DNA of 64,000 nt. Source: Methanofollis sp. W23 (GTDB lineage: Archaea; Halobacteriota; Methanomicrobia; Methanomicrobiales; Methanofollaceae). Position numbers and translations under genes: made by a program. The stretch is from contig NZ_JAGGMN010000001.1 in assembly GCF_017875325.1 (NCBI RefSeq), positions 2,500,140 through 2,564,139 of the forward strand, read 5' to 3'. The notes beneath the pieces are model-generated. The model saw nothing but the letters and a program-made list of their open reading frames with translations. It made no database searches and was not told where the DNA came from. Positions within the stretch are counted from its first letter, which is position 1. Every line of letters starts with the position of its first letter. This document shows positions 1 to 64,000 of the stretch, piece after piece.

Positions 1-583
1 AGGGAACTATGAGATCACCGGAGGACGGATCCTCTATAATGACAAGGACATCACCCATATGCCCATTCATGAACGGGCAAAACTGGGTATTGGCATGCTG
101 TTCCAGCGTCCTCCCACGATATCAGGTTTGAAACTCGGCAAGCTCCTCACGGCGATATCAGGGGGGAAGACCGGCGACATCCCGGCCTACGCCAGGGGAG
201 TGAACATGGAGGGTTTTCTTGAGCGCGATATCAACAAAGGATTCTCCGGTGGGGAGATCAAGCGGAGTGAAGTCTTGCAGTTGATGGTGCAGCGGCCAGA
301 CTTCGTGATGATCGACGAACCAGAGAGCGGGGTTGACCTGGAGAACATCTCTCTGATGGGCAACTCCATCGCTCAACTCCTCCAGAAAGATCTGCATATC
401 GTAAACCGCCAGAAGAGCGGGCTGATCATCACCCACACCGGCCATATCCTCAACTATATCGAGGCCGACTTCGGGCATGTGATGATCGACGGGCAGATCC
501 GGTGCCATGGCAACCCGCGCGAAATCCTCAATGTCATCAAAGAAAAAGGCTACAAGGAGTGCCTCGCATGCCAGCAGATATGA
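1..583 (+). CDS. sufC: SufC-type Fe-S cluster assembly ATPase (5' truncated)
   Basis: ABC-type ATPase of the SUF system, which powers Fe-S cluster assembly on the SufB/D scaffold in the cytoplasm. The reading frame is open from base 2, so the N-terminus with the Walker A loop lies before the window. Visible are the Q-loop region (MLFQRP), the signature FSGGE followed by IKRSE, and the Walker B/D-loop stretch MIDEPESGVD, then an ITHTGH switch histidine. The segment IKRSEVLQLM is typical of SufC rather than of transport ATPases. It overlaps the SufB/D gene start, so the two are co-transcribed. Identification is firm; only the start is missing. Confidence 0.93.
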   Translation, partial: GNYEITGGRILYNDKDITHMPIHERAKLGIGMLFQRPPTISGLKLGKLLTAISGGKTGDIPAYARGVNMEGFLERDINKGFSGGEIKRSEVLQLMVQRPDFVMIDEPESGVDLENISLMGNSIAQLLQKDLHIVNRQKSGLIITHTGHILNYIEADFGHVMIDGQIRCHGNPREILNVIKEKGYKECLACQQI

Positions 584-1677
584 ACGAATTTTTTAGACTT
601 CCTGAATCAGAGCGAGAACGCCTCACCGAGACCGGTCTTGAAGTCGGGCTTGAGAATAGGTGCGGGAGTTACTTCCAGGTCGACCAGGACACTGTCCAGA
701 CCACCTGTTCAGGGGAAGGAGTCGAGGTTATCCCCCTCCAGGAGGCCCTTGAGCGGTATGACTGGATGAAAGACCGCTACTGGAATGCCGTCAAGAAGGA
801 CAAAGACAAATTCACCAAATTTGTCGCGAAGCAGGAGAAACCCAGGGGGGTCGTCGTCATCGCTCACAAGGGGACACGGACCGTCTTCCCTGTCCAGGCC
901 TGCCTGTACCTCTCTGGCGAACCAGTCCAGACCGTGCACAACATCATGATCGCCGAGGAGGGCGCCGAACTTCACGTCATCTCTGGGTGTGCAAGCGCCG
1001 CCGGGGCAAGGAGCGGATCGCATATCGGCATCACCGAGTTCTATGTTGGGAAGAATGCCCAGATCACCTCGACGATGATCCACAACTGGAACCCCCATAT
1101 CTCGGTCTACCCGAGGAGCGCCGCCATCGTTGAGGAAAACGGGGTCTTCCTCTCCAACTATGTCTGCATGCACCCGGTGTCACGGGTCCAGATGTACCCT
1201 GAGGCACGGCTGGCAGAGAATGCCACCGCAAGGTTCTCTTCCATTGTCGTCGCTCATCCGGGTTCGCACCTTGACCTTGGTTCCCGTGCGGTCCTCCAGG
1301 GCAAAGGGAGCAGTGCAGAACTCCTCACCAGGGCGATCACCAAGGGAGGGACGGTCATCTCCCGCGGCCATGTGCAGGGCGCAACCGAAGGGACAAAGGG
1401 CCATATCGAGTGTCGGGGACTGATCCTGGAAGACGGTACCGTTCACGCCATCCCTGAGATCGAAGGGCAGGTCACCGGCACCGAACTTACACACGAGGCG
1501 GCGGTCGGCAAGATCGCCAAGGACGAGATCGAATACCTGATGGCCCGCGGCCTCTCTGAAGAAGAGGCGACGGCGACGATCATCCGCGGTTTCCTGGACG
1601 TCAAGATCGACGGCCTGCCGCCGGTGCTCCAGCAGCAGATCGACGCCGCCATCGACGCTGCAGAATCGGGGTTCTAA
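568..1677 (+). CDS. sufB: SufB/SufD family Fe-S cluster assembly scaffold
   Basis: 369-residue SufB/SufD-family protein, the partner of SufC in building Fe-S clusters. The long beta-helix core (VFPVQACLYL, EGAELHVISGC, SSAELLTRAI, GHIECRGLIL) and the C-terminal EIEYLMARGLSEEEA helix are diagnostic. Archaeal genomes often carry one short SufB/D protein with SufC, and this length fits. The ATG at 568 has AAGGAG at 554-559; a second ATG at 580 overlaps the sufC stop. Whether it is functionally SufB or SufD cannot be decided from sequence alone. Confidence 0.92.
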   Translation: MPADMNEFFRLPESERERLTETGLEVGLENRCGSYFQVDQDTVQTTCSGEGVEVIPLQEALERYDWMKDRYWNAVKKDKDKFTKFVAKQEKPRGVVVIAHKGTRTVFPVQACLYLSGEPVQTVHNIMIAEEGAELHVISGCASAAGARSGSHIGITEFYVGKNAQITSTMIHNWNPHISVYPRSAAIVEENGVFLSNYVCMHPVSRVQMYPEARLAENATARFSSIVVAHPGSHLDLGSRAVLQGKGSSAELLTRAITKGGTVISRGHVQGATEGTKGHIECRGLILEDGTVHAIPEIEGQVTGTELTHEAAVGKIAKDEIEYLMARGLSEEEATATIIRGFLDVKIDGLPPVLQQQIDAAIDAAESGF

Positions 1678-1681
1678 GGAG

Positions 1682-2344
1682 ATGAGCGAGGAGTTCGCGC
1701 GTGAGCGCCACCAGATGGTGGAACGCCAGATCCGGGCACGGGGCGTATCTGACCCCCGCCTCCTCACAGCCATGCGCGACCTCCCGCGTCATCTCTTCGT
1801 CCCTGAAAGTTTGAGGCCGGCGGCCTACGGCGACCACCCCCTCCCGATCGGGAGCGGGCAGACGATCTCCCAGCCTTACATCGTCGCCGTCATGACCGAA
1901 CTCCTCGATCTCGAACCAGGAGACCGGGTGCTTGAGATCGGGACTGGAAGCGGATATCAGGCGGCGATCCTTGGGAGGATGGCACATGAAGTCTGGAGTA
2001 TCGAACGTCTCCCTGAGATCGCCGACCTGGCGCGGCAGAACCTGGCCAGGGTCGGCGTCGAGAACGTCCACGTGGTCGCGGCCAACGGGACGCTGGGCCT
2101 CCATGAACACGCTCCCTTCGACGCCATCATCATCACGGCGGGCACCCCTTCAGTCCCCCGACCCCTCTTCGACCAGCTTGCCGACGGTGGACGGCTCGTC
2201 GCCCCGGTCGGCGGGCGTGAACTCCAGTTCCTGGTGGTCTACACGAGACGAGGGGACGAGATCATCCACCGCTCGTGGGGGGCGGTTTGTTTTGTCCCGC
2301 TCATCGGCAGGCACGGATGGGAGGAGCACCGCCGTGTGGTATGA
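1682..2344 (+). CDS. pcm: protein-L-isoaspartate O-methyltransferase
   Basis: SAM-dependent methyltransferase that starts repair of isoaspartyl residues in aged proteins. At 220 residues it has the family length. The N-terminal helix (MVERQIRARGVSDPRLL, then MRDLPRHLFVP), the GSGQTISQPYIVAVM substrate motif and the SAM-binding motif VLEIGTGSGYQAAIL are all present. It begins four bases after the sufB stop and its end overlaps the next gene, so it is probably in the same transcript. No link to Fe-S assembly is implied beyond shared expression. Confidence 0.95.
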   Translation: MSEEFARERHQMVERQIRARGVSDPRLLTAMRDLPRHLFVPESLRPAAYGDHPLPIGSGQTISQPYIVAVMTELLDLEPGDRVLEIGTGSGYQAAILGRMAHEVWSIERLPEIADLARQNLARVGVENVHVVAANGTLGLHEHAPFDAIIITAGTPSVPRPLFDQLADGGRLVAPVGGRELQFLVVYTRRGDEIIHRSWGAVCFVPLIGRHGWEEHRRVV

Positions 2345-2939
2345 CGTCACTCGTCCTCTCAACGAAGATGTTGTGACCTTTCCTGGCGACCCGGTGCCGA
2401 CCTTCGGACGGGAAGATTGCGGCGAATATGTGCTCTCCCACCTCGCGCTCTCGACCCATACCGGCACCCACATCGACGCCCCGTCTCACTATCTAAAAAA
2501 TGATCGCTCTGTCGATCGGATCGATCCCGCCAGGCTCCTTGGGCGCTGCCGCGTCCTCGACCTCGGCAGGGTGACCGGGATCACGCAGGCCGACCTGGAG
2601 GGGCGGGTCGATGAGGTTGAGCGGGTCCTCTTCAAGACCTGGTTCTCAGAGAAAAAAGATTTTGATCCCAATTTTCCCTATCTCACCCATGACGCCGCAT
2701 CGTACCTCCTCGAAGGTGGAACCTCCTCTGTCGGGATCGATTCGCCCTCTATCGAGGCCTACGAGGGAGACGGTTCGGTCCATTGTCTCCTTCTGGGGAA
2801 CGAGGTCGCGGTCATCGAACTCCTCGACCTTTCTGCCGTGCCTGAAGGTGACTATTATATGGCGGCGCTCCCTCTCAGGCTCGAAGGGCTTGACGGTTCG
2901 CCGGCGCGGGTGATCCTCTCAGACCAACCAATCATATGA
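2334..2939 (+). CDS. cyclase family protein (kynurenine formamidase-like hydrolase)
   Basis: 201-residue metal-dependent hydrolase of the cyclase/kynurenine-formamidase superfamily. The zinc motif HTGTHIDAPSH sits near residue 45, preceded by the family opening YDVTRPL and FPGDP. The C-terminal half keeps GIDSPSIE and a late glutamate/histidine pocket region. I chose the GTG at 2334 because GGGAGGAG (2319-2326) lies seven bases before it and the homology begins there; it overlaps the end of pcm. Substrate unknown: family members open arylformamides or act on small amides. Kynurenine chemistry is not expected in a methanogen. Confidence 0.85.
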   Translation: MWYDVTRPLNEDVVTFPGDPVPTFGREDCGEYVLSHLALSTHTGTHIDAPSHYLKNDRSVDRIDPARLLGRCRVLDLGRVTGITQADLEGRVDEVERVLFKTWFSEKKDFDPNFPYLTHDAASYLLEGGTSSVGIDSPSIEAYEGDGSVHCLLLGNEVAVIELLDLSAVPEGDYYMAALPLRLEGLDGSPARVILSDQPII

Positions 2940-2947
2940 GGTGACCT

Positions 2948-3553
2948 ATGAATCTGATCGCATCTGCTGTAGCTGAACTCAAGGAACAGATCAAAGACTC
3001 AGGCTGCGAGGACGGAGTTGTCGTCCTCACACAAAATTCCCCCAGGCCTCTCTGCCAGTACCCGCAAGGTGTTTGTGTGGATGCCAGATTTGGTGACAGG
3101 ACCGGACACGTCGTCACCACCGACCCTCTCAAGGTCTCGACCAGGATTTCCTTCATGTATGGAGCGCCCCTCTCCCGCCCGGTCGAGCGGACCGCGGCCT
3201 GTGCGATCATCAACGCCGTTACAGGATTTTTCTGCACCAATAGGAAGATGAACGCCTGTAACCCGGCACATCATGCTCCCTGTCTCCAGGACCTCGTCGC
3301 CGCCCTTGGAGCCCAGACGGTCTACGTCGTCGGCGAGGCGGCGGGGATCCCCGAGGCCCTGGAAGCGCACCTCGTCGCTACTCCGGAGGAGGCCGACGTC
3401 CTCCTGGTCACCGGTCCTGGGCTGATCTCAGATGACGGCCTGGCAGCGGTTGAAGGTGCGAGGGGGGAGAAACGGGTGATCTTCCTTGGGCCGTCAACTG
3501 CAGGTGTTGCGAATCTCCTCGGGATCGAGCACTGGTGCCCATACGGGAATTGA
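2948..3553 (+). CDS. DUF4213/DUF364-like protein, possible metal-chelation family
   Basis: 201-residue protein without a firm assignment. The second half (ADVLLVTGPGLISDDGL, then VIFLGPSTAGVANLLG) resembles the Rossmann-like DUF364 putative heavy-metal chelation domain, where a 'TGTTL...LGPSTP' pattern is usual. The first half contains an ERTAACAIINAV helix like the DUF4213 lid. It is cysteine- and histidine-rich around residues 100-120 (NACNPAHHAPC), which could bind metal. It starts eight bases after the cyclase gene with GAGGTGA ahead of the ATG, so it is the last gene of the sufC-onward transcript. Function unknown. Confidence 0.6.
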   Translation: MNLIASAVAELKEQIKDSGCEDGVVVLTQNSPRPLCQYPQGVCVDARFGDRTGHVVTTDPLKVSTRISFMYGAPLSRPVERTAACAIINAVTGFFCTNRKMNACNPAHHAPCLQDLVAALGAQTVYVVGEAAGIPEALEAHLVATPEEADVLLVTGPGLISDDGLAAVEGARGEKRVIFLGPSTAGVANLLGIEHWCPYGN

Positions 3554-4320
3554 ATCTCAGGGCCTGTAGAAATCGTCTTGATGACGCTCTGTGGGGTGGG
3601 CTCGCCCCCGCGTCGAAGAGAACTATCAAGAGGATTTACCATGAAAATGGCCCTGAAGATTTCTTCTATAGGCTCTGTAGAATACCCTCTCCTGAACCCC
3701 TGCCGATGAAGAGTGGCGGGGATTGCAGTCTCTCTATTGGCTTGAATGAGGATTTGATCATACCTGACCTTCTCATGGCTGATATACAGAGGACAGAAAC
3801 ATCTTCTGAATGATCAGTCTCCCTCCTTCCCAACTCTATCTTCATTCCCGGGCTTCCGGGGGCCGCGCCCCCGGCGCGGTGGTGTGGGAAGGCATGATGA
3901 TCGGGCGTGCTGCCCTCATCGTAGAATCCGCCCTGGAATCTCGTGTCTGGGGGGTGCCCCTCCCAGACCCCTCATGGGAGAGAGGATATGTGGGGGCGGC
4001 AACAAAGTGGTGGTCCCCTGTGGTGTCCTGATCTGAAGAGGAAACAAGGATCCACTCATTAGAGACCAACCAGAGATTCATGCTCGATTCTACAGAGCCA
4101 TGAGAAGATCTTTGATCATCAAGAGAGCCCTCTGGCCTGGTTGACTGGGGAAGCAAGGATACCCATGAACCCTGTCTCATGAGATCTCAAGGGGGTGTGT
4201 TCCCTCCTCATGCCTGATCCCGCCGCCCCTATCTCTCCATGAAACCGTGAAGAACCCTGTTTTCTCCAGGCACCTCACCAGATCCCAAACCTCATATCCT
4301 GTGACAGACCAATACCACGC
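3554..4320. repeat. intergenic repeat region with MITE-like elements
   Basis: No convincing gene. The region holds a left end GGCCTGTAGAAATC at 3561 and a larger element at 3671-4099 whose ends are GGCTCTGTAGAAT and its exact inverted complement. Inside is a G+C hairpin (CCGGGGGC/GCCCCCGG near 3855-3880) flanked by CTTCCC...GGGAAG. The module at 3890-3935 (AAGGCATGATGATC...) recurs at 59013-59055. The last 120 bases before glmM show no clear TATA box or Shine-Dalgarno site. Confidence 0.65.
3671..4099. mobile_element. MITE-like element, 429 bp, copy A
   Basis: The two ends are a perfect 13-base inverted repeat, GGCTCTGTAGAAT at 3671 and its complement ending at 4099. This is about 200 bp longer than the standard copies, so it may be a composite or a copy with an internal insertion. 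The flanking octamers (CTTCTATA and ATGAGAAG) do not match, so no target duplication survives. Confidence 0.5.
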
Positions 4321-5580
4321 ATGCTTTTCGGCTCTTCAGGGATCAGGAGAAGATATTCGGGAGCATTTGTCGGACTGGCCGTCAAGGTCGGGGTCGCCGT
4401 CGGCCAGCGCGGCCAGAGTGCCGTCATTGGTAGAGATACCAGGACGACCGGACCACTCATCGCTGACGCCGTCACGTCTGGCATGCTCTCGACCGGCGTC
4501 GAGGTCTATGACTGCGGGATCGCCCCCACCCCGACGGTCGCCTGCGCCGCCCGCGACCACGCCCTTGGCGTGATGGTCACCGCCTCGCACAACCCGGAGG
4601 AATACAATGGGATTAAACTTCTCAATCCTGACGGCTCTTCATTTACCTCGGACCAACAGCAGGAGACCGAGGCCGCGGTCCAGGGCGGGCGTCCTGCCAG
4701 GTGGGAGGAACAGGGACGGCTCCACCGCCTCGACGCCGTCTCTCTCCACAAGAAGGCGATACTCGAGAGTGTCACCCTCCCGGAGGGGTTACACGCCGTC
4801 GTCGACTGCGGCAACGGGGCCGGGAGCGTCATTACCCCCTCGCTCCTCGCCGATGGAGGAGTCCATGTCCTGGCCCTCAACGCCGATCCTGAAGGCCGGT
4901 TTGTCAGGCCCTCCGAACCCCTGGAGGAGCACCTCCCGTACATGTCTGCCATGGTGAAGAAACACAATGCCTCCTGCGGGATCATCCATGACGGCGATGC
5001 GGATCGGATGATGGCCTTCGACGGTGCAGGCCGCTATATCGGCGGCGACCACATGATGATGCTCTTTGCCGAGTATCTCGGTGCAAAAAAGGTTGTCACC
5101 ACCGCAGACGCCTCGATGGCCATCGAAGAAGTTGCCGAGGTGCGACGGACCCCGGTCGGGGACACCTATGTCTCTGAAGAACTCCTGCAATGGGGAGACT
5201 TCGGGGGCGAAGCCTCAGGGGCCTGGATCTTCCCGAAAAATTCCTTCTGTCCGGACGGGATCTATGCAGCCACGCTCCTCTGCGAGATCGCCGGTGAATG
5301 GGACCTGGCAGAGTGCATCGACGCCATGCCCGCCTACCCGATCCTGCGCGAGTCCATCCCCCTCGACGACGCCCACGAAGTGATGGCCACGATGGGCGCC
5401 GCGGTCCCGACCGACGGGGTCAGGATCGAGGAAGAGGACGGATGGTGCCTGGTCAGGGCGAGCGGGACCGAACCGAAGGTGCGGTTTACCGCCGAAGGGA
5501 AAGACCTGGCGACGGCAAAACAGGTGATGGAGACCGCGAAAGAACGGTTGCAGGCCGCACGCAAGGGGAGGACGGCCTGA
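4321..5580 (+). CDS. glmM: phosphoglucosamine mutase / phosphohexomutase
   Basis: 419-residue alpha-D-phosphohexomutase, interconverting hexosamine-6-P and hexosamine-1-P. The phosphoserine loop TASHNP places the catalytic serine at residue 89. The metal loop DGDADR has Asp224, Asp226 and Asp228, and the phosphate-binding RASGTEPKVR is near the C-terminus. Substrate choice among GlcN-1-P, Glc-1-P and Man-1-P cannot be read directly. Glucosamine is favoured because GlmS and two sugar nucleotidyltransferases follow in the same operon. The next gene overlaps by one base (TGATG). Confidence 0.9.
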   Translation: MLFGSSGIRRRYSGAFVGLAVKVGVAVGQRGQSAVIGRDTRTTGPLIADAVTSGMLSTGVEVYDCGIAPTPTVACAARDHALGVMVTASHNPEEYNGIKLLNPDGSSFTSDQQQETEAAVQGGRPARWEEQGRLHRLDAVSLHKKAILESVTLPEGLHAVVDCGNGAGSVITPSLLADGGVHVLALNADPEGRFVRPSEPLEEHLPYMSAMVKKHNASCGIIHDGDADRMMAFDGAGRYIGGDHMMMLFAEYLGAKKVVTTADASMAIEEVAEVRRTPVGDTYVSEELLQWGDFGGEASGAWIFPKNSFCPDGIYAATLLCEIAGEWDLAECIDAMPAYPILRESIPLDDAHEVMATMGAAVPTDGVRIEEEDGWCLVRASGTEPKVRFTAEGKDLATAKQVMETAKERLQAARKGRTA

Positions 5581-6779
5581 TGGAGTGTGTCATTCTCGCC
5601 GCCGGTGAAGGTACCAGGATGCGTCCGCTCACTGCCGACCGGCCCAAAGTGATGCTCCCCATCGCCAACCGCCCGATGCTTGAACACCTCGTCTGTGCGG
5701 TCAGGGACGCCGGGATCACCTCGGTGGTCTTGGTCGTCGGCTATGGCGAGCGGGAAGTGCGCGATTGGTTCGGCGACGGAAGCCGTTTTGGGCTCTCGAT
5801 ACGCTATGTCACTCAGCGCCACCAGCTTGGCACCGGCGACGCCCTCATGGCGACGGAGGGCCTGACCACTGGGCGGTTCCTGATGCTCAATGGTGACATG
5901 ATCGTTGAGAGCAGCGACCTTGCCGCCCTCTGTCAGAGGGAGGCCCCGTGCATGGGGGTGCACGAGTCTGACCATCCGCAGGACTACGGGGTCGTCACCA
6001 TGGACGGCGCCCAGATCACCGGGCTTGAAGAGAAGTCCAGACACCCCAGGAGCACCTGGATCAATGCTGGCGTCTACCTCTTCGACCAGGAGATCTATGC
6101 CAGGGCCGAAGACCTCTCCCTCTCCGGGCGCGGCGAGTACGAACTCACCGACGCCCTTGAGGGATATATCGCCGAGGGACGGCTCACAGCCTATCCTCTT
6201 AAGACCTGGATGGATGTCGGGTCGCCCTGGGACCTCCTCGACGCCAACGCCACCCTGCTTGCCGGCATGGAGGCGTCGAGAGATGGCGCCGTCGAGGAGG
6301 GCGTCGTCGTCCACGGCAAACTCATTCTTGGCAAAAATTCGGTCGTCAAGGCCGGGACCTACATCGAGGGCGACTGCGTCATCGGTGACGGATGCACCGT
6401 GGGACCCCACGCCTATCTCAGGGGTTCGACCACCATAGGCGACTCCTGCCACATCGGCCACTCGGTCGAGGTGAAAAATTCGATCATCTTTGCCGAGACC
6501 AAGATCCCGCACTTCAACTATCTCGGGGACTCGGTCGTCGGTAGCCACTGCAACTTCGGTGCCGGAACAAAGGTGGCAAACCTCAGGCACGACCACGGGA
6601 TCATCAGGGTCAACGGCCGTTCGACAGGGAGAAAGAAGTTCGGGGCCATCATCGGCGACCACGTCCTCTTCGGGATCAACTGCTCGGTGAATGTCGGCAG
6701 CGTCATCGGGAGTTACTCTCTCATCGGGCCGCACAGCCTCGTCGAAGGGGTCCTCCGAGACAGGACCGTGATCAGGTGA
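5580..6779 (+). CDS. bifunctional sugar-1-P nucleotidylyltransferase/acetyltransferase, first copy
   Basis: 399 residues: an N-terminal nucleotidyltransferase with the signature LAAGEGTRMRPLT (about 6-18) and Lys23, then a C-terminal left-handed beta-helix of hexapeptide repeats (from about 245 on). The helix includes the acetyltransferase-like stretch NFGAGTKVANLRHDHG. This is the architecture of archaeal GlmU-type enzymes that acetylate GlcN-1-P and/or make UDP-GlcNAc. The ATG at 5580 overlaps the glmM stop; an upstream extension in the same frame lies inside glmM and is rejected. A paralogue follows at once, so the two may divide nucleotidyl- and acetyltransfer. Confidence 0.88.
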   Translation: MECVILAAGEGTRMRPLTADRPKVMLPIANRPMLEHLVCAVRDAGITSVVLVVGYGEREVRDWFGDGSRFGLSIRYVTQRHQLGTGDALMATEGLTTGRFLMLNGDMIVESSDLAALCQREAPCMGVHESDHPQDYGVVTMDGAQITGLEEKSRHPRSTWINAGVYLFDQEIYARAEDLSLSGRGEYELTDALEGYIAEGRLTAYPLKTWMDVGSPWDLLDANATLLAGMEASRDGAVEEGVVVHGKLILGKNSVVKAGTYIEGDCVIGDGCTVGPHAYLRGSTTIGDSCHIGHSVEVKNSIIFAETKIPHFNYLGDSVVGSHCNFGAGTKVANLRHDHGIIRVNGRSTGRKKFGAIIGDHVLFGINCSVNVGSVIGSYSLIGPHSLVEGVLRDRTVIR

Positions 6780-6790
6780 GGTGGAAAAAG

Positions 6791-7942
6791 ATGCAGGCAG
6801 TGATTCTTGCAGCAGGAGAGGGCAGACGTCTCCGCCCTCTCACCCACACGGTGCCGAAGGCAATGGTGCCGGTGGCCAACCGCCCGATCATCGAGTACAT
6901 CGTGCGGGCACTCGAGAAAAACGGGATCAGGGACATCATCGTCGTGGTCGGCTACCAGAAAGAGCGGGTGATCAGGCACCTCAACACCCTCGACCTCCCG
7001 GTGCGGGTCGTTGTCCAGGACCGGCAACTCGGCACCGCCCATGCCCTGCAATGCGCCGCTCCTCTCATCAAGGAAGATTTCCTCCTCCTTTCGGGAGACA
7101 ACTACGTCGACACCGCGTCTATCGCACGGATCATGCAGGAGAGAAACGCCGTCCTGACCTGGGAACACCCCTATCCCTCCAACTTTGGGGTGCTCATGAT
7201 CAAGGACGGACTTGTCAGGCAGGTCCTTGAGAAACCTGACGAAGCCCCAGGGTTCACGGTCTCGACCGGGATCTTCTCCCTCGACCCCGGGTTTTTTGCG
7301 TATCTTGAGAGCACCGAGATCCCGGACGCTGTCAACGCCATGATCGCCGCCGGCACGCCGCTCAAGGCGGTCAGGGCCACCGATTGGCAGGACGCCATCT
7401 ACCCCTGGGACCTCCTGCGCCTGAATGCCGCCCTCCTCCGGGGGGTCACCCAGGAACGGGCAGGAAAGATCGGGGCGAACGTGGTGATCAGGGGCCCGGT
7501 CTCAATCGGCAGAGGGACCACCATCGGCCCGAACACCACCATCCTTGGCCCGGTGGTGATCGGGGAGGACTGTGCGATCGGTCCCAACTGCGTGATCCTC
7601 CCAGATACCAGCATCGGTGCCAGGACCGAGGTCGAACCCTTCACCATGATCGGGCGGTCTCTCGTCCTTGATGATGTCAGGATCGGGTCACACGCCCGGA
7701 TCACCGATGCCGTCATCGGGACCGGGTCATGTCTTGGAGACCACATGACCGCCGTCCCGCACAAGACCATCTTTTCCATCGAGGGCGAGTTGATCAGGGC
7801 AAAGTTCGGGGCCATCGTCGGGGACAATGTCAGGACCGCCCCTTTCTGTGTGCTCAAGAATTGTATCATCGGGAATGGGGTGGAAGTGGAAGACGGGAAA
7901 ACGATCTATGGGGAGGTTCCGGATGGAGCAAGAATTATATAA
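6791..7942 (+). CDS. sugar-1-P nucleotidylyltransferase with hexapeptide repeats, second copy
   Basis: 383-residue paralogue of the preceding protein with the same LAAGEGRRLRPLT signature, Lys at the PKAMVPVANRP loop and a long hexapeptide-repeat tail. It lacks the exact NFGAGT stretch; the equivalent region reads KFGAIVGDNVRTAPFC. I start at ATG 6791 because GAGGTGG lies five bases upstream; an in-frame GTG at 6776 overlaps the preceding stop. Likely makes UDP-GlcNAc, UDP-Glc or dTDP-Glc. UDP-GlcNAc fits the operon, but the sequence does not decide it. Confidence 0.87.
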   Translation: MQAVILAAGEGRRLRPLTHTVPKAMVPVANRPIIEYIVRALEKNGIRDIIVVVGYQKERVIRHLNTLDLPVRVVVQDRQLGTAHALQCAAPLIKEDFLLLSGDNYVDTASIARIMQERNAVLTWEHPYPSNFGVLMIKDGLVRQVLEKPDEAPGFTVSTGIFSLDPGFFAYLESTEIPDAVNAMIAAGTPLKAVRATDWQDAIYPWDLLRLNAALLRGVTQERAGKIGANVVIRGPVSIGRGTTIGPNTTILGPVVIGEDCAIGPNCVILPDTSIGARTEVEPFTMIGRSLVLDDVRIGSHARITDAVIGTGSCLGDHMTAVPHKTIFSIEGELIRAKFGAIVGDNVRTAPFCVLKNCIIGNGVEVEDGKTIYGEVPDGARII

Positions 7943-7946
7943 ATAT
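7935..7946 (+). promoter_or_regulatory. TATA box, putative glmS promoter
   Basis: TTATATAAATAT overlaps the stop codon of the upstream gene and lies about 40 bases before the glmS start. It suggests glmS and the genes after it can be transcribed from an internal promoter as well as by read-through. Confidence 0.55.
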
Positions 7947-7985
7947 TCAGAGGATACTCACCAGAACAACAGAGAGTGATGCGGT

Positions 7986-9725
7986 TTGTGCGGGATCGTG
8001 GGGTATATAGGATGGAGAGAAGCCGCCCCCATCGTTATTGAGGGTCTGAAAAGACTTGAATATCGGGGGTACGACTCTTTCGGGGTGGCTACCGAGAACG
8101 GCCATATCAGCGTGGTAAAGCGGAGCGGGAGGATCTCAGAGAACGGTGCAGACCTCACCATTCTCACCGGGCAGATCGGGATCGGGCATACACGCTGGGC
8201 GACCCACGGCGTCCCGAACGACACCAATGCCCATCCCCACACCGACTGTACCGGCCGGATCGCCGTGGTCCATAACGGGATCATCGAGAACTATGCACTT
8301 ATCAAGAGAAAACTCGTCGAGCGTGGACACCGGTTCAAGAGCGAGACCGACACCGAGGTGATCGCCCACCTCATCGAGGAATATTATGAAGGTGACCTCC
8401 TGACCGCGGTCAGCGAGACGGTCCGCCACCTTGAGGGGTCGTATGCCATCCTGTCCATTGCGGAGGACGATCCCAGGATCATCGCCGCACGCAAGAACAG
8501 TCCACTTGTCCTTGGGGTAGGGGATGGCGAGGTGCTCTGCGCCTCAGACATCACCCCGCTTCTTGAACATACCGAACGTGCAGTCTATCTTGAAGACGGG
8601 GACATCGCCGCCCTCACTCCCTCCCGCATCGATGTCTACCATGACAGCGTCCATGTCGAACGTTCAATCGATCACATCACCTGGAGTCTTGACGACGCCC
8701 GCAAGGGCGGATTTGAACATTATATGCTCAAGGAGATTTATGAACAGCCCCAGGTCTTCTTTGAGACCGTCAAGTCGATCGAGAAGGACAGTCGCCTGGC
8801 CATGCTCAGGATCCCGAGCGACGTCACCGTGGTCGCCTGCGGGACATCCTATCATGCGGCCCTGATCTTCCGGTACCTTGCAGAAGAGTACAGCCGCAAA
8901 CGGGTGAGTGTGGAATTCGCCTCAGAGTTCAAGTATTATACGCCGCCGATCCGGGACATGGTCATTGCAGTGAGCCAGTCAGGAGAGACTGCCGACACCC
9001 TTGCTGCGATCGAGCGTGCAAAGGCCAGGAATTGCCCGACCTTGGCGATCACCAATGTCCTGGGTAGTTCGATCACCAGGAGTGCCGACTGGACGCTCTT
9101 CATGTGTGCGGGCCCGGAAATCTCGGTCGCCGCCACCAAATCCTTTACCGCACAACTGGCGGTCTTCATGGGCATCCTCAACGAGATGTGCGACGGGAAG
9201 TTCACCGAGATCCTTGCCCGCGCCCACTGTTCTCTTGAACGGGTGCTCTCTTATGAACTCGAAGATGCCGTTGCGATCGTGAAAAATGCCTCTGAGATGT
9301 TCTATGTCGGCCGCGGCGTCTTCTACCCGGTGGCGCTCGAAGGAGCGCTGAAGATGAAGGAGATCTCGTATATTCATGCCGAAGGCTATGCGGCAGGCGA
9401 ACTGAAACATGGGCCATTCGCCCTCCTCTCTGAGGAGACGCCGGTGGTCGCGATCTGCACCCCCTCGCCGACCTATGGGGTGATGCTCTCCAACATCAAG
9501 GAGATGAAGGCACGTGGGGCGCCGGTCATCGGTATTGGGGTCGAAGGGGACACCGAAGCCCAGAGTATCGTTGACGTCTTCGTCCCGGTCCCTGATGACC
9601 ACCAGGTCGTCCAGGCACTCACCGTCTCGGTAGTCCTGCAGCTCCTCGCGTACCATACCGCCAGAGCCTTAAACAGAGATATCGATAAACCTAGAAATCT
9701 AGCTAAGAGTGTGACCGTCGAATGA
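7986..9725 (+). CDS. glmS: glutamine-fructose-6-phosphate aminotransferase (isomerizing)
   Basis: 579 residues. Makes glucosamine-6-phosphate from fructose-6-phosphate and glutamine, the first step of amino-sugar synthesis. It opens CGIVGYIG, so Cys after the initiator is the glutaminase nucleophile. HTRWATHG and HNGIIENY are in the glutaminase domain, with two SIS domains after residue 280 ([32 protein letters not shown]) and a terminal NLAKSVTVE. The start must be TTG at 7986, since the mature enzyme needs that cysteine next to the initiator and the nearby ATG at 7979 is out of frame. The stop overlaps the next start (ATGA). Confidence 0.96.
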
Positions 9726-10315
9726 TTGAATACGGCAAAAATAGTGTAGGAGAGGGTGCACGCATCTTTGATCCCGTCACCCTCGGGTTCCCCTCACGAG
9801 AGCGGATGGGTGAGGAGGACTATCCCGGGACCGTCATCGGAAAAGACGCGGTCCTCAGGTCAGGGACGGTCATCTATTGTGACGTCGAGATCGGCGACGG
9901 GTTCTCGACCGGGCACAATGTGATGATCAGGGAGCGGACCAAGATCGGTGACCAGGTGGCCGTCGGGACGTCGACGGTGGTCGAGGGAGAATGTGTCATC
10001 GGGAGCCACGTCTCTCTCCAGAGCATGGTCTATATCCCGACCAACACCATCCTCGGCGACCATGTCTTTATCGGGCCAAATGCCGTTCTCACCAATGACC
10101 GCTACCCGCCGAGGGGGCAGCCCCCTCTCCAGGGCCCGGTGATCAGGGACCATGTCTCGATAGGGGCCGGCGCGGTGCTCCTCCCCGGGATCACAGTCGG
10201 CGAGGGTGCGCTCGTCGCCGCAGGGGCGGTCGTCACCCATGATGTCCCGGAATACATGATGGCCATTGGGTCGCCGGCACGCTTTGTCGACCTTCCTGAG
10301 GGGATGCGTGACTGA
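9722..10315 (+). CDS. hexapeptide-repeat N-acetyltransferase, WbpD-like
   Basis: 197-residue left-handed beta-helix acyltransferase. Repeats such as [21 protein letters not shown] and the loop [15 protein letters not shown] match WbpD/AglC-type enzymes, which acetylate the 3-amino group of UDP-GlcNAc(3NH2)A. Overlaps glmS by four bases and is followed by homologues of WbpE, WbpB and WbpA, so the three-position amino-acetylation route is the best reading. Other sugar N-acetyltransferases with this fold are possible. Confidence 0.85.
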
Positions 10316-10316
10316 G

Positions 10317-11402
10317 ATGAGCATCCCGATCGCACGTCCCCTCCTGGGGACCGAAGAAGCAGACGCCGTCTCCGCCGTCCTGGCATCAGGGATGGTGGCC
10401 TCGGGCGCGCAGACCGAGAAATTTGAAGAAGAGTTTTCCGGATTCTGCGGGGTCTCCCATGCGGTGGCGACGAGTTCAGGGACCACCGCCCTTCACGCCG
10501 CCCTCTGTGCTGCAGGAGTCGGGCCGGGCGACGAGGTGATCGTCCCGGCCTTCTCCTTCATCGCCACGGCGACGGCGGTCTCGATGTGCGGGGCGACCCC
10601 GGTCTTTGCCGACGTAGAAGAGGCGACGGCGACCATCGACCCTGAGTCTGCCGCAACGCTCCTCACGTCCAGGACAAAAGCGGTCATCGGGGTCCATCTC
10701 TATGGCCAGCCCTGCGACGCGGGGGCTGTCAACGACTTCTGTGCCGACAACCGTCTCGTCTTCATCGAGGACGCCGCCCAGGCGCATGGTGCGGAATATC
10801 ACGGGAAGAAGGCCGGGTCGCTCGGCGACCTTGCCTGCTTCTCGTTCTATGCCACCAAGAACATGACCACCGGGGAAGGAGGGATGGTGACGACCAGGGA
10901 CGACGAGTACGCCGACCACCTCAGGAGGATCGTCAACCATGGCCAGTCTGAGAAATATCTCCATAGCGAACTCGGCTACAACTACCGGATGACCGATATC
11001 GCCGCGGCGATCGGGCGGGTGCAACTCGGAAAACTTCCAGAATTCAACCGCCGGCGTCAGGAGACGGCCACCTATTATACACGCCGTCTCCACCTCAAGG
11101 GACTGCTGACCCCGGTCGTCACCCCTGACCGGAGCCATGTCTGGCACCAGTATGTGCTGCGGGTCACCCCGGCGTGTCCGGCGACGAGAGACGATCTGAT
11201 GGCGAGACTCAGGAAAAAAGGGATCGGCACGGCCGTCCACTATCCCATCCCCATCAACAAACAGCCCCTCTATCAGGAACGGGGCTCCTCATGCCCGGTC
11301 GCCGAGCGCCTTGCCGCCTCGGTTTTCTCCATACCGGTCCATCCGGGCGTCACCGACGAAGAACGCTCATATATCGCTGCCGCGATCAACGAGGTGGCCT
11401 GA
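10317..11402 (+). CDS. DegT/DnrJ/EryC1 aminotransferase, WbpE-like
   Basis: 361-residue PLP-dependent sugar aminotransferase. Lys181 in SFYATKNMTTGEGGM is the expected Schiff-base lysine. TSSGTTALHAAL near residue 53 binds the cofactor phosphate, and EDAAQAHGA is the family motif with the cofactor-contacting Asp. Predicted to aminate the 3-keto sugar made by the next gene product. ATG at 10317 lies just after the previous stop; an in-frame GTG at 10308 has better spacing from GAGGGG and is an alternative. Confidence 0.9.
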   Translation: MSIPIARPLLGTEEADAVSAVLASGMVASGAQTEKFEEEFSGFCGVSHAVATSSGTTALHAALCAAGVGPGDEVIVPAFSFIATATAVSMCGATPVFADVEEATATIDPESAATLLTSRTKAVIGVHLYGQPCDAGAVNDFCADNRLVFIEDAAQAHGAEYHGKKAGSLGDLACFSFYATKNMTTGEGGMVTTRDDEYADHLRRIVNHGQSEKYLHSELGYNYRMTDIAAAIGRVQLGKLPEFNRRRQETATYYTRRLHLKGLLTPVVTPDRSHVWHQYVLRVTPACPATRDDLMARLRKKGIGTAVHYPIPINKQPLYQERGSSCPVAERLAASVFSIPVHPGVTDEERSYIAAAINEVA

Positions 11403-11403
11403 G

Positions 11404-12315
11404 ATGGACGCAGGCGTTATCGGGACCGGGTCGATGGGCAGAAACCATGTGAGGGTCTATTCTGAACTGAAGGAGGTCGGGACCACCTATGTCTATGACC
11501 TCGACACCGCCGCGGCCGAGCAGGTCGCGGCGACGACCGGTGCGGAGGTCTGCCACTCGATGGGCGAACTCCTCAGAAAGGCCGAGGCGGTCTCGGTCGC
11601 GGTCCCGACCCCCTATCACTTTGCCACCGCCCGCCAGGTCATCGACGCCGGGGTCAACGCCCTCATCGAGAAGCCCATCTGCCTCACCACCGAGGAGGGG
11701 GCGCACCTTATTGCCGCGATCCCGGACGGGGTCACGGTCGGCGTCGGGCATATCGAACGCTTCAACCCGATCGTCGAGGAGATCAGGGGCCTGGTCACCA
11801 ATCCGCTCTATGTCCAGGTCTCCAGACACAACCCGACCTCATCCAGGGTCACGGGCTCTTCGGTCGTCGAGGACCTTATGATCCACGACATCGACGTTGT
11901 GCTCCACGCCCTCTTCTCCGGGCCTCACACTCTCACGAGCACCGGTACGCAGGACATCGCCTCGGCCCTCTTCTCCTTCGGTAGCACGCCGGTCTACCTC
12001 TCGGCGTCACGGAAGGCCTCCAAGAAGGTACGGAAGATCTATATCGAGGAAGAAGAGGCGACGATCGAGGGCGATTTCATGACGCAGGAAGTCTACGTCT
12101 ATCGCAAACCCGGGACATATGGTCTGGAGGATGGTCATTATCGGCAGGAGAACATCATCGAAAAGGTGCTTGTCAACAAGGTCGAGCCCCTCAAGACCGA
12201 ACTCCAGACCTTTGTGCGGGCGGCGCGGGACGGGACGCCCTTCCCGGTCACCCCGGAACAGGGACTTGCAAACCTCAAGGTCTGCGAGGAAATCAAGAAA
12301 GGACTCCTTGCCTGA
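11404..12315 (+). CDS. Gfo/Idh/MocA family sugar oxidoreductase, WbpB-like
   Basis: 303-residue NAD(P)-dependent oxidoreductase with an N-terminal Rossmann motif VIGTGSMGRNH, the EKPIC motif that carries the conserved Lys, and a C-terminal beta-sheet domain with the DLMIHDIDVVLH catalytic helix. WbpB-type enzymes oxidise the 3-hydroxyl of UDP-GlcNAcA, the step before WbpE amination. Start chosen at ATG 11404, one base after the previous stop; the in-frame extension upstream would overlap the aminotransferase heavily. Confidence 0.88.
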   Translation: MDAGVIGTGSMGRNHVRVYSELKEVGTTYVYDLDTAAAEQVAATTGAEVCHSMGELLRKAEAVSVAVPTPYHFATARQVIDAGVNALIEKPICLTTEEGAHLIAAIPDGVTVGVGHIERFNPIVEEIRGLVTNPLYVQVSRHNPTSSRVTGSSVVEDLMIHDIDVVLHALFSGPHTLTSTGTQDIASALFSFGSTPVYLSASRKASKKVRKIYIEEEEATIEGDFMTQEVYVYRKPGTYGLEDGHYRQENIIEKVLVNKVEPLKTELQTFVRAARDGTPFPVTPEQGLANLKVCEEIKKGLLA

Positions 12316-12330
12316 GAGAGAAGGCACACC

Positions 12331-13764
12331 ATGACAGATACACTCAGAGAACTGATCGAAGCACGCGGGCCGATCAAAAAGATCGGGGTCGTCGGGATGG
12401 GCTATGTCGGCACCCCGGCCGCCGCCCTCTTTGCCGCCCTGCCGGGAATCGAAGAAGTCGTCGGGTTTGAACGCGGCTCTCCGGTCTCGGAAGAGAAGGT
12501 CGCCACCCTCAACCGCGGCGAGTGCCCGCTGAAGGGCGAAGAGCCAGGACTTGCAGCGTTGATCAACAAGGTCGTCAAGGCTGGTACATTTAGGGCCACC
12601 GGCGACTATGCCCCGGTCGCCGACCTGGACGCCGTGACCATCTCGGTCCAGACACCGTTCAGGGACAAGAAAGACCTGGTCCCTGACTACACGCCTCTCA
12701 AGAGCGCGCTCAGGTCGGTCGGCGAGCACCTCAGTGCAGGGACGCTCGTCGTCGTCGAGTCGACAGTCACCCCTGGCACCACCTCGGGGATGGCACGAGA
12801 GATTCTCGAAGAAGCCTCGGGGCTTGTTGCCGGGGAGGACTTTGCCCTGGCGCACGCCCCTGAGCGGGTGATGGTCGGACGGTTGCTCAGGAACCTCAGG
12901 GAGCACGATCGGTGCGTCGGCGGGATCGACGAAGTGAGCACTGCTCGCGCTGTCGAGCTCTATGCCCCCCTCCTTACCGTCGGTCATGTCATCCCGATGA
13001 CTGCCACCGCCGCCGAGGTCACCAAGACCGCGGAGAACACCTTCCGCGACCTCCAGATCGCCGCTGCCAACCAACTCGCCCTGTACTGCGAGGCGATGGG
13101 CGTCAACTTCTACGAGGTCCGCACCGGGATCGCCTCCCTCAAGGGCGAGGGGATCACCAGGGCGGTCCTCTGGCCAGGGGCCGGGGTCGGCGGCCACTGT
13201 CTTACCAAGGACACCTTTCACCTCGAACGGGGGGTCAGGGCCATTGGCGCCGGCTCCCTCGACTTCCCTGACGGGAGAGAGTCTCTGTACACTCTTGCCC
13301 GCGGGATCAACGACTTCATGCCCCTCCACATGCTCACCCTGACCAGGTCGGCGCTGGGCCAGGTCGGCAAGGACCTGAAGGGCGCAAAGATCGCCCTCCT
13401 TGGCTGGGCCTTCCTCGCAGATTCAGACGATGCTCGTGAGAGCCCGTCAGAGACCTATTATGAGGCGGCGACCGAGGCCGGGGCAGAGGTCAGGGTGCAC
13501 GACCCGTGGGTCAGGCACGCCGACGGCGTAACCATCTCCGACGATCTTGAAGCCGTGCTTTCAGGTGCCGACGCCGTCGCCCTCTTCACCGCCCATCATG
13601 CATACCGCCGCCTCGACCCCGCGAGGGTGAAGCCCCTCTGCGGGGGCGACCACCCGGCAATCATCGACGGGCGCAACCTCGTCGCCCCAGACCCCTGGAT
13701 CGAGGCTGGGTGTGCATACCGCGGCATCGGGAGAGGCGATCGAAACACCCACACACTCAGGTGA
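12331..13764 (+). CDS. UDP-sugar 6-dehydrogenase, WbpA/WecC family
   Basis: 477-residue nucleotide-sugar dehydrogenase making the uronic acid (probably UDP-GlcNAcA) by two NAD-dependent oxidations. The Rossmann motif VVGMGYVGTP is at about 20-29. ESTVTPGTT and the catalytic cysteine in GGHCLTKD (Cys290) are present, followed by the C-terminal UDP-binding domain with GWAFLADSDDARESPS. The usual GPGLGGHCIP loop reads WPGAGVGGHCLTKD here, and the N-terminus is about ten residues longer than usual, so it is a divergent member. Fits as the first committed step before WbpB-E-D. Confidence 0.87.
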   Translation: MTDTLRELIEARGPIKKIGVVGMGYVGTPAAALFAALPGIEEVVGFERGSPVSEEKVATLNRGECPLKGEEPGLAALINKVVKAGTFRATGDYAPVADLDAVTISVQTPFRDKKDLVPDYTPLKSALRSVGEHLSAGTLVVVESTVTPGTTSGMAREILEEASGLVAGEDFALAHAPERVMVGRLLRNLREHDRCVGGIDEVSTARAVELYAPLLTVGHVIPMTATAAEVTKTAENTFRDLQIAAANQLALYCEAMGVNFYEVRTGIASLKGEGITRAVLWPGAGVGGHCLTKDTFHLERGVRAIGAGSLDFPDGRESLYTLARGINDFMPLHMLTLTRSALGQVGKDLKGAKIALLGWAFLADSDDARESPSETYYEAATEAGAEVRVHDPWVRHADGVTISDDLEAVLSGADAVALFTAHHAYRRLDPARVKPLCGGDHPAIIDGRNLVAPDPWIEAGCAYRGIGRGDRNTHTLR

Positions 13765-13770
13765 CCACCC

Positions 13771-14913
13771 ATGAAAATTCTGCTCGTCTCCACCCAGGAC
13801 TACATCCACCACCCGGTCCCCTCACGCCACCACTACATCTTTGAAGAACTCGCCACCAGGCACGAGGTCCATGTCCCTCACTTCCATGTGAGCGACGGGC
13901 CCGAGCGGTCCACCCGCCTCCATGTCCATGAAGCGACCCTCTTCCCCTTCAAGAACCCGGCCTTCCATTACACTGCCAATGCCCCCTATCATGCGGCGGT
14001 GATGAGCCGGATCATCAGGGAGCACGAGATCGACGTGGTGGTGGCAGGGCACCTCCTTGCAGGAACGGCGGCGATCAGGGCCGCACAGAAGAGAGGGATC
14101 CCGGTTGTATTTGACCTGAAAGACTGGCTTCCTGACTCTGCGGCGGCTTATTATCATAACCGTCTCCTGAAGGACACCATCTACAAGGTTGTCTGGGCGA
14201 TCACCAGGTACAACCTCGATCACAGCACAGCGATCACGACCGTCTCTCCGTCACTGGTCGATAGGCTCAGGGAGCACGGGTATTCTTCCCAGTTGATCAC
14301 AAACGGGGTGAACACCGATTATTTCAAGCCTATGGACGGCTCGATGAAGAGGAAGGCCCTTGGAATTCCAGAAGATGCCTTTGTGGTTGGATTTTCCGGC
14401 AGTATTGAACGCTTTTTCGACCTCGAGTGGGTAATAAAATCCTTCAAGAAAGTTCTCGCCTTTCATGAAAATTCAATGCTCCTGATCGTCGGGGGATCGC
14501 TCTTCACCTCCTATGACCAGGAACTCAAAGATCTTGTAGAGCACCTTGGACTGAAAGACAGGGTGATCTTCACCGGGACCGTCCCCTACCCTGAGATGCC
14601 CGAGTATGTCGCCTGCATGGATGTGTGTCTTATCCCATTCTCTTCTGCGACCTGGGACAACATCGCCCTCCCGAACAAGTTCTTTGAGTACTCGGCATGC
14701 GGCAAACCGATCCTCTCGACCCCGGTACCTGACGTAATGAAGATCGCCCAGGAAAATTACCGCGTCTATCGTTCAGAAGAAGAGTATCTGGAACAGATCA
14801 AGGATTTGATCGAGATGCCACGTCAGTACGACCTTGATCTCTCAGGGTATAGCTGGAAGGTGAAGGCGCAGGAGTTCGAGGATCTCTTCACAAGACTTCT
14901 TCAGGACTCTTGA
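13771..14913 (+). CDS. glycosyltransferase family 4 protein
   Basis: 380-residue GT-B fold transferase. The N-terminal half starts KILLVSTQDYIHHP with an HYIFEELA acceptor-side helix. The donor domain has ITNGVNTDYFKPM, VGFSGSIERFFDLEWVI, VIFTGTVPYPEMPEYVACMDVCLIPF and an EYSACGKPIL segment corresponding to the nucleotide-sugar EX7E region. Probably transfers one sugar of the lipid-linked glycan used by AglB next door. It lies six bases after the dehydrogenase stop. Acceptor and donor unknown. Confidence 0.87.
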   Translation: MKILLVSTQDYIHHPVPSRHHYIFEELATRHEVHVPHFHVSDGPERSTRLHVHEATLFPFKNPAFHYTANAPYHAAVMSRIIREHEIDVVVAGHLLAGTAAIRAAQKRGIPVVFDLKDWLPDSAAAYYHNRLLKDTIYKVVWAITRYNLDHSTAITTVSPSLVDRLREHGYSSQLITNGVNTDYFKPMDGSMKRKALGIPEDAFVVGFSGSIERFFDLEWVIKSFKKVLAFHENSMLLIVGGSLFTSYDQELKDLVEHLGLKDRVIFTGTVPYPEMPEYVACMDVCLIPFSSATWDNIALPNKFFEYSACGKPILSTPVPDVMKIAQENYRVYRSEEEYLEQIKDLIEMPRQYDLDLSGYSWKVKAQEFEDLFTRLLQDS

Positions 14914-14991
14914 TCATAATTATAATTTCAAGAGATTAAATCATCAGATCACAAAGATCGTTGCAATATCGAAGAAATGCAGAGGTATCAT

Positions 14992-17595
14992 ATGGATCGA
15001 ACAGTGTTTTCAAAGAAGTGGAGATATATTGTCGTCGGGTTGGTCGCCCTCTTCACTATGCTTGCCCTCTGGGTGAGGCTCATCCCGATGGCCGCTATAA
15101 CCGCATCAGGAGAGGTGAATCTCCTTGGCAATGACGCCTGGTACAACTTCAGGCAGGTCGAATTGCTCGTCGCCAACGGACTGGCTTATGCCTGGTTCGA
15201 CCCGATGACCCTGTACCCGACCGGCGACACCATCCACTGGGGGCCGCTCTTCCCTACCATCGCGGCGGTCTTCGCCATCCTCTCGGGGGCCTCGACCCCA
15301 TTCGAGATGAGCGTTGCCGCTTCGATGACTCCAGCGTTGATGGGTGCGGCGATGGTCCCCGTCGTTTATTTCATCGGGAAAAGACTGGGCGACTGGAAGA
15401 GTGGGCTCTTTGCGGCTGCATTCGTAGTCTTTGTCGGGGGTGCGTATTTTCAACGCTCAGTCTTCGGTTTTCTCGACCACCATATCGCAGAAACCCTCTT
15501 CTCGACCCTCTTCGCCCTTGCGTATATCGTTGCGATCTCGAAAGGACGCGAGCAGAGCGTGGACATCAAGATTGTCGAGACTCTGAGACGTCCGGCCTTC
15601 CTTGGGGCGGTTGCAGGCATCGCCTATCTCCTCGGGCTCTTCGTGATGCCGACGATGATCCTCTTCGCCCTGATCGTGACCATCTACACTCTTCTCCAGT
15701 TCATCATCGATACCTGGCAGAGCCGGGAGAGCACTGATCTTCTGGTGATAAACACGGTGCTCTTCGCGGTGGCAACTGTCGGGCTCCTTCTCTTCGGGCT
15801 CAAGCATGAAGGCTTTAGCCTTGCCAGGTATTCGCTTGGACATGTGCTCTCGTACCTGCTGATCATTGCCGGCACCTGGGCGCTCTATCTCCTGGCGAAG
15901 GTCACAAAGGAGCGTCCAAAGTACATTTATCCTCTTTCGATCATAGGGATCGGAGTCCTTGGTCTCGTCGGGATGATGGTCGCCGCCCCGGAGGCCTATG
16001 CAATCTTTGCCAGCAACTTCCTCGGGTTCTTTGGTCAGTCGTCGCAGATCCTCACGGTGGGAGAGGCGAAGGCCTGGAGCCTTGACGCGGCCTGGGGTAC
16101 CTATGGATACGGTCTGGTCCTGATGGCCGGCGGTTTCGCCGTCCTTGGGTATGAAACAATTGTCAAGCGGCGGTCAGAGCACCTCTTCGTCCTCATCTGG
16201 TCGGCACTGATCCTCCTCTCCACCTGGCAGCATGTCAGGTACGAATACTACCTTGCCGCGAATGTCACCCTCCTTGCAGGGCTCTGTGCCGGCATGGTCT
16301 TTGACCTGGGATGGAAAGGGCTTGCCGCACCAAAGAAGAAGGTTAAGCCAGAGAAAGAGAAGAAGAATCCTGGGAAAGGAAAAAAGAAGACCACCCAGAA
16401 AAAACCTGAGAAGAAGACCGCCGGACCTGATCCTCTTGGGATTCTTAGCATGATCGTGGTCGGGATCCTCTCTGTCGCTTTTATCGTCACCTCGGCCCAG
16501 TCAAGCATGGCTTATGTCGAGTTTAACAAGGCCTACGGCGGGATGAACCACCCTGACGACCAGCAATGGCAGGAAGCGCTCTTCTGGATGGGGGAGCATA
16601 CGCCTGACCCTGGGGTCGATTATTATAAGATCTATGAGAAGGACGGCTACGAGTACCCGCCTGAGTCCTATGGCGTGATGTCCTGGTGGGACTATGGCCA
16701 CTGGATCACCACCATCGCCCATCGGATCCCGAATGCCAACCCCTTCCAGCATGGGGTTGCCGGCCAGAACGGTTCTGCGGCCTTCTTCGTGACAGGGGAC
16801 GAGGACGAGGCGGTCAGGATCATGGAGGCAGACGGCACGAGGTACATCGTGACCGATTACAAGATGGATAGCGGGATATTTTATGCAATGGCGACCTGGG
16901 CCGATCCTGTGAAGAAAATGGCGCCATATCAATCGGGGGTATATGCCTTGAACCCGATGAATCCTAAGACTGCGATGGGGACCAGGATCTACACGCCCGC
17001 GTATTTCAATACAATGGTTTCGAGGCTCCACAACTTCGATGGCTCGATGGTTGAAGCCATGCAGGTGCCTTATGTTGAATACTATGAGCCAGGTGTAACC
17101 GGTCTCCCCGCGCCGGTGATCACCAGTGTGGTGCCGATGAACCGCACCGAGGCAGAGGCGAAGGTCGCGGCCTTCAATGCCAACCCACAGCCTGGTAAGG
17201 GGGCTGCAATCATTGGGTCAGAGGTACGCCTCGACCTCCCGACCGAGAAGGTCTCGGCCCTTCACCACTTCAGGCTGGCCTTCGAATCGAGTGGGAGCAC
17301 GCTAAGCGGGATGTATCCTGGCACGCCCGACATCAAGAACGTCAAGGTCTACGAGTATGTCCCTGGTGCACGGATCAAGGGCGAGGGGACGATCGAGGTG
17401 GACCTCGTCACCAACACCGGACGCAATTTCACCTACCGGCAGGAGAGCGAGAACGGGGAATTCGTGGTGCCGTACTCCACCTCTGGGACACCGTACGACG
17501 TGAAGGCGACCGGGCCATACCGGATCGTCGGGACCGGCACGACCGTCGAGGTCCCTGAGGACGCCGTGATGCAGGGGTTGGTCGTCGGGGCATGA
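14992..17595 (+). CDS. aglB: dolichyl-phosphooligosaccharide-protein glycotransferase (STT3/AglB)
   Basis: 867-residue integral membrane oligosaccharyltransferase that moves the lipid-linked glycan to Asn in N-X-S/T sequons on the outer membrane face. The first 500 residues hold many transmembrane helices and the EL1 Asp motif GNDAWYN. The catalytic/sequon-binding WWDYGH is at 565-570. A lysine-rich loop (PKKKVKPEKEKKNPGKGKKK, nucleotides about 16330-16410) precedes the last helix, and a soluble beta-rich domain ends the protein. I prefer ATG 14992 over 14977 because GAGGT sits five bases before it. TATA-like ATAATTATAAT at about 14916 suggests its own promoter. Confidence 0.95.
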   Translation: MDRTVFSKKWRYIVVGLVALFTMLALWVRLIPMAAITASGEVNLLGNDAWYNFRQVELLVANGLAYAWFDPMTLYPTGDTIHWGPLFPTIAAVFAILSGASTPFEMSVAASMTPALMGAAMVPVVYFIGKRLGDWKSGLFAAAFVVFVGGAYFQRSVFGFLDHHIAETLFSTLFALAYIVAISKGREQSVDIKIVETLRRPAFLGAVAGIAYLLGLFVMPTMILFALIVTIYTLLQFIIDTWQSRESTDLLVINTVLFAVATVGLLLFGLKHEGFSLARYSLGHVLSYLLIIAGTWALYLLAKVTKERPKYIYPLSIIGIGVLGLVGMMVAAPEAYAIFASNFLGFFGQSSQILTVGEAKAWSLDAAWGTYGYGLVLMAGGFAVLGYETIVKRRSEHLFVLIWSALILLSTWQHVRYEYYLAANVTLLAGLCAGMVFDLGWKGLAAPKKKVKPEKEKKNPGKGKKKTTQKKPEKKTAGPDPLGILSMIVVGILSVAFIVTSAQSSMAYVEFNKAYGGMNHPDDQQWQEALFWMGEHTPDPGVDYYKIYEKDGYEYPPESYGVMSWWDYGHWITTIAHRIPNANPFQHGVAGQNGSAAFFVTGDEDEAVRIMEADGTRYIVTDYKMDSGIFYAMATWADPVKKMAPYQSGVYALNPMNPKTAMGTRIYTPAYFNTMVSRLHNFDGSMVEAMQVPYVEYYEPGVTGLPAPVITSVVPMNRTEAEAKVAAFNANPQPGKGAAIIGSEVRLDLPTEKVSALHHFRLAFESSGSTLSGMYPGTPDIKNVKVYEYVPGARIKGEGTIEVDLVTNTGRNFTYRQESENGEFVVPYSTSGTPYDVKATGPYRIVGTGTTVEVPEDAVMQGLVVGA

Positions 17596-18578
17596 GGTGT
17601 GCGGCGGTTACCGGGCAGGTGTTTGCCAGGCACGACATGGAGGCCTATCCAGGCACCTCCCATGCCGAGACCGGGGCGCGCCTGCGGGAGGTGCTCACCG
17701 GCCTCCCGCGAGATATCCCGGTCCGCCCCCCTGTAGCCGCCGACCAGGCGGCGATCGAACGCGTCCACGACCCGGCCTATGTCAGGTGGGTCTTTGAGAT
17801 GGGCCGCGGCGGGCGGTTCCTGGACGCAAACACTTATCTCTCCTCGCAGGGTCTCAGGGCTGCGATGATGGCGGCGGGTTCTGCCCGGGTCGCCGTCGAA
17901 ATGAGCCTTGACGGGGAGCACACGTTTGCCCTTGTCCGTCCCCCCGGTCATCATGCCGAACCTGACCGGCAGATGGGGTTTTGCATCTTCAACAATGTTG
18001 CCGTGGCCGCCGCCGCTGCCCTGGAGGAGGGGGTTGACCGGGTGGCGATCCTTGACTGGGATCTCCACCACGGCAATGGGACGCAGAAGATCTTTTATGC
18101 CTCAGATCGCGTGCTCTTCTGCTCGGTCCACCAGGAAGGGAGTTTCCCGGGGACCGGGTGGCCTGAAGAGGTCGGGACCGGAGCGGGGAGGGGGTGCTCG
18201 CTCAACGCCCCGTTGAGGCCCGGGTGCGGGCTTGCTGATTATCTCCATATCTTCTCCGAAGTTTTTCTCCCGGCGATCCAGGCCCACCACCCCGACCTCC
18301 TCCTCGTCTCTGCCGGGCAGGACGGACTTGCCGACGACCCCCATGGGCTGATGCGGCTTGTGCCGCGAGACTACGGGTGCCTGACCGCCTCTCTTCTTTC
18401 CCAGGACCTGCCGCTGGCCCTCGTCCTGGAAGGCGGGTACGGCCCCTCACACGGGCAGGCGGTGGCCTCGATCTTTGCGGCCCTGAAGGGGCGCGAGTTT
18501 CTTCCAAAGGAGGCGGGAGTGCCGAGGCGGTCGACGCTGGCCCTCGCGGGAAAATTGAAGAGATTGATCTATTACTGA
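17592..18578 (+). CDS. histone deacetylase family protein (arginase/deacetylase fold)
   Basis: 328-residue zinc hydrolase of the class II HDAC/acetylpolyamine amidohydrolase/AcuC superfamily. RPPGHHAEPD carries the catalytic His120-His121 pair, FCIFNNVAVAA is the family core, DWDLHHGNGT carries metal ligands Asp157 and His159, and SAGQDGLADDPHG supplies the later ligand region. It overlaps aglB by four bases, so it is the last gene of the glycan cluster. Candidate substrates are acetyl-lysine proteins, acetylpolyamines or an acetamido sugar; only the context favours the last. Confidence 0.9.
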   Translation: MRCAAVTGQVFARHDMEAYPGTSHAETGARLREVLTGLPRDIPVRPPVAADQAAIERVHDPAYVRWVFEMGRGGRFLDANTYLSSQGLRAAMMAAGSARVAVEMSLDGEHTFALVRPPGHHAEPDRQMGFCIFNNVAVAAAAALEEGVDRVAILDWDLHHGNGTQKIFYASDRVLFCSVHQEGSFPGTGWPEEVGTGAGRGCSLNAPLRPGCGLADYLHIFSEVFLPAIQAHHPDLLLVSAGQDGLADDPHGLMRLVPRDYGCLTASLLSQDLPLALVLEGGYGPSHGQAVASIFAALKGREFLPKEAGVPRRSTLALAGKLKRLIYY

Positions 18579-18827
18579 GGGCCTGAAAAATCGGGCATGA
18601 TCCCTGGGCTCACGCATATGGGAGGAACATTTCTCGTTGCCCGGGCTCTGTGGAGACCCTCGCCTCTCGTGTGGGGGAGACGTGTGTCACTCGCCACCCC
18701 ATGCCCATCTCTGTCGGGGGAGGTTTGGGGGTAGAGCCCCCTGCGGGAGGCTATGGAAAGGCGGATGACACGCATTTCCCCACGAAAAGTGGGGGTTTCT
18801 ACAAAGCCGAAAAATTATACCGGCAAA
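18579..18827. repeat. intergenic repeat between convergent genes (copy B, 18644-18808)
   Basis: Left-end-like GGCTCTGTGGAGACCCTC at 18644 and right end GGGTTTCTACAAAGCC finishing at 18808 define a degenerate 165-bp element of the MITE family. The stretch from 18593 (GGGCATGATCCC...TCACGCATA) matches a second module also seen at 31266-31300. GAAAAATC at 18585 and GAAAAATT at 18809 are near-identical octamers that could be the target duplication of the composite. No gene seen. Confidence 0.5.
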
Positions 18828-20006
18828 TTATTGGAGACGCCTACGAGGGATCCGGTCCTTGTTCATATGAGAGACCTCAAAGCCCGGCACGATCACCCGC
18901 ACCACCGGCACACAGGTCCTCGTGAGGTCGCAGACTAGGACATGTTCGGCCACCTGCCCGACCTGGTCGAGGGCCACCCTGATGTCCTCATCGACATATT
19001 CGGTGGCGAGGTTTGGAACCGACGCAAGAGGGATAGTCTCCGTCTCCTTGAACCACTCCCGGTTGATCCGCTTCATCCGGTCATACCCGATCCGCTCCAG
19101 GAATTCCTGCCTCCCCTGGTTGACCCGCCCGCCCTGGAGTTGGCTGGCGCGGCTCTGCGCCACCTCGGTGAGGGCCCTGAGCGCTGCGATCTCAGGGTCG
19201 AGGTGCGTGCCCGCTCCCATCACCAGGAGCGCCGGGTCCTTCGTGACCGTGTCGTCGGCGGCCGCGGCAACCGTCGGGACCCCGGTCTTCCCGTCAAGGA
19301 GCCAGAGGTGGATCGCGATCCCGTTCTCCTCAAAGACCTGAAGGAGATCCCGCACCGGCCCGGAGGTGTCGGCCGAGAGCCTGGTGCCCATATGGTGCAG
19401 GCGTTCGGCGCTCGAGAGACAGTCGCGCTCGATCACCTCAAGGAGTGCATGGAGGACCGCCTCCTCCATCACGTTGCCCGAGGCCATCCCATTGGTATCA
19501 GACGTGAAGAGAGGCACGGCCATGCCCAGACAGTCGTAAGGGTGGAAGACCGCATTGCTCGGGACCAGGAGTTCTTCTTCATTGAGCAGGTCCCATCCTG
19601 GCGTCCAGTGAAGTTTCTCGTTCTTCTCAAGGGGGCGGGGGAGGATGAGGTCCTCAGGGTCGAGGGCGCGGAGGTACCCGAGTTCTTCGAAGCTCGCATA
19701 GTCCATATGGTCGCCATGATATTCGCCAGAGTAGCGTTCGACCGCCTCCATCATCGCGGAGACCTTTGCCTGCAGAGGTCCCTTGCCCTTGCCTGCATGA
19801 TATTTTGCCGCACCGATCGCGGCGCCAGGGCGGTAGGCCGAGAAGCAGGGGATCCTGAGACGGTCTGACTCGGTCATCTCCTCGACAGAGACCACCCCGA
19901 TCTCCTCCATGAGGGGCTCGATCATCTTCAGCGTCTCTTCTGGAGGCCTGGAGCGGTGGGTGCCGTCATAATACTGTTTTTTCACATGCGTGAAGGTGAG
20001 GGTCAT
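18828..20006 (-). CDS. YcaO-family protein, methanogenesis marker 1 (McrA thioamidation)
   Basis: 392-residue YcaO enzyme of the methanogenesis-marker-1 type. Such proteins use ATP to activate a backbone amide and, usually with TfuA, install thioglycine in the McrA subunit of methyl-coenzyme M reductase. The ATP-site motifs are visible: IPCFSAYRPG, KVSAMMEAVERYSGEY, LHALLEVIERDC and the later LTEVAQSRASQLQGG. No TfuA gene is adjacent. Transcribed away from DUF2098 with a 53-bp shared upstream region. This is a strong sign that the organism makes methane. Confidence 0.92.
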   Translation of the reverse strand: MTLTFTHVKKQYYDGTHRSRPPEETLKMIEPLMEEIGVVSVEEMTESDRLRIPCFSAYRPGAAIGAAKYHAGKGKGPLQAKVSAMMEAVERYSGEYHGDHMDYASFEELGYLRALDPEDLILPRPLEKNEKLHWTPGWDLLNEEELLVPSNAVFHPYDCLGMAVPLFTSDTNGMASGNVMEEAVLHALLEVIERDCLSSAERLHHMGTRLSADTSGPVRDLLQVFEENGIAIHLWLLDGKTGVPTVAAAADDTVTKDPALLVMGAGTHLDPEIAALRALTEVAQSRASQLQGGRVNQGRQEFLERIGYDRMKRINREWFKETETIPLASVPNLATEYVDEDIRVALDQVGQVAEHVLVCDLTRTCVPVVRVIVPGFEVSHMNKDRIPRRRLQ

Positions 20007-20059
20007 TATAATGGAATGGGTGGGGTTCTATTTTATATCTTCACGCTCTACCATCCTTC

Positions 20060-20350
20060 ATGGACGCCGCTGAGGTCGCCGTGGGGATGGCGGTCCGCTA
20101 TCCAAGAACCGGCACGGCCGGAAAGGTGGCCGGGATCGAGGTGATCGAGGGCGAGACCTTTGCCACTCTTGATGCCACCGGGCTCCTGTACCGTGTCGAT
20201 ACCCTTGAGCCCGCTGCACGGTTGGAAGAGCATCATGCTGAAGAAAAAAGAGATGGTATTGATGACCTCGTCAGGAAGAAGACTGAGTTCGGCAAAGACC
20301 TCAGTGATGCCTGGCAGAACATCGACAATGCCTGCGAAGGAGGGGGTTAA
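20060..20350 (+). CDS. DUF2098 family protein
   Basis: 96-residue protein of the DUF2098 family, found mostly in methanogens. It opens VAVGMAVRYPRTGTAGKVAGIEVIEGETFATLD, which looks like a small beta-barrel (SH3-like), followed by a charged helix. Function not known. It is divergent from the YcaO gene and its last four bases overlap the end of nikR tail to tail. An SH3-like fold next to a McrA-modifying enzyme invites a role with that enzyme, but this is only context. Confidence 0.82.
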   Translation: MDAAEVAVGMAVRYPRTGTAGKVAGIEVIEGETFATLDATGLLYRVDTLEPAARLEEHHAEEKRDGIDDLVRKKTEFGKDLSDAWQNIDNACEGGG

Positions 20351-20778
20351 TCCTCTTCCTCTCTTAACGGGATGGTGGTCAACTTCACCGATTCCACCCC
20401 TTTCTGCGACATAAGCCGTTCTGCGATCATTTTCAGTTCAGCACCGTCGCCGCGCAACAGGATCACCTCAAGGCACCGTTCATGACTGAGATGCGCATGC
20501 ATTGAGGTCTGGATGGTCTTGATATATTCATGCTGGATATCGGTGATCGTCTGGAGAAGCCCGCGCTGGTCGTGGTCGTAGACCATGGTGATCACGCCCT
20601 GCCGTTCGCCCTTGACGTCTGACATCCATTGATAATAGGTAATGTAACTCCTGATCGCATCCCTGATCCCTTCAGAACGGGACGAGTAGCCCCTGGCGCC
20701 GATGATCGCATCGAACTTGTCGAGGAGGTTTTTTGGCAGAGAGATCCCGATCCTGGAGAGCTCGCTATCATGCTGCAT
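20347..20778 (-). CDS. nikR: nickel-responsive regulator NikR
   Basis: 143-residue ribbon-helix-helix repressor controlling nickel uptake. The N-terminal RHH domain (RIGISLPKNLLDKFDAIIG) is followed by an ACT-like domain with nickel ligands His83, His94, His96 and Cys102. Their spacing (11, 2, 6) is exactly that of E. coli NikR His76, His87, His89 and Cys95. Nickel matters greatly to a methanogen (coenzyme F430, hydrogenases). No nickel transporter lies beside it. A TATA box 27 bases before the ATG implies a leaderless mRNA, and a dyad covers the start region (see next entries). Confidence 0.93.
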   Translation of the reverse strand: MQHDSELSRIGISLPKNLLDKFDAIIGARGYSSRSEGIRDAIRSYITYYQWMSDVKGERQGVITMVYDHDQRGLLQTITDIQHEYIKTIQTSMHAHLSHERCLEVILLRGDGAELKMIAERLMSQKGVESVKLTTIPLREEED

Positions 20779-20795
20779 AGTATGGTATAGTATGC
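20775..20795 (-). promoter_or_regulatory. candidate NikR autoregulatory operator
   Basis: An imperfect 21-bp dyad with arms GCATA...TATGC and matching TAT/ATA inside (16 of 21 positions symmetric). It lies between the nikR TATA box and its start codon and covers the ATG. A repressor bound here would block polymerase entry. The E. coli operator has GTATGA/TCATAC arms, so the GTATG elements are related but the spacing differs. A second GCATGC/GCATAC cluster is at 20850-20862. Confidence 0.5.
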
Positions 20796-20800
20796 ATGAC

Positions 20801-20809
20801 GATATAAAG
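20801..20809 (-). promoter_or_regulatory. TATA box of nikR
   Basis: CTTTATATC on the minus strand, centred about 27 bases upstream of the nikR ATG at 20778. This is the distance from TATA box to transcription start in archaea, so the message is probably leaderless. Confidence 0.6.
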
Positions 20810-20969
20810 AATGCAGATTACGGTAACAATAAGTGATGGTGTCTGGACAGCATGCAGCATACGTCGTGTGCGCGGGGTCAGGGAAGTTCCAGGAATTTTG
20901 GCCTGTACCACCGGCACCGATTTATCTATAAAGACTGCGATATATATGGGAAGGGAGGTTTGAAGCAAT

Positions 20970-22211
20970 TTGCATGACGTAATGGTACCAAACGTCAATA
21001 TCGGGCTCGTCGGCCACGTGGACCACGGCAAGACGACGCTCGTTTCAGGGTTGACAGGGGTCTGGACAGACCGGCATAGCGAGGAGATGAAACGGGGGAT
21101 CTCGATCAGGCTCGGGTATGCCGACGCGACATTCTATCAGTGTGAGAACCACGAGGGAAGCGAGAGGTTCACGAACCAGCCGGTATGTCCGATCTGCGGC
21201 GAGAAATGTGAGCCGTTCAGGACCGTCTCGTTCGTCGATGCCCCCGGTCACGAGACGCTGATGGCGACGATGCTCTCGGGCTCCGCTCTCATGGATGGGG
21301 CGATGCTCGTCATCGCAGCCAACGAGCCCTGCCCGCAGCCACAGACGAAAGAACATCTGATGGCTCTGGAACTGGTGGGGATCAAGAATATCGTCATTGT
21401 CCAGAACAAGATCGATGTTGTCTCGCAGGCCGACGCCCTGAAACATTATCAACAGATCAAGACATTCGTGAAGGGCACGATCGCCGAAGACGCGCCCATC
21501 ATCCCGGTCTCTGCGCAGAAAGGGATCAATATCGGGGCTCTTATCGAGACGCTCAACGAATATATCCCAGCTCCAGAACGCGATCCAGAGGCCAGGGCCC
21601 AGATGCTCATCGCCCGTTCCTTTGACATCAACAAGCCAGGTTCACACTGGCGTGAGATGAGGGGGGGGGTCATCGGCGGTTCGCTGGTCAGCGGGGTGAT
21701 CAAGGACGGCGACGAGATCGAGGTCCGGCCTGGCATCAGGACTGAAGTGGAGAATAAGACGGTCTGGGAACCGATCAGGACCAAGGTCATCTCAGTCCAC
21801 ACCGGGAAGACCAAGATCAACGAGGCCACGCCTGGCGGGTTGATGGCACTCGGAACAAAACTCGACCCGGCGATCACCAAGAGCGACACCCTGGTCGGGC
21901 AGGTCGTTGGACATGTCGGAGAACTCCCGCCTGTCAGGGAGAGACTGGTCTTTAAGGTGGACCTGATGGACCGTGTCGTCGGGTCTGACAGCGAACTTGA
22001 GATCGTCCCGTTAAAGCACCGCGAACCACTGATGCTCTCGGTGGGCACGGCTGTCACGGTCGGCGTGGTGACAAACACCAAGAAGGACCAGAACCTGGCT
22101 GAGGTCGTCCTGAAGCGTACGGTCTGCGCCGACGTCGGGGCACGGATCGCCATCAGCCGGCAGGTCGAAGGGAGATGGCGGCTGATCGGGATGGGGACCC
22201 TCACAAAGTGA
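20970..22211 (+). CDS. eif2g: translation initiation factor aIF2, gamma subunit
   Basis: 413-residue GTPase that, with the alpha and beta subunits, delivers initiator Met-tRNA to the small ribosomal subunit. The P-loop GHVDHGKTT is at about residues 15-23. A zinc knuckle (CENHEG...CPICGEKC) precedes the DAPGHE switch II motif, and NKID is the guanine-recognition motif. GGGAGGTT (20953-20960) is correctly spaced for the TTG at 20970; ATG 20982 is an alternative. TATA-like sequences lie at 20920-20946. First gene of a conserved translation/transcription operon. Confidence 0.95.
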
Positions 22212-22588
22212 GGGTGCTCTTCGACACAAACGCCCTCATGATGCCGGTGCAGTTCAGGATCGATATCTTCGACGAACTCAGGTCTCTGCTTGGCGGATAT
22301 GAGCCGCTGGTGCTCAGAGATGTCGTCGGCGAACTGGACGGACTGGCCCGGGGAGGAGGGAACGATGCTGCGGCCGCACGGGCCGGCCTCCTCTTTGCAG
22401 AACGTTGTAGGACCGTCAAGGGGACGAGTGCTGCCTCATCGGTCGATGAGCGGGTGGCTGCCTATGCACGGGCCGAAGGGTGTATGGTGGTGACAAATGA
22501 CCGCCGCCTGCGGGACGATCTGCTTGCCGCGGGGGTCCCTGTCATCTCGCTGAGAAAACAGAAAAAATTGGAAATATTAAGGAGTTAG
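22208..22588 (+). CDS. PIN-domain nuclease family protein
   Basis: 126-residue PIN domain. The first acidic residue is in [11 protein letters not shown], a second in [10 protein letters not shown] and later acidic residues in [11 protein letters not shown], together making the usual Mg-binding cluster. Archaeal genes of this type sit between aIF2-gamma and Rpo7 and are related to Fcf1/Utp24-like nucleases, so a ribosome- or RNA-processing role is likelier than a toxin; no antitoxin is adjacent. GTG at 22208 overlaps the aIF2-gamma stop and matches the start of homology. Confidence 0.85.
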
Positions 22589-22589
22589 C

Positions 22590-23150
22590 ATGTATTTTCG
22601 TGTGACGCTCGAAGACAAGGTCAGAGTGCCCCCGCACCGCCTTGGCGAGGACCTGGAGATTGTGATCCTGGACGAACTCCAGAAGCAACTCGAAGGGAGC
22701 ATCGACAAAGAGATCGGGATCTTCATTGCTGTGACCACGATCGACGAGATTGGCGAGGGAGAGATTGTCCCTAGCGACGGAGCAGTCTACTATGACGTGA
22801 CCTTTGAGGCGCTGGTGCTCAGGCTCGCCCTCCAGGAAGTGGTCGAGGGCGAAGTGGTCGAGACGACCGGGTTTGGCGCATTTATTTCGCTTGGCCCTAT
22901 CGACGCCATGCTTCACGTGAGCCAGATCTCAGACGACTTCATCACCTATGACGAGAAGAACAACACCCTCAACTGCCAGGAGTCCGGGCGTTCGATCCAG
23001 GTGGGCGATGCGATCCGGTGCCGGGTGGTCACCCTGAGCCTCAACGAACGCGAGCCCAGGGAGAGCAAGATCGGGCTGACGATGCGGCAGGCTGGGCTTG
23101 GGACCGAGAAATGGCTGGCCGAGGAACGAGAAGAGGAGATGAGTGAGTAA
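22590..23150 (+). CDS. rpoE1: DNA-directed RNA polymerase subunit Rpo7 (E')
   Basis: 186-residue stalk subunit of archaeal RNA polymerase (RPB7 homologue). The N-terminal RNP-like half starts MYFRVTLEDKVRVPPHRLG, and the C-terminal S1/OB domain includes EVVETTGFGAFISLGPIDAMLHVSQI. It binds emerging RNA and helps open promoters. It begins two bases after the PIN gene and is followed by Spt4, its standard neighbour in archaea. Confidence 0.96.
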   Translation: MYFRVTLEDKVRVPPHRLGEDLEIVILDELQKQLEGSIDKEIGIFIAVTTIDEIGEGEIVPSDGAVYYDVTFEALVLRLALQEVVEGEVVETTGFGAFISLGPIDAMLHVSQISDDFITYDEKNNTLNCQESGRSIQVGDAIRCRVVTLSLNEREPRESKIGLTMRQAGLGTEKWLAEEREEEMSE

Positions 23151-23152
23151 AA

Positions 23153-23359
23153 ATGGCAAAAGCACGGAAAAAAAAGGTGCTGAAGGTCTGCAGGGACTGC
23201 CACAAGGTGGTGGAGGGCGAAGTCTGCATGACCTGCAACTCGAGCAACCTGACCGAGGACTGGGCCGGCTACCTGGTCATCGTCGACCCGACCCGTTCTG
23301 AGATCGCACAGCGGATGAATATCGAGATGCCTGGAAGGTACGCCCTGAAGGTCCGTTGA
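23153..23359 (+). CDS. spt4: transcription elongation factor Spt4 (RNA polymerase subunit E'')
   Basis: 68-residue zinc protein that pairs with Spt5 to support processive transcription. Four cysteines in CRDC and CMTC knuckles bind zinc, followed by WAGYLVIVDPTRSEIAQ, the Spt5-contact strand region. It starts three bases after rpoE1 and its stop overlaps the next ATG. Confidence 0.95.
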   Translation: MAKARKKKVLKVCRDCHKVVEGEVCMTCNSSNLTEDWAGYLVIVDPTRSEIAQRMNIEMPGRYALKVR

Positions 23360-23850
23360 TGTTGCGTCTGCCTGAAGAGCACAGGAAACGATTCAAAGAA
23401 CCTTTCGGGGAACTCTTCCCTGAACTGGAAGACGCGCTCCCGACGATCGAAGGCAAGACGGTCTACACTGTCGGAGACGTGGTGACGCATAACTTCCTTG
23501 CGGCCGGGGGGACGCCAGCGGTCGCGGTGATCGATGGGTATACCATGCGTTCGCCTTATGGGAAGACTCCGCTCCTCCTCTTCAGGCGGGTGCAGGTGAA
23601 AAATCCGGCAGGCGCCCTGACCGAGGAACTCAGAGAGGCGCTGGAGGAGGCGGTCCTTGACCCTCCGACCCTGGTCCAGGTCGAGGGGGAGGAGGACCTG
23701 GCGGTGATCCCGCTCGCGCTCATTGTGCCTGACGGTTCGGTTATTCTCTACGGACAACCTGGCGAGGGGGTCGTGGTCTGCAGGGTGACCCCTGATCTGA
23801 AAAATGCCGCAAAAGACCTCCTTTCTTTATTTGTCCCTGCATCGGATTAG
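23359..23850 (+). CDS. GTP-dependent dephospho-CoA kinase (DUF359 family)
   Basis: 163-residue member of the DUF359 family, shown in archaea to be the GTP-dependent dephospho-CoA kinase that completes CoA synthesis. Family motifs visible are TVGDVVTHNFL, VAVIDGYTMR and VEGEEDLAVIPLAL with QPGEGVVVCRVT. ATG 23359 overlaps the spt4 stop (TGATG). Its place among translation genes is common in Euryarchaeota. Confidence 0.92.
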   Translation: MLRLPEEHRKRFKEPFGELFPELEDALPTIEGKTVYTVGDVVTHNFLAAGGTPAVAVIDGYTMRSPYGKTPLLLFRRVQVKNPAGALTEELREALEEAVLDPPTLVQVEGEEDLAVIPLALIVPDGSVILYGQPGEGVVVCRVTPDLKNAAKDLLSLFVPASD

Positions 23851-23908
23851 TCCCTGTGCAGGGCATCATGTTTTAAATAACCATGTCGACAATATTTGAG
23901 GGATATCG

Positions 23909-24211
23909 ATGGAATTCAACATCACCCGTGACTACCGGAACGAACTCCTGAGCCGGAGGGAAGTTTCCTTCGCGCTCACCTACGATGGTGCAACCCCATC
24001 CCGGGACGAGATCCTCGGGAAGTTGGGCGCAAAGCTCGACGCCAAGAGAGAACTCATGGTGCTCGAGACGACGAAAAAGCCGTATGGCGTTTCGGAAAGT
24101 TCGTACATTGCGAGAATATACGACACCGCAGACGAACTCACGAAGACTGAGCGCGCATACATGATCACGCGCAGTGCCGAGAAGAAGGCCGAGGCTGAGG
24201 AGGCCGAGTGA
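23909..24211 (+). CDS. rps24e: ribosomal protein S24e
   Basis: 100-residue small-subunit protein. The N-terminal strands ([20 protein letters not shown]) and the [27 protein letters not shown] core are typical of S24e. A TATA-like TTTTAAATAA at 23870-23879 and GAGGGATATC before the ATG suggest a local promoter. Overlaps or abuts S27ae, its usual partner. Confidence 0.95.
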
Positions 24212-24213
24212 TC

Positions 24214-24402
24214 ATGGCGGCAAAGAAGAAAGGGGCGGCCCCTGCCGCGGCGGTCAAACGGAGTGCATACTTCAAGGTCGAGGGCGACAAGGCGGCACCG
24301 CAGCGCAAATACTGTCCCCGTTGTGGGCCTGGGGTCTTCATGGCTCAGCACAAGGACCGCCTTGCCTGTGGGAAGTGCGGCTATACTGAGTTCACGAAAT
24401 AG
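24214..24402 (+). CDS. rps27ae: ribosomal protein S27ae
   Basis: 62-residue zinc-binding small-subunit protein with [24 protein letters not shown], i.e. two CxxC pairs. ATG 24214 gives the standard MAAKKK start; GTG 24208 in the same frame overlaps the S24e stop and is better spaced from GGAGG, so the start is uncertain by two residues. Confidence 0.94.
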
Positions 24403-24407
24403 GCGGA

Positions 24408-25967
24408 ATGCAAAAGGGCGATAAGGTACTGGGGATCGAAGGGACAGCCTGGAACCTCAGTGCTGCTGTTTTTGGGGACGGCCTCATCTCCCTCTACTCA
24501 AAGCCATATCAACCGGCGCAGGGAGGGATCCATCCGCGAGAGGCGGCCCAGCACCATGCCTCAGAGATGCGGGAGGTCATTGCCAGGGTGCTTTCCGACC
24601 CATCTGCGATCAGGGCGGTGGCCTTCTCCCAGGGACCGGGGCTTGGGCCCTGCTTGCGGACGGTGGCGACGGCAGCGAGAGTGCTTGCCCTCGCTCTGGA
24701 CGTCCCCCTGGTGGGGGTGAACCATTGCGTCGCCCATGTGGAGATCGGGCGGTGGGCCACCGGGTGTGTCGACCCGATCACGCTGTATACCTCGGGGGCG
24801 AACACCCAGGTGCTCGGCTACCTGAATGGGCGCTACCGGATCTTTGGGGAGACGCTGGACATCGGGCTTGGCAACGGGCTTGACAAGTTTGCACGGAGCA
24901 AGGGTCTTCCTCATCCTGGAGGACCAAAGATCGAGGGGCTTGCACGGGGTGGAGAGTATATCCATCTCCCGTATACGGTGAAGGGGATGGACCTTGCGTT
25001 TTCCGGGCTCATCTCCGCGGCACAGGAGAGTAAGGCTCCGATCGAGGACGTCTGTCACTCTCTCCAGGAGACTGCCTTTGCGATGTGTGTCGAGGTGACC
25101 GAGCGGGCTCTGGCCCAGACTGGTAAGGACGAGGTGCTGCTTGTCGGCGGGGTCGCCGCCAATTCCCGTCTGCGCGAGATGCTTCAAACGATGTGCGAGG
25201 AGCGGGGGGCCAGGCTCTTCGTGCCTGAACCGCAGTTCTGCGGCGACAATGGGGCGATGATCGCCTATACCGGGAAGATCATGCTCGAGGCCGGGGCGAC
25301 CCTGCCGCTTGAGGCGTCGAGGGCGAACTCCCATTATCGGCCCGACGAGGTCGAGGTGGTCTGGCGACAGGACGAGGTGAAGCGCGAGCCCGAGAGCGGT
25401 CACCGCCGCGGGGCCGAGGCGCTCGTCACCATCGGCGAGGAGACGGTGACCAAGCGGCGGGTCTCGAAATCGTATCGGGTCGAGGCCCTTGATGCCCACC
25501 TGATCGCCGAACGGACGCGGGCCGAGGCGCGGCTCATCGCCGCCGCACGGAAGGCGGGGGTGGCGACGCCGATCATCTCCGATCTCTCGGAAGATATGAT
25601 CACGATGGAGCGGGTGGACGGCACCCTGCTCAGGGACACCCCGACGTCTGCGAGTCTTGCGCGTGCCGGGGTGGCGGTCGGGCGTCTCCATGGCGCCGGG
25701 ATCGTGCACGGCGACCTGACCACCTCCAATATGATCGAGCGGGACGGGCGGTGTGTGCTCATCGATTTCGGACTGGCCCATGCCTCCACCGAGGTGGAGG
25801 ACCAGGGCGTGGACCTCCATGTCCTCTTCCAGACATTGGAGAGCACGACCGAGAACCCGGCGGAACTGAAAGAGAGTTTCCTGCAAGGCTACGCTTCGGC
25901 CTTCCCTGGTGCGGCGGCGGCCTCAAAGCGGGAGCACGAGGTCGAGTTGCGGGGGCGCTACCTGTGA
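24408..25967 (+). CDS. KEOPS fusion protein Kae1-Bud32 (tRNA t6A synthesis)
   Basis: 519 residues joining two KEOPS subunits. Residues 1 to about 325 are Kae1/TsaD, which transfers threonylcarbamoyl to A37 of ANN-decoding tRNAs; metal ligands are His106 and His110 in NHCVAHVEIG, with the later CGDNGAM. Residues from about 335 are the Bud32 kinase/ATPase, with IVHGDLTTSNMI and LIDFGLAH. The same fusion is known in Methanocaldococcus and other euryarchaea. The stop overlaps the next start by four bases. Confidence 0.95.
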   Translation: MQKGDKVLGIEGTAWNLSAAVFGDGLISLYSKPYQPAQGGIHPREAAQHHASEMREVIARVLSDPSAIRAVAFSQGPGLGPCLRTVATAARVLALALDVPLVGVNHCVAHVEIGRWATGCVDPITLYTSGANTQVLGYLNGRYRIFGETLDIGLGNGLDKFARSKGLPHPGGPKIEGLARGGEYIHLPYTVKGMDLAFSGLISAAQESKAPIEDVCHSLQETAFAMCVEVTERALAQTGKDEVLLVGGVAANSRLREMLQTMCEERGARLFVPEPQFCGDNGAMIAYTGKIMLEAGATLPLEASRANSHYRPDEVEVVWRQDEVKREPESGHRRGAEALVTIGEETVTKRRVSKSYRVEALDAHLIAERTRAEARLIAAARKAGVATPIISDLSEDMITMERVDGTLLRDTPTSASLARAGVAVGRLHGAGIVHGDLTTSNMIERDGRCVLIDFGLAHASTEVEDQGVDLHVLFQTLESTTENPAELKESFLQGYASAFPGAAAASKREHEVELRGRYL

Positions 25968-26512
25968 GACGGATCGCGGTGGTGACCTCCAACCCCCACA
26001 AGGCCGAGGAGGTGGCCAGGTTCTTTGCAGGGGTGGCCGAGGTCGAGCATGTCAGGATGGAGATCCCTGAGTACCGCGACGACGATGTGCGGGTCATCGC
26101 GCGGGAGAAGGCGCGGTACGCCTATGCCCATCTTGGCCGCCCGCTCATCGTGGACGATACGGCCTTCTCGGTCGATGCTCTGCAGGGGTTCCCTGGTCCA
26201 TATGCGGCATATGTGCAGGACCGGATCGGGAACGACGGGATCTTGAAGTTGATGGAAGGGGTCGCCGACCGGCGGGCGCACTTCGAGACGGCGATCGCCT
26301 ATGCCGACGACGGAGGCGAGGTCCATACCTTCTCAGGCGTGATCGAAGGCGAGGTCACTGAGGAGCCAGAGGGAGAGGAGGGCTTCGGGTACGACCCGAT
26401 CTTTGCGGTCGGAGGCCGGACTTTTGCCGAGATCCCCCTTGAAGAGAAGAGCAGGATCTCCCACCGGGCGCGGGCCCTTGCCGCCTTCAGGGGCTGGCTG
26501 GGAGATCAATAA
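25964..26512 (+). CDS. rdgB: XTP/dITP diphosphatase (RdgB/HAM1 family)
   Basis: 182-residue house-cleaning pyrophosphatase that removes dITP and XTP from the nucleotide pool. Motifs: VVTSNPHKAEEV near the start, IVDDTAFSVDALQGFPGPYAAY and EGEEGFGYDPIF, ending SHRARALAAF. GTG 25964 overlaps the Kae1-Bud32 stop and is where homology begins; the open frame upstream is only out-of-frame overlap with the kinase part. Confidence 0.94.
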   Translation: MRRIAVVTSNPHKAEEVARFFAGVAEVEHVRMEIPEYRDDDVRVIAREKARYAYAHLGRPLIVDDTAFSVDALQGFPGPYAAYVQDRIGNDGILKLMEGVADRRAHFETAIAYADDGGEVHTFSGVIEGEVTEEPEGEEGFGYDPIFAVGGRTFAEIPLEEKSRISHRARALAAFRGWLGDQ

Positions 26513-26568
26513 ACCTTAAGTCCGCGGACAGCATTGTACTTAGAACTGATTACGTGGTGAGATAAAAT

Positions 26569-26715
26569 ATGGCACGGTTCCCCGAAGCCGAAGCACGGCT
26601 GCTCAATGTCAAGATCTGCATGCGCTGCAACGCACGGAACGCGGTGAGGGCAACACAGTGTCGCAAGTGCGGCTACCAGCACCTGCGTCCCAAGAACAAG
26701 GACCGCAAGGCCTGA
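26569..26715 (+). CDS. rpl40e: ribosomal protein L40e
   Basis: 48-residue zinc protein of the large subunit, found by reading the gap after rdgB. The translation has [19 protein letters not shown], a four-cysteine zinc site, and a basic tail [18 protein letters not shown] lies five bases before the ATG. Homologous to the ribosomal half of eukaryotic ubiquitin-L40. Last gene of the translation cluster. Confidence 0.93.
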
Positions 26716-26815
26716 TCACGGGAAGAACAGAGGGATATCTGGACCGGCCCCATGGTGGGGCCGGCAGCCCTCATCATTCTTTTGTGTGTCCATAATGGTG
26801 GGCCGGAGCGTCGGC

Positions 26816-27466
26816 TCACGCACTGTAATAGGTGACTTTCTTTCCTTTCTCAGAATATTCTCCGGCAAAGGTCTCGAGGTTGCGCTTGTACCCGATCCGA
26901 TCGGTGATCCCGAGGGCACGGAGGTGTTCACGCACCCGCATCACGTCCGCTTCGTCGCTCCAGTCGCGGGTGTAGACATAGACGACTTTCCGGTCGTCCC
27001 GCGAGTCGGGGTCAGGCCTGGCGGTGCTCACTTTGGCAGAGAGGCCCAGGTCGCCGGCGACGGTGGCGTCACGGACTTTCTTCCAGATGGCGTCGACCTC
27101 TGTGATCTCGCAGAAGATCAGCCATTTCCCGGCCAGTTCGTTGTTGGGCGTGAGTGCCCCGGCCGCGGGGTTGTCGATGGTGATCCAGTACATCTGTGTG
27201 GTCTGGGAGGGGACAACGCCTTCGCCGGCCGTGATCATCTGGTAGACTGCGTCGACGCTCCCGAAACGGTGGAGGAGGGCCTCTGCAAGGGGCGGGTAGT
27301 CGTCTGCAAACTCGGCAAAGATCGCCTGCACGTCATCGAAAAAGTCGATCCCTGCCTCAACGGGCGAGAAGAGGGGGGCGCCGCGTGCTTCGAGGCCTTT
27401 GCTCAGCATGATCTCGAAGATGCCATAGGCAGCATCGGCAAGGGTATCGGAATCGACTTGTTCCAT
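26816..27466 (-). CDS. putative phosphothreonine lyase-domain (Bles03/DUF1917-like) protein
   Basis: 216-residue soluble protein. The C-terminal part LAGKWLIFCEITEVDAIW, LGLSAKVSTARP, VYVYTRDWSDEADVMRVREHL and LGITDRIGYKRNLETFAGEY matches the family annotated in archaea as 'putative phosphothreonine lyase domain-containing' and in animals as Bles03. The N-terminal 80 residues are helical. ATG 27466 is used because the homology begins after it; a longer frame overlaps thi4. It lies 68 bases after thi4 on the same strand. Biochemical role unknown. Confidence 0.75.
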   Translation of the reverse strand: MEQVDSDTLADAAYGIFEIMLSKGLEARGAPLFSPVEAGIDFFDDVQAIFAEFADDYPPLAEALLHRFGSVDAVYQMITAGEGVVPSQTTQMYWITIDNPAAGALTPNNELAGKWLIFCEITEVDAIWKKVRDATVAGDLGLSAKVSTARPDPDSRDDRKVVYVYTRDWSDEADVMRVREHLRALGITDRIGYKRNLETFAGEYSEKGKKVTYYSA

Positions 27467-27534
27467 GAATATTTCCTTGGAGAGGGGATGAAAAAAGGTT
27501 GTCGTCCGGGTGTTGTTCCCGGGCAGCAGCGTGG

Positions 27535-28299
27535 TCAGGGTCTGAGGGCCTCGGCCACGAGGTCGGCAGCCCGTTCGCCTGAGAGGAGCATGCCGCCAAA
27601 GATCGGGCCCATCCGGCACTCGCCGGCGACGGCGTTGGCGGCCATCCCGCAGACCCAGAGTCCTGGGAAGACCTCTCTGGTGTGCTCGACGATCCTGTTC
27701 TCGGCACGCTCGGCCCACATGTAACTCTCGCCCTTGATGGTGAGGTCGGCACCCTTGTGGGCGACCATGTGGGCGATGGTGGCGTCGTGTCCGGTGGCGT
27801 CGACGACGGCCTGGCACCTGATGGTGAGGGGGTCGACATGGAGGCCGGTCATCTCGACCGGGCTCCAGTTGATGACCAGGCCTGAGACGCGGCCGTCGCC
27901 CTTGACGACGACGTCTTCAACGGCGATGAGGTTGAAGAATTCGGCGCCGGCGGTGCAGGCGGCGGCGGTGAGTTTGGAGACGGCCTCCACTGACTTTGCG
28001 ACATGGTAGCCTGGTTCGTACTCGGTCGAGGCGATCTCGAAGTGATCGAGGAGACGTTTCGCGCCGTCCTGGACAACGATCCTCGGGAACATCATGCCGC
28101 CGCCCCACATCCCCCCGCCGATAGAGAGTTTCTTCTCGATGAGTCCGACCTTTACGCCTTTCTCGGCGAGAAGGGCGGCACAGGTGATCCCTGATGGCCC
28201 GCCGCCGATGACCGCGACGTCCAGGTCGAGGTACTCGGTCATCGTCTCCATCTGGGTGGCAAGGATCGCCCTGCTGATTGTCACTTCATCCAGTTCCAT
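27535..28299 (-). CDS. thi4: Thi4-family thiazole synthase, sulfide-dependent type
   Basis: 254-residue flavoprotein-like enzyme making the ADP-thiazole precursor of thiamine from NAD, glycine and sulfur. The dinucleotide-binding motif VAVIGGGPSGITCA is at 28-41, with GGGMWGGGMMFPRI and a C-terminal GMAANAVAGECRMGPIFGGML. The position equal to yeast Thi4 Cys205, which is sacrificed as sulfur donor, is His154 (TGLHVDPL). By analogy with Methanocaldococcus Thi4 it should use free sulfide catalytically. ATG 28299 has homology from residue 1; the upstream extension is not conserved. Confidence 0.93.
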   Translation of the reverse strand: MELDEVTISRAILATQMETMTEYLDLDVAVIGGGPSGITCAALLAEKGVKVGLIEKKLSIGGGMWGGGMMFPRIVVQDGAKRLLDHFEIASTEYEPGYHVAKSVEAVSKLTAAACTAGAEFFNLIAVEDVVVKGDGRVSGLVINWSPVEMTGLHVDPLTIRCQAVVDATGHDATIAHMVAHKGADLTIKGESYMWAERAENRIVEHTREVFPGLWVCGMAANAVAGECRMGPIFGGMLLSGERAADLVAEALRP

Positions 28300-28413
28300 C
28301 GCTTTCACTTCGCAGAAAAGATTGGGTATCACTCTACAAATAGCCATTCACGGGATGAGGTACGGTCGGAGGTATTATGATGTGGAAAAGTACAGTGAGT
28401 AACTGATCGTTAC

Positions 28414-29298
28414 ATGAAATGGAAACGTGATCTGGGGCTCACGATGAGGCAGATCATGACCTGGGCACTCTTGCTCCTGGTCTATCTGGTCTTTCTCACG
28501 ATCCTCGGGACTCTGTTCGGTGTCGGGCCATGGACACTCGTTGCTATCGCCTTTGTGATAGCCTTTGCCCAGTATTTCTTCTCGGACAAACTGGTGCTGA
28601 TGAGCACGGGTGCCCGCGAGGTGACGCCTGAAGAGTACCCGGTGCTCCATGACGTGGTGGAGAAACTGGCCGCTGAGGCCGATATTCCCAAACCACGGGT
28701 CGCGGTGATGCCCACCCCTGTCCCGAACGCATTTGCGACGGGGCGGAGCCCAAGCCATGCGGTGGTCGCAGCGACCGACTCGATCCTCCGCCTGCTGACG
28801 CGGGAGGAGCTTGAGGCGGTGCTGGCTCACGAGATCGCCCATGTGAAGAACAGGGACGTGATGACCCTCACCATCGCGAGTTTCCTTGCGATGGTCGCGG
28901 CGATCATCATGCAGAATGCCTGGCTCTTCTCCATCGCAGACCGTAGGGAAGGAGGCGCCTGGATGGCCGCATGGGCGGTGTCCATCGTCGTCTGGATCGT
29001 CTCCACGCTGCTGGTCAGGTCGCTCTCCCGGTACAGGGAGTTTGCGGCAGACCGCGGCAGCGCCTACATCACCCGGAATCCGAAGGCGCTCATCTCCGCG
29101 CTCTACAAGATCAGCGGACGGATGGACATGGTGCCGGCAGAGAAGAGGAGAGAGGTCGAGGGGGCAAATGCCTTCTTCATCCTCCCGGCCATCTCGGGCA
29201 ACACCCTGATGGAACTCTTCTCCACCCACCCGACCCTGGAGAAGCGGGTGGAGGCACTTGAAGCACTCGAAGATGAAGTTCGGTATATGCCGAGGTAA
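28414..29298 (+). CDS. htpX: HtpX-like membrane zinc metalloprotease (M48)
   Basis: 294-residue membrane protease that degrades misfolded membrane proteins. Two N-terminal transmembrane helices (about 12-32, 35-52) precede the zinc motif HEIAHVKNRD (His139, Glu140, His143). Two further hydrophobic segments lie at about 150-170 and 180-200, and the third-ligand glutamate region is REFAADRGSA. Monocistronic, divergent from thi4. Length and motif order match HtpX. Confidence 0.95.
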   Translation: MKWKRDLGLTMRQIMTWALLLLVYLVFLTILGTLFGVGPWTLVAIAFVIAFAQYFFSDKLVLMSTGAREVTPEEYPVLHDVVEKLAAEADIPKPRVAVMPTPVPNAFATGRSPSHAVVAATDSILRLLTREELEAVLAHEIAHVKNRDVMTLTIASFLAMVAAIIMQNAWLFSIADRREGGAWMAAWAVSIVVWIVSTLLVRSLSRYREFAADRGSAYITRNPKALISALYKISGRMDMVPAEKRREVEGANAFFILPAISGNTLMELFSTHPTLEKRVEALEALEDEVRYMPR

Positions 29299-29367
29299 CC
29301 CCTCGGGCAATACCATTTTATCTTCAGGGCGCGAATATTGTAAGGTATTCCCATGCGGAATGCCTGC

Positions 29368-29438
29368 GCATCGATGGTCTAGTGGCATGACTTTGGCCTT
29401 CCAAGCCAATAGCCCGGGTTCAATTCCCGGTCGATGCA
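29368..29438 (+). tRNA. tRNA-Gly (TCC)
   Basis: 71 bases. Acceptor arms GCATCGA and TCGATGC pair perfectly, the discriminator is A, the T-arm holds GGTTCAATTCC and the anticodon loop CTTCCAA gives TCC. No CCA is encoded. A T-rich run follows at 29442, a likely terminator. Confidence 0.95.
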
Positions 29439-29576
29439 TCGCTTTTTAAAGATTGTTCTGAGCAGCGGAGTGCACGCCCGGCGCGGTTCGGGGTTCATGC
29501 ACGAAGCGAGGCGGGCGGCGGCCCGGCGCCGGGAAGAAGATTTATTACCGCCCTGCACCTATCTATACGAGGACGC

Positions 29577-29650
29577 GGGCTCGTGGTCTAGCTGGTTATG
29601 ACGTCGCCTTCACACGGCGGAGGTCCTGAGTTCGAATCTCAGCGGGCCCA
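29577..29650 (+). tRNA. tRNA-Val (CAC)
   Basis: 74 bases. Acceptor GGGCTCG pairs with CGGGCCC (one G-T), discriminator A, anticodon stem TCGCC/GGCGG with loop TTCACAC giving CAC, T-loop GTTCGAATC. CCA not encoded. A TATA-like TTTATTA lies at 29541, about 33 bases upstream. Confidence 0.95.
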
Positions 29651-29938
29651 TTGATTATCTCTTCTTTTGGGATTTTTTTTGTGGTATCTTGCATGCTTTT
29701 TTTAGTATGCAGAATGTTCTGACGCATTCAATTTGGATCATTGGACGTAATGGGGCTCTCACCCCGGTTCACGACTTAGGGAACTTCGATGGGATGGAAG
29801 CCGCATTCGAGGAGCGCAATGGAATGTTGTTCTCAACGATCTGCAGGGTTTAACATAAGAGAATAGGTTGCCCCATCCGAGTTTACCATCCGATTCGATG
29901 AGTCCTAAAGGCCGACACATCCTAGGAAGTAGTCGGGT
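29651..29938. other. intergenic region downstream of tRNA-Val
   Basis: T-rich runs just after the tRNA (29658-29705) and a small stem TGCAT...ATGCA around a T run (29694-29713) look like termination signals. The rest shows no conserved coding sequence or recognisable RNA that I can name. Confidence 0.4.
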
Positions 29939-30445
29939 TCATGGGACAAAACGGGGGATTACTTTCCCGACCACGGACTCGAGATCCTCACCCGAAGACG
30001 CAACGGTGAGATCGGCATACCTCTCGTAGAGCGGAACCCGCCAGTCGTACATCTCGCGGAGACTCTGGCCCGGGATGAGGAGTATCCCCCGGGTCGTGAT
30101 GTTCTTGAGCCTCTTTGCCATCTCGTCATACGAGATCTCGAGGTACACAACTATCCCTCCGGCCTTCAGGTGCGCCATCGCATCTTCGCTGCATACCACA
30201 CTGCCGCCCGTCGCGATCACCGCATGGCCGGGGTGAAGGGAGAGGATCGTCTCCTCCTCGATCCGCCCGAACGCATCCGGCCCGTCCTCGTCGAGGATCT
30301 CCTGCAGCATCCTTCCGGTCCGCTCCTGGATCAGGATATCGGTATCGATGAACTGCATGCCGAGGGATTTTGCAAGGATAACGCCCACGGTGCTCTTCCC
30401 CGCGCCAGGCATGCCGATGAGGACGATGTTTTTGTGGTAATGCAT
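29939..30445 (-). CDS. shikimate kinase-like P-loop kinase (bacterial AroK fold)
   Basis: 168-residue nucleoside-monophosphate-kinase-fold enzyme. Walker A is GMPGAGKST at 11-19. The shikimate-site motif FIDTDILIQERTG and the glycine-rich ATGGSVVC are those of AroK, which phosphorylates shikimate in aromatic amino-acid synthesis. Most archaea use an unrelated GHMP-type shikimate kinase, so this gene either replaces it or has another small-molecule substrate. CCAGGAGAG lies just before ATG 30445; the much longer open frame upstream runs through the decayed immunity gene and is rejected. No aro genes adjoin. Confidence 0.8.
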   Translation of the reverse strand: MHYHKNIVLIGMPGAGKSTVGVILAKSLGMQFIDTDILIQERTGRMLQEILDEDGPDAFGRIEEETILSLHPGHAVIATGGSVVCSEDAMAHLKAGGIVVYLEISYDEMAKRLKNITTRGILLIPGQSLREMYDWRVPLYERYADLTVASSGEDLESVVGKVIPRFVP

Positions 30446-30589
30446 ACAGCTCTCCTGGGATCCGGTGGACTCAAAGCCCCTCTGTTGGTACCTGGGATGG
30501 GATCCCGGGGTGGATGAAGGTTTTGTCCCGGGAAATGAGTGCGTCCTGCAGGGAAACCTGTACAGAAGATCAGAAGAGGGAGACGGCTC

Positions 30590-30960
30590 TCCGTCATGTA
30601 TCGCATGCAGGGGAGAGGGGGGTGCCCAGTCCCATTTTTGCACATCTCTGGTGCATGGTCGGTAATCAGGGGTGCCGCGACAGCTTTCAAAGCATAGTAC
30701 GCCGCCCCGAAGGCGTGCCGGGGGACATGCGCAGTCACCACCGCCTGTATTCAAAATGACTGAGATCCGCGATGCGTCCCTTGCCGCACATGCCGCCACC
30801 CGCGACGCGAAAGAACATGACGCGGCCGGTCGTCCTCAAGATATGCACGTTCAAAGTATGGAAGCACCTGTTTGGCACAGTCCGCAGCCAAGATTGCCAT
30901 TGAGATCTGATCGTCTCTGCGGTATTTTTTCACAAACCATTCCTGGGCTTTGTAAATTAT
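30590..30960 (-). pseudogene. remnant of an Imm5-like putative immunity protein
   Basis: Minus-strand fragments in three frames line up with one small helical protein family annotated as putative immunity protein. The fragments are AILAADCAKQVLPYFE...EDDRPRH (about 30900-30810), then AACAARDASR (about 30800), then VTAHVPRHAFGAAYYALKAVA (30741-30670). The frame changes at least twice, so it cannot be translated as one product. No intact toxin gene is adjacent. Boundaries are approximate. Confidence 0.5.
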
Positions 30961-31159
30961 CGTGATGGTTCTCTTCGACGGAGGCAGCGTCCCAGGTGCG
31001 AGCGTGAAGGGAGGCAAGGTCACACAGAACAAAATATCACCGGTACTTGTGGTGAGCGTGCTTGCCCTCTCACTGATCATCGTACTCTATAGGGTGTTTA
31101 CCGGCGTCGATCTCTTCAGGATCATCCGGGGAGGAGTGCCAGTGTTGTTCAGGCCCTGA

Positions 31160-31603
31160 ACATTTTTTGATCGAAACGTGATCGAAACCGATCAAAAGTG
31201 GACCGAAATCGATCGGACAGAATATTTTATTTTCAGAAAATAATTCCAAAAATGGTTTCGTAAAAATGGGCATGAACCCGGGGTTCACGCATACGCGATG
31301 AAAATTTATCTCCGCTTATTCTCTCTCTTTTCAAGATAGGAGAATCGGTGGGGATCGTGTTCAATTCGCCGCCCCCATCTATCTTTGTCGTGGAGGGTCC
31401 GGGAAGCGGCACGACCCCGGCGAAGAGAATGATCAAGAGGATTTCTACAAGGCCTTAAGATCCATATTCACTGAGGTTCTCGGATATCTCGAATGGTTCA
31501 ATGGGTGCTTAAATAAATAATAACCAGAAATTTGGGAAAAAAATTCATAAGGATATAATATGTACATATGTTCCCCAGCACTATTATAAAATAAAGGATT
31601 TTA
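31160..31603. repeat. A+T-rich intergenic region with repeat module
   Basis: 31170-31220 has four irregular GATCGAAA-like direct repeats. From 31266 comes the module GGGCATGAACCC...TCACGCATACGCGATGAAAATTT, a CCGCCCCC...GGTCCGGG core and a right end GATTTCTACAAGGCC finishing at 31457. The same module order is found at 36700-36866 and 50930-51090. 31485-31600 is A+T-rich and probably holds the hflX promoter. Confidence 0.5.
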
Positions 31604-31654
31604 ATGACATTTAAAACAGAATTCGTGCCAGATGATTACGTCGGAGGCCGTCCT

Positions 31655-32902
31655 ATGAAAAAAACTATTGTTGTCCAGCGAAATGATCCAGATACTGACG
31701 CTGCTACCAATTCGCGGAAACTGGCAGAACTCAAGGAGTTGGCACATGCCGCTGATTATGTGGTTGTGGGCACACTTGTGCAATCAATATATCCTAACAG
31801 GAAATACCAGATAGGTTCTGGGAAGGTGGATGACCTTGCGGAGCGTGTGGAATCTCTGGATGCTGAAAAAGTAATTTTTAACAACCAGTTGTCAATGACG
31901 CAGATCTACAATATCTCTGAGACGTGCAAATGTGAAGTAATGGACAGGTTCCAGCTTATCCTTGAGATATTTGCTGCAAGAGCCACTACAAGACGTGCAA
32001 AACTGCAGGTAGAACTTGCACGATTACGATATGAACTTCCGAAAGCAAAGTCTATCGTTTCCCTGCAGAAGAAGGAGGAAAGGCAGGGCTTTATGGGCCT
32101 TGGAAGTTATGAGGACTCTTATGAGCAGGATATTAAGAAAAAGATCGTAAGGATCAGGACCGAACTTCTTCAGCATGGAAATGGGAGCGAGTCACTTCGC
32201 AGTTTCAGGCATGAAAGAGGATTTTCCCTTATAGCTCTGGCAGGTTATACGAATGCGGGAAAAAGTACTCTTTTCCAGTCACTTGTAGAGGAAGAGACGA
32301 TAGTCAAGGACATGCTCTTTACGACACTATCTCCTACAACACGCTCTCTCATGGTAAATAGCAGAAAAATGCTTCTGACCGATACTGTGGGATTTATCGA
32401 AGACCTCCCACACTTGATGGTGGATGCCTTCAGGTCAACGCTTGATGAGATATTCCTGGCTGATATCATTCTTCTTGTGGTGGATATGAGTGATCCAGTG
32501 GATGTTATCAGACAAAAACTGGCTGTCAGTCATGATATCTTCTGGGAAAGAGCAGAAGATCCTGTGATAGTTACTGCTCTTAACAAGGCCGATCTTGTTC
32601 CTGATGAAGAACTGCAGGAAAAAATGAGAGTGATCAGTGATCTTGCTCCTGTTCCTGTCATGATATCTGCAAGATCAGGAGAAGGTCTTAACGAACTTAA
32701 ACAGGTTCTCTATGAGAGCCTTCCTGAATGGGAACATTGCAGGATATCCGTCCCGATGTCTGAGGAGGGTATATCCATGGTATCGTGGCTTTATGATGAG
32801 GGGATTGTGCACACTATTGAGTATGGCGATTCCATATTCATGGAAATAGAAGCAAGGAACGAAATAATTCAAAAAGTAAAGCCTTTCGCCATGTCTTCTT
32901 AA
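31655..32902 (+). CDS. hflX: GTPase HflX
   Basis: 415-residue ribosome-associated GTPase of the OBG-HflX class. The N-terminal HflX domain (VVGTLVQSIYPNRKYQIGSGKVDDL) is followed by a coiled-coil linker. The G domain has P-loop GYTNAGKST, switch II DTVGFIEDLPH and NKAD, and an HflX C-terminal domain ends the protein. ATG 31655 has GGAGG seven bases upstream; ATG 31604 in frame is possible. The codons are far richer in A and T (AAA, ATT, GAA, TCT) than all neighbours, which suggests acquisition, perhaps from a Methanosarcina-like donor. It is monocistronic between repeat-filled gaps. Confidence 0.93.
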   Translation: MKKTIVVQRNDPDTDAATNSRKLAELKELAHAADYVVVGTLVQSIYPNRKYQIGSGKVDDLAERVESLDAEKVIFNNQLSMTQIYNISETCKCEVMDRFQLILEIFAARATTRRAKLQVELARLRYELPKAKSIVSLQKKEERQGFMGLGSYEDSYEQDIKKKIVRIRTELLQHGNGSESLRSFRHERGFSLIALAGYTNAGKSTLFQSLVEEETIVKDMLFTTLSPTTRSLMVNSRKMLLTDTVGFIEDLPHLMVDAFRSTLDEIFLADIILLVVDMSDPVDVIRQKLAVSHDIFWERAEDPVIVTALNKADLVPDEELQEKMRVISDLAPVPVMISARSGEGLNELKQVLYESLPEWEHCRISVPMSEEGISMVSWLYDEGIVHTIEYGDSIFMEIEARNEIIQKVKPFAMSS

Positions 32903-33901
32903 TAATATTCACAGATAATTTATGGATTGCCAGATGAGTGAGATAAAGCAGGGTTCACACTACTTCTGAACATTCTGCCAGACCATTCCTGAGTTACCGA
33001 TCCCCTCGAACCCCTGGCATTACGATAGGCTGTGGACTGCAACGCACTCGTCATGATCATCCATTCTGCCTCCCCGACTGCATCGTGAATCCCGGGGGGT
33101 CAGGGGGCGATGCCCCAGGCCGAAGAAGGGAAAGGCGGGTGATCCACATGCTCCTCACATGAGAAGTGAGGGGGTACCATGAAAATGATCCTGACGACAA
33201 TCTCTCCGGGTTTTTATGAAAATTTGAACCATCAAGATCTCGTTGAAGGTGATATGCAGATGAGAGGGGCGCCTTCAGGATGATCGGCATTCTGCCTTCT
33301 CGTCCCTATCTTCGCCCCGGGGGTTTGCACCCGCCAGATCCCTCCGGACAGAGGAGAGGGGGGGGGCGGCGATTCGATGGTGTTCCTCCCGTGGCGTCCT
33401 GCTCTGAAGAACACCGCGAACGTGATCTCTCATTTGATCGCCAGGTCTCCCGACCTTTTCACCTCCGCACCTGGTTCGCACCTGGCGGGCGCGAAGATGG
33501 CGGCCCGGAAAGAACCTTAGTCCTGACGGGATTTTGGTACAGGAGTACAGAGAGAGAAGTGTGTACAGTTCCCCCAGGTAATTCGCACACGATCCAGGGA
33601 ACACCCGGCACCCATGGTGGCCTGGGGTGTAGGGAGAGAAAGTGCGGATGAGAGGGGAAAACCGGAACCCATCCCCGGTTGCCGGATCGAAGATGGTTCA
33701 TGTGGATTTTCCCAGGTGCAAACCAGGTGCGAAGAAAAAAATGACTCTCTAGGGGGTGGAAGGACCCTTGATCCTTCTCCTTGTGACAGGGGACCGGCCA
33801 GAAATTTCTCGACCCGCCACCCTGCCTCTCCTCTGCTCCCAGGGGCCGGGGGCCAATCCCACACCCCATCTCAGAAAAAAATCGTCTGAAAAATCTCCCC
33901 C
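32903..33901. repeat. 1-kb non-coding region made of repeat modules
   Basis: Lies between the convergent hflX and lipoprotein genes. 33004-33180 is a degenerate copy of the element core (CCCCTGG...ACGATAGG...GGGCGATGCCCC...AAGGCGGGTGAT). 33290-33360 is another G+C core. 33466-33485 and 33712-33731 form a 20-bp inverted repeat with one mismatch. 33766-33791 is a 26-bp exact inverted match to 59148-59173. Open frames here lack codon bias and homology, so I see no gene. Confidence 0.55.
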
Positions 33902-34324
33902 TCACTCAATCCTCACCGAAACATTCACATCTCGTTTCGCATCCGCCCCATCTGTGGTGAACTCCGAGTTCTCGATCACCAGGTAATGTGTGCCATAATG
34001 AGGGAGCGTATAGGTAAACTCCTTTGAGACCACATCTCGATAAATTACTGCTTTCCAGGTGTCTTGCGTACTGTTCTCAAACGCCTTCTTGTATTTGATA
34101 TAATTCGCTCTATTAAAGACGAGGAGATCGACCGGCGCTCCATCGGTATTTATTTCAATGCTAAAACTGGTCCCTTTCTCGCCCCAGAGTTCATAGACAT
34201 AAAGATAATCATACGGCACATCGACGCTCGCAACAACCGGCTCAAGGGTAGTGCCAGTTCCTGTGCAGCCAGCAATTAAAACTGTTCCAATAAGCAAAAG
34301 AACAATCAAGAGGGGTCTGGTCAT
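33902..34324 (-). CDS. predicted surface lipoprotein, unknown function
   Basis: 140 residues beginning with a signal peptide and lipobox (LLLIGTVLIAGC), so the mature protein should be anchored by a lipid-modified cysteine at about residue 19. The mature part is beta-rich: SVDVPYDYLYVYELWGEKGTSFSIEI and a closing segment THYLVIENSEFTTDGADAKRD that could be an Ig-like or jelly-roll domain. No family recognised. The base composition is less G+C-rich than core genes. Isolated gene with repeat-filled flanks. Confidence 0.75.
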   Translation of the reverse strand: MTRPLLIVLLLIGTVLIAGCTGTGTTLEPVVASVDVPYDYLYVYELWGEKGTSFSIEINTDGAPVDLLVFNRANYIKYKKAFENSTQDTWKAVIYRDVVSKEFTYTLPHYGTHYLVIENSEFTTDGADAKRDVNVSVRIE

Positions 34325-34943
34325 ATGATGACAATATTTTTACGGCAATGTATTGTTTTCGATTTATATCTGGGCCTGGATCAGCATCTCAAATTGAATG
34401 CCAGGCTTCTGCATAGAGATGGCTCCTCTTGATACATCATTGGGCTCTGTAGAAATCATCCTGGTCCTTCAGGGTGGCGAGGGGGTGCACCCCTGGTCCC
34501 CCCGCTGCATGATTGGTCGAGGACGGCACCACTCTCGTCACAGTTGTCCATTCTGCCTTCCCCCCCCATCGTCACCCTGAGGTTCTGGGGGCACCGCGCC
34601 CCTGGCCAAATATGGTGGAAGGCGGATGAGTTGCGCTCACACCACACAATAGGTGAGGGGTTCTACAAGGCCCATCATTGAGAATGTTCCCCTGTCCCTG
34701 GCACCATTCAAGAAGGCACCGGTGTTGGTTTTATCCTCGGAAGCCCGCTTGAAGTGATCGGTCAAGCCCTGGATGGCATTGGGACATGCTCTTGTACTCT
34801 CTCTGGCCGGCACTTGCCTTGAAAGTCCTGACCATAGGGTTCAGTCCTGAAGATATCCCGCGAATCCACACCCACAGATGTGAAGAAAAAAAGATCCTCC
34901 GTTCGCCCCGAAAAAATAATATCGGGAAGAATATTCTGAAACC
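34325..34943. repeat. intergenic region containing MITE copy C
   Basis: No convincing gene. Contains the well-preserved element at 34443-34673 and, beyond it, about 270 bases without recognised features up to the glutamine synthetase stop. Confidence 0.55.
34443..34673. mobile_element. MITE-like element, 231 bp, copy C, with 8-bp target duplication
   Basis: Starts GGCTCTGTAGAAATC and ends GGTTCTACAAGGCC, imperfect inverted repeats. It is flanked by a perfect octamer CATCATTG at 34435-34442 and 34674-34681, the mark of transposition. Inside are the shared segments GGTCGAGGACGGC, TCTGCCTTCCC, a G+C hairpin (TGGGGGCACCGCGCCCCTGG) and AAGGCGGATGA. Confidence 0.75.
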
Positions 34944-36449
34944 TTACGCCACGTGCATGAACCGGTCGACCAATTCCCTGATCGCGTCCTTGTCACCGTA
35001 GAGCTTCTCGCTGAGCCCCTTGTCCTCGAAGCCCTTGAGCGACTCCACCCTGCTGTCGATCATGCCAGCAGGGAAGATCCCGTTCTCCTCGAAGATCGCG
35101 CGCTTTGCAAGGAGAGCATCGGCCGACTCCCAGCACGAGGCCGGGAGCTGATCGAGTTTGTCCAGGCGGTCGCGGAACTCGGGCTTGAAGATGTTCACGT
35201 CGACATAGAGCTTCTTGGCCAGGTCAAGGGCATTGGGCATGTTGATCCCGCGCAGCGAGGCGACGATGAGTCCTGCGATCATCAGGTAGGGATCGGCCGA
35301 GCCGTCAGGGACCCTGAACTCGATCGTCTGCTTGGACGGGCGCTCCGCCTTGATACCGACATCGTACGGGTTGGCGTCCTGGGTCATGCCGTTGGCACCG
35401 ATCCAGCCCAGAGGCACGCGGACCACGACCGAGCGGTTCCGGTCGCCCCAGCAGATGCTGGTGGGCGCCTCCTGGTGCGGGACCAGCCTGAAGTATGAGG
35501 TCGGGATCGTGTCGCCAAAGGCGGTCAGAGCGTCGGCGGCGTCGAGGATGCCGGCGACCATCTTTCTGGCCATCGGGCTCAGTTTCCCGCCCTCGACCAT
35601 CAGGTTCTGGCCGTCCTTCTCGACGAGCATGTGGAAGTGCATCCCGCTCCCCGCCTTGCCAACGGTGATCTTGGGGGCAAAGCTGATCTCGACGCCGTAC
35701 TGGTAGCCGAGCATCCGCAGGATCCACTTCGCGATGATCAACTGCTCTGCGGCCTCCTCGACCGGCATGGGCAGGAACTCGATCTCGTGCTGTTCAAAGT
35801 ACTGGTCCTCGGTGGTGAAGCACCCGACCTCGGAGTGGCCGTATTTGATCTTGCCCCCCGCCTTTGCGATCAACCGCATCGCCTCGGTCCGCAGGTCCTC
35901 GAACTTGGCGAAGGGTGCGGCGGCATGGTAGCCCTTCTGGTCGAGGCCAGGATAGAGATCCTCGCGCTCGCTGATCACATAGTACTCCAGTTCGCCGAGG
36001 GTCTTGAAGACCCCGCCGGTCTGGTTCGTGAACTCCTCGTTGGCCTTGCGCAGGACATACTCGGGCGCGCTCTCCAGGGGCTTGCCCTCGTAGTCGTAGT
36101 ACGAGCAGAGGATCTCGAGTGTCGGCACCTCGGTAAATGGATTGACAAAGGCGGTCCGGTAGCGCGGGATCACGTACAGGTCGCTGCTCCCTGCTTCAAT
36201 AAACGAGAAGATATTGCTCCCGTCGACCCGCTCGCCGTCGGAGAGGATGGTGTCAAGGTGCTCCTTCGAAGAGATGATAAAATTGAGCGTCTTGAGTTTG
36301 CCGTCCTCCGCGGCATAGCGGAAATTCACCATCTCGATACCATTTTCATAACAAAAACGAATAATATCGTCTTTGGTAAATTCTGACGACGGCTTCTTGA
36401 GGAAGCGGACAAGGTCGTTTGGGTTCATCAAGATCTCAGAGTCTTTCAT
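34944..36449 (-). CDS. glnA: glutamine synthetase family protein
   Basis: 501 residues with the glutamine synthetase fold; makes glutamine from glutamate, ammonia and ATP. Visible are an N-terminal beta-grasp (GIEMVNFRYAAEDGKLKTLNF), a LGELEYYVI strand with metal-binding glutamate, GSGMHFHMLVEKDG (ATP/metal site), SICWGDRNRSVVVRVPL and TIEFRVPDGSADPYLMIAGLI. It is about 55 residues longer than the common archaeal type I enzyme. It may be a glutamine synthetase-like ligase rather than the main GlnA. ATG 36449 has no Shine-Dalgarno site; ATG 36428 is an alternative. Single gene between repeat regions. Confidence 0.85.
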   Translation of the reverse strand: MKDSEILMNPNDLVRFLKKPSSEFTKDDIIRFCYENGIEMVNFRYAAEDGKLKTLNFIISSKEHLDTILSDGERVDGSNIFSFIEAGSSDLYVIPRYRTAFVNPFTEVPTLEILCSYYDYEGKPLESAPEYVLRKANEEFTNQTGGVFKTLGELEYYVISEREDLYPGLDQKGYHAAAPFAKFEDLRTEAMRLIAKAGGKIKYGHSEVGCFTTEDQYFEQHEIEFLPMPVEEAAEQLIIAKWILRMLGYQYGVEISFAPKITVGKAGSGMHFHMLVEKDGQNLMVEGGKLSPMARKMVAGILDAADALTAFGDTIPTSYFRLVPHQEAPTSICWGDRNRSVVVRVPLGWIGANGMTQDANPYDVGIKAERPSKQTIEFRVPDGSADPYLMIAGLIVASLRGINMPNALDLAKKLYVDVNIFKPEFRDRLDKLDQLPASCWESADALLAKRAIFEENGIFPAGMIDSRVESLKGFEDKGLSEKLYGDKDAIRELVDRFMHVA

Positions 36450-37311
36450 GAAGGTCTGGGTACGTTATGAGCGTATGGTTAATCATCTTTTCCTGCACAT
36501 TTTCCCAGGATCCGGGGGCGCCTCTCCCCTGAAATAAGTGCATCCTATGATTTTAATAAAAAAATATTCGATGAAAAATATGGGTCTCGAAGATCTCTGG
36601 AAGAGGGGGGAGATGTGTGAAGACCGACTGCTTTTCTTTTTTGCCTCCTCTAAAACGTGCCAGGATCCTGGCACTGTAGAATCTGGGGTGAACTTTCTGG
36701 GTTCACGTATATGGGATGAAAATTTCGTGTCATGTGGTCTCTCTTTTTCAAGACTGAAGAGCAGGTGAAGATCGTGTTCCCTCGCCGCCCCTGCCTCTCC
36801 TCATCGCGGGGGGGTCCGGGGGGTGCACCTCCTGGTGCGAGATGACAGGAAGGATTCTACGATGGGGGCGGGAAGGCAGCATAGATACCCATGACGAGTG
36901 CGGTGCAGTCCACGATCAATCGTGTTCGCGGGGGCCTGGGAGGCGGCACGCCCCCCGCAGAGATAACTGTCCAAAGGGTTTTACAGAGCCCCTCTTCAAG
37001 AACATTCAATGTGCCTTCCCGACCTATCTCCCTCCCGGCGGTCCGGGGAGTGCACCCCCGGGGGCGGGGATGCGGGAAGGCGGAGGAGTTATGATCACAC
37101 CAGGAAGTGGTGAGGGTTTCTCCAGAACCAGAATATTCTCATTTTTCGAGAGGTAGACGTCTGTGAGTTCAAGACGACCTCTGATCTTTGAATTGTAAGC
37201 AGAGCGAACACAAGAAGACACAGGTTTTTCGAAGAACCCCTGGCGAGAATATGGGCAAAAAGGAGTGCGTCGCACTCGCCCCCTGACAGAGTGAAAGATT
37301 TTACCCTGCCC
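36450..37311. repeat. intergenic repeat region (copy D and fragments)
   Basis: GGCACTGTAGAATC at 36670 and TTTTACAGAGCC ending at 36990 bound a 321-bp element. It includes the ATGGGATGAAAATTTC module (36714) and two G+C cores (36800-36850, 36925-36955). 37012-37134 is a truncated extra copy of the standard core with right end GGGTTTCTCCAGAACC. The flanking octamers do not match. 36450-36660 and 37135-37311 have no recognised feature. Confidence 0.5.
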
Positions 37312-37761
37312 TCAATGTTCAGATGCCGGGCCGAAAGCCACCTCAAGGATACCGTGCCGGAAGGTCATCCAGTCCACCTGGAAGTCGAAGCGGGGGAGTT
37401 CGACCTGCTTCCTGTACTGCGTCTCCCCATTTGCTGCGTCGATATGCAGCGTCGACCCCTCCTGCCAGACCCTGATCTCCTCCTCCCGCATCCCTGGGAG
37501 TTCGGCGGTCACCAGGAACTGGCGCTCGGTCTCCTGCACCTCGACCAGACATTTGGGCTGGTCCTCGTCGTCCTCAGGCACTCCCCTCTCCCCTGTGGGA
37601 GACCAGACCGGCGGCAGGACATGACACCGCCCCTCCTGGATCATCAGGTCAACCCTGAAGGCGATCGAACGCCCGTCACCCTCGGCCATCGCCCGGTAGA
37701 CCATCCGCCTGATATATTCGTTGAGCTGCTCGAAATCGTCCTCTGGAATCTTGACGTACAT
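37312..37761 (-). CDS. Hsp20/alpha-crystallin-like small heat-shock protein
   Basis: 149 residues. The C-terminal half (VEVQETERQFLVTAELPGMREEEIRVWQEGSTLHIDA) matches the alpha-crystallin beta-sandwich, as in Hsp20 and GvpH-like proteins. The N-terminal half is helical (DDFEQLNEYIRRMVYRAMAEG) and unlike canonical Hsp20. The C-terminal I-X-I anchor is absent, so it may not form large oligomers. Monocistronic; a TATA-like ATATACTG lies upstream at about 37815. Confidence 0.75.
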   Translation of the reverse strand: MYVKIPEDDFEQLNEYIRRMVYRAMAEGDGRSIAFRVDLMIQEGRCHVLPPVWSPTGERGVPEDDEDQPKCLVEVQETERQFLVTAELPGMREEEIRVWQEGSTLHIDAANGETQYRKQVELPRFDFQVDWMTFRHGILEVAFGPASEH

Positions 37762-37862
37762 GTTGGTTCTGTCCCCCTTCTGGCTCTATTGCCTGAAGAT
37801 GTATCCAAGAAAATATACTGGGCGCGGTATAATAGGAGTTTGGATGGCGGCACCTGCCGCAG

Positions 37863-38342
37863 TCATTTGTGGTAGGGTTCGCCCCTGAGGATCCTGAACG
37901 CACGATAGACTTGCTCGAGGAGAATGATCCTGACCAGGGTATGAAGGAAGGTCATCCTCGAAAGTGAGAGACGGAGATCAGAAAGGGCATATACCTCATC
38001 TGAAAGCCCGAGGGGGCCGCCGATCAGAAATGTGATCTCCCGTACGCCTCCGATCTCCCACCGTCCGAAGTGCGTAGCGAGTTCTTCGCTCGACCACGTC
38101 TCGCCCTCAGGGTCGAGCGCGACGACGAGGGCACCGTCAGGGACCGCCGCAAGCAGGCGCTCTCCTTCCCGTTCCTTGACCTGGACTTCTTCGGCAGGGG
38201 AGGCGTTTTTCGGGACTCGTTCGTCCCGCACCTCGATGACCTTTGCCCCCCCGTACGGCCCCAGACGCTTCTCGTACTCTGCGATCCCCTCGGCGATATA
38301 CCGCTCCTTTGCCTTCCCGACGGCGACGATCCTGACCCGCAT
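37863..38342 (-). CDS. rlmH: 23S rRNA (pseudouridine1915-N3) methyltransferase RlmH
   Basis: 159-residue SPOUT methyltransferase modifying helix 69 of 23S rRNA. Its N-terminal VRIVAVGKAKERYIAEGIAEYEKRL, the SAM-knot motif FLIGGPLGLSDEVY and the end LEQVYRAFRILRGEPYHK are nearly invariant in RlmH. Full length. The 49-base gap to the deaminase gene upstream is short enough for co-transcription. RlmH occurs in bacteria and a subset of methanogens, so an old transfer is likely. Confidence 0.96.
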   Translation of the reverse strand: MRVRIVAVGKAKERYIAEGIAEYEKRLGPYGGAKVIEVRDERVPKNASPAEEVQVKEREGERLLAAVPDGALVVALDPEGETWSSEELATHFGRWEIGGVREITFLIGGPLGLSDEVYALSDLRLSLSRMTFLHTLVRIILLEQVYRAFRILRGEPYHK

Positions 38343-38391
38343 AGACAGACGACTCTCTCTTATTCCTCTGTCAGGAATGGTATTTACTCGC

Positions 38392-38829
38392 TCACTCCCG
38401 CGCCCCGATATCTTCGTCCCAGAGTGCGGGGTGCTCCAGAATAAAGCGGCGCATCATCTCCCGGCACTCGGGCAGGTCGAGGTCGACGACCTCCACCCCA
38501 TGTTCTTCCAGGAACTCCTTTGCCCCGGCAAAGTTTGCCGACTCCCCGACAACGACCTCTGGAATCCCGAACTGAACGACTGCCCCGGCACAGAGATAGC
38601 AGGGCATCAGGGTAGAGTACAGGACACAGTCTGTGTAGCGTCTGATCCGTCCGGCATTCTGGAGACAGGCGATCTCGGCATGGAGGATGGGGTTGTCTTC
38701 CTGCACCCTGAGGTTATGGCCTCGGCCGATCACCGCGCCGCCCTCCACCAGCACCGCTCCGATCGGGATCCCGCCCTCGGCAAGGGAGGCCCTTGCTTCC
38801 TGAAACGCGTCTTGCATATATAGGGTCAT
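38392..38829 (-). CDS. cytosine deaminase-like enzyme of the yeast Fcy1 type
   Basis: 145-residue zinc deaminase. Zinc ligands are His50 in LHAEIACLQNAGR (with catalytic Glu52) and Cys77/Cys80 in MPCYLCAGAVV. What follows (VQFGIPEVVVGESANF, the FLEEHGVEVVDLD segment, FILEHPALWDEDIG) parallels yeast cytosine deaminase more than TadA or guanine deaminase, including the C-terminal 'P..W.EDIG' that closes the active site. It probably salvages cytosine to uracil. The AT-rich stretch just upstream (38860-38880) holds a TATA candidate. Confidence 0.85.
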   Translation of the reverse strand: MTLYMQDAFQEARASLAEGGIPIGAVLVEGGAVIGRGHNLRVQEDNPILHAEIACLQNAGRIRRYTDCVLYSTLMPCYLCAGAVVQFGIPEVVVGESANFAGAKEFLEEHGVEVVDLDLPECREMMRRFILEHPALWDEDIGARE

Positions 38830-38943
38830 CCAGGCTCACTGTTTCTGCCTGCCGTTTATCCTTGATATAATGTGCGGAAGTGTCCCTGGAGATATATGGA
38901 AAAATCTCTAAGTGATGAAGAAGACTGGATGATCGGTGATAGC

Positions 38944-39861
38944 ATGCTGAGAAAATATACCACCCTGCTCGTCGTCCTGCTCTTTGCTGGAATGATCGCC
39001 ATTGCCAGCGCAGCAACCAACGATGATGCCCAGGTCGGCGGGGACAAAGGCTACTTCACCGTCCACTGTAATGTGGACGGGGCGAAGGTCTACTTTGACG
39101 ACGACCTGAAGGGCGAGATCAAAGATGGCCGTCTTCTTGTAGAGGTCTATACGACCGCGACTCCGTACAAGACGATCAGCGTCGAGGCGGAGGGCTACCA
39201 GACGCACACCGCCCCCATCCTGGAGTACCCGGCAAAGGACCAGACCGTGGATATCAGGGTGACCCTTGAGCAGGCCCCCATCGGCGGGGACAAAGGGGCA
39301 TACCTGGTGAAGTGCAATGTCGACGGGGCAAAGGTCTACTTTAACGACGACCTGAAGGGCGAAGTCAAGGACGGAGAACTCCTGGTCGAGGTCTACACCA
39401 CCGGCACCCCGTACACGATGATCAGCGTCGAGGCGGACGGCTACCAGACCTACACCGCACCGATCGAGACCTACCCTGCCAAGGGGGAGACCGTCGAGGT
39501 CGACGTCACCCTTGAACAGGCCCCCATCGGCGGGGACGTGGGGGCGTTCCTGGTGAAGAGCAATGTCGAGGGCGCTGCAGTCTTCTTCGACAGCGACCTG
39601 AAGGGCGAGATCAAGGACGGAGAACTCCTGGTCAGGGTCTACACCACCGCCACGCCATATAAGGCGATCACCGTCGAGGCACCTGGCTACCAGCCTTTGA
39701 CCGTGGAGATCGAGCAGTACCCGGCCAAGGGGGAGACCGTCGAGGTCGACGCCACGCTCACGCCTGAACCGACGCAGACTCAGACGCCGCTCTCATTCTT
39801 CCCGGTCCTCGGAGCGCTTGCGATCTGCGGTGCACTCTTCCTGGTCGGCAGGAAAAACTAA
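38944..39861 (+). CDS. secreted/surface protein with three PEGA-like repeats
   Basis: 305 residues: signal peptide (1-23, ending ASA), then three near-identical beta-domains at about 32-110, 113-191 and 194-272, and a C-terminal transmembrane anchor (LGALAICGALFLVGRKN). Each domain reads NVDGAKVYFDDDLKGE...LLVEVYTT.TPYKTISVEAEGYQ, like PEGA domains, which are found on archaeal and bacterial surface proteins. Start taken at ATG 38944 with GGTGAT before it; longer starts add a non-signal extension. Its end overlaps the next gene tail to tail. Confidence 0.85.
   Translation: MLRKYTTLLVVLLFAGMIAIASAATNDDAQVGGDKGYFTVHCNVDGAKVYFDDDLKGEIKDGRLLVEVYTTATPYKTISVEAEGYQTHTAPILEYPAKDQTVDIRVTLEQAPIGGDKGAYLVKCNVDGAKVYFNDDLKGEVKDGELLVEVYTTGTPYTMISVEADGYQTYTAPIETYPAKGETVEVDVTLEQAPIGGDVGAFLVKSNVEGAAVFFDSDLKGEIKDGELLVRVYTTATPYKAITVEAPGYQPLTVEIEQYPAKGETVEVDATLTPEPTQTQTPLSFFPVLGALAICGALFLVGRKN
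39037..39765 (+). repeat. three tandem 243-bp coding repeats
   Basis: The three 81-codon units of the surface-protein gene are highly similar at DNA level (for example GACGACCTGAAGGGCGA recurs in units 1 and 2, and CCCCATCGGCGGGGAC opens units 2 and 3). This points to recent in-frame duplication. Confidence 0.8.
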
Positions 39862-40385
39862 CTCTTTTTTCCAAGGAGGCGCTCGAAGAAGGGGCGCTTG
39901 AGTTGCCCGGTCTCGTAGTCGAAGTAATCAACCCACTCGGCGATGAGGGAGGTCTTCTTCTCTTCGGCGGCGAGGCGTGCTTCCAGCGCGGCGACCGTGT
40001 CCGCGAGCTCCCTGCGTTGTCTCTCCTGTTCGGTCCTGAGGTTCTCGATCTCCTGCGCCTGCCGTGCGACCTGGACCTTGAGGTCCCGGGCGTCCAGATA
40101 GGCCTGGGTGACAGGGGAGGGTTCGGGTTCTTCTTCTCCGTCATCATTGACGGGAGGGGTCACCGCGGGCGTTGCGGGCACCGTCTGGTCCTCGCCCCTG
40201 GAGGCCTCCTCGGCCAGGCGCTTCACGGTCTCGACGGCGGCAGGGGTGTAGAGGCGGACCGGTCCGATGCTCCGGCCGCGGAAGAGGTCGGGATGGGTGT
40301 GGAGATATTCTCGCACGGTCTCTTCGGGGAGACCGGCGAGGTCGGCGATCTCGGCGGGCTTGAGATAGACCATTCCTGTCTTCAT
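39858..40385 (-). CDS. helix-turn-helix protein with coiled coil
   Basis: 175 residues. The N-terminus (YLKPAEIADLAGLPEETVREYLHTH...GPVRLYTPAAVETVKRL) looks like a MerR-type winged-helix reading head. After an acidic linker comes a coiled coil (about 105-150, QAQEIENLRTEQERQRRELADTV) and a basic tail ending RPFFERLLGKKS. It could be a DNA-binding regulator or a structural DNA-associated protein. Start at ATG 40385; one frame extends five codons upstream. Convergent with the PEGA-like gene. Confidence 0.7.
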   Translation of the reverse strand: MKTGMVYLKPAEIADLAGLPEETVREYLHTHPDLFRGRSIGPVRLYTPAAVETVKRLAEEASRGEDQTVPATPAVTPPVNDDGEEEPEPSPVTQAYLDARDLKVQVARQAQEIENLRTEQERQRRELADTVAALEARLAAEEKKTSLIAEWVDYFDYETGQLKRPFFERLLGKKS

Positions 40386-40497
40386 GGCTGAGCAGATCAT
40401 CCCCGCAGGACCGGAAAAATCCTCCTATTTCTTACGGTTGGTGCATGCGTCCCTCTCCTGGGCAGGGGGTGATGGCGTGTCACGTCCATCCAAGAGG

Positions 40498-40507
40498 TTA
40501 TATAATG
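40498..40507 (+). promoter_or_regulatory. TATA box of the DUF5654 gene
   Basis: TTATATAATG centred 26 bases before ATG 40527. The distance implies transcription starts at or next to the ATG, so the mRNA is leaderless; no Shine-Dalgarno site is present. Confidence 0.6.
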
Positions 40508-40526
40508 TGTGAGTCATCTCCCGGCC

Positions 40527-40766
40527 ATGTCCCTGTATGCAGAGGTACTGGATAAGGTCGCGGCACTGGTCACCGCGGCCTTTGGGCTGGTCGCCGCGCT
40601 GGCGTGGAACGGGGCGATCCAGGAACTCTTCAAGGAGGTTTTTGGGACGGCCGAGAGTCTGACGGCACAGACGATCTATGCCGTCGTCGTGACCATCGTG
40701 GCGGTGGTGGTCACCATCCTGATCGCACGCTCGGCGGCGAAGGCAAAAGGAGAGACTGAGACGTGA
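40527..40766 (+). CDS. DUF5654 family small membrane protein
   Basis: 79 residues with two hydrophobic helices (about 8-26, ALVTAAFGLVAALAWNGAI, and 47-68, YAVVVTIVAVVVTILIA) and a charged tail. This family is common in haloarchaea and methanogens and has no known function. ATG 40527 is chosen from the TATA distance; the longer in-frame start at 40509 is less likely. Confidence 0.8.
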   Translation: MSLYAEVLDKVAALVTAAFGLVAALAWNGAIQELFKEVFGTAESLTAQTIYAVVVTIVAVVVTILIARSAAKAKGETET

Positions 40767-40779
40767 AGGGAAATTCCCT

Positions 40780-41631
40780 TCACTGGAAAAGCCATCCGAA
40801 GAGGCCTTGGTCCACAGTCTCGTTCTGCACAAGGGCAGAGAGACGGGCCTGGTCCTCTTCCATCACGGCAAGGTGCTCCATGAGGAGGGTGCGGGTCTGG
40901 TTGTCGCAGGCGGAGGTCTCGACAAGCTGCTGCATCGTGCGGATCTGCTCAGAGGTCTGGTTGAGGTGGCTGCGGAGGGCCGCCACCGCCTCCTGATCGC
41001 CGCCGAAGAGGGTGCGGGTCAGTCCCTGCCTCTCCTGGATCTGCTGTTCGGCCATCATCCTCGTCTGGATGGAGTTGTTGAACTCCCTGGCGATCGCTGA
41101 GATGTTCTCCCCGATCCCGCCCTCTCTCTCTTCCATGGCAAGGAGGGCGTGGACTGCGGTCCTGACCTGGTTCTGGTCCTTCCAGGTCGAAGGTGGCCAG
41201 GTGAAATTCTCGGAAGGATCAACGGGGGTGTTCGTCCCGTTCACACTGGAGGGGAGACGTTTTGCAAGTCCGGGAGGGAGAGGTTTCGCATCCTCATCCT
41301 GGGACAGGCGCTTTGCAATGCCGGGAGGGATCTTCCTGGTCGGTTTGACCTGGGGATCTTCGTCGGTCTCGTTCTCGATGATCTCTGGATCCTCGTCAGT
41401 CTCATTCTCGGCGACTTCCGGGATCTCGGTCTCGTTCTCGGCGAGCGGTGCAGGGGAGGGGATCACACTGTCCTGGGGAGAGGCAGAATGTTTTTCCCAT
41501 CCCTTCTCGTGGACCGCACCCTTTTCTCCAGGAACCGCAAGGGCAGGTGCGGCAAGCAGGAGGAGGAGGGCGATCACAAGTATGGCGGCGCGGGATTTCA
41601 CAGGTATCACCGCGACGATCTCTGCCATCAT
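40780..41631 (-). CDS. secreted coiled-coil protein, unknown function
   Basis: 283 residues: signal peptide (AAILVIALLLLLAAPALA), an acidic low-complexity stretch with repeats of ENETDEDP, then a motif IPPGIAKRL / LPPGLAKRL repeated twice. A long helical part follows (about 160-275) with several N-X-S/T sequons (NET, NIS, NNS, NQT) that AglB could glycosylate. No C-terminal anchor seen. No family recognised. Convergent with the DUF5654 gene. Confidence 0.7.
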   Translation of the reverse strand: MMAEIVAVIPVKSRAAILVIALLLLLAAPALAVPGEKGAVHEKGWEKHSASPQDSVIPSPAPLAENETEIPEVAENETDEDPEIIENETDEDPQVKPTRKIPPGIAKRLSQDEDAKPLPPGLAKRLPSSVNGTNTPVDPSENFTWPPSTWKDQNQVRTAVHALLAMEEREGGIGENISAIAREFNNSIQTRMMAEQQIQERQGLTRTLFGGDQEAVAALRSHLNQTSEQIRTMQQLVETSACDNQTRTLLMEHLAVMEEDQARLSALVQNETVDQGLFGWLFQ

Positions 41632-41960
41632 CTCTATATGAGAATTCTGAACCTGCAGGTTGGATATAGAATGGGCTCTGGAAAAACATTCTGGATGGTT
41701 CTCTCGGGTGGGATGCTGGCCGTTCGAAAATCATAGATTTTCTCGAACTCGCTCTCGCTCGTTCCCCCTGGAACCCCTGCGACACGATAGCTCGTGGACT
41801 GTAACGCACTTGTCATGGTAATCTATTCTGCCTTCCAGACCTCATCGTGGTTCCAGGGGTCCGGGGGCACGGCCCCCGGCACGAAGAGGGGGGAAGGCGA
41901 GGGAGTCGCGTTCACGCCAGGAACAGGTGAAGATCTCCACAAAACCAAAAAAAAGGAAGT
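41632..41960. repeat. intergenic degenerate repeat (copy E, about 41674-41947)
   Basis: GGCTCTGGAAAAAC at 41674 and GATCTCCACAAAACC ending at 41947 are decayed ends of the MITE family. Between them lie the standard pieces: ACGATAGCTCGTGGACTG, TCTGCCTTCC, a hairpin CCGGGGGCACGGCCCCCGG (41858-41880) and GGGGAAGGCG. The segment 41770-41890 is closely similar to 33020-33135. Confidence 0.5.
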
Positions 41961-42641
41961 TCAGGCCGCGGGGGCGTAGCGTTTCCAGAGGAGGATGATC
42001 CCGGTGATCAGGGCGGCGACGGCGATGAGAGCGCCGCACCCCAGGTACACACTCTCCCTGAAGAGGGAGAGGACCGCCGTGGTCCCGAGGGCGATCCCGA
42101 AACTGCTGATGATGCTCCCGGTCAGCACGCACCCGACCACTGCCATCGGGGCCAGTCCCATGATCCGTCCAAGGATGGTGGCGTTCATCCCGCCGGAACC
42201 CTGAAAGGGGACGATCACGAAGATTGTCAGCCCGATGGTGGAGAGCCGTCCGATCCATGGGTGGGCCTCGATGTACGACTGCCCCCCTTCCATCGCCCGC
42301 CCGATCCAGGGGCCGATGAACGGGATCTTCAGGGACAGGTCGAGGTTGAGGGCGACGAAGAGCGAGGTGCTGAGGTCGATGATGACGATGGTCATCGCCA
42401 GGAGCCACCAGGGTTCGCCAAGCCCGATCCCGACCGGGATCACCGACTCCTTCCCTGCCGGCGGGACGACATAGGCGGCGAGCAGGCCTGCGAGGGTCAG
42501 GTAGTCCTCATGGGGTGTGGTCAGGTAGAGGGAGATGAGGAGGGCCGTGACAAGTCCAAAGGGGAGGGCCAATTTGACTGCCCGGTCGACCAGGGGGTTT
42601 GGGTGGAATGAGACTTCTTTGGTGAGCAGCATCCCTGTCAT
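41961..42641 (-). CDS. small multidrug export-family membrane protein, copy 2
   Basis: 226-residue integral membrane protein of the Sm_multidrug_ex family. Hydrophobic helices are visible throughout, with VPPAGKESVIPVGIGLGEPWWLLAMTIVIIDL, a re-entrant-looking QGSGGMNATILGRIMG and a glycine-rich end. Paralogue of the gene just upstream, overlapping it by four bases, so they likely form a heteromer or tandem pair. Substrate unknown; the family name rests on little experimental evidence. Confidence 0.83.
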   Translation of the reverse strand: MTGMLLTKEVSFHPNPLVDRAVKLALPFGLVTALLISLYLTTPHEDYLTLAGLLAAYVVPPAGKESVIPVGIGLGEPWWLLAMTIVIIDLSTSLFVALNLDLSLKIPFIGPWIGRAMEGGQSYIEAHPWIGRLSTIGLTIFVIVPFQGSGGMNATILGRIMGLAPMAVVGCVLTGSIISSFGIALGTTAVLSLFRESVYLGCGALIAVAALITGIILLWKRYAPAA

Positions 42642-43348
42642 CTTTCTTTGTAGGTTGGCGTCGGCCCCTTATCAAGGAGCGCGACGCGGCGGAGCAGGTA
42701 GCCTACGGTGACGAAAACAAGGAGGAGGGCGATCCCCACGATCACTCCCCCGCCTGCAAGAGAGACGGCAAATGTGGCTCCAAGGGCAAGAAGGGTCGCC
42801 CCGATCGCCGCCCCGAGTCCGACACAGCAGATCAGCCCGCGTTCGTCCAGGCCCATGAGCCGGCCCACCACCGCCCCGCCGATCCCGCCAGACCCCATCA
42901 TCGGCAGGGTGGTGAAGAGGACGATCCCCGCGTACGAGAGGCCTCTCAGCCATGGTCGCCGTTCGAGAAGGGCCTCTCCGGTCCTGACCACAGAAGCCAG
43001 TTTTGGCCCTACTCTGGGGAGGGCGAGGACGAGGTCGAAGTTGAGGGCGACGATGAGGCAACCGACGACGTCCACATAGGTGCAGGTGAGGGCGGTGAGC
43101 CACCAGGGTTGGCCGAGGACCACGGCCATGGGGATGAGTGCCTCCCGCCCGACCGGCGGAGCGATATAGGCCGCCATCAGGCCGATATAGAGGGTCGCCT
43201 CATCAGGGAAGAGGACGTAGAGGGCAAGGGCGTACAAGGGGTAGAGGAGGAGGGGGAGGATGAGTCTGCCGGCACGTCCCTGCAGGTCTATGGGGATATT
43301 TCTCTGTCCTCCTTCGCCCATGTCACCACGATCTCTGCACCATTCCAT
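42638..43348 (-). CDS. small multidrug export-family membrane protein, copy 1
   Basis: 236-residue paralogue of the next gene. Shared landmarks are APPVGREALIPMAVVLGQPWWLTAL, ALNFDLVLALPRVGPKL and MGSGGIGGAVVGRLMG. About six transmembrane segments. The first ATG (43348) is used; ATG 43321 gives a shorter N-terminus. First gene of the two-gene operon. Confidence 0.82.
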   Translation of the reverse strand: MEWCRDRGDMGEGGQRNIPIDLQGRAGRLILPLLLYPLYALALYVLFPDEATLYIGLMAAYIAPPVGREALIPMAVVLGQPWWLTALTCTYVDVVGCLIVALNFDLVLALPRVGPKLASVVRTGEALLERRPWLRGLSYAGIVLFTTLPMMGSGGIGGAVVGRLMGLDERGLICCVGLGAAIGATLLALGATFAVSLAGGGVIVGIALLLVFVTVGYLLRRVALLDKGPTPTYKER

Positions 43349-43940
43349 AAAATTGTGGCGACCAACCAGGATTATGAATGGGGGGTGAGGAAAAACTCCC
43401 TGAAGTGTCTCATACGAAGTACACGCACGAGAGGTATTTTTAGCTCTGTAGAAACCCTCTGGATCTCTCTCTGGCGGGGGGCTTGGCCGCCCCCCGAACC
43501 CCCCGCCACACGAGAGGTCGTGGACGGCAGTCTTTCTTCAGGGAGGTCGAATATGCCTTCCCAGGCCCTATCATCATCCGGGGGTCCGGGCGGCACTCGC
43601 CCCCGGCACGAAGAGGTGGGAAGGGGGAGTCACGCGTGCACCCATAAAGGGTGAGGGTTTCTACAGAGCCGATTTTTGAGGTGTGAACTGAACGAACTTG
43701 AGAAGACGAAGTCTTCGAGGGTTCGGGGAGCAGCCGCCCCCCGATGAAATCTATATGCTCACGAATCCTTAGAATCGGGATCCCATCCCCGATCTCTCTT
43801 CATGTGAGGGCGAGACAAGAGTGAGCGGCAGCACGAAAAGACGAGGAATCTTCGAAGGTCGGCACCCTCACAGAACGATTTGAGAGCCTTCAAAGGATCT
43901 CTCCCGAGCAATAGCGGCCTGAAGAAAAGAGAGAGAAAGG
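43349..43940. repeat. intergenic region containing MITE copy F
   Basis: No gene seen. Holds the clean element at 43442-43670. From 43671 to 43940 the sequence has no recognised feature apart from purine-rich stretches. Confidence 0.55.
43442..43670. mobile_element. MITE-like element, 229 bp, copy F, perfect 17-bp inverted ends
   Basis: GCTCTGTAGAAACCCTC (43443-43459) is matched exactly in inverse by 43653-43669. Inside are the arm CTGGCGGGGGGC...CCCCCCGCCA and a second hairpin near 43580-43610. The flanks GTATTTTT and GATTTTTG are similar but not identical, so a decayed target duplication is possible. Confidence 0.7.
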
Positions 43941-44363
43941 TCACCGGGGAGCACGCTTGGCGAGCGTCCGCTCGACGATCTGGGACGAACTGGCAAGCGA
44001 CCCCTCGTAGCGTCCGATACGCACCACCTCAGCACGCAGCCCGCGCTCCTTCAGGGCCGCCCTCAGGTCGTCTTCCTTGAAGAACTGGTTGAACCCGAGG
44101 GTGATCACATCAGGATCGATCTCCCTGATCGGGTCGAAGATGTCGCCCTCCACCCCGAGGCGCGCGTGGTCGACCGGTTTGAGGGCTTTGATCATCGTGA
44201 GCCGCTGCTCCTGTGGGATGATCGGCCGCGGTTTGTGGCGGACATTGACGTCCCGCGCCACGATCACCCAGAGTTCGTCGCCGAGTTTCTTCGACTCCTC
44301 CAGATAGAAGAGGTGGCCAGGGTGGAGGAGGTCGAAGGTACCGGTGGCGACGACCCGCTTCAC
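43941..44363 (-). CDS. ribL: FAD synthetase (archaeal RibL-type cytidylyltransferase)
   Basis: 140-residue nucleotidyltransferase that makes FAD from FMN. The HxGH motif is HPGH (14-17) in GTFDLLHPGHLFYL. The motif IGRYEGSLASSSQIVERTL near the end replaces ISSTRIR. Archaeal RibL proteins have this length and a redox-sensitive C-terminal region. GTG 44363 overlaps the stop of the JAMM gene by four bases and has GAGGTGAT upstream; the longer frame is not conserved. Confidence 0.9.
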   Translation of the reverse strand: MKRVVATGTFDLLHPGHLFYLEESKKLGDELWVIVARDVNVRHKPRPIIPQEQRLTMIKALKPVDHARLGVEGDIFDPIREIDPDVITLGFNQFFKEDDLRAALKERGLRAEVVRIGRYEGSLASSSQIVERTLAKRAPR

Positions 44364-44731
44364 TGGATCACCTCGAGGTCGTAGGACTGACCGCTGGCGG
44401 TAAAACACTGCCAGTCGTCAGGGCCGTACGGCCACCCGATGATGAGGTGGTAGCGTCCGGTCCTGGGAAAGAACCCGAGGTCAGCGTCGGAAGGGAGGAG
44501 GACACCGTTGGGGTGGGAATGGGCGCTCCCCGCGGTGTGGGTATCGAGGGGAAGCATGTCCAGAAAGATGCTGGCGCTCTCCTCGTTGCTCGTCGTCCCG
44601 GGCACAAGATTGAGCTCGGTGATGACGCCGTCGGTCTCCTTGAGTATTGCGGCAAACTCGTTTGGATGGTTTTCCATCCCTAGTCTGAGGAGGAGGTCGA
44701 GGAGGTCGGCAGAGATGCCCCTGATCTTCAT
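44360..44731 (-). CDS. JAMM/MPN+ domain metalloprotease-like protein
   Basis: 123 residues. A complete JAMM zinc site is visible: Glu25, then His71, His73, Ser81 and Asp84 in the HxHx7SxxD pattern (SAHSHPNGVLLPSDAD). In archaea such enzymes cleave SAMP-type ubiquitin-like modifiers or act in sulfur transfer. It overlaps the FAD synthetase gene, so they are co-expressed; no ubiquitin-like gene is nearby. ATG 44731 is chosen because the conserved region begins there; ATG 44761 is possible. Confidence 0.85.
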   Translation of the reverse strand: MKIRGISADLLDLLLRLGMENHPNEFAAILKETDGVITELNLVPGTTSNEESASIFLDMLPLDTHTAGSAHSHPNGVLLPSDADLGFFPRTGRYHLIIGWPYGPDDWQCFTASGQSYDLEVIQ

Positions 44732-44785
44732 AGGTCTATGGATGTTGGGTGCCATGCCCAATGAATGATTGGATCATGGCCCTGC

Positions 44786-46195
44786 TCAGAACGGTCCGTC
44801 CTGGACATAACTCCTGCCAAGGCCCAGGGCAACCTCGGCCCGCCCCAGTTCCCGCCCCAGATAGGTGGCATGGTCGAGGCGGGTGACGCACCCGTCTTTG
44901 AGGAGGGCGGCGGTGAGGTCGGCGGCGGTGCGGCCGCGGTAGATCCGGCCCTTCTGGGCGGCAAGGATCATCCCGTCTTCGACGGCGATCCTGATGTTGC
45001 CGGCAGGGTCGGGGACGAACCCGTCCAGGGCAGGTGGCACCTCGACGACCTCTCCTTCTGGCGCCGGTTCCCTCCGGCGGCGTTTCTCCTTGAGGATGAG
45101 GAGGTCGAGACCGAGGTCCTTGGGGTAGGGGTGCTCGCCGAGGGCGGCCATCATCCCGGTCGCCTGGCGCATCTCGGCCACCGAGCCTCTCGTCTTGTCA
45201 GAGTGTTCGCTGGTGAAGACCACCGCCGCCCCGACCTCGTGGGCGCACGCGGCCAGGAGGGCATTGACCCCGACCGAGTCGGCGTCGATGAGTTCGGCGA
45301 CATTGCCTGCGCCAAAGAAGAGGGGACATGTGATCTCTGTGAAGTGCTGGAGCGAGTTCACAAACCCCGAGCCTGCAGGCTGAAGGAGGGGGTCGGCGAT
45401 GAGGGCCTCGACCCCGGACGCCCGTGCCGCCGCGAGGGTGGCCGCAAGCCCGGTCTCGCCGGGGACGACGACGGCGGCCGCCCCTGCGGCGGCCACCTCG
45501 GCACCAATGTCAGGGATATTTCCTTCATGGAGGGAGAGGACCAGGTCTGCCTTGGGAAGCGCCGCCCTGATCAGGGCGGGGTTCTGAGAGTCGACGGCAA
45601 GGGGGCCCTCGACCCCTTCCAGGTCTGCGAAACACCGGCGTACCTCTGCAGGCGTGGCATCGAACCCAAACCCGAGATCCACGATATCGGCCCCCCGCGC
45701 GAAGAAGTCCTCCACTGCCGCGCGGAGGTCAGGGTGACGGTGGGCGTCCATGATCTCGGCGAGCACCTTCATCCGCGATCTCCCGCCGATCTTGAGTCCC
45801 CTGATCAGGAGATCGGCATCGGCCGCCGCCTCTGCCGCGGCGATCCGTCGGTATGCCTCTTCTCGCCGTTCGGCCGCGAAGAGTTCGTCGGCCGGGACGG
45901 TCCTGGAGAGCGTCACCGCCCCAAGACGCGGGAGAACGGTTTTCAGGTCGGCTGCATGGCGCGGCCCCAGGTAGACCGGGATGCCGGTCTCCTCCTCGAC
46001 CTTCGCAAAGGATGCCGTCGACATCCCGGAGACCAGGACCAGGTCGTACTCGCCCGCTACGATGATCTCTCGCAACTGGCCTGGAGTGAGGAATGCGGCG
46101 ATCTCGCCGGTGACTACCACCTCTGCGTCAAATCCGGCGGCCGCCTTCCTGACAGTCCCGGCGGTCGCCTCGCCTGTAGGAAGCAGGATCCGCAT
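44786..46195 (-). CDS. dihydropteroate synthase-like protein
   Basis: 469 residues. The first ~150 form an N-terminal extension typical of the archaeal 'DHPS-like' family. A TIM-barrel pterin-binding domain follows: DIVDLGFGFDATPAEV, PLAVDSQNPALIRAALPKADLVLSLHEGN and DPLLQPAGSGFVNSL. It is thought to act in tetrahydromethanopterin synthesis, though the exact step is not settled. The final 100 residues, with an ILKEKRRRREP basic stretch, are family-specific. Divergent from the PHP gene. Confidence 0.87.
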   Translation of the reverse strand: MRILLPTGEATAGTVRKAAAGFDAEVVVTGEIAAFLTPGQLREIIVAGEYDLVLVSGMSTASFAKVEEETGIPVYLGPRHAADLKTVLPRLGAVTLSRTVPADELFAAERREEAYRRIAAAEAAADADLLIRGLKIGGRSRMKVLAEIMDAHRHPDLRAAVEDFFARGADIVDLGFGFDATPAEVRRCFADLEGVEGPLAVDSQNPALIRAALPKADLVLSLHEGNIPDIGAEVAAAGAAAVVVPGETGLAATLAAARASGVEALIADPLLQPAGSGFVNSLQHFTEITCPLFFGAGNVAELIDADSVGVNALLAACAHEVGAAVVFTSEHSDKTRGSVAEMRQATGMMAALGEHPYPKDLGLDLLILKEKRRRREPAPEGEVVEVPPALDGFVPDPAGNIRIAVEDGMILAAQKGRIYRGRTAADLTAALLKDGCVTRLDHATYLGRELGRAEVALGLGRSYVQDGPF

Positions 46196-46238
46196 ACCAT
46201 TTCCTTAATAGCCGTGAGGCGAAAAATGGTATGATCTT

Positions 46239-46904
46239 ATGCTGAGATGTGACCTGCACGTCCACTCACGTTATTCGCGCGACGGGGAGAGCAGTATCGA
46301 GGAGATCCTCAGACGGGCCGAGGTCGTCGGACTTGACGCCGTGGCGATCACCGACCATGACACAGTCGAGGGCGCACTCGTGGCGCGCTCGTACGACACT
46401 CCGATCATCGTCATCCCGGGGACAGAGATCTCGACGAAACAAGGGCACCTCCTGGCCCTTGGGGTCACCGAGGCCTTCCCGATAGGCATGGACTTTTTCG
46501 AAGCCGTGCACCGTGCCCGTGCGGTGGGGGCCGTCCTCATCCTCCCGCACCCCTACCATATGTGGCGCCATGGCGTCGGGCAGAAACTGAAGGCCGGGCC
46601 GTCCCTCGTGGACGCCATCGAGGTCTTCAACAGCCGCTACATCATGGGCACCGCAAACAGGAAGGCGGCCCTGGTCGCCAGGTCCCTGGGCAAACCCTGC
46701 GTGGGGGGAAGCGACGCCCACCAGGCACGTTTTGTCGGCTACGGCTACACGCTCGTCGACGCCGAGCCCAATGTGGCTTCTATCCTCGAGGCGATCCGGG
46801 CCGGGCGGACCACGGCGGGAGGGCGGATGACTCCTCTCAAGTCGTACACCCGGCAGTCCCTGAAGAGTTCATGGAAGAAGATCAAGGGCAGGATACCGAG
46901 ATGA
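46239..46904 (+). CDS. PHP-domain phosphoesterase
   Basis: 221 residues. Metal ligands are visible in CDLHVHSRYSRDG (His7, His9), ITDHDTVEG, IPGTEIST, LILPHPYH and GGSDAHQ. Similar archaeal proteins act on phosphate esters or cyclic phosphates; the substrate here is unknown. Overlaps truA by four bases (ATGA). AT-rich TTCCTTAATAG at 46200 is part of the shared promoter region with the DHPS-like gene. Confidence 0.87.
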   Translation: MLRCDLHVHSRYSRDGESSIEEILRRAEVVGLDAVAITDHDTVEGALVARSYDTPIIVIPGTEISTKQGHLLALGVTEAFPIGMDFFEAVHRARAVGAVLILPHPYHMWRHGVGQKLKAGPSLVDAIEVFNSRYIMGTANRKAALVARSLGKPCVGGSDAHQARFVGYGYTLVDAEPNVASILEAIRAGRTTAGGRMTPLKSYTRQSLKSSWKKIKGRIPR

Positions 46905-47698
46905 GACTCGCCTTCAGGATCGGATATTGGGGCGACGGGTTTTATGGTTCGCAGGTCCAGGCCGAGGTCAGGACCGTCGAGGGCGAGGTGGTCGCGGTCT
47001 GCAGGAAACTCGGGCTCTTCGACGATCCACGGGAGGCGCGCTTCGCCTTTGCCGGCAGAACCGACCGCGGCGTCCATGCCGCCGGCCAGGTCTGTGCCTT
47101 CACGACCGATGTCCCTGAACGGGCGGTCGCCGCCCTGCCATATGAACTCCCTGCAGACATCTGGGTCACCGGGTGGGCAGAGGTTCCTGACCGGTTCAGC
47201 CCGAGGAAAGAGGCGGCCGCCCGGACATATCGGTATTTTTTTGAAGAACACCCTGGCGACGCCGCCCTGATGGACGAGGCGGCGCAGTTTTTTCTTGGCG
47301 AACACGACTTTTCACTCCTCTCAAGACGGAGCGAGAGAAGTCCGGTGCGCCGGGTGCATGCCGCCAGGGTCTATGAAGAGGGGGGGTTCTGCGTCTTCGA
47401 GGTGAGCGCCGCGGGCTTTCTCTGGAATATGGTCAGGTGCATGGCCTCGGCCCTCGCCGCGGTCGGGAGGAGGGAGAAGGAACCCGAATGGGTCAGGACC
47501 CTGCTCAGGGGAGAGGGCGAGCGGCGTGTTGCCGCCGCCCCGCCAGGCGGCCTGATCCTCACCGACATCGCGTATGATTTCGAGTTCACCCCCCTTGCCC
47601 CCTCACCAAAGGCAGAGGGTGCCCTGTTCAGGAGAGAGAAGGACTTTCGAGTGAAAGTACGGGTGAATGAGGCTCTACGATCTTTTTTCTCGCAGTAG
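46901..47698 (+). CDS. truA: tRNA pseudouridine synthase TruA
   Basis: 265 residues. Forms pseudouridine at positions 38-40 of tRNA. The catalytic Asp55 is in FAGRTDRGVHAAGQV; the RTYRYFF strand and GFLWNMVRCMASALAAVGRRE are conserved. Start ATG 46901 overlaps the PHP gene and begins MRLAFRIGYWGDGFYGSQ as in other archaeal TruA proteins. Confidence 0.94.
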   Translation: MRLAFRIGYWGDGFYGSQVQAEVRTVEGEVVAVCRKLGLFDDPREARFAFAGRTDRGVHAAGQVCAFTTDVPERAVAALPYELPADIWVTGWAEVPDRFSPRKEAAARTYRYFFEEHPGDAALMDEAAQFFLGEHDFSLLSRRSERSPVRRVHAARVYEEGGFCVFEVSAAGFLWNMVRCMASALAAVGRREKEPEWVRTLLRGEGERRVAAAPPGGLILTDIAYDFEFTPLAPSPKAEGALFRREKDFRVKVRVNEALRSFFSQ

Positions 47699-47797
47699 AA
47701 ACCCCGGCTGTCAGATCTGTATCAAACCAACAAACCAAAGAATAGGTGTACAGATAGTAATGTAGAAGAGCCTGGGAACAAAGGTAATGATCAATAA

Positions 47798-48709
47798 TTG
47801 AGAATTACTGGTGAGGAGTTGAGTACGATTTCTGAGATTCCAAAGGAGGAATACCTCACGACCTGCACCGCGGCCTGTGCCGGGTGCAGTTCGTCGCTGT
47901 CCCTCCGCTATGTCTTGAAGGCGGCTGGGCCCGACACGGTCCTGGTCGTCCCGGCATGTTGCACCAGCGTCATCCAGGGGATGTATCCGAACACCTCCTT
48001 CAATGTACCGGTGTATAACATCGCCTTTGCAGCGGCTGCAGCCTGCGCCTCGGGTATGAGCAAGGCGTTCAGGAGTGCAGGGAAGAAGACCAATGTCATC
48101 GTCTATGCCGGGGATGGCGGGACGGTCGATATCGGGATTCAGGCGCTTTCCGGCGCGTTCGAGCGCGGCACCGATTTCCTGTACATCTGCTATGACAATG
48201 AGGCCTATGGGAACACCGGGATGCAGCGTTCTGGTGCGACGCCGCTCGGCGCCGTGACCACCACCACTCCGGCCGGGAAGACCGAGACCAAGAAAGACCT
48301 CGACCGGATTGTGGCCGCCCACAATCCTCCGTACATGGCGACCGCCTGCAGCGCCTACCCCCTTGACCTGTACAAGAAGGTCAAGAAGGCGCTTTCCATT
48401 GAGGGGCCGAAGTTCATCCATATCCTTGCGCCCTGCCCGCCAGGGTGGCGGTACAACTCCGACAAGACGATCGAGGTCGGGAAACTCGCGGTGAAGACCG
48501 GGTCGTGGGTGCTGTACGAGCGTGAGTACGGGAAACTTACGGTCTCTGGGCCGTCCAGAACAGCGCTGAAAAAGCCGCACCCGATCGAGGAATATATCCG
48601 TGCCCAGGGCAGGTTCAAAAAGGCCACCCCTGAGATCATCGCTGAACTTCAGCAGAGCATTGAGAAGAATCTTGCACGGATCAAGAAGGAGGAAGAAGGC
48701 ATATGTTGA
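47798..48709 (+). CDS. porB: pyruvate:ferredoxin oxidoreductase, beta subunit
   Basis: 303-residue thiamine-diphosphate subunit of the enzyme that interconverts pyruvate with acetyl-CoA and CO2; in an autotrophic methanogen it runs toward pyruvate. Cys23, Cys27 and Cys30 (CTAACAGC) and a CC pair at 54-55 supply cluster ligands; YAGDGGTVDIG...YDNEAYGNTGMQRSG is the ThDP/Mg site. No ATG is available: TTG 47798, spaced from GGTAATGAT, or TTG 47819 are the candidates. It overlaps porA by seven bases. First gene of porBAGD. Confidence 0.9.
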   Translation: MRITGEELSTISEIPKEEYLTTCTAACAGCSSSLSLRYVLKAAGPDTVLVVPACCTSVIQGMYPNTSFNVPVYNIAFAAAAACASGMSKAFRSAGKKTNVIVYAGDGGTVDIGIQALSGAFERGTDFLYICYDNEAYGNTGMQRSGATPLGAVTTTTPAGKTETKKDLDRIVAAHNPPYMATACSAYPLDLYKKVKKALSIEGPKFIHILAPCPPGWRYNSDKTIEVGKLAVKTGSWVLYEREYGKLTVSGPSRTALKKPHPIEEYIRAQGRFKKATPEIIAELQQSIEKNLARIKKEEEGIC

Positions 48710-49809
48710 TGATCTCCACCGGCAACAAGGCCATCGCCGCCGCGGTCAGGCAGGCCGCTCCGTCGGTCGTCGCCGCCTATCCAATCACCCCGCAGACCGA
48801 GATCATCGAGCAGATCGCCGCCTATGTCGCCGCAGGCGAGGTCGAGACCGAGTACATCCCGGTCGAGAGCGAGCACTCGGCGATGGCGGCATGCATCGGG
48901 GCCTCGGCCACGGGCGTGCGGACCTTTACGGCGACGAGTTCGCACGGGTTGCTGTACATGCACGAGATGCTCCACTGGGCGGCGGGGGCACGTCTCCCGA
49001 TCGTGATGGCGAACGTGAACCGCGCCGTGGGGCCGGGATGGAACACCTGGGCCGAGCACACCGACGCCTTCTCCCAGCGCGACACCGGGTGGCTCCAGGT
49101 CTTCGTGGGGACGGTCCAGGAGGCCTACGACGCCACGCTCATGGCCTTCAGGATCGCAGAGGACGAGCGGGTGCTCCTGCCGGTGATGGTCAATCTCGAC
49201 GGCTTCACCCTCTCGCATATTATGCAGTCCCTGGAGACCGTTGACCTCGGAGACTTCATCCCACCGAACAGACTCCCGTACGCCATCGACGTCGAGAACC
49301 CGATGGGGTATGGCCCGATGACCGGGCCTGACGATTATTTCAGGTTCAGGTGGGACATCGAGCGCTCGATGCGGGACGCTCACGAGGTGATCCGCGAGAC
49401 CGAGGAGGAGTTTGCCCGCCGGTTCGGCAGGAAGTACGGGCCGGCCGAGGAGTATCGGTGCGAGGACGCCGAGGTCGTCGTCGTCTCGATGGGCACCCTC
49501 GGCAAGGAGGCCGAGGTGGCCGTCGACATCCTCCGCAAGGAGGGGATCAAGGCCGGGTCGATGCGTCTACGCTGGTTCAGGCCTTTCCCTGACATCGACT
49601 TGAGAGGTCGGGAGGTCGTGGTCATCGACCGCGATTACTCGTTCGGTTTCGGCGGGGTCGTGGCGGCCTCGCTCAAGGCGAAGACCGGGACCGAGTGCTA
49701 CAACGTGATCGCCGGCCTCGGCGGCCAGGAGGTCACGTACGACGACATCGCCGAGTTTGTGCGGACCCGTCGGATTGGTGAAGAGATGTGGTTCGGGGTG
49801 AGCGAGTAA
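48703..49809 (+). CDS. porA: pyruvate:ferredoxin oxidoreductase, alpha subunit
   Basis: 368 residues. VVAAYPITPQTEIIEQIA and PVESEHSAMAACIGASATGVRTFTATSSHG are highly conserved in POR alpha, and SQRDTGWLQ follows. The C-terminal domain has TLGKEAEVAVDILRKEG. Pyruvate rather than branched-chain oxoacid is favoured by the close match with known POR alpha, and by the presence of all four subunits. Start ATG 48703 overlaps porB; ATG 48709 is in frame. Confidence 0.9.
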   Translation: MLMISTGNKAIAAAVRQAAPSVVAAYPITPQTEIIEQIAAYVAAGEVETEYIPVESEHSAMAACIGASATGVRTFTATSSHGLLYMHEMLHWAAGARLPIVMANVNRAVGPGWNTWAEHTDAFSQRDTGWLQVFVGTVQEAYDATLMAFRIAEDERVLLPVMVNLDGFTLSHIMQSLETVDLGDFIPPNRLPYAIDVENPMGYGPMTGPDDYFRFRWDIERSMRDAHEVIRETEEEFARRFGRKYGPAEEYRCEDAEVVVVSMGTLGKEAEVAVDILRKEGIKAGSMRLRWFRPFPDIDLRGREVVVIDRDYSFGFGGVVAASLKAKTGTECYNVIAGLGGQEVTYDDIAEFVRTRRIGEEMWFGVSE

Positions 49810-50336
49810 TGTACGAGATCCGTATCCACTCCCGAGGCGGACAGGGCGGGGTGACGGCGGCCCGTCTCCTTGCCCTCGCGGCGTTCAGGGATGGGAAACA
49901 CGCGACCGCATGCCCCTTCTACGGCGCTGAACGTCGGGGCGCACCGGTCGTCTCCTTCGTGCGGATCGACGACGATCCGATCAAGATCTACTCGCAGATC
50001 CACAGTCCCGACATGGTGGTCGTCCTGGACGCCTCGGTCATGGAGACGGTGGACGTCCTCCAGGGGCTTAAAGATGGCGGGACGGTCGTGGTCAACAGCG
50101 AGCACCCCCGGGAATTCCCGGGCTTCACCTCCTATCATGTCGACCTGACCGGGATCGCCCTGGCCCAGGACCTCGCCATCGCGGGGACGCCGATCGTCAA
50201 CACCCCCTTCCTGGGTGCGGCGGCAAAACTCGGGATCGTCTCCTTCGAGTCGGTCACGCAGGCGATCCAGGAAATGTTCGCAGACGAACGGAACGTGAAG
50301 GTGGCCGAGGCCGCCTACAAGGAGCTGGTCATATGA
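49809..50336 (+). CDS. porG: pyruvate:ferredoxin oxidoreductase, gamma subunit
   Basis: 175-residue gamma subunit. Opens YEIRIHSRGGQGGVTAARLLALAAF, contains YGAERRGAPVVSFVRIDD and ends with the helix VKVAEAAYKEL. ATG 49809 overlaps the porA stop (TAATG); an in-frame GTG seven codons earlier is not needed. Confidence 0.92.
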   Translation: MYEIRIHSRGGQGGVTAARLLALAAFRDGKHATACPFYGAERRGAPVVSFVRIDDDPIKIYSQIHSPDMVVVLDASVMETVDVLQGLKDGGTVVVNSEHPREFPGFTSYHVDLTGIALAQDLAIAGTPIVNTPFLGAAAKLGIVSFESVTQAIQEMFADERNVKVAEAAYKELVI

Positions 50337-50578
50337 GAGAACGGCTTGCACTGAGCAGACCAAAGAAGGGCGCATGCGGACTCACCGGGTCGTGGCGGGT
50401 CTTCCGTCCGGTCGTGGACAGGGAGAAGTGCAACCAGTGCGGGATCTGCGAGATCCACTGTCCCGACGCGGTCATCGACGAGGAACTGAACATCGACCTG
50501 GACTTCTGCAAGGGTTGCGGGATTTGTGCGGACGTCTGCCCGAAGAAGGCCATCACGATGGTCAGGGAAGAGAGGTAA
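50333..50578 (+). CDS. porD: pyruvate:ferredoxin oxidoreductase, delta (ferredoxin) subunit
   Basis: 81-residue 2[4Fe-4S] ferredoxin-like subunit that carries electrons out of the complex. The clusters are CNQCGICEIHC and CKGCGICADVC. The N-terminal GLTGSWRVFRPVVDREKC is typical of PorD. Overlaps porG by four bases; a G+C stem and T run (50588-50611) follow as terminator. Confidence 0.93.
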   Translation: MRERLALSRPKKGACGLTGSWRVFRPVVDREKCNQCGICEIHCPDAVIDEELNIDLDFCKGCGICADVCPKKAITMVREER

Positions 50579-50612
50579 TGTATTCCTGGGGCTTCGTGCC
50601 CCTTCTTTTTTC

Positions 50613-50844
50613 GACTTTGTAGAAATCCTCTTGATGAAGATCTCTGGCGGGGGGCTTGCCGCCCCCCAAACCCCCCGCCACACGATAGGTCGAGGATGGC
50701 GGCACTCTCGTCACAGTTGCCCGTGATGTCTTCCCACCCCTATCTTCGTCCCGGGGGTCCGGGGGCAGCGCCCCCGGCCGAAGAGGGGGGAAGGCGGGAG
50801 ACACATGTCTCACCCACACAATAGATGAGGGTTTCTACAGAGCC
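50613..50844. mobile_element. MITE-like element, 232 bp, copy G, with 8-bp target duplication
   Basis: Ends GACTTTGTAGAAATCCTC and, inverted, GGCTCTGTAGAAACCCTC. It is flanked by a perfect direct repeat CTTTTTTC at 50605-50612 and 50845-50852; the element appears to have jumped into the T-tract terminator after porD. Internally a first stem (GGCGGGGGG...CCCCCCGCC, 50642-50680) and a long second hairpin (50730-50793). Confidence 0.8.
50730..50793 (+). repeat. long G+C-rich hairpin inside copy G
   Basis: Four paired blocks in order: CTTCC/GGAAG, CCCC/GGGG, CTTCG/CGAAG and CCGGGGGC/GCCCCCGG around a three-base loop. The same arrangement, with compensating variation, is in most other copies, so the fold rather than the letters appears conserved. 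Confidence 0.7.
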
Positions 50845-51201
50845 CTTTTTTCAGAAATATCTCGACCGGTTGTGGAGAATCGTTCACAAATCAACTGTGT
50901 AGAATTGCTCATGAGGCAAGAACACATCTCAAGCATACGGGATGAAAATTTCTTGTCACGTGCTGTCTCATTTCAAGACAGAAAAATCGGTGGAGACCTC
51001 CCTCTCCTGCCGCCCCTCGGCTATCTTCGTCCGTGGGGGTCCGGGGGCACGGCCCCCGGCGCGAGACGGCAGGAAAAATTCTACGATGGGGGCGGCACGT
51101 CGGATCAGCACGCCTCCGCACATCAATCGTGCCGGGGGCTAGCACCCTGGAACCCCCGTGCATACCCTTTTTGACTCAGGCAGAGAGACCAGAGAGATAC
51201 G

Positions 51202-52392
51202 ATGAACCGGGCAAACACAACCGGACACGAGGTCGCCCTCGTCCACTGCCGCCGGTACGATGAGGAAGAGGTCTACCAGTCGGTCAGGAGGGCCGTCGAC
51301 CTGGTCGGCGGGATCGGGAGATATATCAAACCAGGAAGCCGGGTGCTCCTCAAGCCCAATCTCCTGATGGGGGCCGGGCCTGAGCGGGCGGTCACCACCC
51401 ACCCGGCGGTGGTCTGCGCCGTCGCCCGCCTCCTCTCGGCCTATGGATGTGAGGTGGTCATCGCCGATTCTCCGGGAGCCGGGACGCGGTATACCAGGCG
51501 CAACCTGGAGCATGCCTATGAAAAGGCTGGGTTCACCGCGGCCACGGTATATCCTGGAGTGAGGCTGAGCACCGACACCTCGTCTCAGGAGGTCTCGTGC
51601 CCTGACGGAGAGGTGATGAAACGCTTCTCGGTCATCGACGAGGCGCTCAATGCCGACGCCATCGTCGTCGTCTCCAAGGCGAAGACCCACCTCTTCACCA
51701 CCTACTCAGGGGCGGTGAAGAACCTCTTCGGGGTCGTCCCTGGGCTTGAGAAACCGGTCTTTCATGCACGGTTCAGGCAGCCCGAACGTTTTGCCGAGAT
51801 GCTCCTCGACCTCAACACCTGTGTCGTCCCTCTCCTCCATGTGATGGACGCCGTCGTCGGGATGGAGGGCGACGGCCCGATGTCGGGATCGCCACGACCG
51901 ATCGGGGCCGTTCTTGCGGCCGCCGACCCCACAGCCCTCGACATTGTCACAGCGCGGCTGATGGGGATGGACCCGGCCACGCTCCCAACGGTCAGGGCGG
52001 CGGTCGGTCGCGGATGGGTGAGCACAGGTCTTCATGAGGTCGAGGTGATCGGCGACGACGAGGCGGGGGTGACGGTCCCTGATTTCAGGCACCCTTCCAC
52101 TCACCCGGCCGCTCCTACCGTCTCCTTTCTCAACAGGCAGGTGCTCAGGTTTATGCAGGGGCGCGGGACATCTACCAGGCCCCTGCCTGCTCCTGACCCT
52201 GGACGCTGCACCGGGTGCGGGCGGTGTGTCCTCACCTGCCCGGTGAATGCCATCGCCCTTGAGAGGGGGACGGCCATGGTCGATGAGGGGAGATGCATCC
52301 GTTGCTATTGCTGCCATGAGATGTGCGAGGAAGGGGCGATCGACCTGAAACAGGGGTTGATATCAAGGTTTGTCTCAAGGTTCCTGCCATGA
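51202..52392 (+). CDS. DUF362 domain protein with C-terminal 2[4Fe-4S] ferredoxin domain
   Basis: 396 residues. DUF362 part (about 1-300): RVLLKPNLL, ADSPGAGTRYTRRNLEHAYEKAG, SKAKTHLFTTYSGAVKNLFGVVPG and VMDAVVGMEGDGPMSG. The last 70 residues hold two clusters (CTGCGRCVLTC, CIRCYCCHEMC; the second has an extra Cys). DUF362/ferredoxin fusions are common in anaerobes, and their substrate is not established. Single gene after the repeat region. Confidence 0.85.
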   Translation: MNRANTTGHEVALVHCRRYDEEEVYQSVRRAVDLVGGIGRYIKPGSRVLLKPNLLMGAGPERAVTTHPAVVCAVARLLSAYGCEVVIADSPGAGTRYTRRNLEHAYEKAGFTAATVYPGVRLSTDTSSQEVSCPDGEVMKRFSVIDEALNADAIVVVSKAKTHLFTTYSGAVKNLFGVVPGLEKPVFHARFRQPERFAEMLLDLNTCVVPLLHVMDAVVGMEGDGPMSGSPRPIGAVLAAADPTALDIVTARLMGMDPATLPTVRAAVGRGWVSTGLHEVEVIGDDEAGVTVPDFRHPSTHPAAPTVSFLNRQVLRFMQGRGTSTRPLPAPDPGRCTGCGRCVLTCPVNAIALERGTAMVDEGRCIRCYCCHEMCEEGAIDLKQGLISRFVSRFLP

Positions 52393-52591
52393 CCCATCAA
52401 TTCTACATGAATATGGATTGGATGTAATTTTAATCCAGAATATGGAATATAATGGGAATAAGATGTCTTTTAAATTCTCTTTGTTCTTTTAGGGCTCATG
52501 GATTCGGTTTATTATTGCGAAAAAAGGAGTATGAAGAATAAATCCCGTTTAAAATGATATGATGCATAATTTACGCCTGTAGAAAAAATAG

Positions 52592-52604
52592 AATATATTA
52601 AATA
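52592..52604 (+). promoter_or_regulatory. TATA box, chemoreceptor promoter
   Basis: AATATATTAAATA, the best TATA match upstream of the chemoreceptor; it predicts transcription start near 52628, leaving a leader of about 135 bases. Confidence 0.5.
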
Positions 52605-52626
52605 CTATTGTAGGAAGATGATGATC

Positions 52627-52649
52627 CACTCAGGACCTATCCCTGAGTG
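52627..52649 (+). promoter_or_regulatory. perfect 8-bp dyad at the predicted start site
   Basis: CACTCAGG and CCTGAGTG separated by seven bases. It sits where transcription should start, so it could be a repressor operator or a hairpin at the 5' end of the mRNA. Confidence 0.45.
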
Positions 52650-52763
52650 TAGAGGAAGAACCTCTCGCCCATGGTCTTGACCCCCCGGGGTGGAACGTCC
52701 ATGGGGCCTGACTGAACGCGACCGGCCGCACTCCCTTGCACACATATCAGACAGGAGACGACC

Positions 52764-54896
52764 ATGCCAGATTACACAGACATCGCTGAAGGATCTCAGG
52801 ACGGGATCGCCAGAACCGGGGTTATCCTCAAAGGGATGGACCAGGTTCCCGCTCCCATCCAGGTCATTGACCCAGAGTATCGTATTCTCTATCTCAACCA
52901 GGCTGCAGCCGACCTGGTTGGGGTACGGGCCGAAGATTGCGTCGGAAAACCCTGCTATGCTATCTTTGGAAACAACCTCTGCAATTCTGAAGGGTGCCCC
53001 TGCAGAAATGCCATGAAGACCGGGCAGACCGAGATCGCAAGGACCGAACTTGCCGGCGGGTGCTGGATCGACTGCACCGGAGCCCCTCTCAAAGACGACT
53101 CGGGAGAGATCATCGGGGCTGTGGAGTTCATGCAGGACGTCGGTCCCCAGGTCCGTGCCGTCAGAGATCTCCTTGAGGTCGGCGAAGAGACACAACAGGG
53201 CAACCTCTCGGCCAGGGCGAATCTCAATGCGGAGGGCGACTTCCGTGAGATCGCGGAGAACGTCAACGCCCTCCTCGACACCGTCACCGAACCCCTCCAG
53301 GTTGCCTCCACGGTCATCGAACAGATCGGGAGAGGAGAGATCCCGGAGAAGGTCGAAGGCGATTACGAGGGTGACTTCAAGGCCCTCATCGACGATATCA
53401 ACCACTGCATCAACGGACTTGCCGCCCTCTCTGGTGCCAATGCTGTGTTGAAGCGGATGGCCTTAAACGACTACACCCTACGGGTCGAAGGGGACTTCCA
53501 CGGGATTTACGCCGATATCGCCGCCGAGATCAACATGGTCATCGACCGTCTTGTCACCGTCCAGAATGTAAGCGCTCACATCGCCGAAGGTGACCTCTCC
53601 GACCTTGACGATCTCAAGACGGTCGGCAAACGGTCAGAGAACGACAAGATACTCCCGGCACTCATCACCATGGAGGAGAGTATCACTGCTCTCATAAAGG
53701 ACAGCGAACAACTTGCAGAAGCGGGGGCAGCAGGAAACCTCTCGGTCAGGGCCGACGTCACCCGTCACAAGGGCTCCTTTGCGGAAGCCATGAACGGGGT
53801 CAACTGTCTCTTTGATGTCATTGTCCAGCCGCTCAACGAGGGGATGAAGATCGCCGCCGCACTCGCGGACGGAGATTACACCAGACCATTCTCAGAGGAC
53901 ATCCAGGTCTCAGGCGACTTCAAACGCTTCAAAGACTCGCTCAACGAGATCATCTTCAAGGGGAGTGCGGTCTTCACGAAAGTGCAGGGCGCCGCCGAAC
54001 AGGTCCAGTACGGCACGCTTGAGGCGAGCAAAGGCGGCGACCAGATCGCCAAGGCCGCCGAACAGGTGGCAAACACCAGCCAGCAGTGCGCCGACCTGAA
54101 CAAGACGACCCTCACCAAGATGGAAGAGATCAGTCGGCAGATCAGCGACCTCTCCGCATCCAACGAGGAGGTCGCGAGCACCTCCCAGGAGATCCTCAGC
54201 CGCTCCGAACTGGTGGCCCAGAAGGGACGTGACACCCAGGGGCTTGGCCGGGAGGCCAACGAGAAGATCACCGTTGTCGAAAAGATTGCCAACGAGAGCG
54301 TGGAGGATATCACCCAGCTCAACGACGAGATGCACGAGATCAACAAGATCGTCAAGTTGATCACCGACATCTCCAACCAGACCAACCTCCTCGCCCTCAA
54401 CGCTGCGATCGAGGCGGCCCGGGCCGGCGAGCACGGCCGCGGGTTTGCGGTCGTCGCGGGCGAGGTGCGAAACCTTGCCGGTGAGTCGAAGAAGGCCACC
54501 GACGATATCGAGAACCTCATCACCTCAATCCAGGGGAAGAGCGAGAAAACGGCCACGGCCATCCGCTCGGCAAACGACGAGATCACCGCAAGCGTCCAGA
54601 GCGTGAACGGCGCTATCGAGGCTCTCAACGAGATCGTGGAGGGCGCGGTCGCGGTGACCCATGACATGAGCGAGATTGCCCGGGCCATTGAAGACCAGGC
54701 CAACACCACCAACAACGTCGTCCAGATCGTCGAAGACGGAACAAGGATGACGCGGGAGAGTCTCAACCAGATCGAGGACCTTGCCGCCCTTGCCGAAGAG
54801 ACGAGCGCCTCTACCGAGGAGATCGGGAGTGCGGTCCATGAACTCAACAGGCTGGCGGCCGACCTGGACGAAGAGATGAAGAAGTTCAGGGTCTGA
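52764..54896 (+). CDS. cytoplasmic methyl-accepting chemotaxis protein with PAS domain
   Basis: 710 residues without any transmembrane segment. PAS domain at about 20-125 with a cysteine cluster (Cys59, 64, 73, 78, 80). HAMP-like repeats follow, roughly 140-400 ([45 protein letters not shown]). Then comes a signalling coiled coil whose tip contains [20 protein letters not shown], the CheA/CheW-binding hairpin. It therefore senses an internal, possibly redox, cue. CheW follows 16 bases after the stop; CheA is not in the window. Confidence 0.92.
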
Positions 54897-54912
54897 TGAG
54901 GGGGTGAATGAC

Positions 54913-55380
54913 ATGGGAGAGACCATCGATGTGGTGGAGTTTGAGATCGGGGGCACGCGGTATGCCCTCGACATCCTCCTTGCCCGCGAGATCGTCGAGA
55001 TGCTGCCGGTCACCCCGGTGCCGCGGGCGCCCCCCCATATCTCCGGGGTGATCAACCTCAGGGGCGAGGTCACCAATATCATCGACCTCGGCACCCTCCT
55101 CCAGATCCCTGAACGCCAGACAACCCAGAACAAGAAGATCATCGTGCTTGTCTCTGAACTCACCGGCGGGTCCAATATCGGGATGATCGTCGATGATGTC
55201 CATTCGGTGATGCAGGTTGCAGAGAAAAATATCGAGACGATGGATTCCTCGCTCTGCCGGGAGGCCTATGTAAAAGGGATCATCAGGACCGGGGCTGCCA
55301 CTGGCGAGGAAGAGGTCGGGGGCGACCTTATAATCTGGATAGATATCAAGAAGGCACTGGAAGACCTCGACTGCTTCTGA
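54913..55380 (+). CDS. cheW: chemotaxis adaptor CheW
   Basis: 155-residue adaptor linking the receptor to the CheA kinase. VVEFEIGGTRYALDILLAREIVEML opens the fold. PRAPPHISGVINLRGEVTNIIDLGTLL is the diagnostic loop, and GMIVDDVHSVMQV follows. ATG 54913 is spaced from GAGGGGGTGA; GTG 54904 is an alternative. Paired with the receptor just upstream. Confidence 0.95.
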   Translation: MGETIDVVEFEIGGTRYALDILLAREIVEMLPVTPVPRAPPHISGVINLRGEVTNIIDLGTLLQIPERQTTQNKKIIVLVSELTGGSNIGMIVDDVHSVMQVAEKNIETMDSSLCREAYVKGIIRTGAATGEEEVGGDLIIWIDIKKALEDLDCF

Positions 55381-55591
55381 ACGTCCGACACACCGTCACG
55401 CACCATCTCATATCGTGTCGCCTGACAGGGGATCACCTCTGTCGGGGGCCTCATACTTTTTTCTCCCGCTGTGGAGCATCCCTCAGGACTGAGAGAACTG
55501 AAGGGGTCGGTGCTCTCACCCAGAGGAGGATCTCCCCATGGCCCGGAAAGCCATATATATCGTGTCGGCAGTCTCTGCCCGGAGGAGTGAT

Positions 55592-55909
55592 ATGGATACC
55601 TTTGAGGAGAAGATCCGTGCAATGAAGGGGATGACCCCTGACGAAGTGCAGGCAACGGTTGAAATGTTGAAATCGATGTGCATCTGTCAGGGATGCCCGT
55701 CGTACAACCGGTGTGCGAAGGAGGGGAACGAGGCCCTCTTCTGTGCCTCGGGCAAGAGTTTCATGTGCATCAGCGATGAGAAGAGGTGCATCTGTCCTAC
55801 CTGTCCGGTGACAAAGGAGATGGGGCTGAAGTATTCCTTTTTCTGCACCAGGGGGGCCGAGAAGGCGCAGCGGTATGAGCACACCGTCTGGGGGACGAAG
55901 ATGGTCTGA
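55592..55909 (+). CDS. DUF2769 family cysteine-rich protein
   Basis: 105 residues with many cysteines: CICQGCPSYNRC, LFCASGKSFMC and CICPTCPVT, typical of DUF2769, a methanogen-rich family of unknown role. The pattern suggests a zinc or Fe-S site. ATG 55592 follows GGAGGAGTGAT directly, which decides the start over the longer frame from 55538. Monocistronic. Confidence 0.82.
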   Translation: MDTFEEKIRAMKGMTPDEVQATVEMLKSMCICQGCPSYNRCAKEGNEALFCASGKSFMCISDEKRCICPTCPVTKEMGLKYSFFCTRGAEKAQRYEHTVWGTKMV

Positions 55910-56046
55910 GGAGACCATCCCTGATTTTTCTGCCCTGAAGAGAATTTCTTGATCGGTTCTGGAGTGGTGAATACAGATTTTACCGCCCCGAACGTCCACA
56001 TGGACGTAATTAAATCAGGAGTGACCCCCCATCTCCTCATTCGATT

Positions 56047-58707
56047 TTACCATCTCCTCATGTACTTGTAGCCCTCCATCACCAGGACGAGTGAGAGGGC
56101 CACGGCGAGGAGGGAGAGCCAGATGGAGAAGGAGACCGGGGCGACCCCGAGGACACCCTGCATGAGGGGGACCTGCATCGCGAGGAGATGGATCCCCTGC
56201 GCCGCGACGACGCCGACGACCAGGAAGGGGTTTGCAGAGAGAGGCACCCTGAAGATCGACCGGCGTTCAGAACGGCAGTTAAAGGCATGAGCGTTCTCCA
56301 TAAAGACCATAAAGAGGAGGAGGACGTTTCGTGCGGCCTCGTCCGTCCACCCGGACGAGAGCAACCAGGCCCAGAGGAGGAAGGCGGTCGCCCCGATGTA
56401 CCCCCCCGAGACCAGGGTCTGTTCCACCATCTGGCGGTTGAAGATCCCCTCTTCAGGTGGCCTGGGCCGTCGCCCCATCACGTCGGGTTCGCCCTTCTCG
56501 AAGGCGAGGGCGACGTCCTGGATCCCGTTCGTTACCAGGTTGAGCCATAGAAGCTGTACCGCCAGGAGCGGGATCGAGAGGCCGGCAAGGAGCGCGAGCG
56601 TGAAGAGGAGCACCTCGGCGGCGCCGGTCGAGATGAGAAGATAAGTGACCTTTCTGATATTGTCGTAGGTGCCCCGGCCCCCTGTGATCCCGGTCACGAT
56701 CGAGGAGAAGGCATCATCGGTGATGATGATCGAGGCGGTGTCCTTTGCAAGGTCGGTGCCGGACCCCATCGCCACCCCGATATTTGCCCGTCTCAGGGCG
56801 GGGGCGTCGTTTGCCCCGTCGCCGGTCACCGCGACGAAATGACCGTTGTCCTGGAGGGCGGCCACGATCTCGGACTTCTGGAGAGGGGCGACCCGCGAGA
56901 AGACCTGTCCGTTTTTGACCAGGTCGCGGAAATGATCGCCGTCAGCCCCCCTGGCCCCGTCGAGTTCCTCACCGGTGACGAGGTCTGTCCTGGAGGAGGC
57001 GATCCCGAGGTCGCGAGCGATCGCCAGGGCGGTCGCGGGGTGGTCGCCGGTGACCATGACCACCCTGATCCCAGCCTGCCTGGAGATCTCCACCGCCGCC
57101 GCCGCGTCGTGCCTGAGCGGGTCGATGAAACAGGCCATGCCGAGGAATTTCAGGGGAGGGATGTCCTCCTCGTCGAAGGGAAGGTCCACGCCCCCGGCAA
57201 TCTCGCCGTGTGCCACCCCGATGACGCGGTACCCTGCTGCGGCCAGGTGGGCCGCCATCTCTGCCGTGCCTGGGGGGGCCTCAGGACAGCGCGGGACCAC
57301 CACCTCGGGCGCACCCTTGAAGGCGACTTTCACCGACCCGCCTACCCGGTAAAGCGTCGCCGCGTACCTGCGCTCGGGTTCGAACGGGATCTCGGCGAGG
57401 GATGCCACCTCGGCCCGCACCGTCTCCGGGGAGAGCCTGAGTTTGTAACCGCAGGCAAGGAAGGCCACATCGATGGCGTCCCCGAAATGCGTCCATTCTC
57501 CATCCTTGCGTTCCAGCACGGCCTCGTTGCAGATCATCGACGTCCTGACCATCTCCTGGAGACGCACGAACTCCTCTTCCTCCGGCGGCATGCCCGCGGT
57601 GTCGGTCACCCGTCCTTCCCCGCGATAGCCCTCGCCGAGCACGGTGTAGCGGTCGCCGTCAGGGAGCATGATGAGGGTCAGGGTCTGCTCGTTGACGGTG
57701 AGTGTCCCGGTCTTGTCGCTTGCGATGCAGGTACAGCTCCCAAGCCCTTCCACCGCGGCAAGGTTCCTGACCACCACATTTCGCCTCGCAATCCTGCTGA
57801 CTCCAAGGGAGAGGGCGACGGTGATTGCCACCGGCAGACCTTCGGGGATCGCCGAGACCGCGAGGGCGACGGCCATGAAGAAGACCTCGATCGCCGGGAT
57901 GCCCTGGAGGAGAGCGGCCACGGCGAGGAGGGCGCTTGCGCCGACGACGAGCACCCCCACCCACTTCGAGAACTGCTCCATCCTGATGAGAAGGGGGGGC
58001 TTTGTCACTTCCATCGCCGAGATGCTCGCCGCGATCTTGCCGACCTCGGTCTCTCTGCCGGTGGCGACCACCACCCCGCACCCCCTGCCCGAGATGGCGG
58101 TGGACCCGGCATAGGCCATGTTCTTGCGGCCCATCAAGGGAATGTCTGCATCCACCGGCCCGGTGACTTTCCCGGCAGGGACTGATTCTCCGCTGAGGAG
58201 CGACTCGTCAACCGAGAGGACATGCTCCTGAAAGATCCTGAGGTCGGCAGGGACGCGGCTCCCTGGTTCCAGGAGGACGATGTCGCCTGGCACCACGTCC
58301 TCGGCCGAAATTCCCTTTTCTGTCCCGTCACGCCTGACATGTGCAGTGATCCTGAGGAGGGCCCTGAGTGCCGCCGCACTCTGTTCTGCCTTCCATTCCT
58401 GGACCATGCCGAGGAGGGCGTTGAGGAAAATGACCGCGAAGATGAAGAGGGCGTCGGTAGTCTCCCCGATCAGCAGAGAGATGCCCCCGGCCACGATCAA
58501 GATGAAGATGAGCGGGCTCTTGAACTGGCGGAAAAAGACCTGGAAGACCGACGGGGGTGCTCGCGTGGGGAGGGCGTTTTTTCCATAGGCCGAGAGGCGG
58601 GCCTCTGCCTCGGCGGCCGAGAGACCATGCGGCGATGACCTGATCGCCGTAAGCACTTCCTCGTCTGGCAGGGCATGCCATGGAGGTCCGGTATCGCCCT
58701 CTGGCAT
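56047..58707 (-). CDS. P-type cation-transporting ATPase (P2, Ca2+-type)
   Basis: 886-residue ion pump. N-terminal cation_ATPase_N domain (HGLSAAEAEARLSAYGKNALP), actuator loop SGES at 172-175 (usual TGES), M4 motif PEGLP at 288-292, phosphorylation site DKTGT with Asp331, hinge TGDGANDAPALRRANIG, and M6 LLWLNLVTNGIQDVALAFE. PEGL points to Ca2+, Mn2+ or Na+/K+-type P2 pumps rather than heavy-metal P1B, and no N-terminal metal-binding domain is seen. The exact ion is unresolved. Single gene. Confidence 0.92.
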   Translation of the reverse strand: MPEGDTGPPWHALPDEEVLTAIRSSPHGLSAAEAEARLSAYGKNALPTRAPPSVFQVFFRQFKSPLIFILIVAGGISLLIGETTDALFIFAVIFLNALLGMVQEWKAEQSAAALRALLRITAHVRRDGTEKGISAEDVVPGDIVLLEPGSRVPADLRIFQEHVLSVDESLLSGESVPAGKVTGPVDADIPLMGRKNMAYAGSTAISGRGCGVVVATGRETEVGKIAASISAMEVTKPPLLIRMEQFSKWVGVLVVGASALLAVAALLQGIPAIEVFFMAVALAVSAIPEGLPVAITVALSLGVSRIARRNVVVRNLAAVEGLGSCTCIASDKTGTLTVNEQTLTLIMLPDGDRYTVLGEGYRGEGRVTDTAGMPPEEEEFVRLQEMVRTSMICNEAVLERKDGEWTHFGDAIDVAFLACGYKLRLSPETVRAEVASLAEIPFEPERRYAATLYRVGGSVKVAFKGAPEVVVPRCPEAPPGTAEMAAHLAAAGYRVIGVAHGEIAGGVDLPFDEEDIPPLKFLGMACFIDPLRHDAAAAVEISRQAGIRVVMVTGDHPATALAIARDLGIASSRTDLVTGEELDGARGADGDHFRDLVKNGQVFSRVAPLQKSEIVAALQDNGHFVAVTGDGANDAPALRRANIGVAMGSGTDLAKDTASIIITDDAFSSIVTGITGGRGTYDNIRKVTYLLISTGAAEVLLFTLALLAGLSIPLLAVQLLWLNLVTNGIQDVALAFEKGEPDVMGRRPRPPEEGIFNRQMVEQTLVSGGYIGATAFLLWAWLLSSGWTDEAARNVLLLFMVFMENAHAFNCRSERRSIFRVPLSANPFLVVGVVAAQGIHLLAMQVPLMQGVLGVAPVSFSIWLSLLAVALSLVLVMEGYKYMRRW

Positions 58708-59404
58708 TGTCGTCCACCTCTGCCCGGTATCGGTCGGTCACCTATATCGCCCTTGCGGGAATGCAGGGCCATTCACCAGATCCGGATACCATGATCAGGA
58801 GAAAAGAGCGGGGGCAAGAGACTCCGGGATGCTGATTGTTGAGGCGCTGGAGATTTTCTCTTCTTGAATATGAATTGGGTTGAACACCCCTCTCCCTCGC
58901 AAACAATGAGCAAGGGACAGCGCCAACCTCTGAACGATTCCCTTCTCTGCCTTCCAGCCCCGATCGCAATCGTGGGGGTCCGGGGGCAGCGCCCCAGGCA
59001 CCGATGTTTGGAAAGGCATGATGATCAGACATGCCGCCCTCAAGTGCAGAATCTTCACCGCCGTCTCGCGCCGGGGGGCGAGCGTCCCCCGGACCCCCAC
59101 GAACAGAGGAGAGGCGTGGGCGGCAGGCTAAGAGATTTCTGCCTGTTCCCTGTCACAAGGAGAAGGATCAAGGATCGATCCTTTCACACTCTTAGAACTG
59201 CGATAAGAAATTTTTCAGCCGTCATGGCCGAGGCGTGAGATCCTACAGAGCCAAAAAAAGAGGATTTCTCGGCCCTGTAGAATCCCTTACCAATTCTCGG
59301 TGTACGCGCGATTCAACCGCCCCCCCTCATCTTCCCACAGGGGGCGGCACGCCCCCCACCAGAGATAAATGTCCAGAGGAATTCTACAGAGCCAATTTCT
59401 CCGG
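58708..59404. repeat. intergenic repeat region (copy I and other fragments)
   Basis: 58945-59060 carries an element core (CTGCCTTCCAG...GTCCGGGGGCAGCGCCCC...AAGGCATGATGATC) matching 3826-3935. 59070-59173 aligns in inverted orientation with 33766-33860. ATCCTACAGAGCC ending at 59252 is a right end without a clear left partner. 59271-59393 is a short complete element. No gene seen. Confidence 0.55.
59271..59393. mobile_element. short MITE-like element, 123 bp, copy I
   Basis: Starts GGCCCTGTAGAATCC and ends GGAATTCTACAGAGCC; the flanks are GATTTCTC (59263-59270) and AATTTCTC (59394-59401), a target duplication with one mismatch. An internal deletion of the 230-bp form that keeps both ends. 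Confidence 0.65.
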
Positions 59405-60274
59405 TTATTCGATGATCATCGTCCCGACACCGGCGTCGGTGAAGAGTTCGAGGAGGATGCTGTGCGTCTTGTTGCCATTGATCACGTGGGCGTACGGCAC
59501 CCCGGCCTTCACCGCCCTCACGCAGGACTCGATCTTTGGGATCATCCCACCAGAGATGGTTCCGTCGGCCATCAGTTCCTCGGTCTCCACAGCCTTGAGG
59601 CGGCGGAAGACCTGGCTCCGCTCCCGGTCCATCACCCCGTCGACATCGGTGAGGTTGACGAGTTTGAAGGCGCCGAGCGCGACGGCGATCTCGCCCGCCG
59701 CCGTGTCGGCATTGATGTTGAGATTGCGGCCCGCCCGGTCGATCGCGATCGGGGCCATGACCGTGATATACCCGGTCTCCAGGAGGGTGGTGAGGAGGTC
59801 GGGGTTGACCCCCTCGATCTCCCCGACGTACCCGAGGTCGACCTCGCGCTCCTCATCACCGACCCGCACCATCTGGGCGCTGATCTTTCTGGCAAGAATG
59901 ATATTGCCGTCATTCCCCGAGATCCCGACCGCCCGGTCACCCTCCCGGGCGATGAGCGAGACGATCCCATTGTTGATCTTGCCGACCAGGACCATCTGGG
60001 CGATCTCCAGGGTCTCGGCATCGGTGATTCGGAGCCCCCCGACAAACTCAGGTTCCTTGCCCATGGCCCGCATCTTCTCGGTGATCTCGGGCCCGCCCCC
60101 ATGGACGACGACGACCTTCATCCCCACATAATGGAGGAGGACGATGTCGCGGATCGCGTTCTCCAGGATCTCGGGATCGACCATCGCATGCCCACCAAGT
60201 TTGATCACGATGGTCCTGCCATGGAACTGCTGGATGTAGGGCAGGGCCTCCATCAGGACTTCTTCACGCCTCAT
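59405..60274 (-). CDS. argB: acetylglutamate kinase
   Basis: 289 residues; phosphorylates N-acetylglutamate in arginine synthesis. [41 protein letters not shown] and [18 protein letters not shown] are the family motifs. ATG 60274 overlaps the argJ stop by four bases; the longer frame reaches into argJ and is not used. Last gene of argC-CBS-argJ-argB. Confidence 0.95.
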
Positions 60275-61425
60275 GTCGTATACTTCCCATTGATCTCGAC
60301 ATATTTCTCGGTCAGGTCGCACCCCCATGCCACGGCCTCGCCCTCGCCGGACGCCAGGTCGAGGGAGAAGACGACCCTCTTGCCATGCATCGCCGCTTTC
60401 GCCCGCACCAGGTCTGAGACGATCTTGCCGTCCGTGACCAGTTCGGTCAGCGTTGATCCTTCGCCGATGGTGAGGGAGGCAGTGTCAGGGTCGAACCTGA
60501 CCCCCGCTCGCCCTGCCGCCGCGATCACCCGGCCCCAGTTCGGGTCCTCGCCGTATACCGCCGTCTTGACGAGCGGCGAGGCCACGACCGTCCTGGCCAC
60601 TGTCTCCGCCGCCGCCTCGTCAGGAGCGCCGACGACCTGCACCTCAAGGAGTCTGGTCGCCCCCTCGCCGTCGGCGGCGATCTGTTTGGCAAGGGAGATG
60701 CAGCACGCCTCAAGTGCGGCGTCGAACTTCTCCCGCGGCACCGGCCCGGCCACCCCGGTGGCCGTGCAGAAGGCCGAGTCATTGGTGCTCTCGTCCCCGT
60801 CGACGACGACGCGGTTGAAACTCCGGCGCACTGCCGAGCGCAGAGACTCGTGGAGGTCTTCGGCCCCGATTTCGGCGTCCGTATAGATGAAGGCGAGCAT
60901 CGTCCCCATGTTCGGGGCGATCATCCCGCTGCCCTTACAGATCCCGGCGACCGTAAACCCGTCGCCCCTGACAAGCGCGTGTTTCTCGACGAGGTCGGTG
61001 GTCATGATCGCCCGTGCCGCCGCGGTCTCGGCCTCCTCGGTGTGGGCGAGGTGCGGGACGACCTCGTTGCACTGCCGTCTGATCAGGTCGAGGTCTAGAT
61101 AGCGCCCGATCACCCCGGTGCTTGCCACCCCGATCCGCCCGGGCTCAAGCCCAAGGGCCTCGGCGGCGATCCGGCACATCTCGGCGGCGTCGGCCAGGCC
61201 TCGTTCGCCGGTATAGGCGTTTGCACACCCCGAGTTCACGACAATCGCGTCAAGCCGCCCGGCCTTCATCTGCTCCTGCATCACCTGGACCGGTGCGGCG
61301 GTGACGAGGTTGGAGGTGAAGGTCGCCGCCGCTGTGCCACGGGCCCTGATCACCGCAAGTCCGTACTTTCCCTCTTTCATCCCGGCGGCTTCGACGCCAG
61401 GGACTGCACAGATACTCTGCATCAT
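60271..61425 (-). CDS. argJ: ornithine acetyltransferase (glutamate N-acetyltransferase)
   Basis: 384 residues. Recycles the acetyl group from N-acetylornithine to glutamate. The self-cleavage site is GTMLAF with Thr175 as nucleophile; [13 protein letters not shown] and [10 protein letters not shown] are conserved. With ArgJ present the pathway can run cyclically. Overlaps both neighbours by four bases. Confidence 0.95.
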
Positions 61426-61907
61426 TCTTGAGTCTCCTCGTACGAGGTTCCAAGCCCATGGACGATGTCCCGACGGGCGACGATCCCGATCAGTCGGCCT
61501 TCGTCGACGACCGGGAGGCGGGCGATCCCTTCCCGCAACATCTGTCCTGCCGCCTCCTCGATCTCGGCGTCAGGCTTGATGGTGATCGCCGGCATCGACA
61601 TCACCCTGCGGACGGGGGTTGTCCCGATATCTGAGAGAGCCGATTTGGTCTTCTCCCAGTTGATGACCTCCCTGATCGGGACCTCGATCAGTTCGAAAGG
61701 TGAGGGGAGCCAGAGGTCGTCTGAGATCTCGCCGGTCTTGAGGAGCGAGAGTACATCGGCCTCGGTGATCACCCCAACCAGTTTCTCTTCGTCCATCACC
61801 GGCAGGCCCCCGACGTCGTGCGTGCGCAGGAGGGCCGCGGCTTCCCTCACGGTCGCGTCGGCATGGACAGTGACCGGTTCCTCTGTCATGATCTCCCTGA
61901 CTTTCAT
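61422..61907 (-). CDS. tandem CBS-domain protein
   Basis: 161 residues forming two CBS motifs: KVREIMTEEPVTVHADATVREAAALL...GVITEADVLSLL and VRRVMSMPAITIKPDAEIEEAAGQML...GIVARRDIVHGL. CBS pairs bind adenosyl ligands (AMP, ATP, SAM). It has no catalytic domain. It sits between argC and argJ, so it may sense energy or a nucleotide for the pathway. Start at ATG 61907 with GGAG spaced before it; ATG 61916 is possible. Confidence 0.9.
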   Translation of the reverse strand: MKVREIMTEEPVTVHADATVREAAALLRTHDVGGLPVMDEEKLVGVITEADVLSLLKTGEISDDLWLPSPFELIEVPIREVINWEKTKSALSDIGTTPVRRVMSMPAITIKPDAEIEEAAGQMLREGIARLPVVDEGRLIGIVARRDIVHGLGTSYEETQE

Positions 61908-61924
61908 GCTGTTCATCTCCACTC

Positions 61925-62911
61925 TTATGGCATGCAGGGGGGGGTCATAAGCCCGTCGTTCTCCGCAAACCCGCAGATGATGTTCATGTTCTGGATCGCC
62001 TGCCCTGCGGCGCCCTTGACAAGATTGTCGATCGCCGAGACAACGACGACCCGTTCGTCCTGTGCCTCGAACCAGATGTCGCAGAAGTTGCTCCCGCGCA
62101 CCGCTGGCAAGGAAGGCTTCTGGAGACGGACAAAGAACTCGTCCTTGTAGAACTCCTGGTAGCGCCCCTCGATCTCCTCCTGGGTGAGGGGTTCGTCTGT
62201 GATGATATGGGCGGTGGTGAGGATCCCCCGATTCACCGGGACGAGGTGGGGGGTGAAGAAACAGTGCGCCTTCGACCCGAGACGCCCGAGTTCCTGCTTC
62301 ATCTCGGCGAGGTGGCGGTGACTGGTCCACTTATAGGGGGTCACCCCGTCGGCCACATTCGGGTAGTGGGAGGAGGACGAAGGGTTGACACCTGAACCCG
62401 AGACGCCGGTCTTCGAGTCATAGATCACATAGCGTGCCTTGTCGGCAAGCGGCGCCGCGGCAAGGGTGGCCCCGGTCGGGAAACATCCGGGGTTTGAGAC
62501 AAATTGCTTCCCCTTCACCTCTTCCCGGTGGAGTTCGGGAAGGCCGTACGGTGCCTCAAAATAGTCGGTATGGGTGACGCCGTAGACTTTTTCGTAGACT
62601 TCCCTTGGCAGACGGTAGTCGGCAGAGAGGTCGACGACCTTCATCCCCTGTTCCAGGAGCCCGCCGGCATAATGCATCGCGGCGGTATGCGGCACCGCAA
62701 GGAAGGCGACGTCGGCGTCGATTTCTTCGACGGCAGGGTTGGTGAAGGTGAGGTCGGTATATCCTGTGAGATGGGGGTGGACCGCGCTGACCGGTCGGCC
62801 CTCCTCTTTCCTTGAGGTGGCCATGACCACCTCGGCCGAGGAGTGGCCCTGGAGGAGGCGGATCAACTCGCCGCCTGTATAGCCAGATGCCCCGACAATA
62901 GCAACATCCAT
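61925..62911 (-). CDS. argC: N-acetyl-gamma-glutamyl-phosphate reductase
   Basis: 328 residues; third step of arginine synthesis. NADP-binding [18 protein letters not shown], catalytic Cys143 in [19 protein letters not shown] and the C-terminal [15 protein letters not shown] are all in place. ATG 62911 begins the Rossmann strand directly; GTG 62920 in frame is less likely. First gene of the arg cluster. Confidence 0.96.
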
Positions 62912-62937
62912 ACAGGACACTATACCGGAGGGAAAAT

Positions 62938-63840
62938 TTAATGCTTTGGAGTAGCCAGGAGGAGTTCTCCGGCTAACTGTCTGATCTCGTCCCGATTTTC
63001 AAGTCCTTTGAGAAGATCAGGGGGAAGCGCACTCTCCCCGTACTTCGCTCCCACATATGCCCCGCAGATGAAGGCGATGGTGTCAGTGTTCCCGCCGATG
63101 TTGGCCGCGATGTAGAGGAGGTTTTCAGGGTTCTCATACCTGCTGATGAGGAAGAAGGTGATCGGGACGGTCTGGTAGACCGAGACGTCGTTCCCGATCA
63201 CGGTGAGAGCACTCTCAAGACTGATCCCTTCATGTTCGAGTTCGACGGCACGCCTGGTCCGTGTCCCGAACTCGGGGTCTTCGGCCGCCGCAGTCCGCAG
63301 GGCGACGTCGAGGGGGTCTGCGGCAGAACGGAGTGCGGCCGAGAGGAACAGTCCTACAGTCACGGTCCCGGCGAGGGCGGCGGGATGGGTATGGGTGACG
63401 GAGCAGGCCTTTGCAAGTCGTCCTGAGAGTTCGACCTGGTCCGCATATTTGAGGGCGAAGGGGACGGCGAGGGGGATGCATCCGGCGGTATCTGAGTTCA
63501 CGCCGCTCTGGTCGGGTCCGACAGTGACCAGGCGTTCGCAGGCCGCCATCAGCGACCCGTCAGGGAACCTCAGGTCTCCTGAGAGACAGAGGCGCGCGAG
63601 GGCGTCGGCATAATGTCCCTCTGAATAGGTACCTGATGCAAGGAGAGATGTCACGAGGAGCATGACCTGGGTGTCGTCGGTGTACTGTCCGGGGTCGAGT
63701 CTGGCATTTGGGTGCCATTTCCATGGCTTGCGGTAGCCACGGTAGAGGTGCGAGAGGTTCGTGGGGCCACTCTCCCCTGGCATTCCGAGGGCGTCGCCGA
63801 TGGCCGCCCCGAGCAGACATCCCCTGAAACGGTCCAGCAT
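62938..63840 (-). CDS. ADP-ribosylglycohydrolase family protein (DraG-like)
   Basis: 300 residues, all-helical dimetal hydrolase. [17 protein letters not shown] and YTDDTQVML supply the first metal ligands, and [19 protein letters not shown] the second set. The family removes ADP-ribose from proteins (DraG, ARH) or acts on related compounds. A TATA box lies inside the longer open frame, so ATG 63840 is the start. No dinitrogenase genes or ADP-ribosyltransferase in the window, so the target is unknown. Its stop is 26 bases upstream of argC on the same strand. Confidence 0.9.
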
Positions 63841-63860
63841 CAGTGTCCTATTCACCGGGC

Positions 63861-63870
63861 GATATAATAA
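63861..63870 (-). promoter_or_regulatory. TATA box of the ADP-ribosylglycohydrolase gene
   Basis: TTATTATATC on the minus strand about 25 bases before ATG 63840. It excludes the in-frame ATG at 63882 and suggests a leaderless message. Confidence 0.55.
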
Positions 63871-64000
63871 GTTCTTCGACATATCTCAGATAATACTGGC
63901 GTCTTACAGAAAAATGATTGAATTCAACTCTGGAAATATCTCTGTGCCGCCTCTCTCTGGCGGAATGCGGGCTATGAAATGGGGCGGGGGAGGATACAGT

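Follow-up and report, generated by a model that had tools for sequence, protein, structure and literature searches.

Copy C of Methanofollis sp. W23: a 230-bp MITE with an 8-bp target duplication and a likely IS5-family driver

Copy C is a short repeat in the 64,000-nucleotide stretch of Methanofollis sp. W23 DNA analysed here, referred to as the window. We consider it a MITE that derives from an IS5-family insertion sequence (IS) with 8-bp target duplication and is itself non-autonomous, belonging to a family that expanded and then lost its driver, and we place the probability of this reading at about 94%. The limits of copy C follow from its terminal inverted repeats (TIRs) and its duplication, together with a genome-wide alignment of the family.

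34435..34442, no strand assigned: left 8-bp target site duplication CATCATTG, read directly
34443..34672, + strand: copy C, 230-bp non-coding MITE
34443..34455, + strand: left TIR GGCTCTGTAGAAA, the exact family consensus
34660..34672, − strand: right TIR GTTCTACAAGGCC, 3 of 13 positions mismatched to the consensus
34673..34680, no strand assigned: right 8-bp target site duplication CATCATTG, read directly

Both copies of CATCATTG are on the + strand, immediately outside the TIR pair, and the repeat is exactly 8 bp, with different bases before (A/C) and after (G/A) the two copies. The sequence-only reading had reported a perfect 8-bp duplication, as we also find, around an element of 231 bp in a footprint ending at 34681; the real values are 230 bp and 34680. 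Within the window CATCATTG occurs three times against 2.36 expected, roughly the chance number, so that the weight of the evidence lies in its position and not in its rarity. Exact 8-mer pairs at the spacing of copy C were encountered at 3 of 200,000 random window positions (about 1.5 × 10−5), which bears out the earlier judgement that chance was an unlikely source of the flanking octamer. Copy C is short and lacks a transposase open reading frame (ORF), and its non-coding core is GC-rich. Folding of its DNA revealed no excess structure relative to shuffled sequences (z = −0.42) and an Rfam scan of the window returned two tRNAs only.

The pooled TIR of the family is GGCTCTGTAGAAAYCCTC. Ends matching GGCTCTGTAGAAA with at most one mismatch number 483 in the W23 genome (2.9 Mb, 99.7% complete), compared with two for the reversed control pattern, and correspond to about 240 elements, a figure that rises once worn ends are included; at least 46 relatives of copy C are among the matches listed for this genome. 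By size the full elements group at approximately 121, 155–190, 230 and 440–655 bp, none of which carries a transposase gene. Features by which MITEs are recognized are present here: no transposase ORF, TIRs (imperfect in copy C), a constant 8-bp duplication, dispersed copies, ends in common with an autonomous element carried by congeners and, for sister copies, empty sites before insertion. Sister copies in the window include the following.

41674..41946, + strand: sister copy, right end approximate, duplication decayed; missing from the orthologous locus of two relatives, G004 and G005
43442..43670, + strand: sister copy, 229 bp
50613..50844, + strand: sister copy of 232 bp, flanked on each side by the exact duplication CTTTTTTC
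59271..59393, + strand: short sister copy of 123 bp with the duplication GATTTCTC/AATTTCTC (7 of 8 positions)

Across the genus the number of TIR ends is 645 in Methanofollis sp. STE_20 (G001, a sister genome that is 81% complete), 483 in W23, and 164, 120, 92, 41, 33 and at most 11 in the others. In STE_20 two MITEs, different from copy C, adjoin each other without a gap on the downstream side of glnA (L048:1090–1490). Elsewhere, MITEs lie inside another dispersed repeat (L079:14028–14482 and L080:9325–9555; ...GCAATATGATATTTTCATCCCGTATGCTTGAGGCG...) that is also abundant in G004 and G005. The viral contigs scanned contained no match to the MITE pattern, and a search of a plasmid collection gave no identity for the 37-kb second contig.

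A search of the genus with DDE_Tnp_1 (PF01609) located a candidate partner for the family.

L110:1444–2451 (genome G005): partner IS of 1008 bp with ends GGCTCTGTAGAATTCCT and GGCCCTGTAGAAACCCT, flanked on either side by the exact duplication GAACAATC

Its transposase of 305 amino acids scores 237 bits against the IS5 model NF033579 (cut-off 140) and 76.7 bits against PF01609. Asp117, Asp190 and the Y(2)R(3)E(6)K signature (Y239-R242-E246-K253) are conserved in three intact copies, and no solved structure was similar by sequence to this transposase. At L110:1426–2343 and L136:1168–2088 the open frame of the transposase continues across the terminal repeat and ends at a stop codon supplied by the host sequence, which gives each insertion a different C-terminus. 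A decayed copy of the IS (L113, genome G009) retains exact ends and the duplication CGAAAATC; across the order the IS occurs in 33 of 150 genomes and 16 of 35 genera. The IS5 family includes an ISH1 group, which duplicates 8 bp, and an IS903 group, which duplicates 9 bp. The partner IS is probably ISH1-like, the 8-bp duplication being the sole fit. No homology was detected between the cores of the MITE and the IS; the link between them therefore rests on the imperfect ends of about 17 bp (17–18 bp) and the 8-bp duplication that they have in common. Judged by these sequence features, a 1008-bp IS5-family element of the L110 type, with the same TIR, is the likely driver of the family, and copy C was, we infer, moved by this element or by one closely related to it.

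Under this scheme all that copy C would have kept is the pair of transposase-recognized ends GGCTCTGTAGAAAYCCTC, enclosing a non-coding core rich in GC. A full-length IS would supply the DDE transposase in trans, which would bind both ends and cut out or copy the element, presumably by cut-and-join chemistry. Insertion would follow at an AT-rich target cut with an 8-bp stagger, and repair of the gaps would leave CATCATTG on both sides. In this Methanofollis lineage the family would have reached about 240 copies or more before the driver was lost from W23.

In the W23 genome itself the L110 transposase has no match, and PF01609 identifies one gene, which is interrupted and of another type. Relics of the IS persist, namely an 86-bp stretch at C1:476901–476986 (89% identity) and a deletion remnant at C1:1034536–1034632 with an intact TIR end and pieces of the transposase. 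With 483 TIR ends and IS relics but no intact copy, the family appears to be orphaned in its own genome, as judged from the transposase families searched, and is presumably now immobile there. Alternatively, an unseen transposase that cross-recognizes the ends might still be moving the family in W23, which would then not be orphaned. Sister copies are up to 94.7% alike, pointing to fairly late activity, duplications are often intact though the copies differ by 15–20%, and the families searched are only a part of the transposases that might act. We nevertheless regard such a driver as unlikely, given that the only PF01609 gene is interrupted and that the partner has left relics in a genome where its transposase has no match.

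A driver from the IS6 or IS1595 family is considerably less probable again. These elements also generate 8-bp duplications and have similar G-rich ends starting with GGC; archaeal IS6 members with 8-bp duplications are tabulated in PMC6807381, and PMC3852290 lists an archaeal MITE of IS1595 type with DR 8. However, PF13610 and PF12762 are without a match in 12 of 12 genomes of the genus, with positive controls, whereas the genus does contain an IS5-family element with identical ends that duplicates 8 bp. The absence of these transposases from the 12 genomes already largely rules out both families.

The derivation of copy C from an 8-bp-duplicating IS5-family element also agrees with the behaviour of the family as a whole. 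Left and right ends were paired in 861 kb of the W23 genome, comprising the window and 40 further stretches; this sample was partly chosen for known copies, which biases density but leaves the duplication test unaffected. Exact 8-bp duplications flank 25 of the 85 TIR pairs shorter than 400 bp, compared with 0.35 expected from shuffled flanks, and duplications matching at seven or eight positions flank 44 of the 85, compared with 1.36. The signal is confined to offset 0 and length 8. Target preference is symmetrical, roughly G/C-A-W-W-W-W-T-C/G (57 duplications matching at seven or more positions), and the duplications are 69% AT, as against 40.5% in the 861-kb sample. CATCATTG agrees with this consensus at seven of its eight bases.

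Empty sites were sought in relatives under strict limits against repeat-to-repeat matches. The 232-bp sister copy at L101:8643–8874, with exact CTGAAGTC on both sides, is absent from G004 and G005, and it splits a reading frame that is uninterrupted in both; the intact G005 protein matches Pfam Aminotran_1_2. The insertion point is close to the beginning of a class I/II aminotransferase gene, and the frame beyond it also looks worn. The insertion and the worn frame together indicate that the gene is probably a pseudogene in the species to which W23 belongs. The copy at L100:9397–9728 is likewise absent from G004 and G005, with 1.4 kb of flank aligned, as is the window copy at about 41674–41946, of which the duplication is worn. 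For copy C no empty site was seen: downstream of glnA the relatives align only from window position 34883 onward, and the flanks of copy C matched no other repeat suitable as a paralogous empty site. At the place corresponding to window 50605–50620, G004 carries CTTTTTTC followed by a TIR end (GGCTCTGTAGAAT), beyond which the sequence is a different one; this is probably an older shared insertion that has since eroded.

Taken together, the duplications, the target preference, the empty sites of sister copies and an IS5-family element with the same ends make transposition of these repeats well supported. The sequence-only reading had put copy C forward as the cleanest proof that they moved in this way. 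Movement is upheld by the duplications and empty sites of the family, but L101:8643–8874, which combines an exact duplication with empty sites in two relatives, is the better case, because the right TIR of copy C has three mismatches and copy C is among the most diverged full-length copies. That the CATCATTG pair is a coincidence, and the family a REP-like intergenic repeat spread by recombination or duplication, draws on parts of the core (the GC-rich arms; positions 110–187; window 51006–51074) that recur without TIRs elsewhere in the genus, but the idea retains a negligible probability, being refuted at the family level by the duplication statistics and the sister empty sites and opposed by the exact length of 8 and the target preference.

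The MITE that we take copy C to be lies between two genes on the opposite strand.

33902..34324, − strand: predicted lipoprotein, 140 amino acids, LIAGC lipobox; copy C is 118 bp upstream of its start
34944..36449, − strand: glutamine synthetase glnA; copy C is 271 bp past its stop codon

A TATA-like ATATAAAT falls between copy C and the start of the lipoprotein gene, a position which suggests that the insertion probably spared the core promoter. No ortholog of the lipoprotein was found within the genus; a relative with 42% identity occurs in another family of the order (G012). This distribution suggests gain by transfer or multiple loss. The nearest neighbour of copy C is 79.6% identical, compared with a family median of 86.7% and a best value of 94.7%, and with divergence this high the intact duplication does not make copy C recent. 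Further along the window, a surface-type protein is encoded at 38872–39861 with three near-identical repeats (GGDKG...VDGAKVYFDDDLKGEIKDG) and self-matches at 39035–39759.

The kind of element is already known (an IS5-type MITE), while the family itself is apparently undescribed: the available text of PMC3852290, PMC10969869 and PMC6807381 holds no mention of it, and a literature search on Methanofollis and insertion sequences found nothing relevant. Its copy number is above every archaeal MITE figure in the available text of PMC3852290 and PMC10969869. We suggest, tentatively and with some doubt, that this may be the largest recorded archaeal MITE expansion, strongest in one Methanofollis clade, which either outlived its IS5 driver or is still moved by an unrelated transposase. 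If so, the family would be an example, open to dating, of a MITE burst after which the driver was lost, whichever view of the transposase holds. An octamer first picked out by eye has in this way led to a methanogen MITE family documented in its ends, duplication length, target preference and partner IS, and also in its expansion within one clade, its disruption of a gene and the apparent loss of its driver. The high copy number makes it a usable system for studying how MITEs amplify and what becomes of them once the transposase is gone.

The exact 13-bp ends GGCTCTGTAGAAA are also found on elements of 223–248 bp in Methanoregula, Micrarchaeota, Woesearchaeota and Nanoarchaeota. The cores of these Methanoregula and DPANN MITEs have no detected similarity to that of copy C, and the identical ends point to a common IS5 end type and not to common descent of the core. 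Three Woesearchaeota elements (L169:6978–7200, L170:2337–2560 and L176:3090–3328) carry the same ends with exact 9-bp duplications (GCTTTGAGC, GCAGTTAAA and TAAACGAGG); Methanoregula and one Micrarchaeota element have these 13-bp ends with 8-bp duplications, so the stagger differs. A separate Methanoregula MITE of 248 bp (L172, L178 and L194) has the same ends and 8-bp duplications, and its copies are 92–93% alike across two MAGs of different origin.

Among known systems, the partner IS resembles IS5-family insertion sequences (NCBIfam NF033579) in its length of about 1 kb, its single DDE transposase and its Y(2)R(3)E(6)K signature; copy C differs in lacking a transposase. Archaeal IS5-related MITEs are described in Kamoun et al. 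(2013; PMC3852290) for M. barkeri (ISMba19), M. acetivorans (ISMma12/ISMac15) and M. burtonii (ISMbu10). Like the copy C family they are short and non-coding, and they have 15–17 bp ends in common with IS5, but they number 5–24 copies with DR 0 or 3, in contrast to the approximately 240 elements with DR 8 found here; archaeal MITEs as a whole are given there as 2–34 copies. Minnick (2024; PMC10969869) gives archaeal figures of 25–44, for the SM families of Sulfolobus solfataricus, and more than 120 copies for Correia and up to 711 for ERIC. These last two resemble the copy C family in their hundreds of intergenic copies and their size variants; they are bacterial, whereas the copy C family is archaeal.
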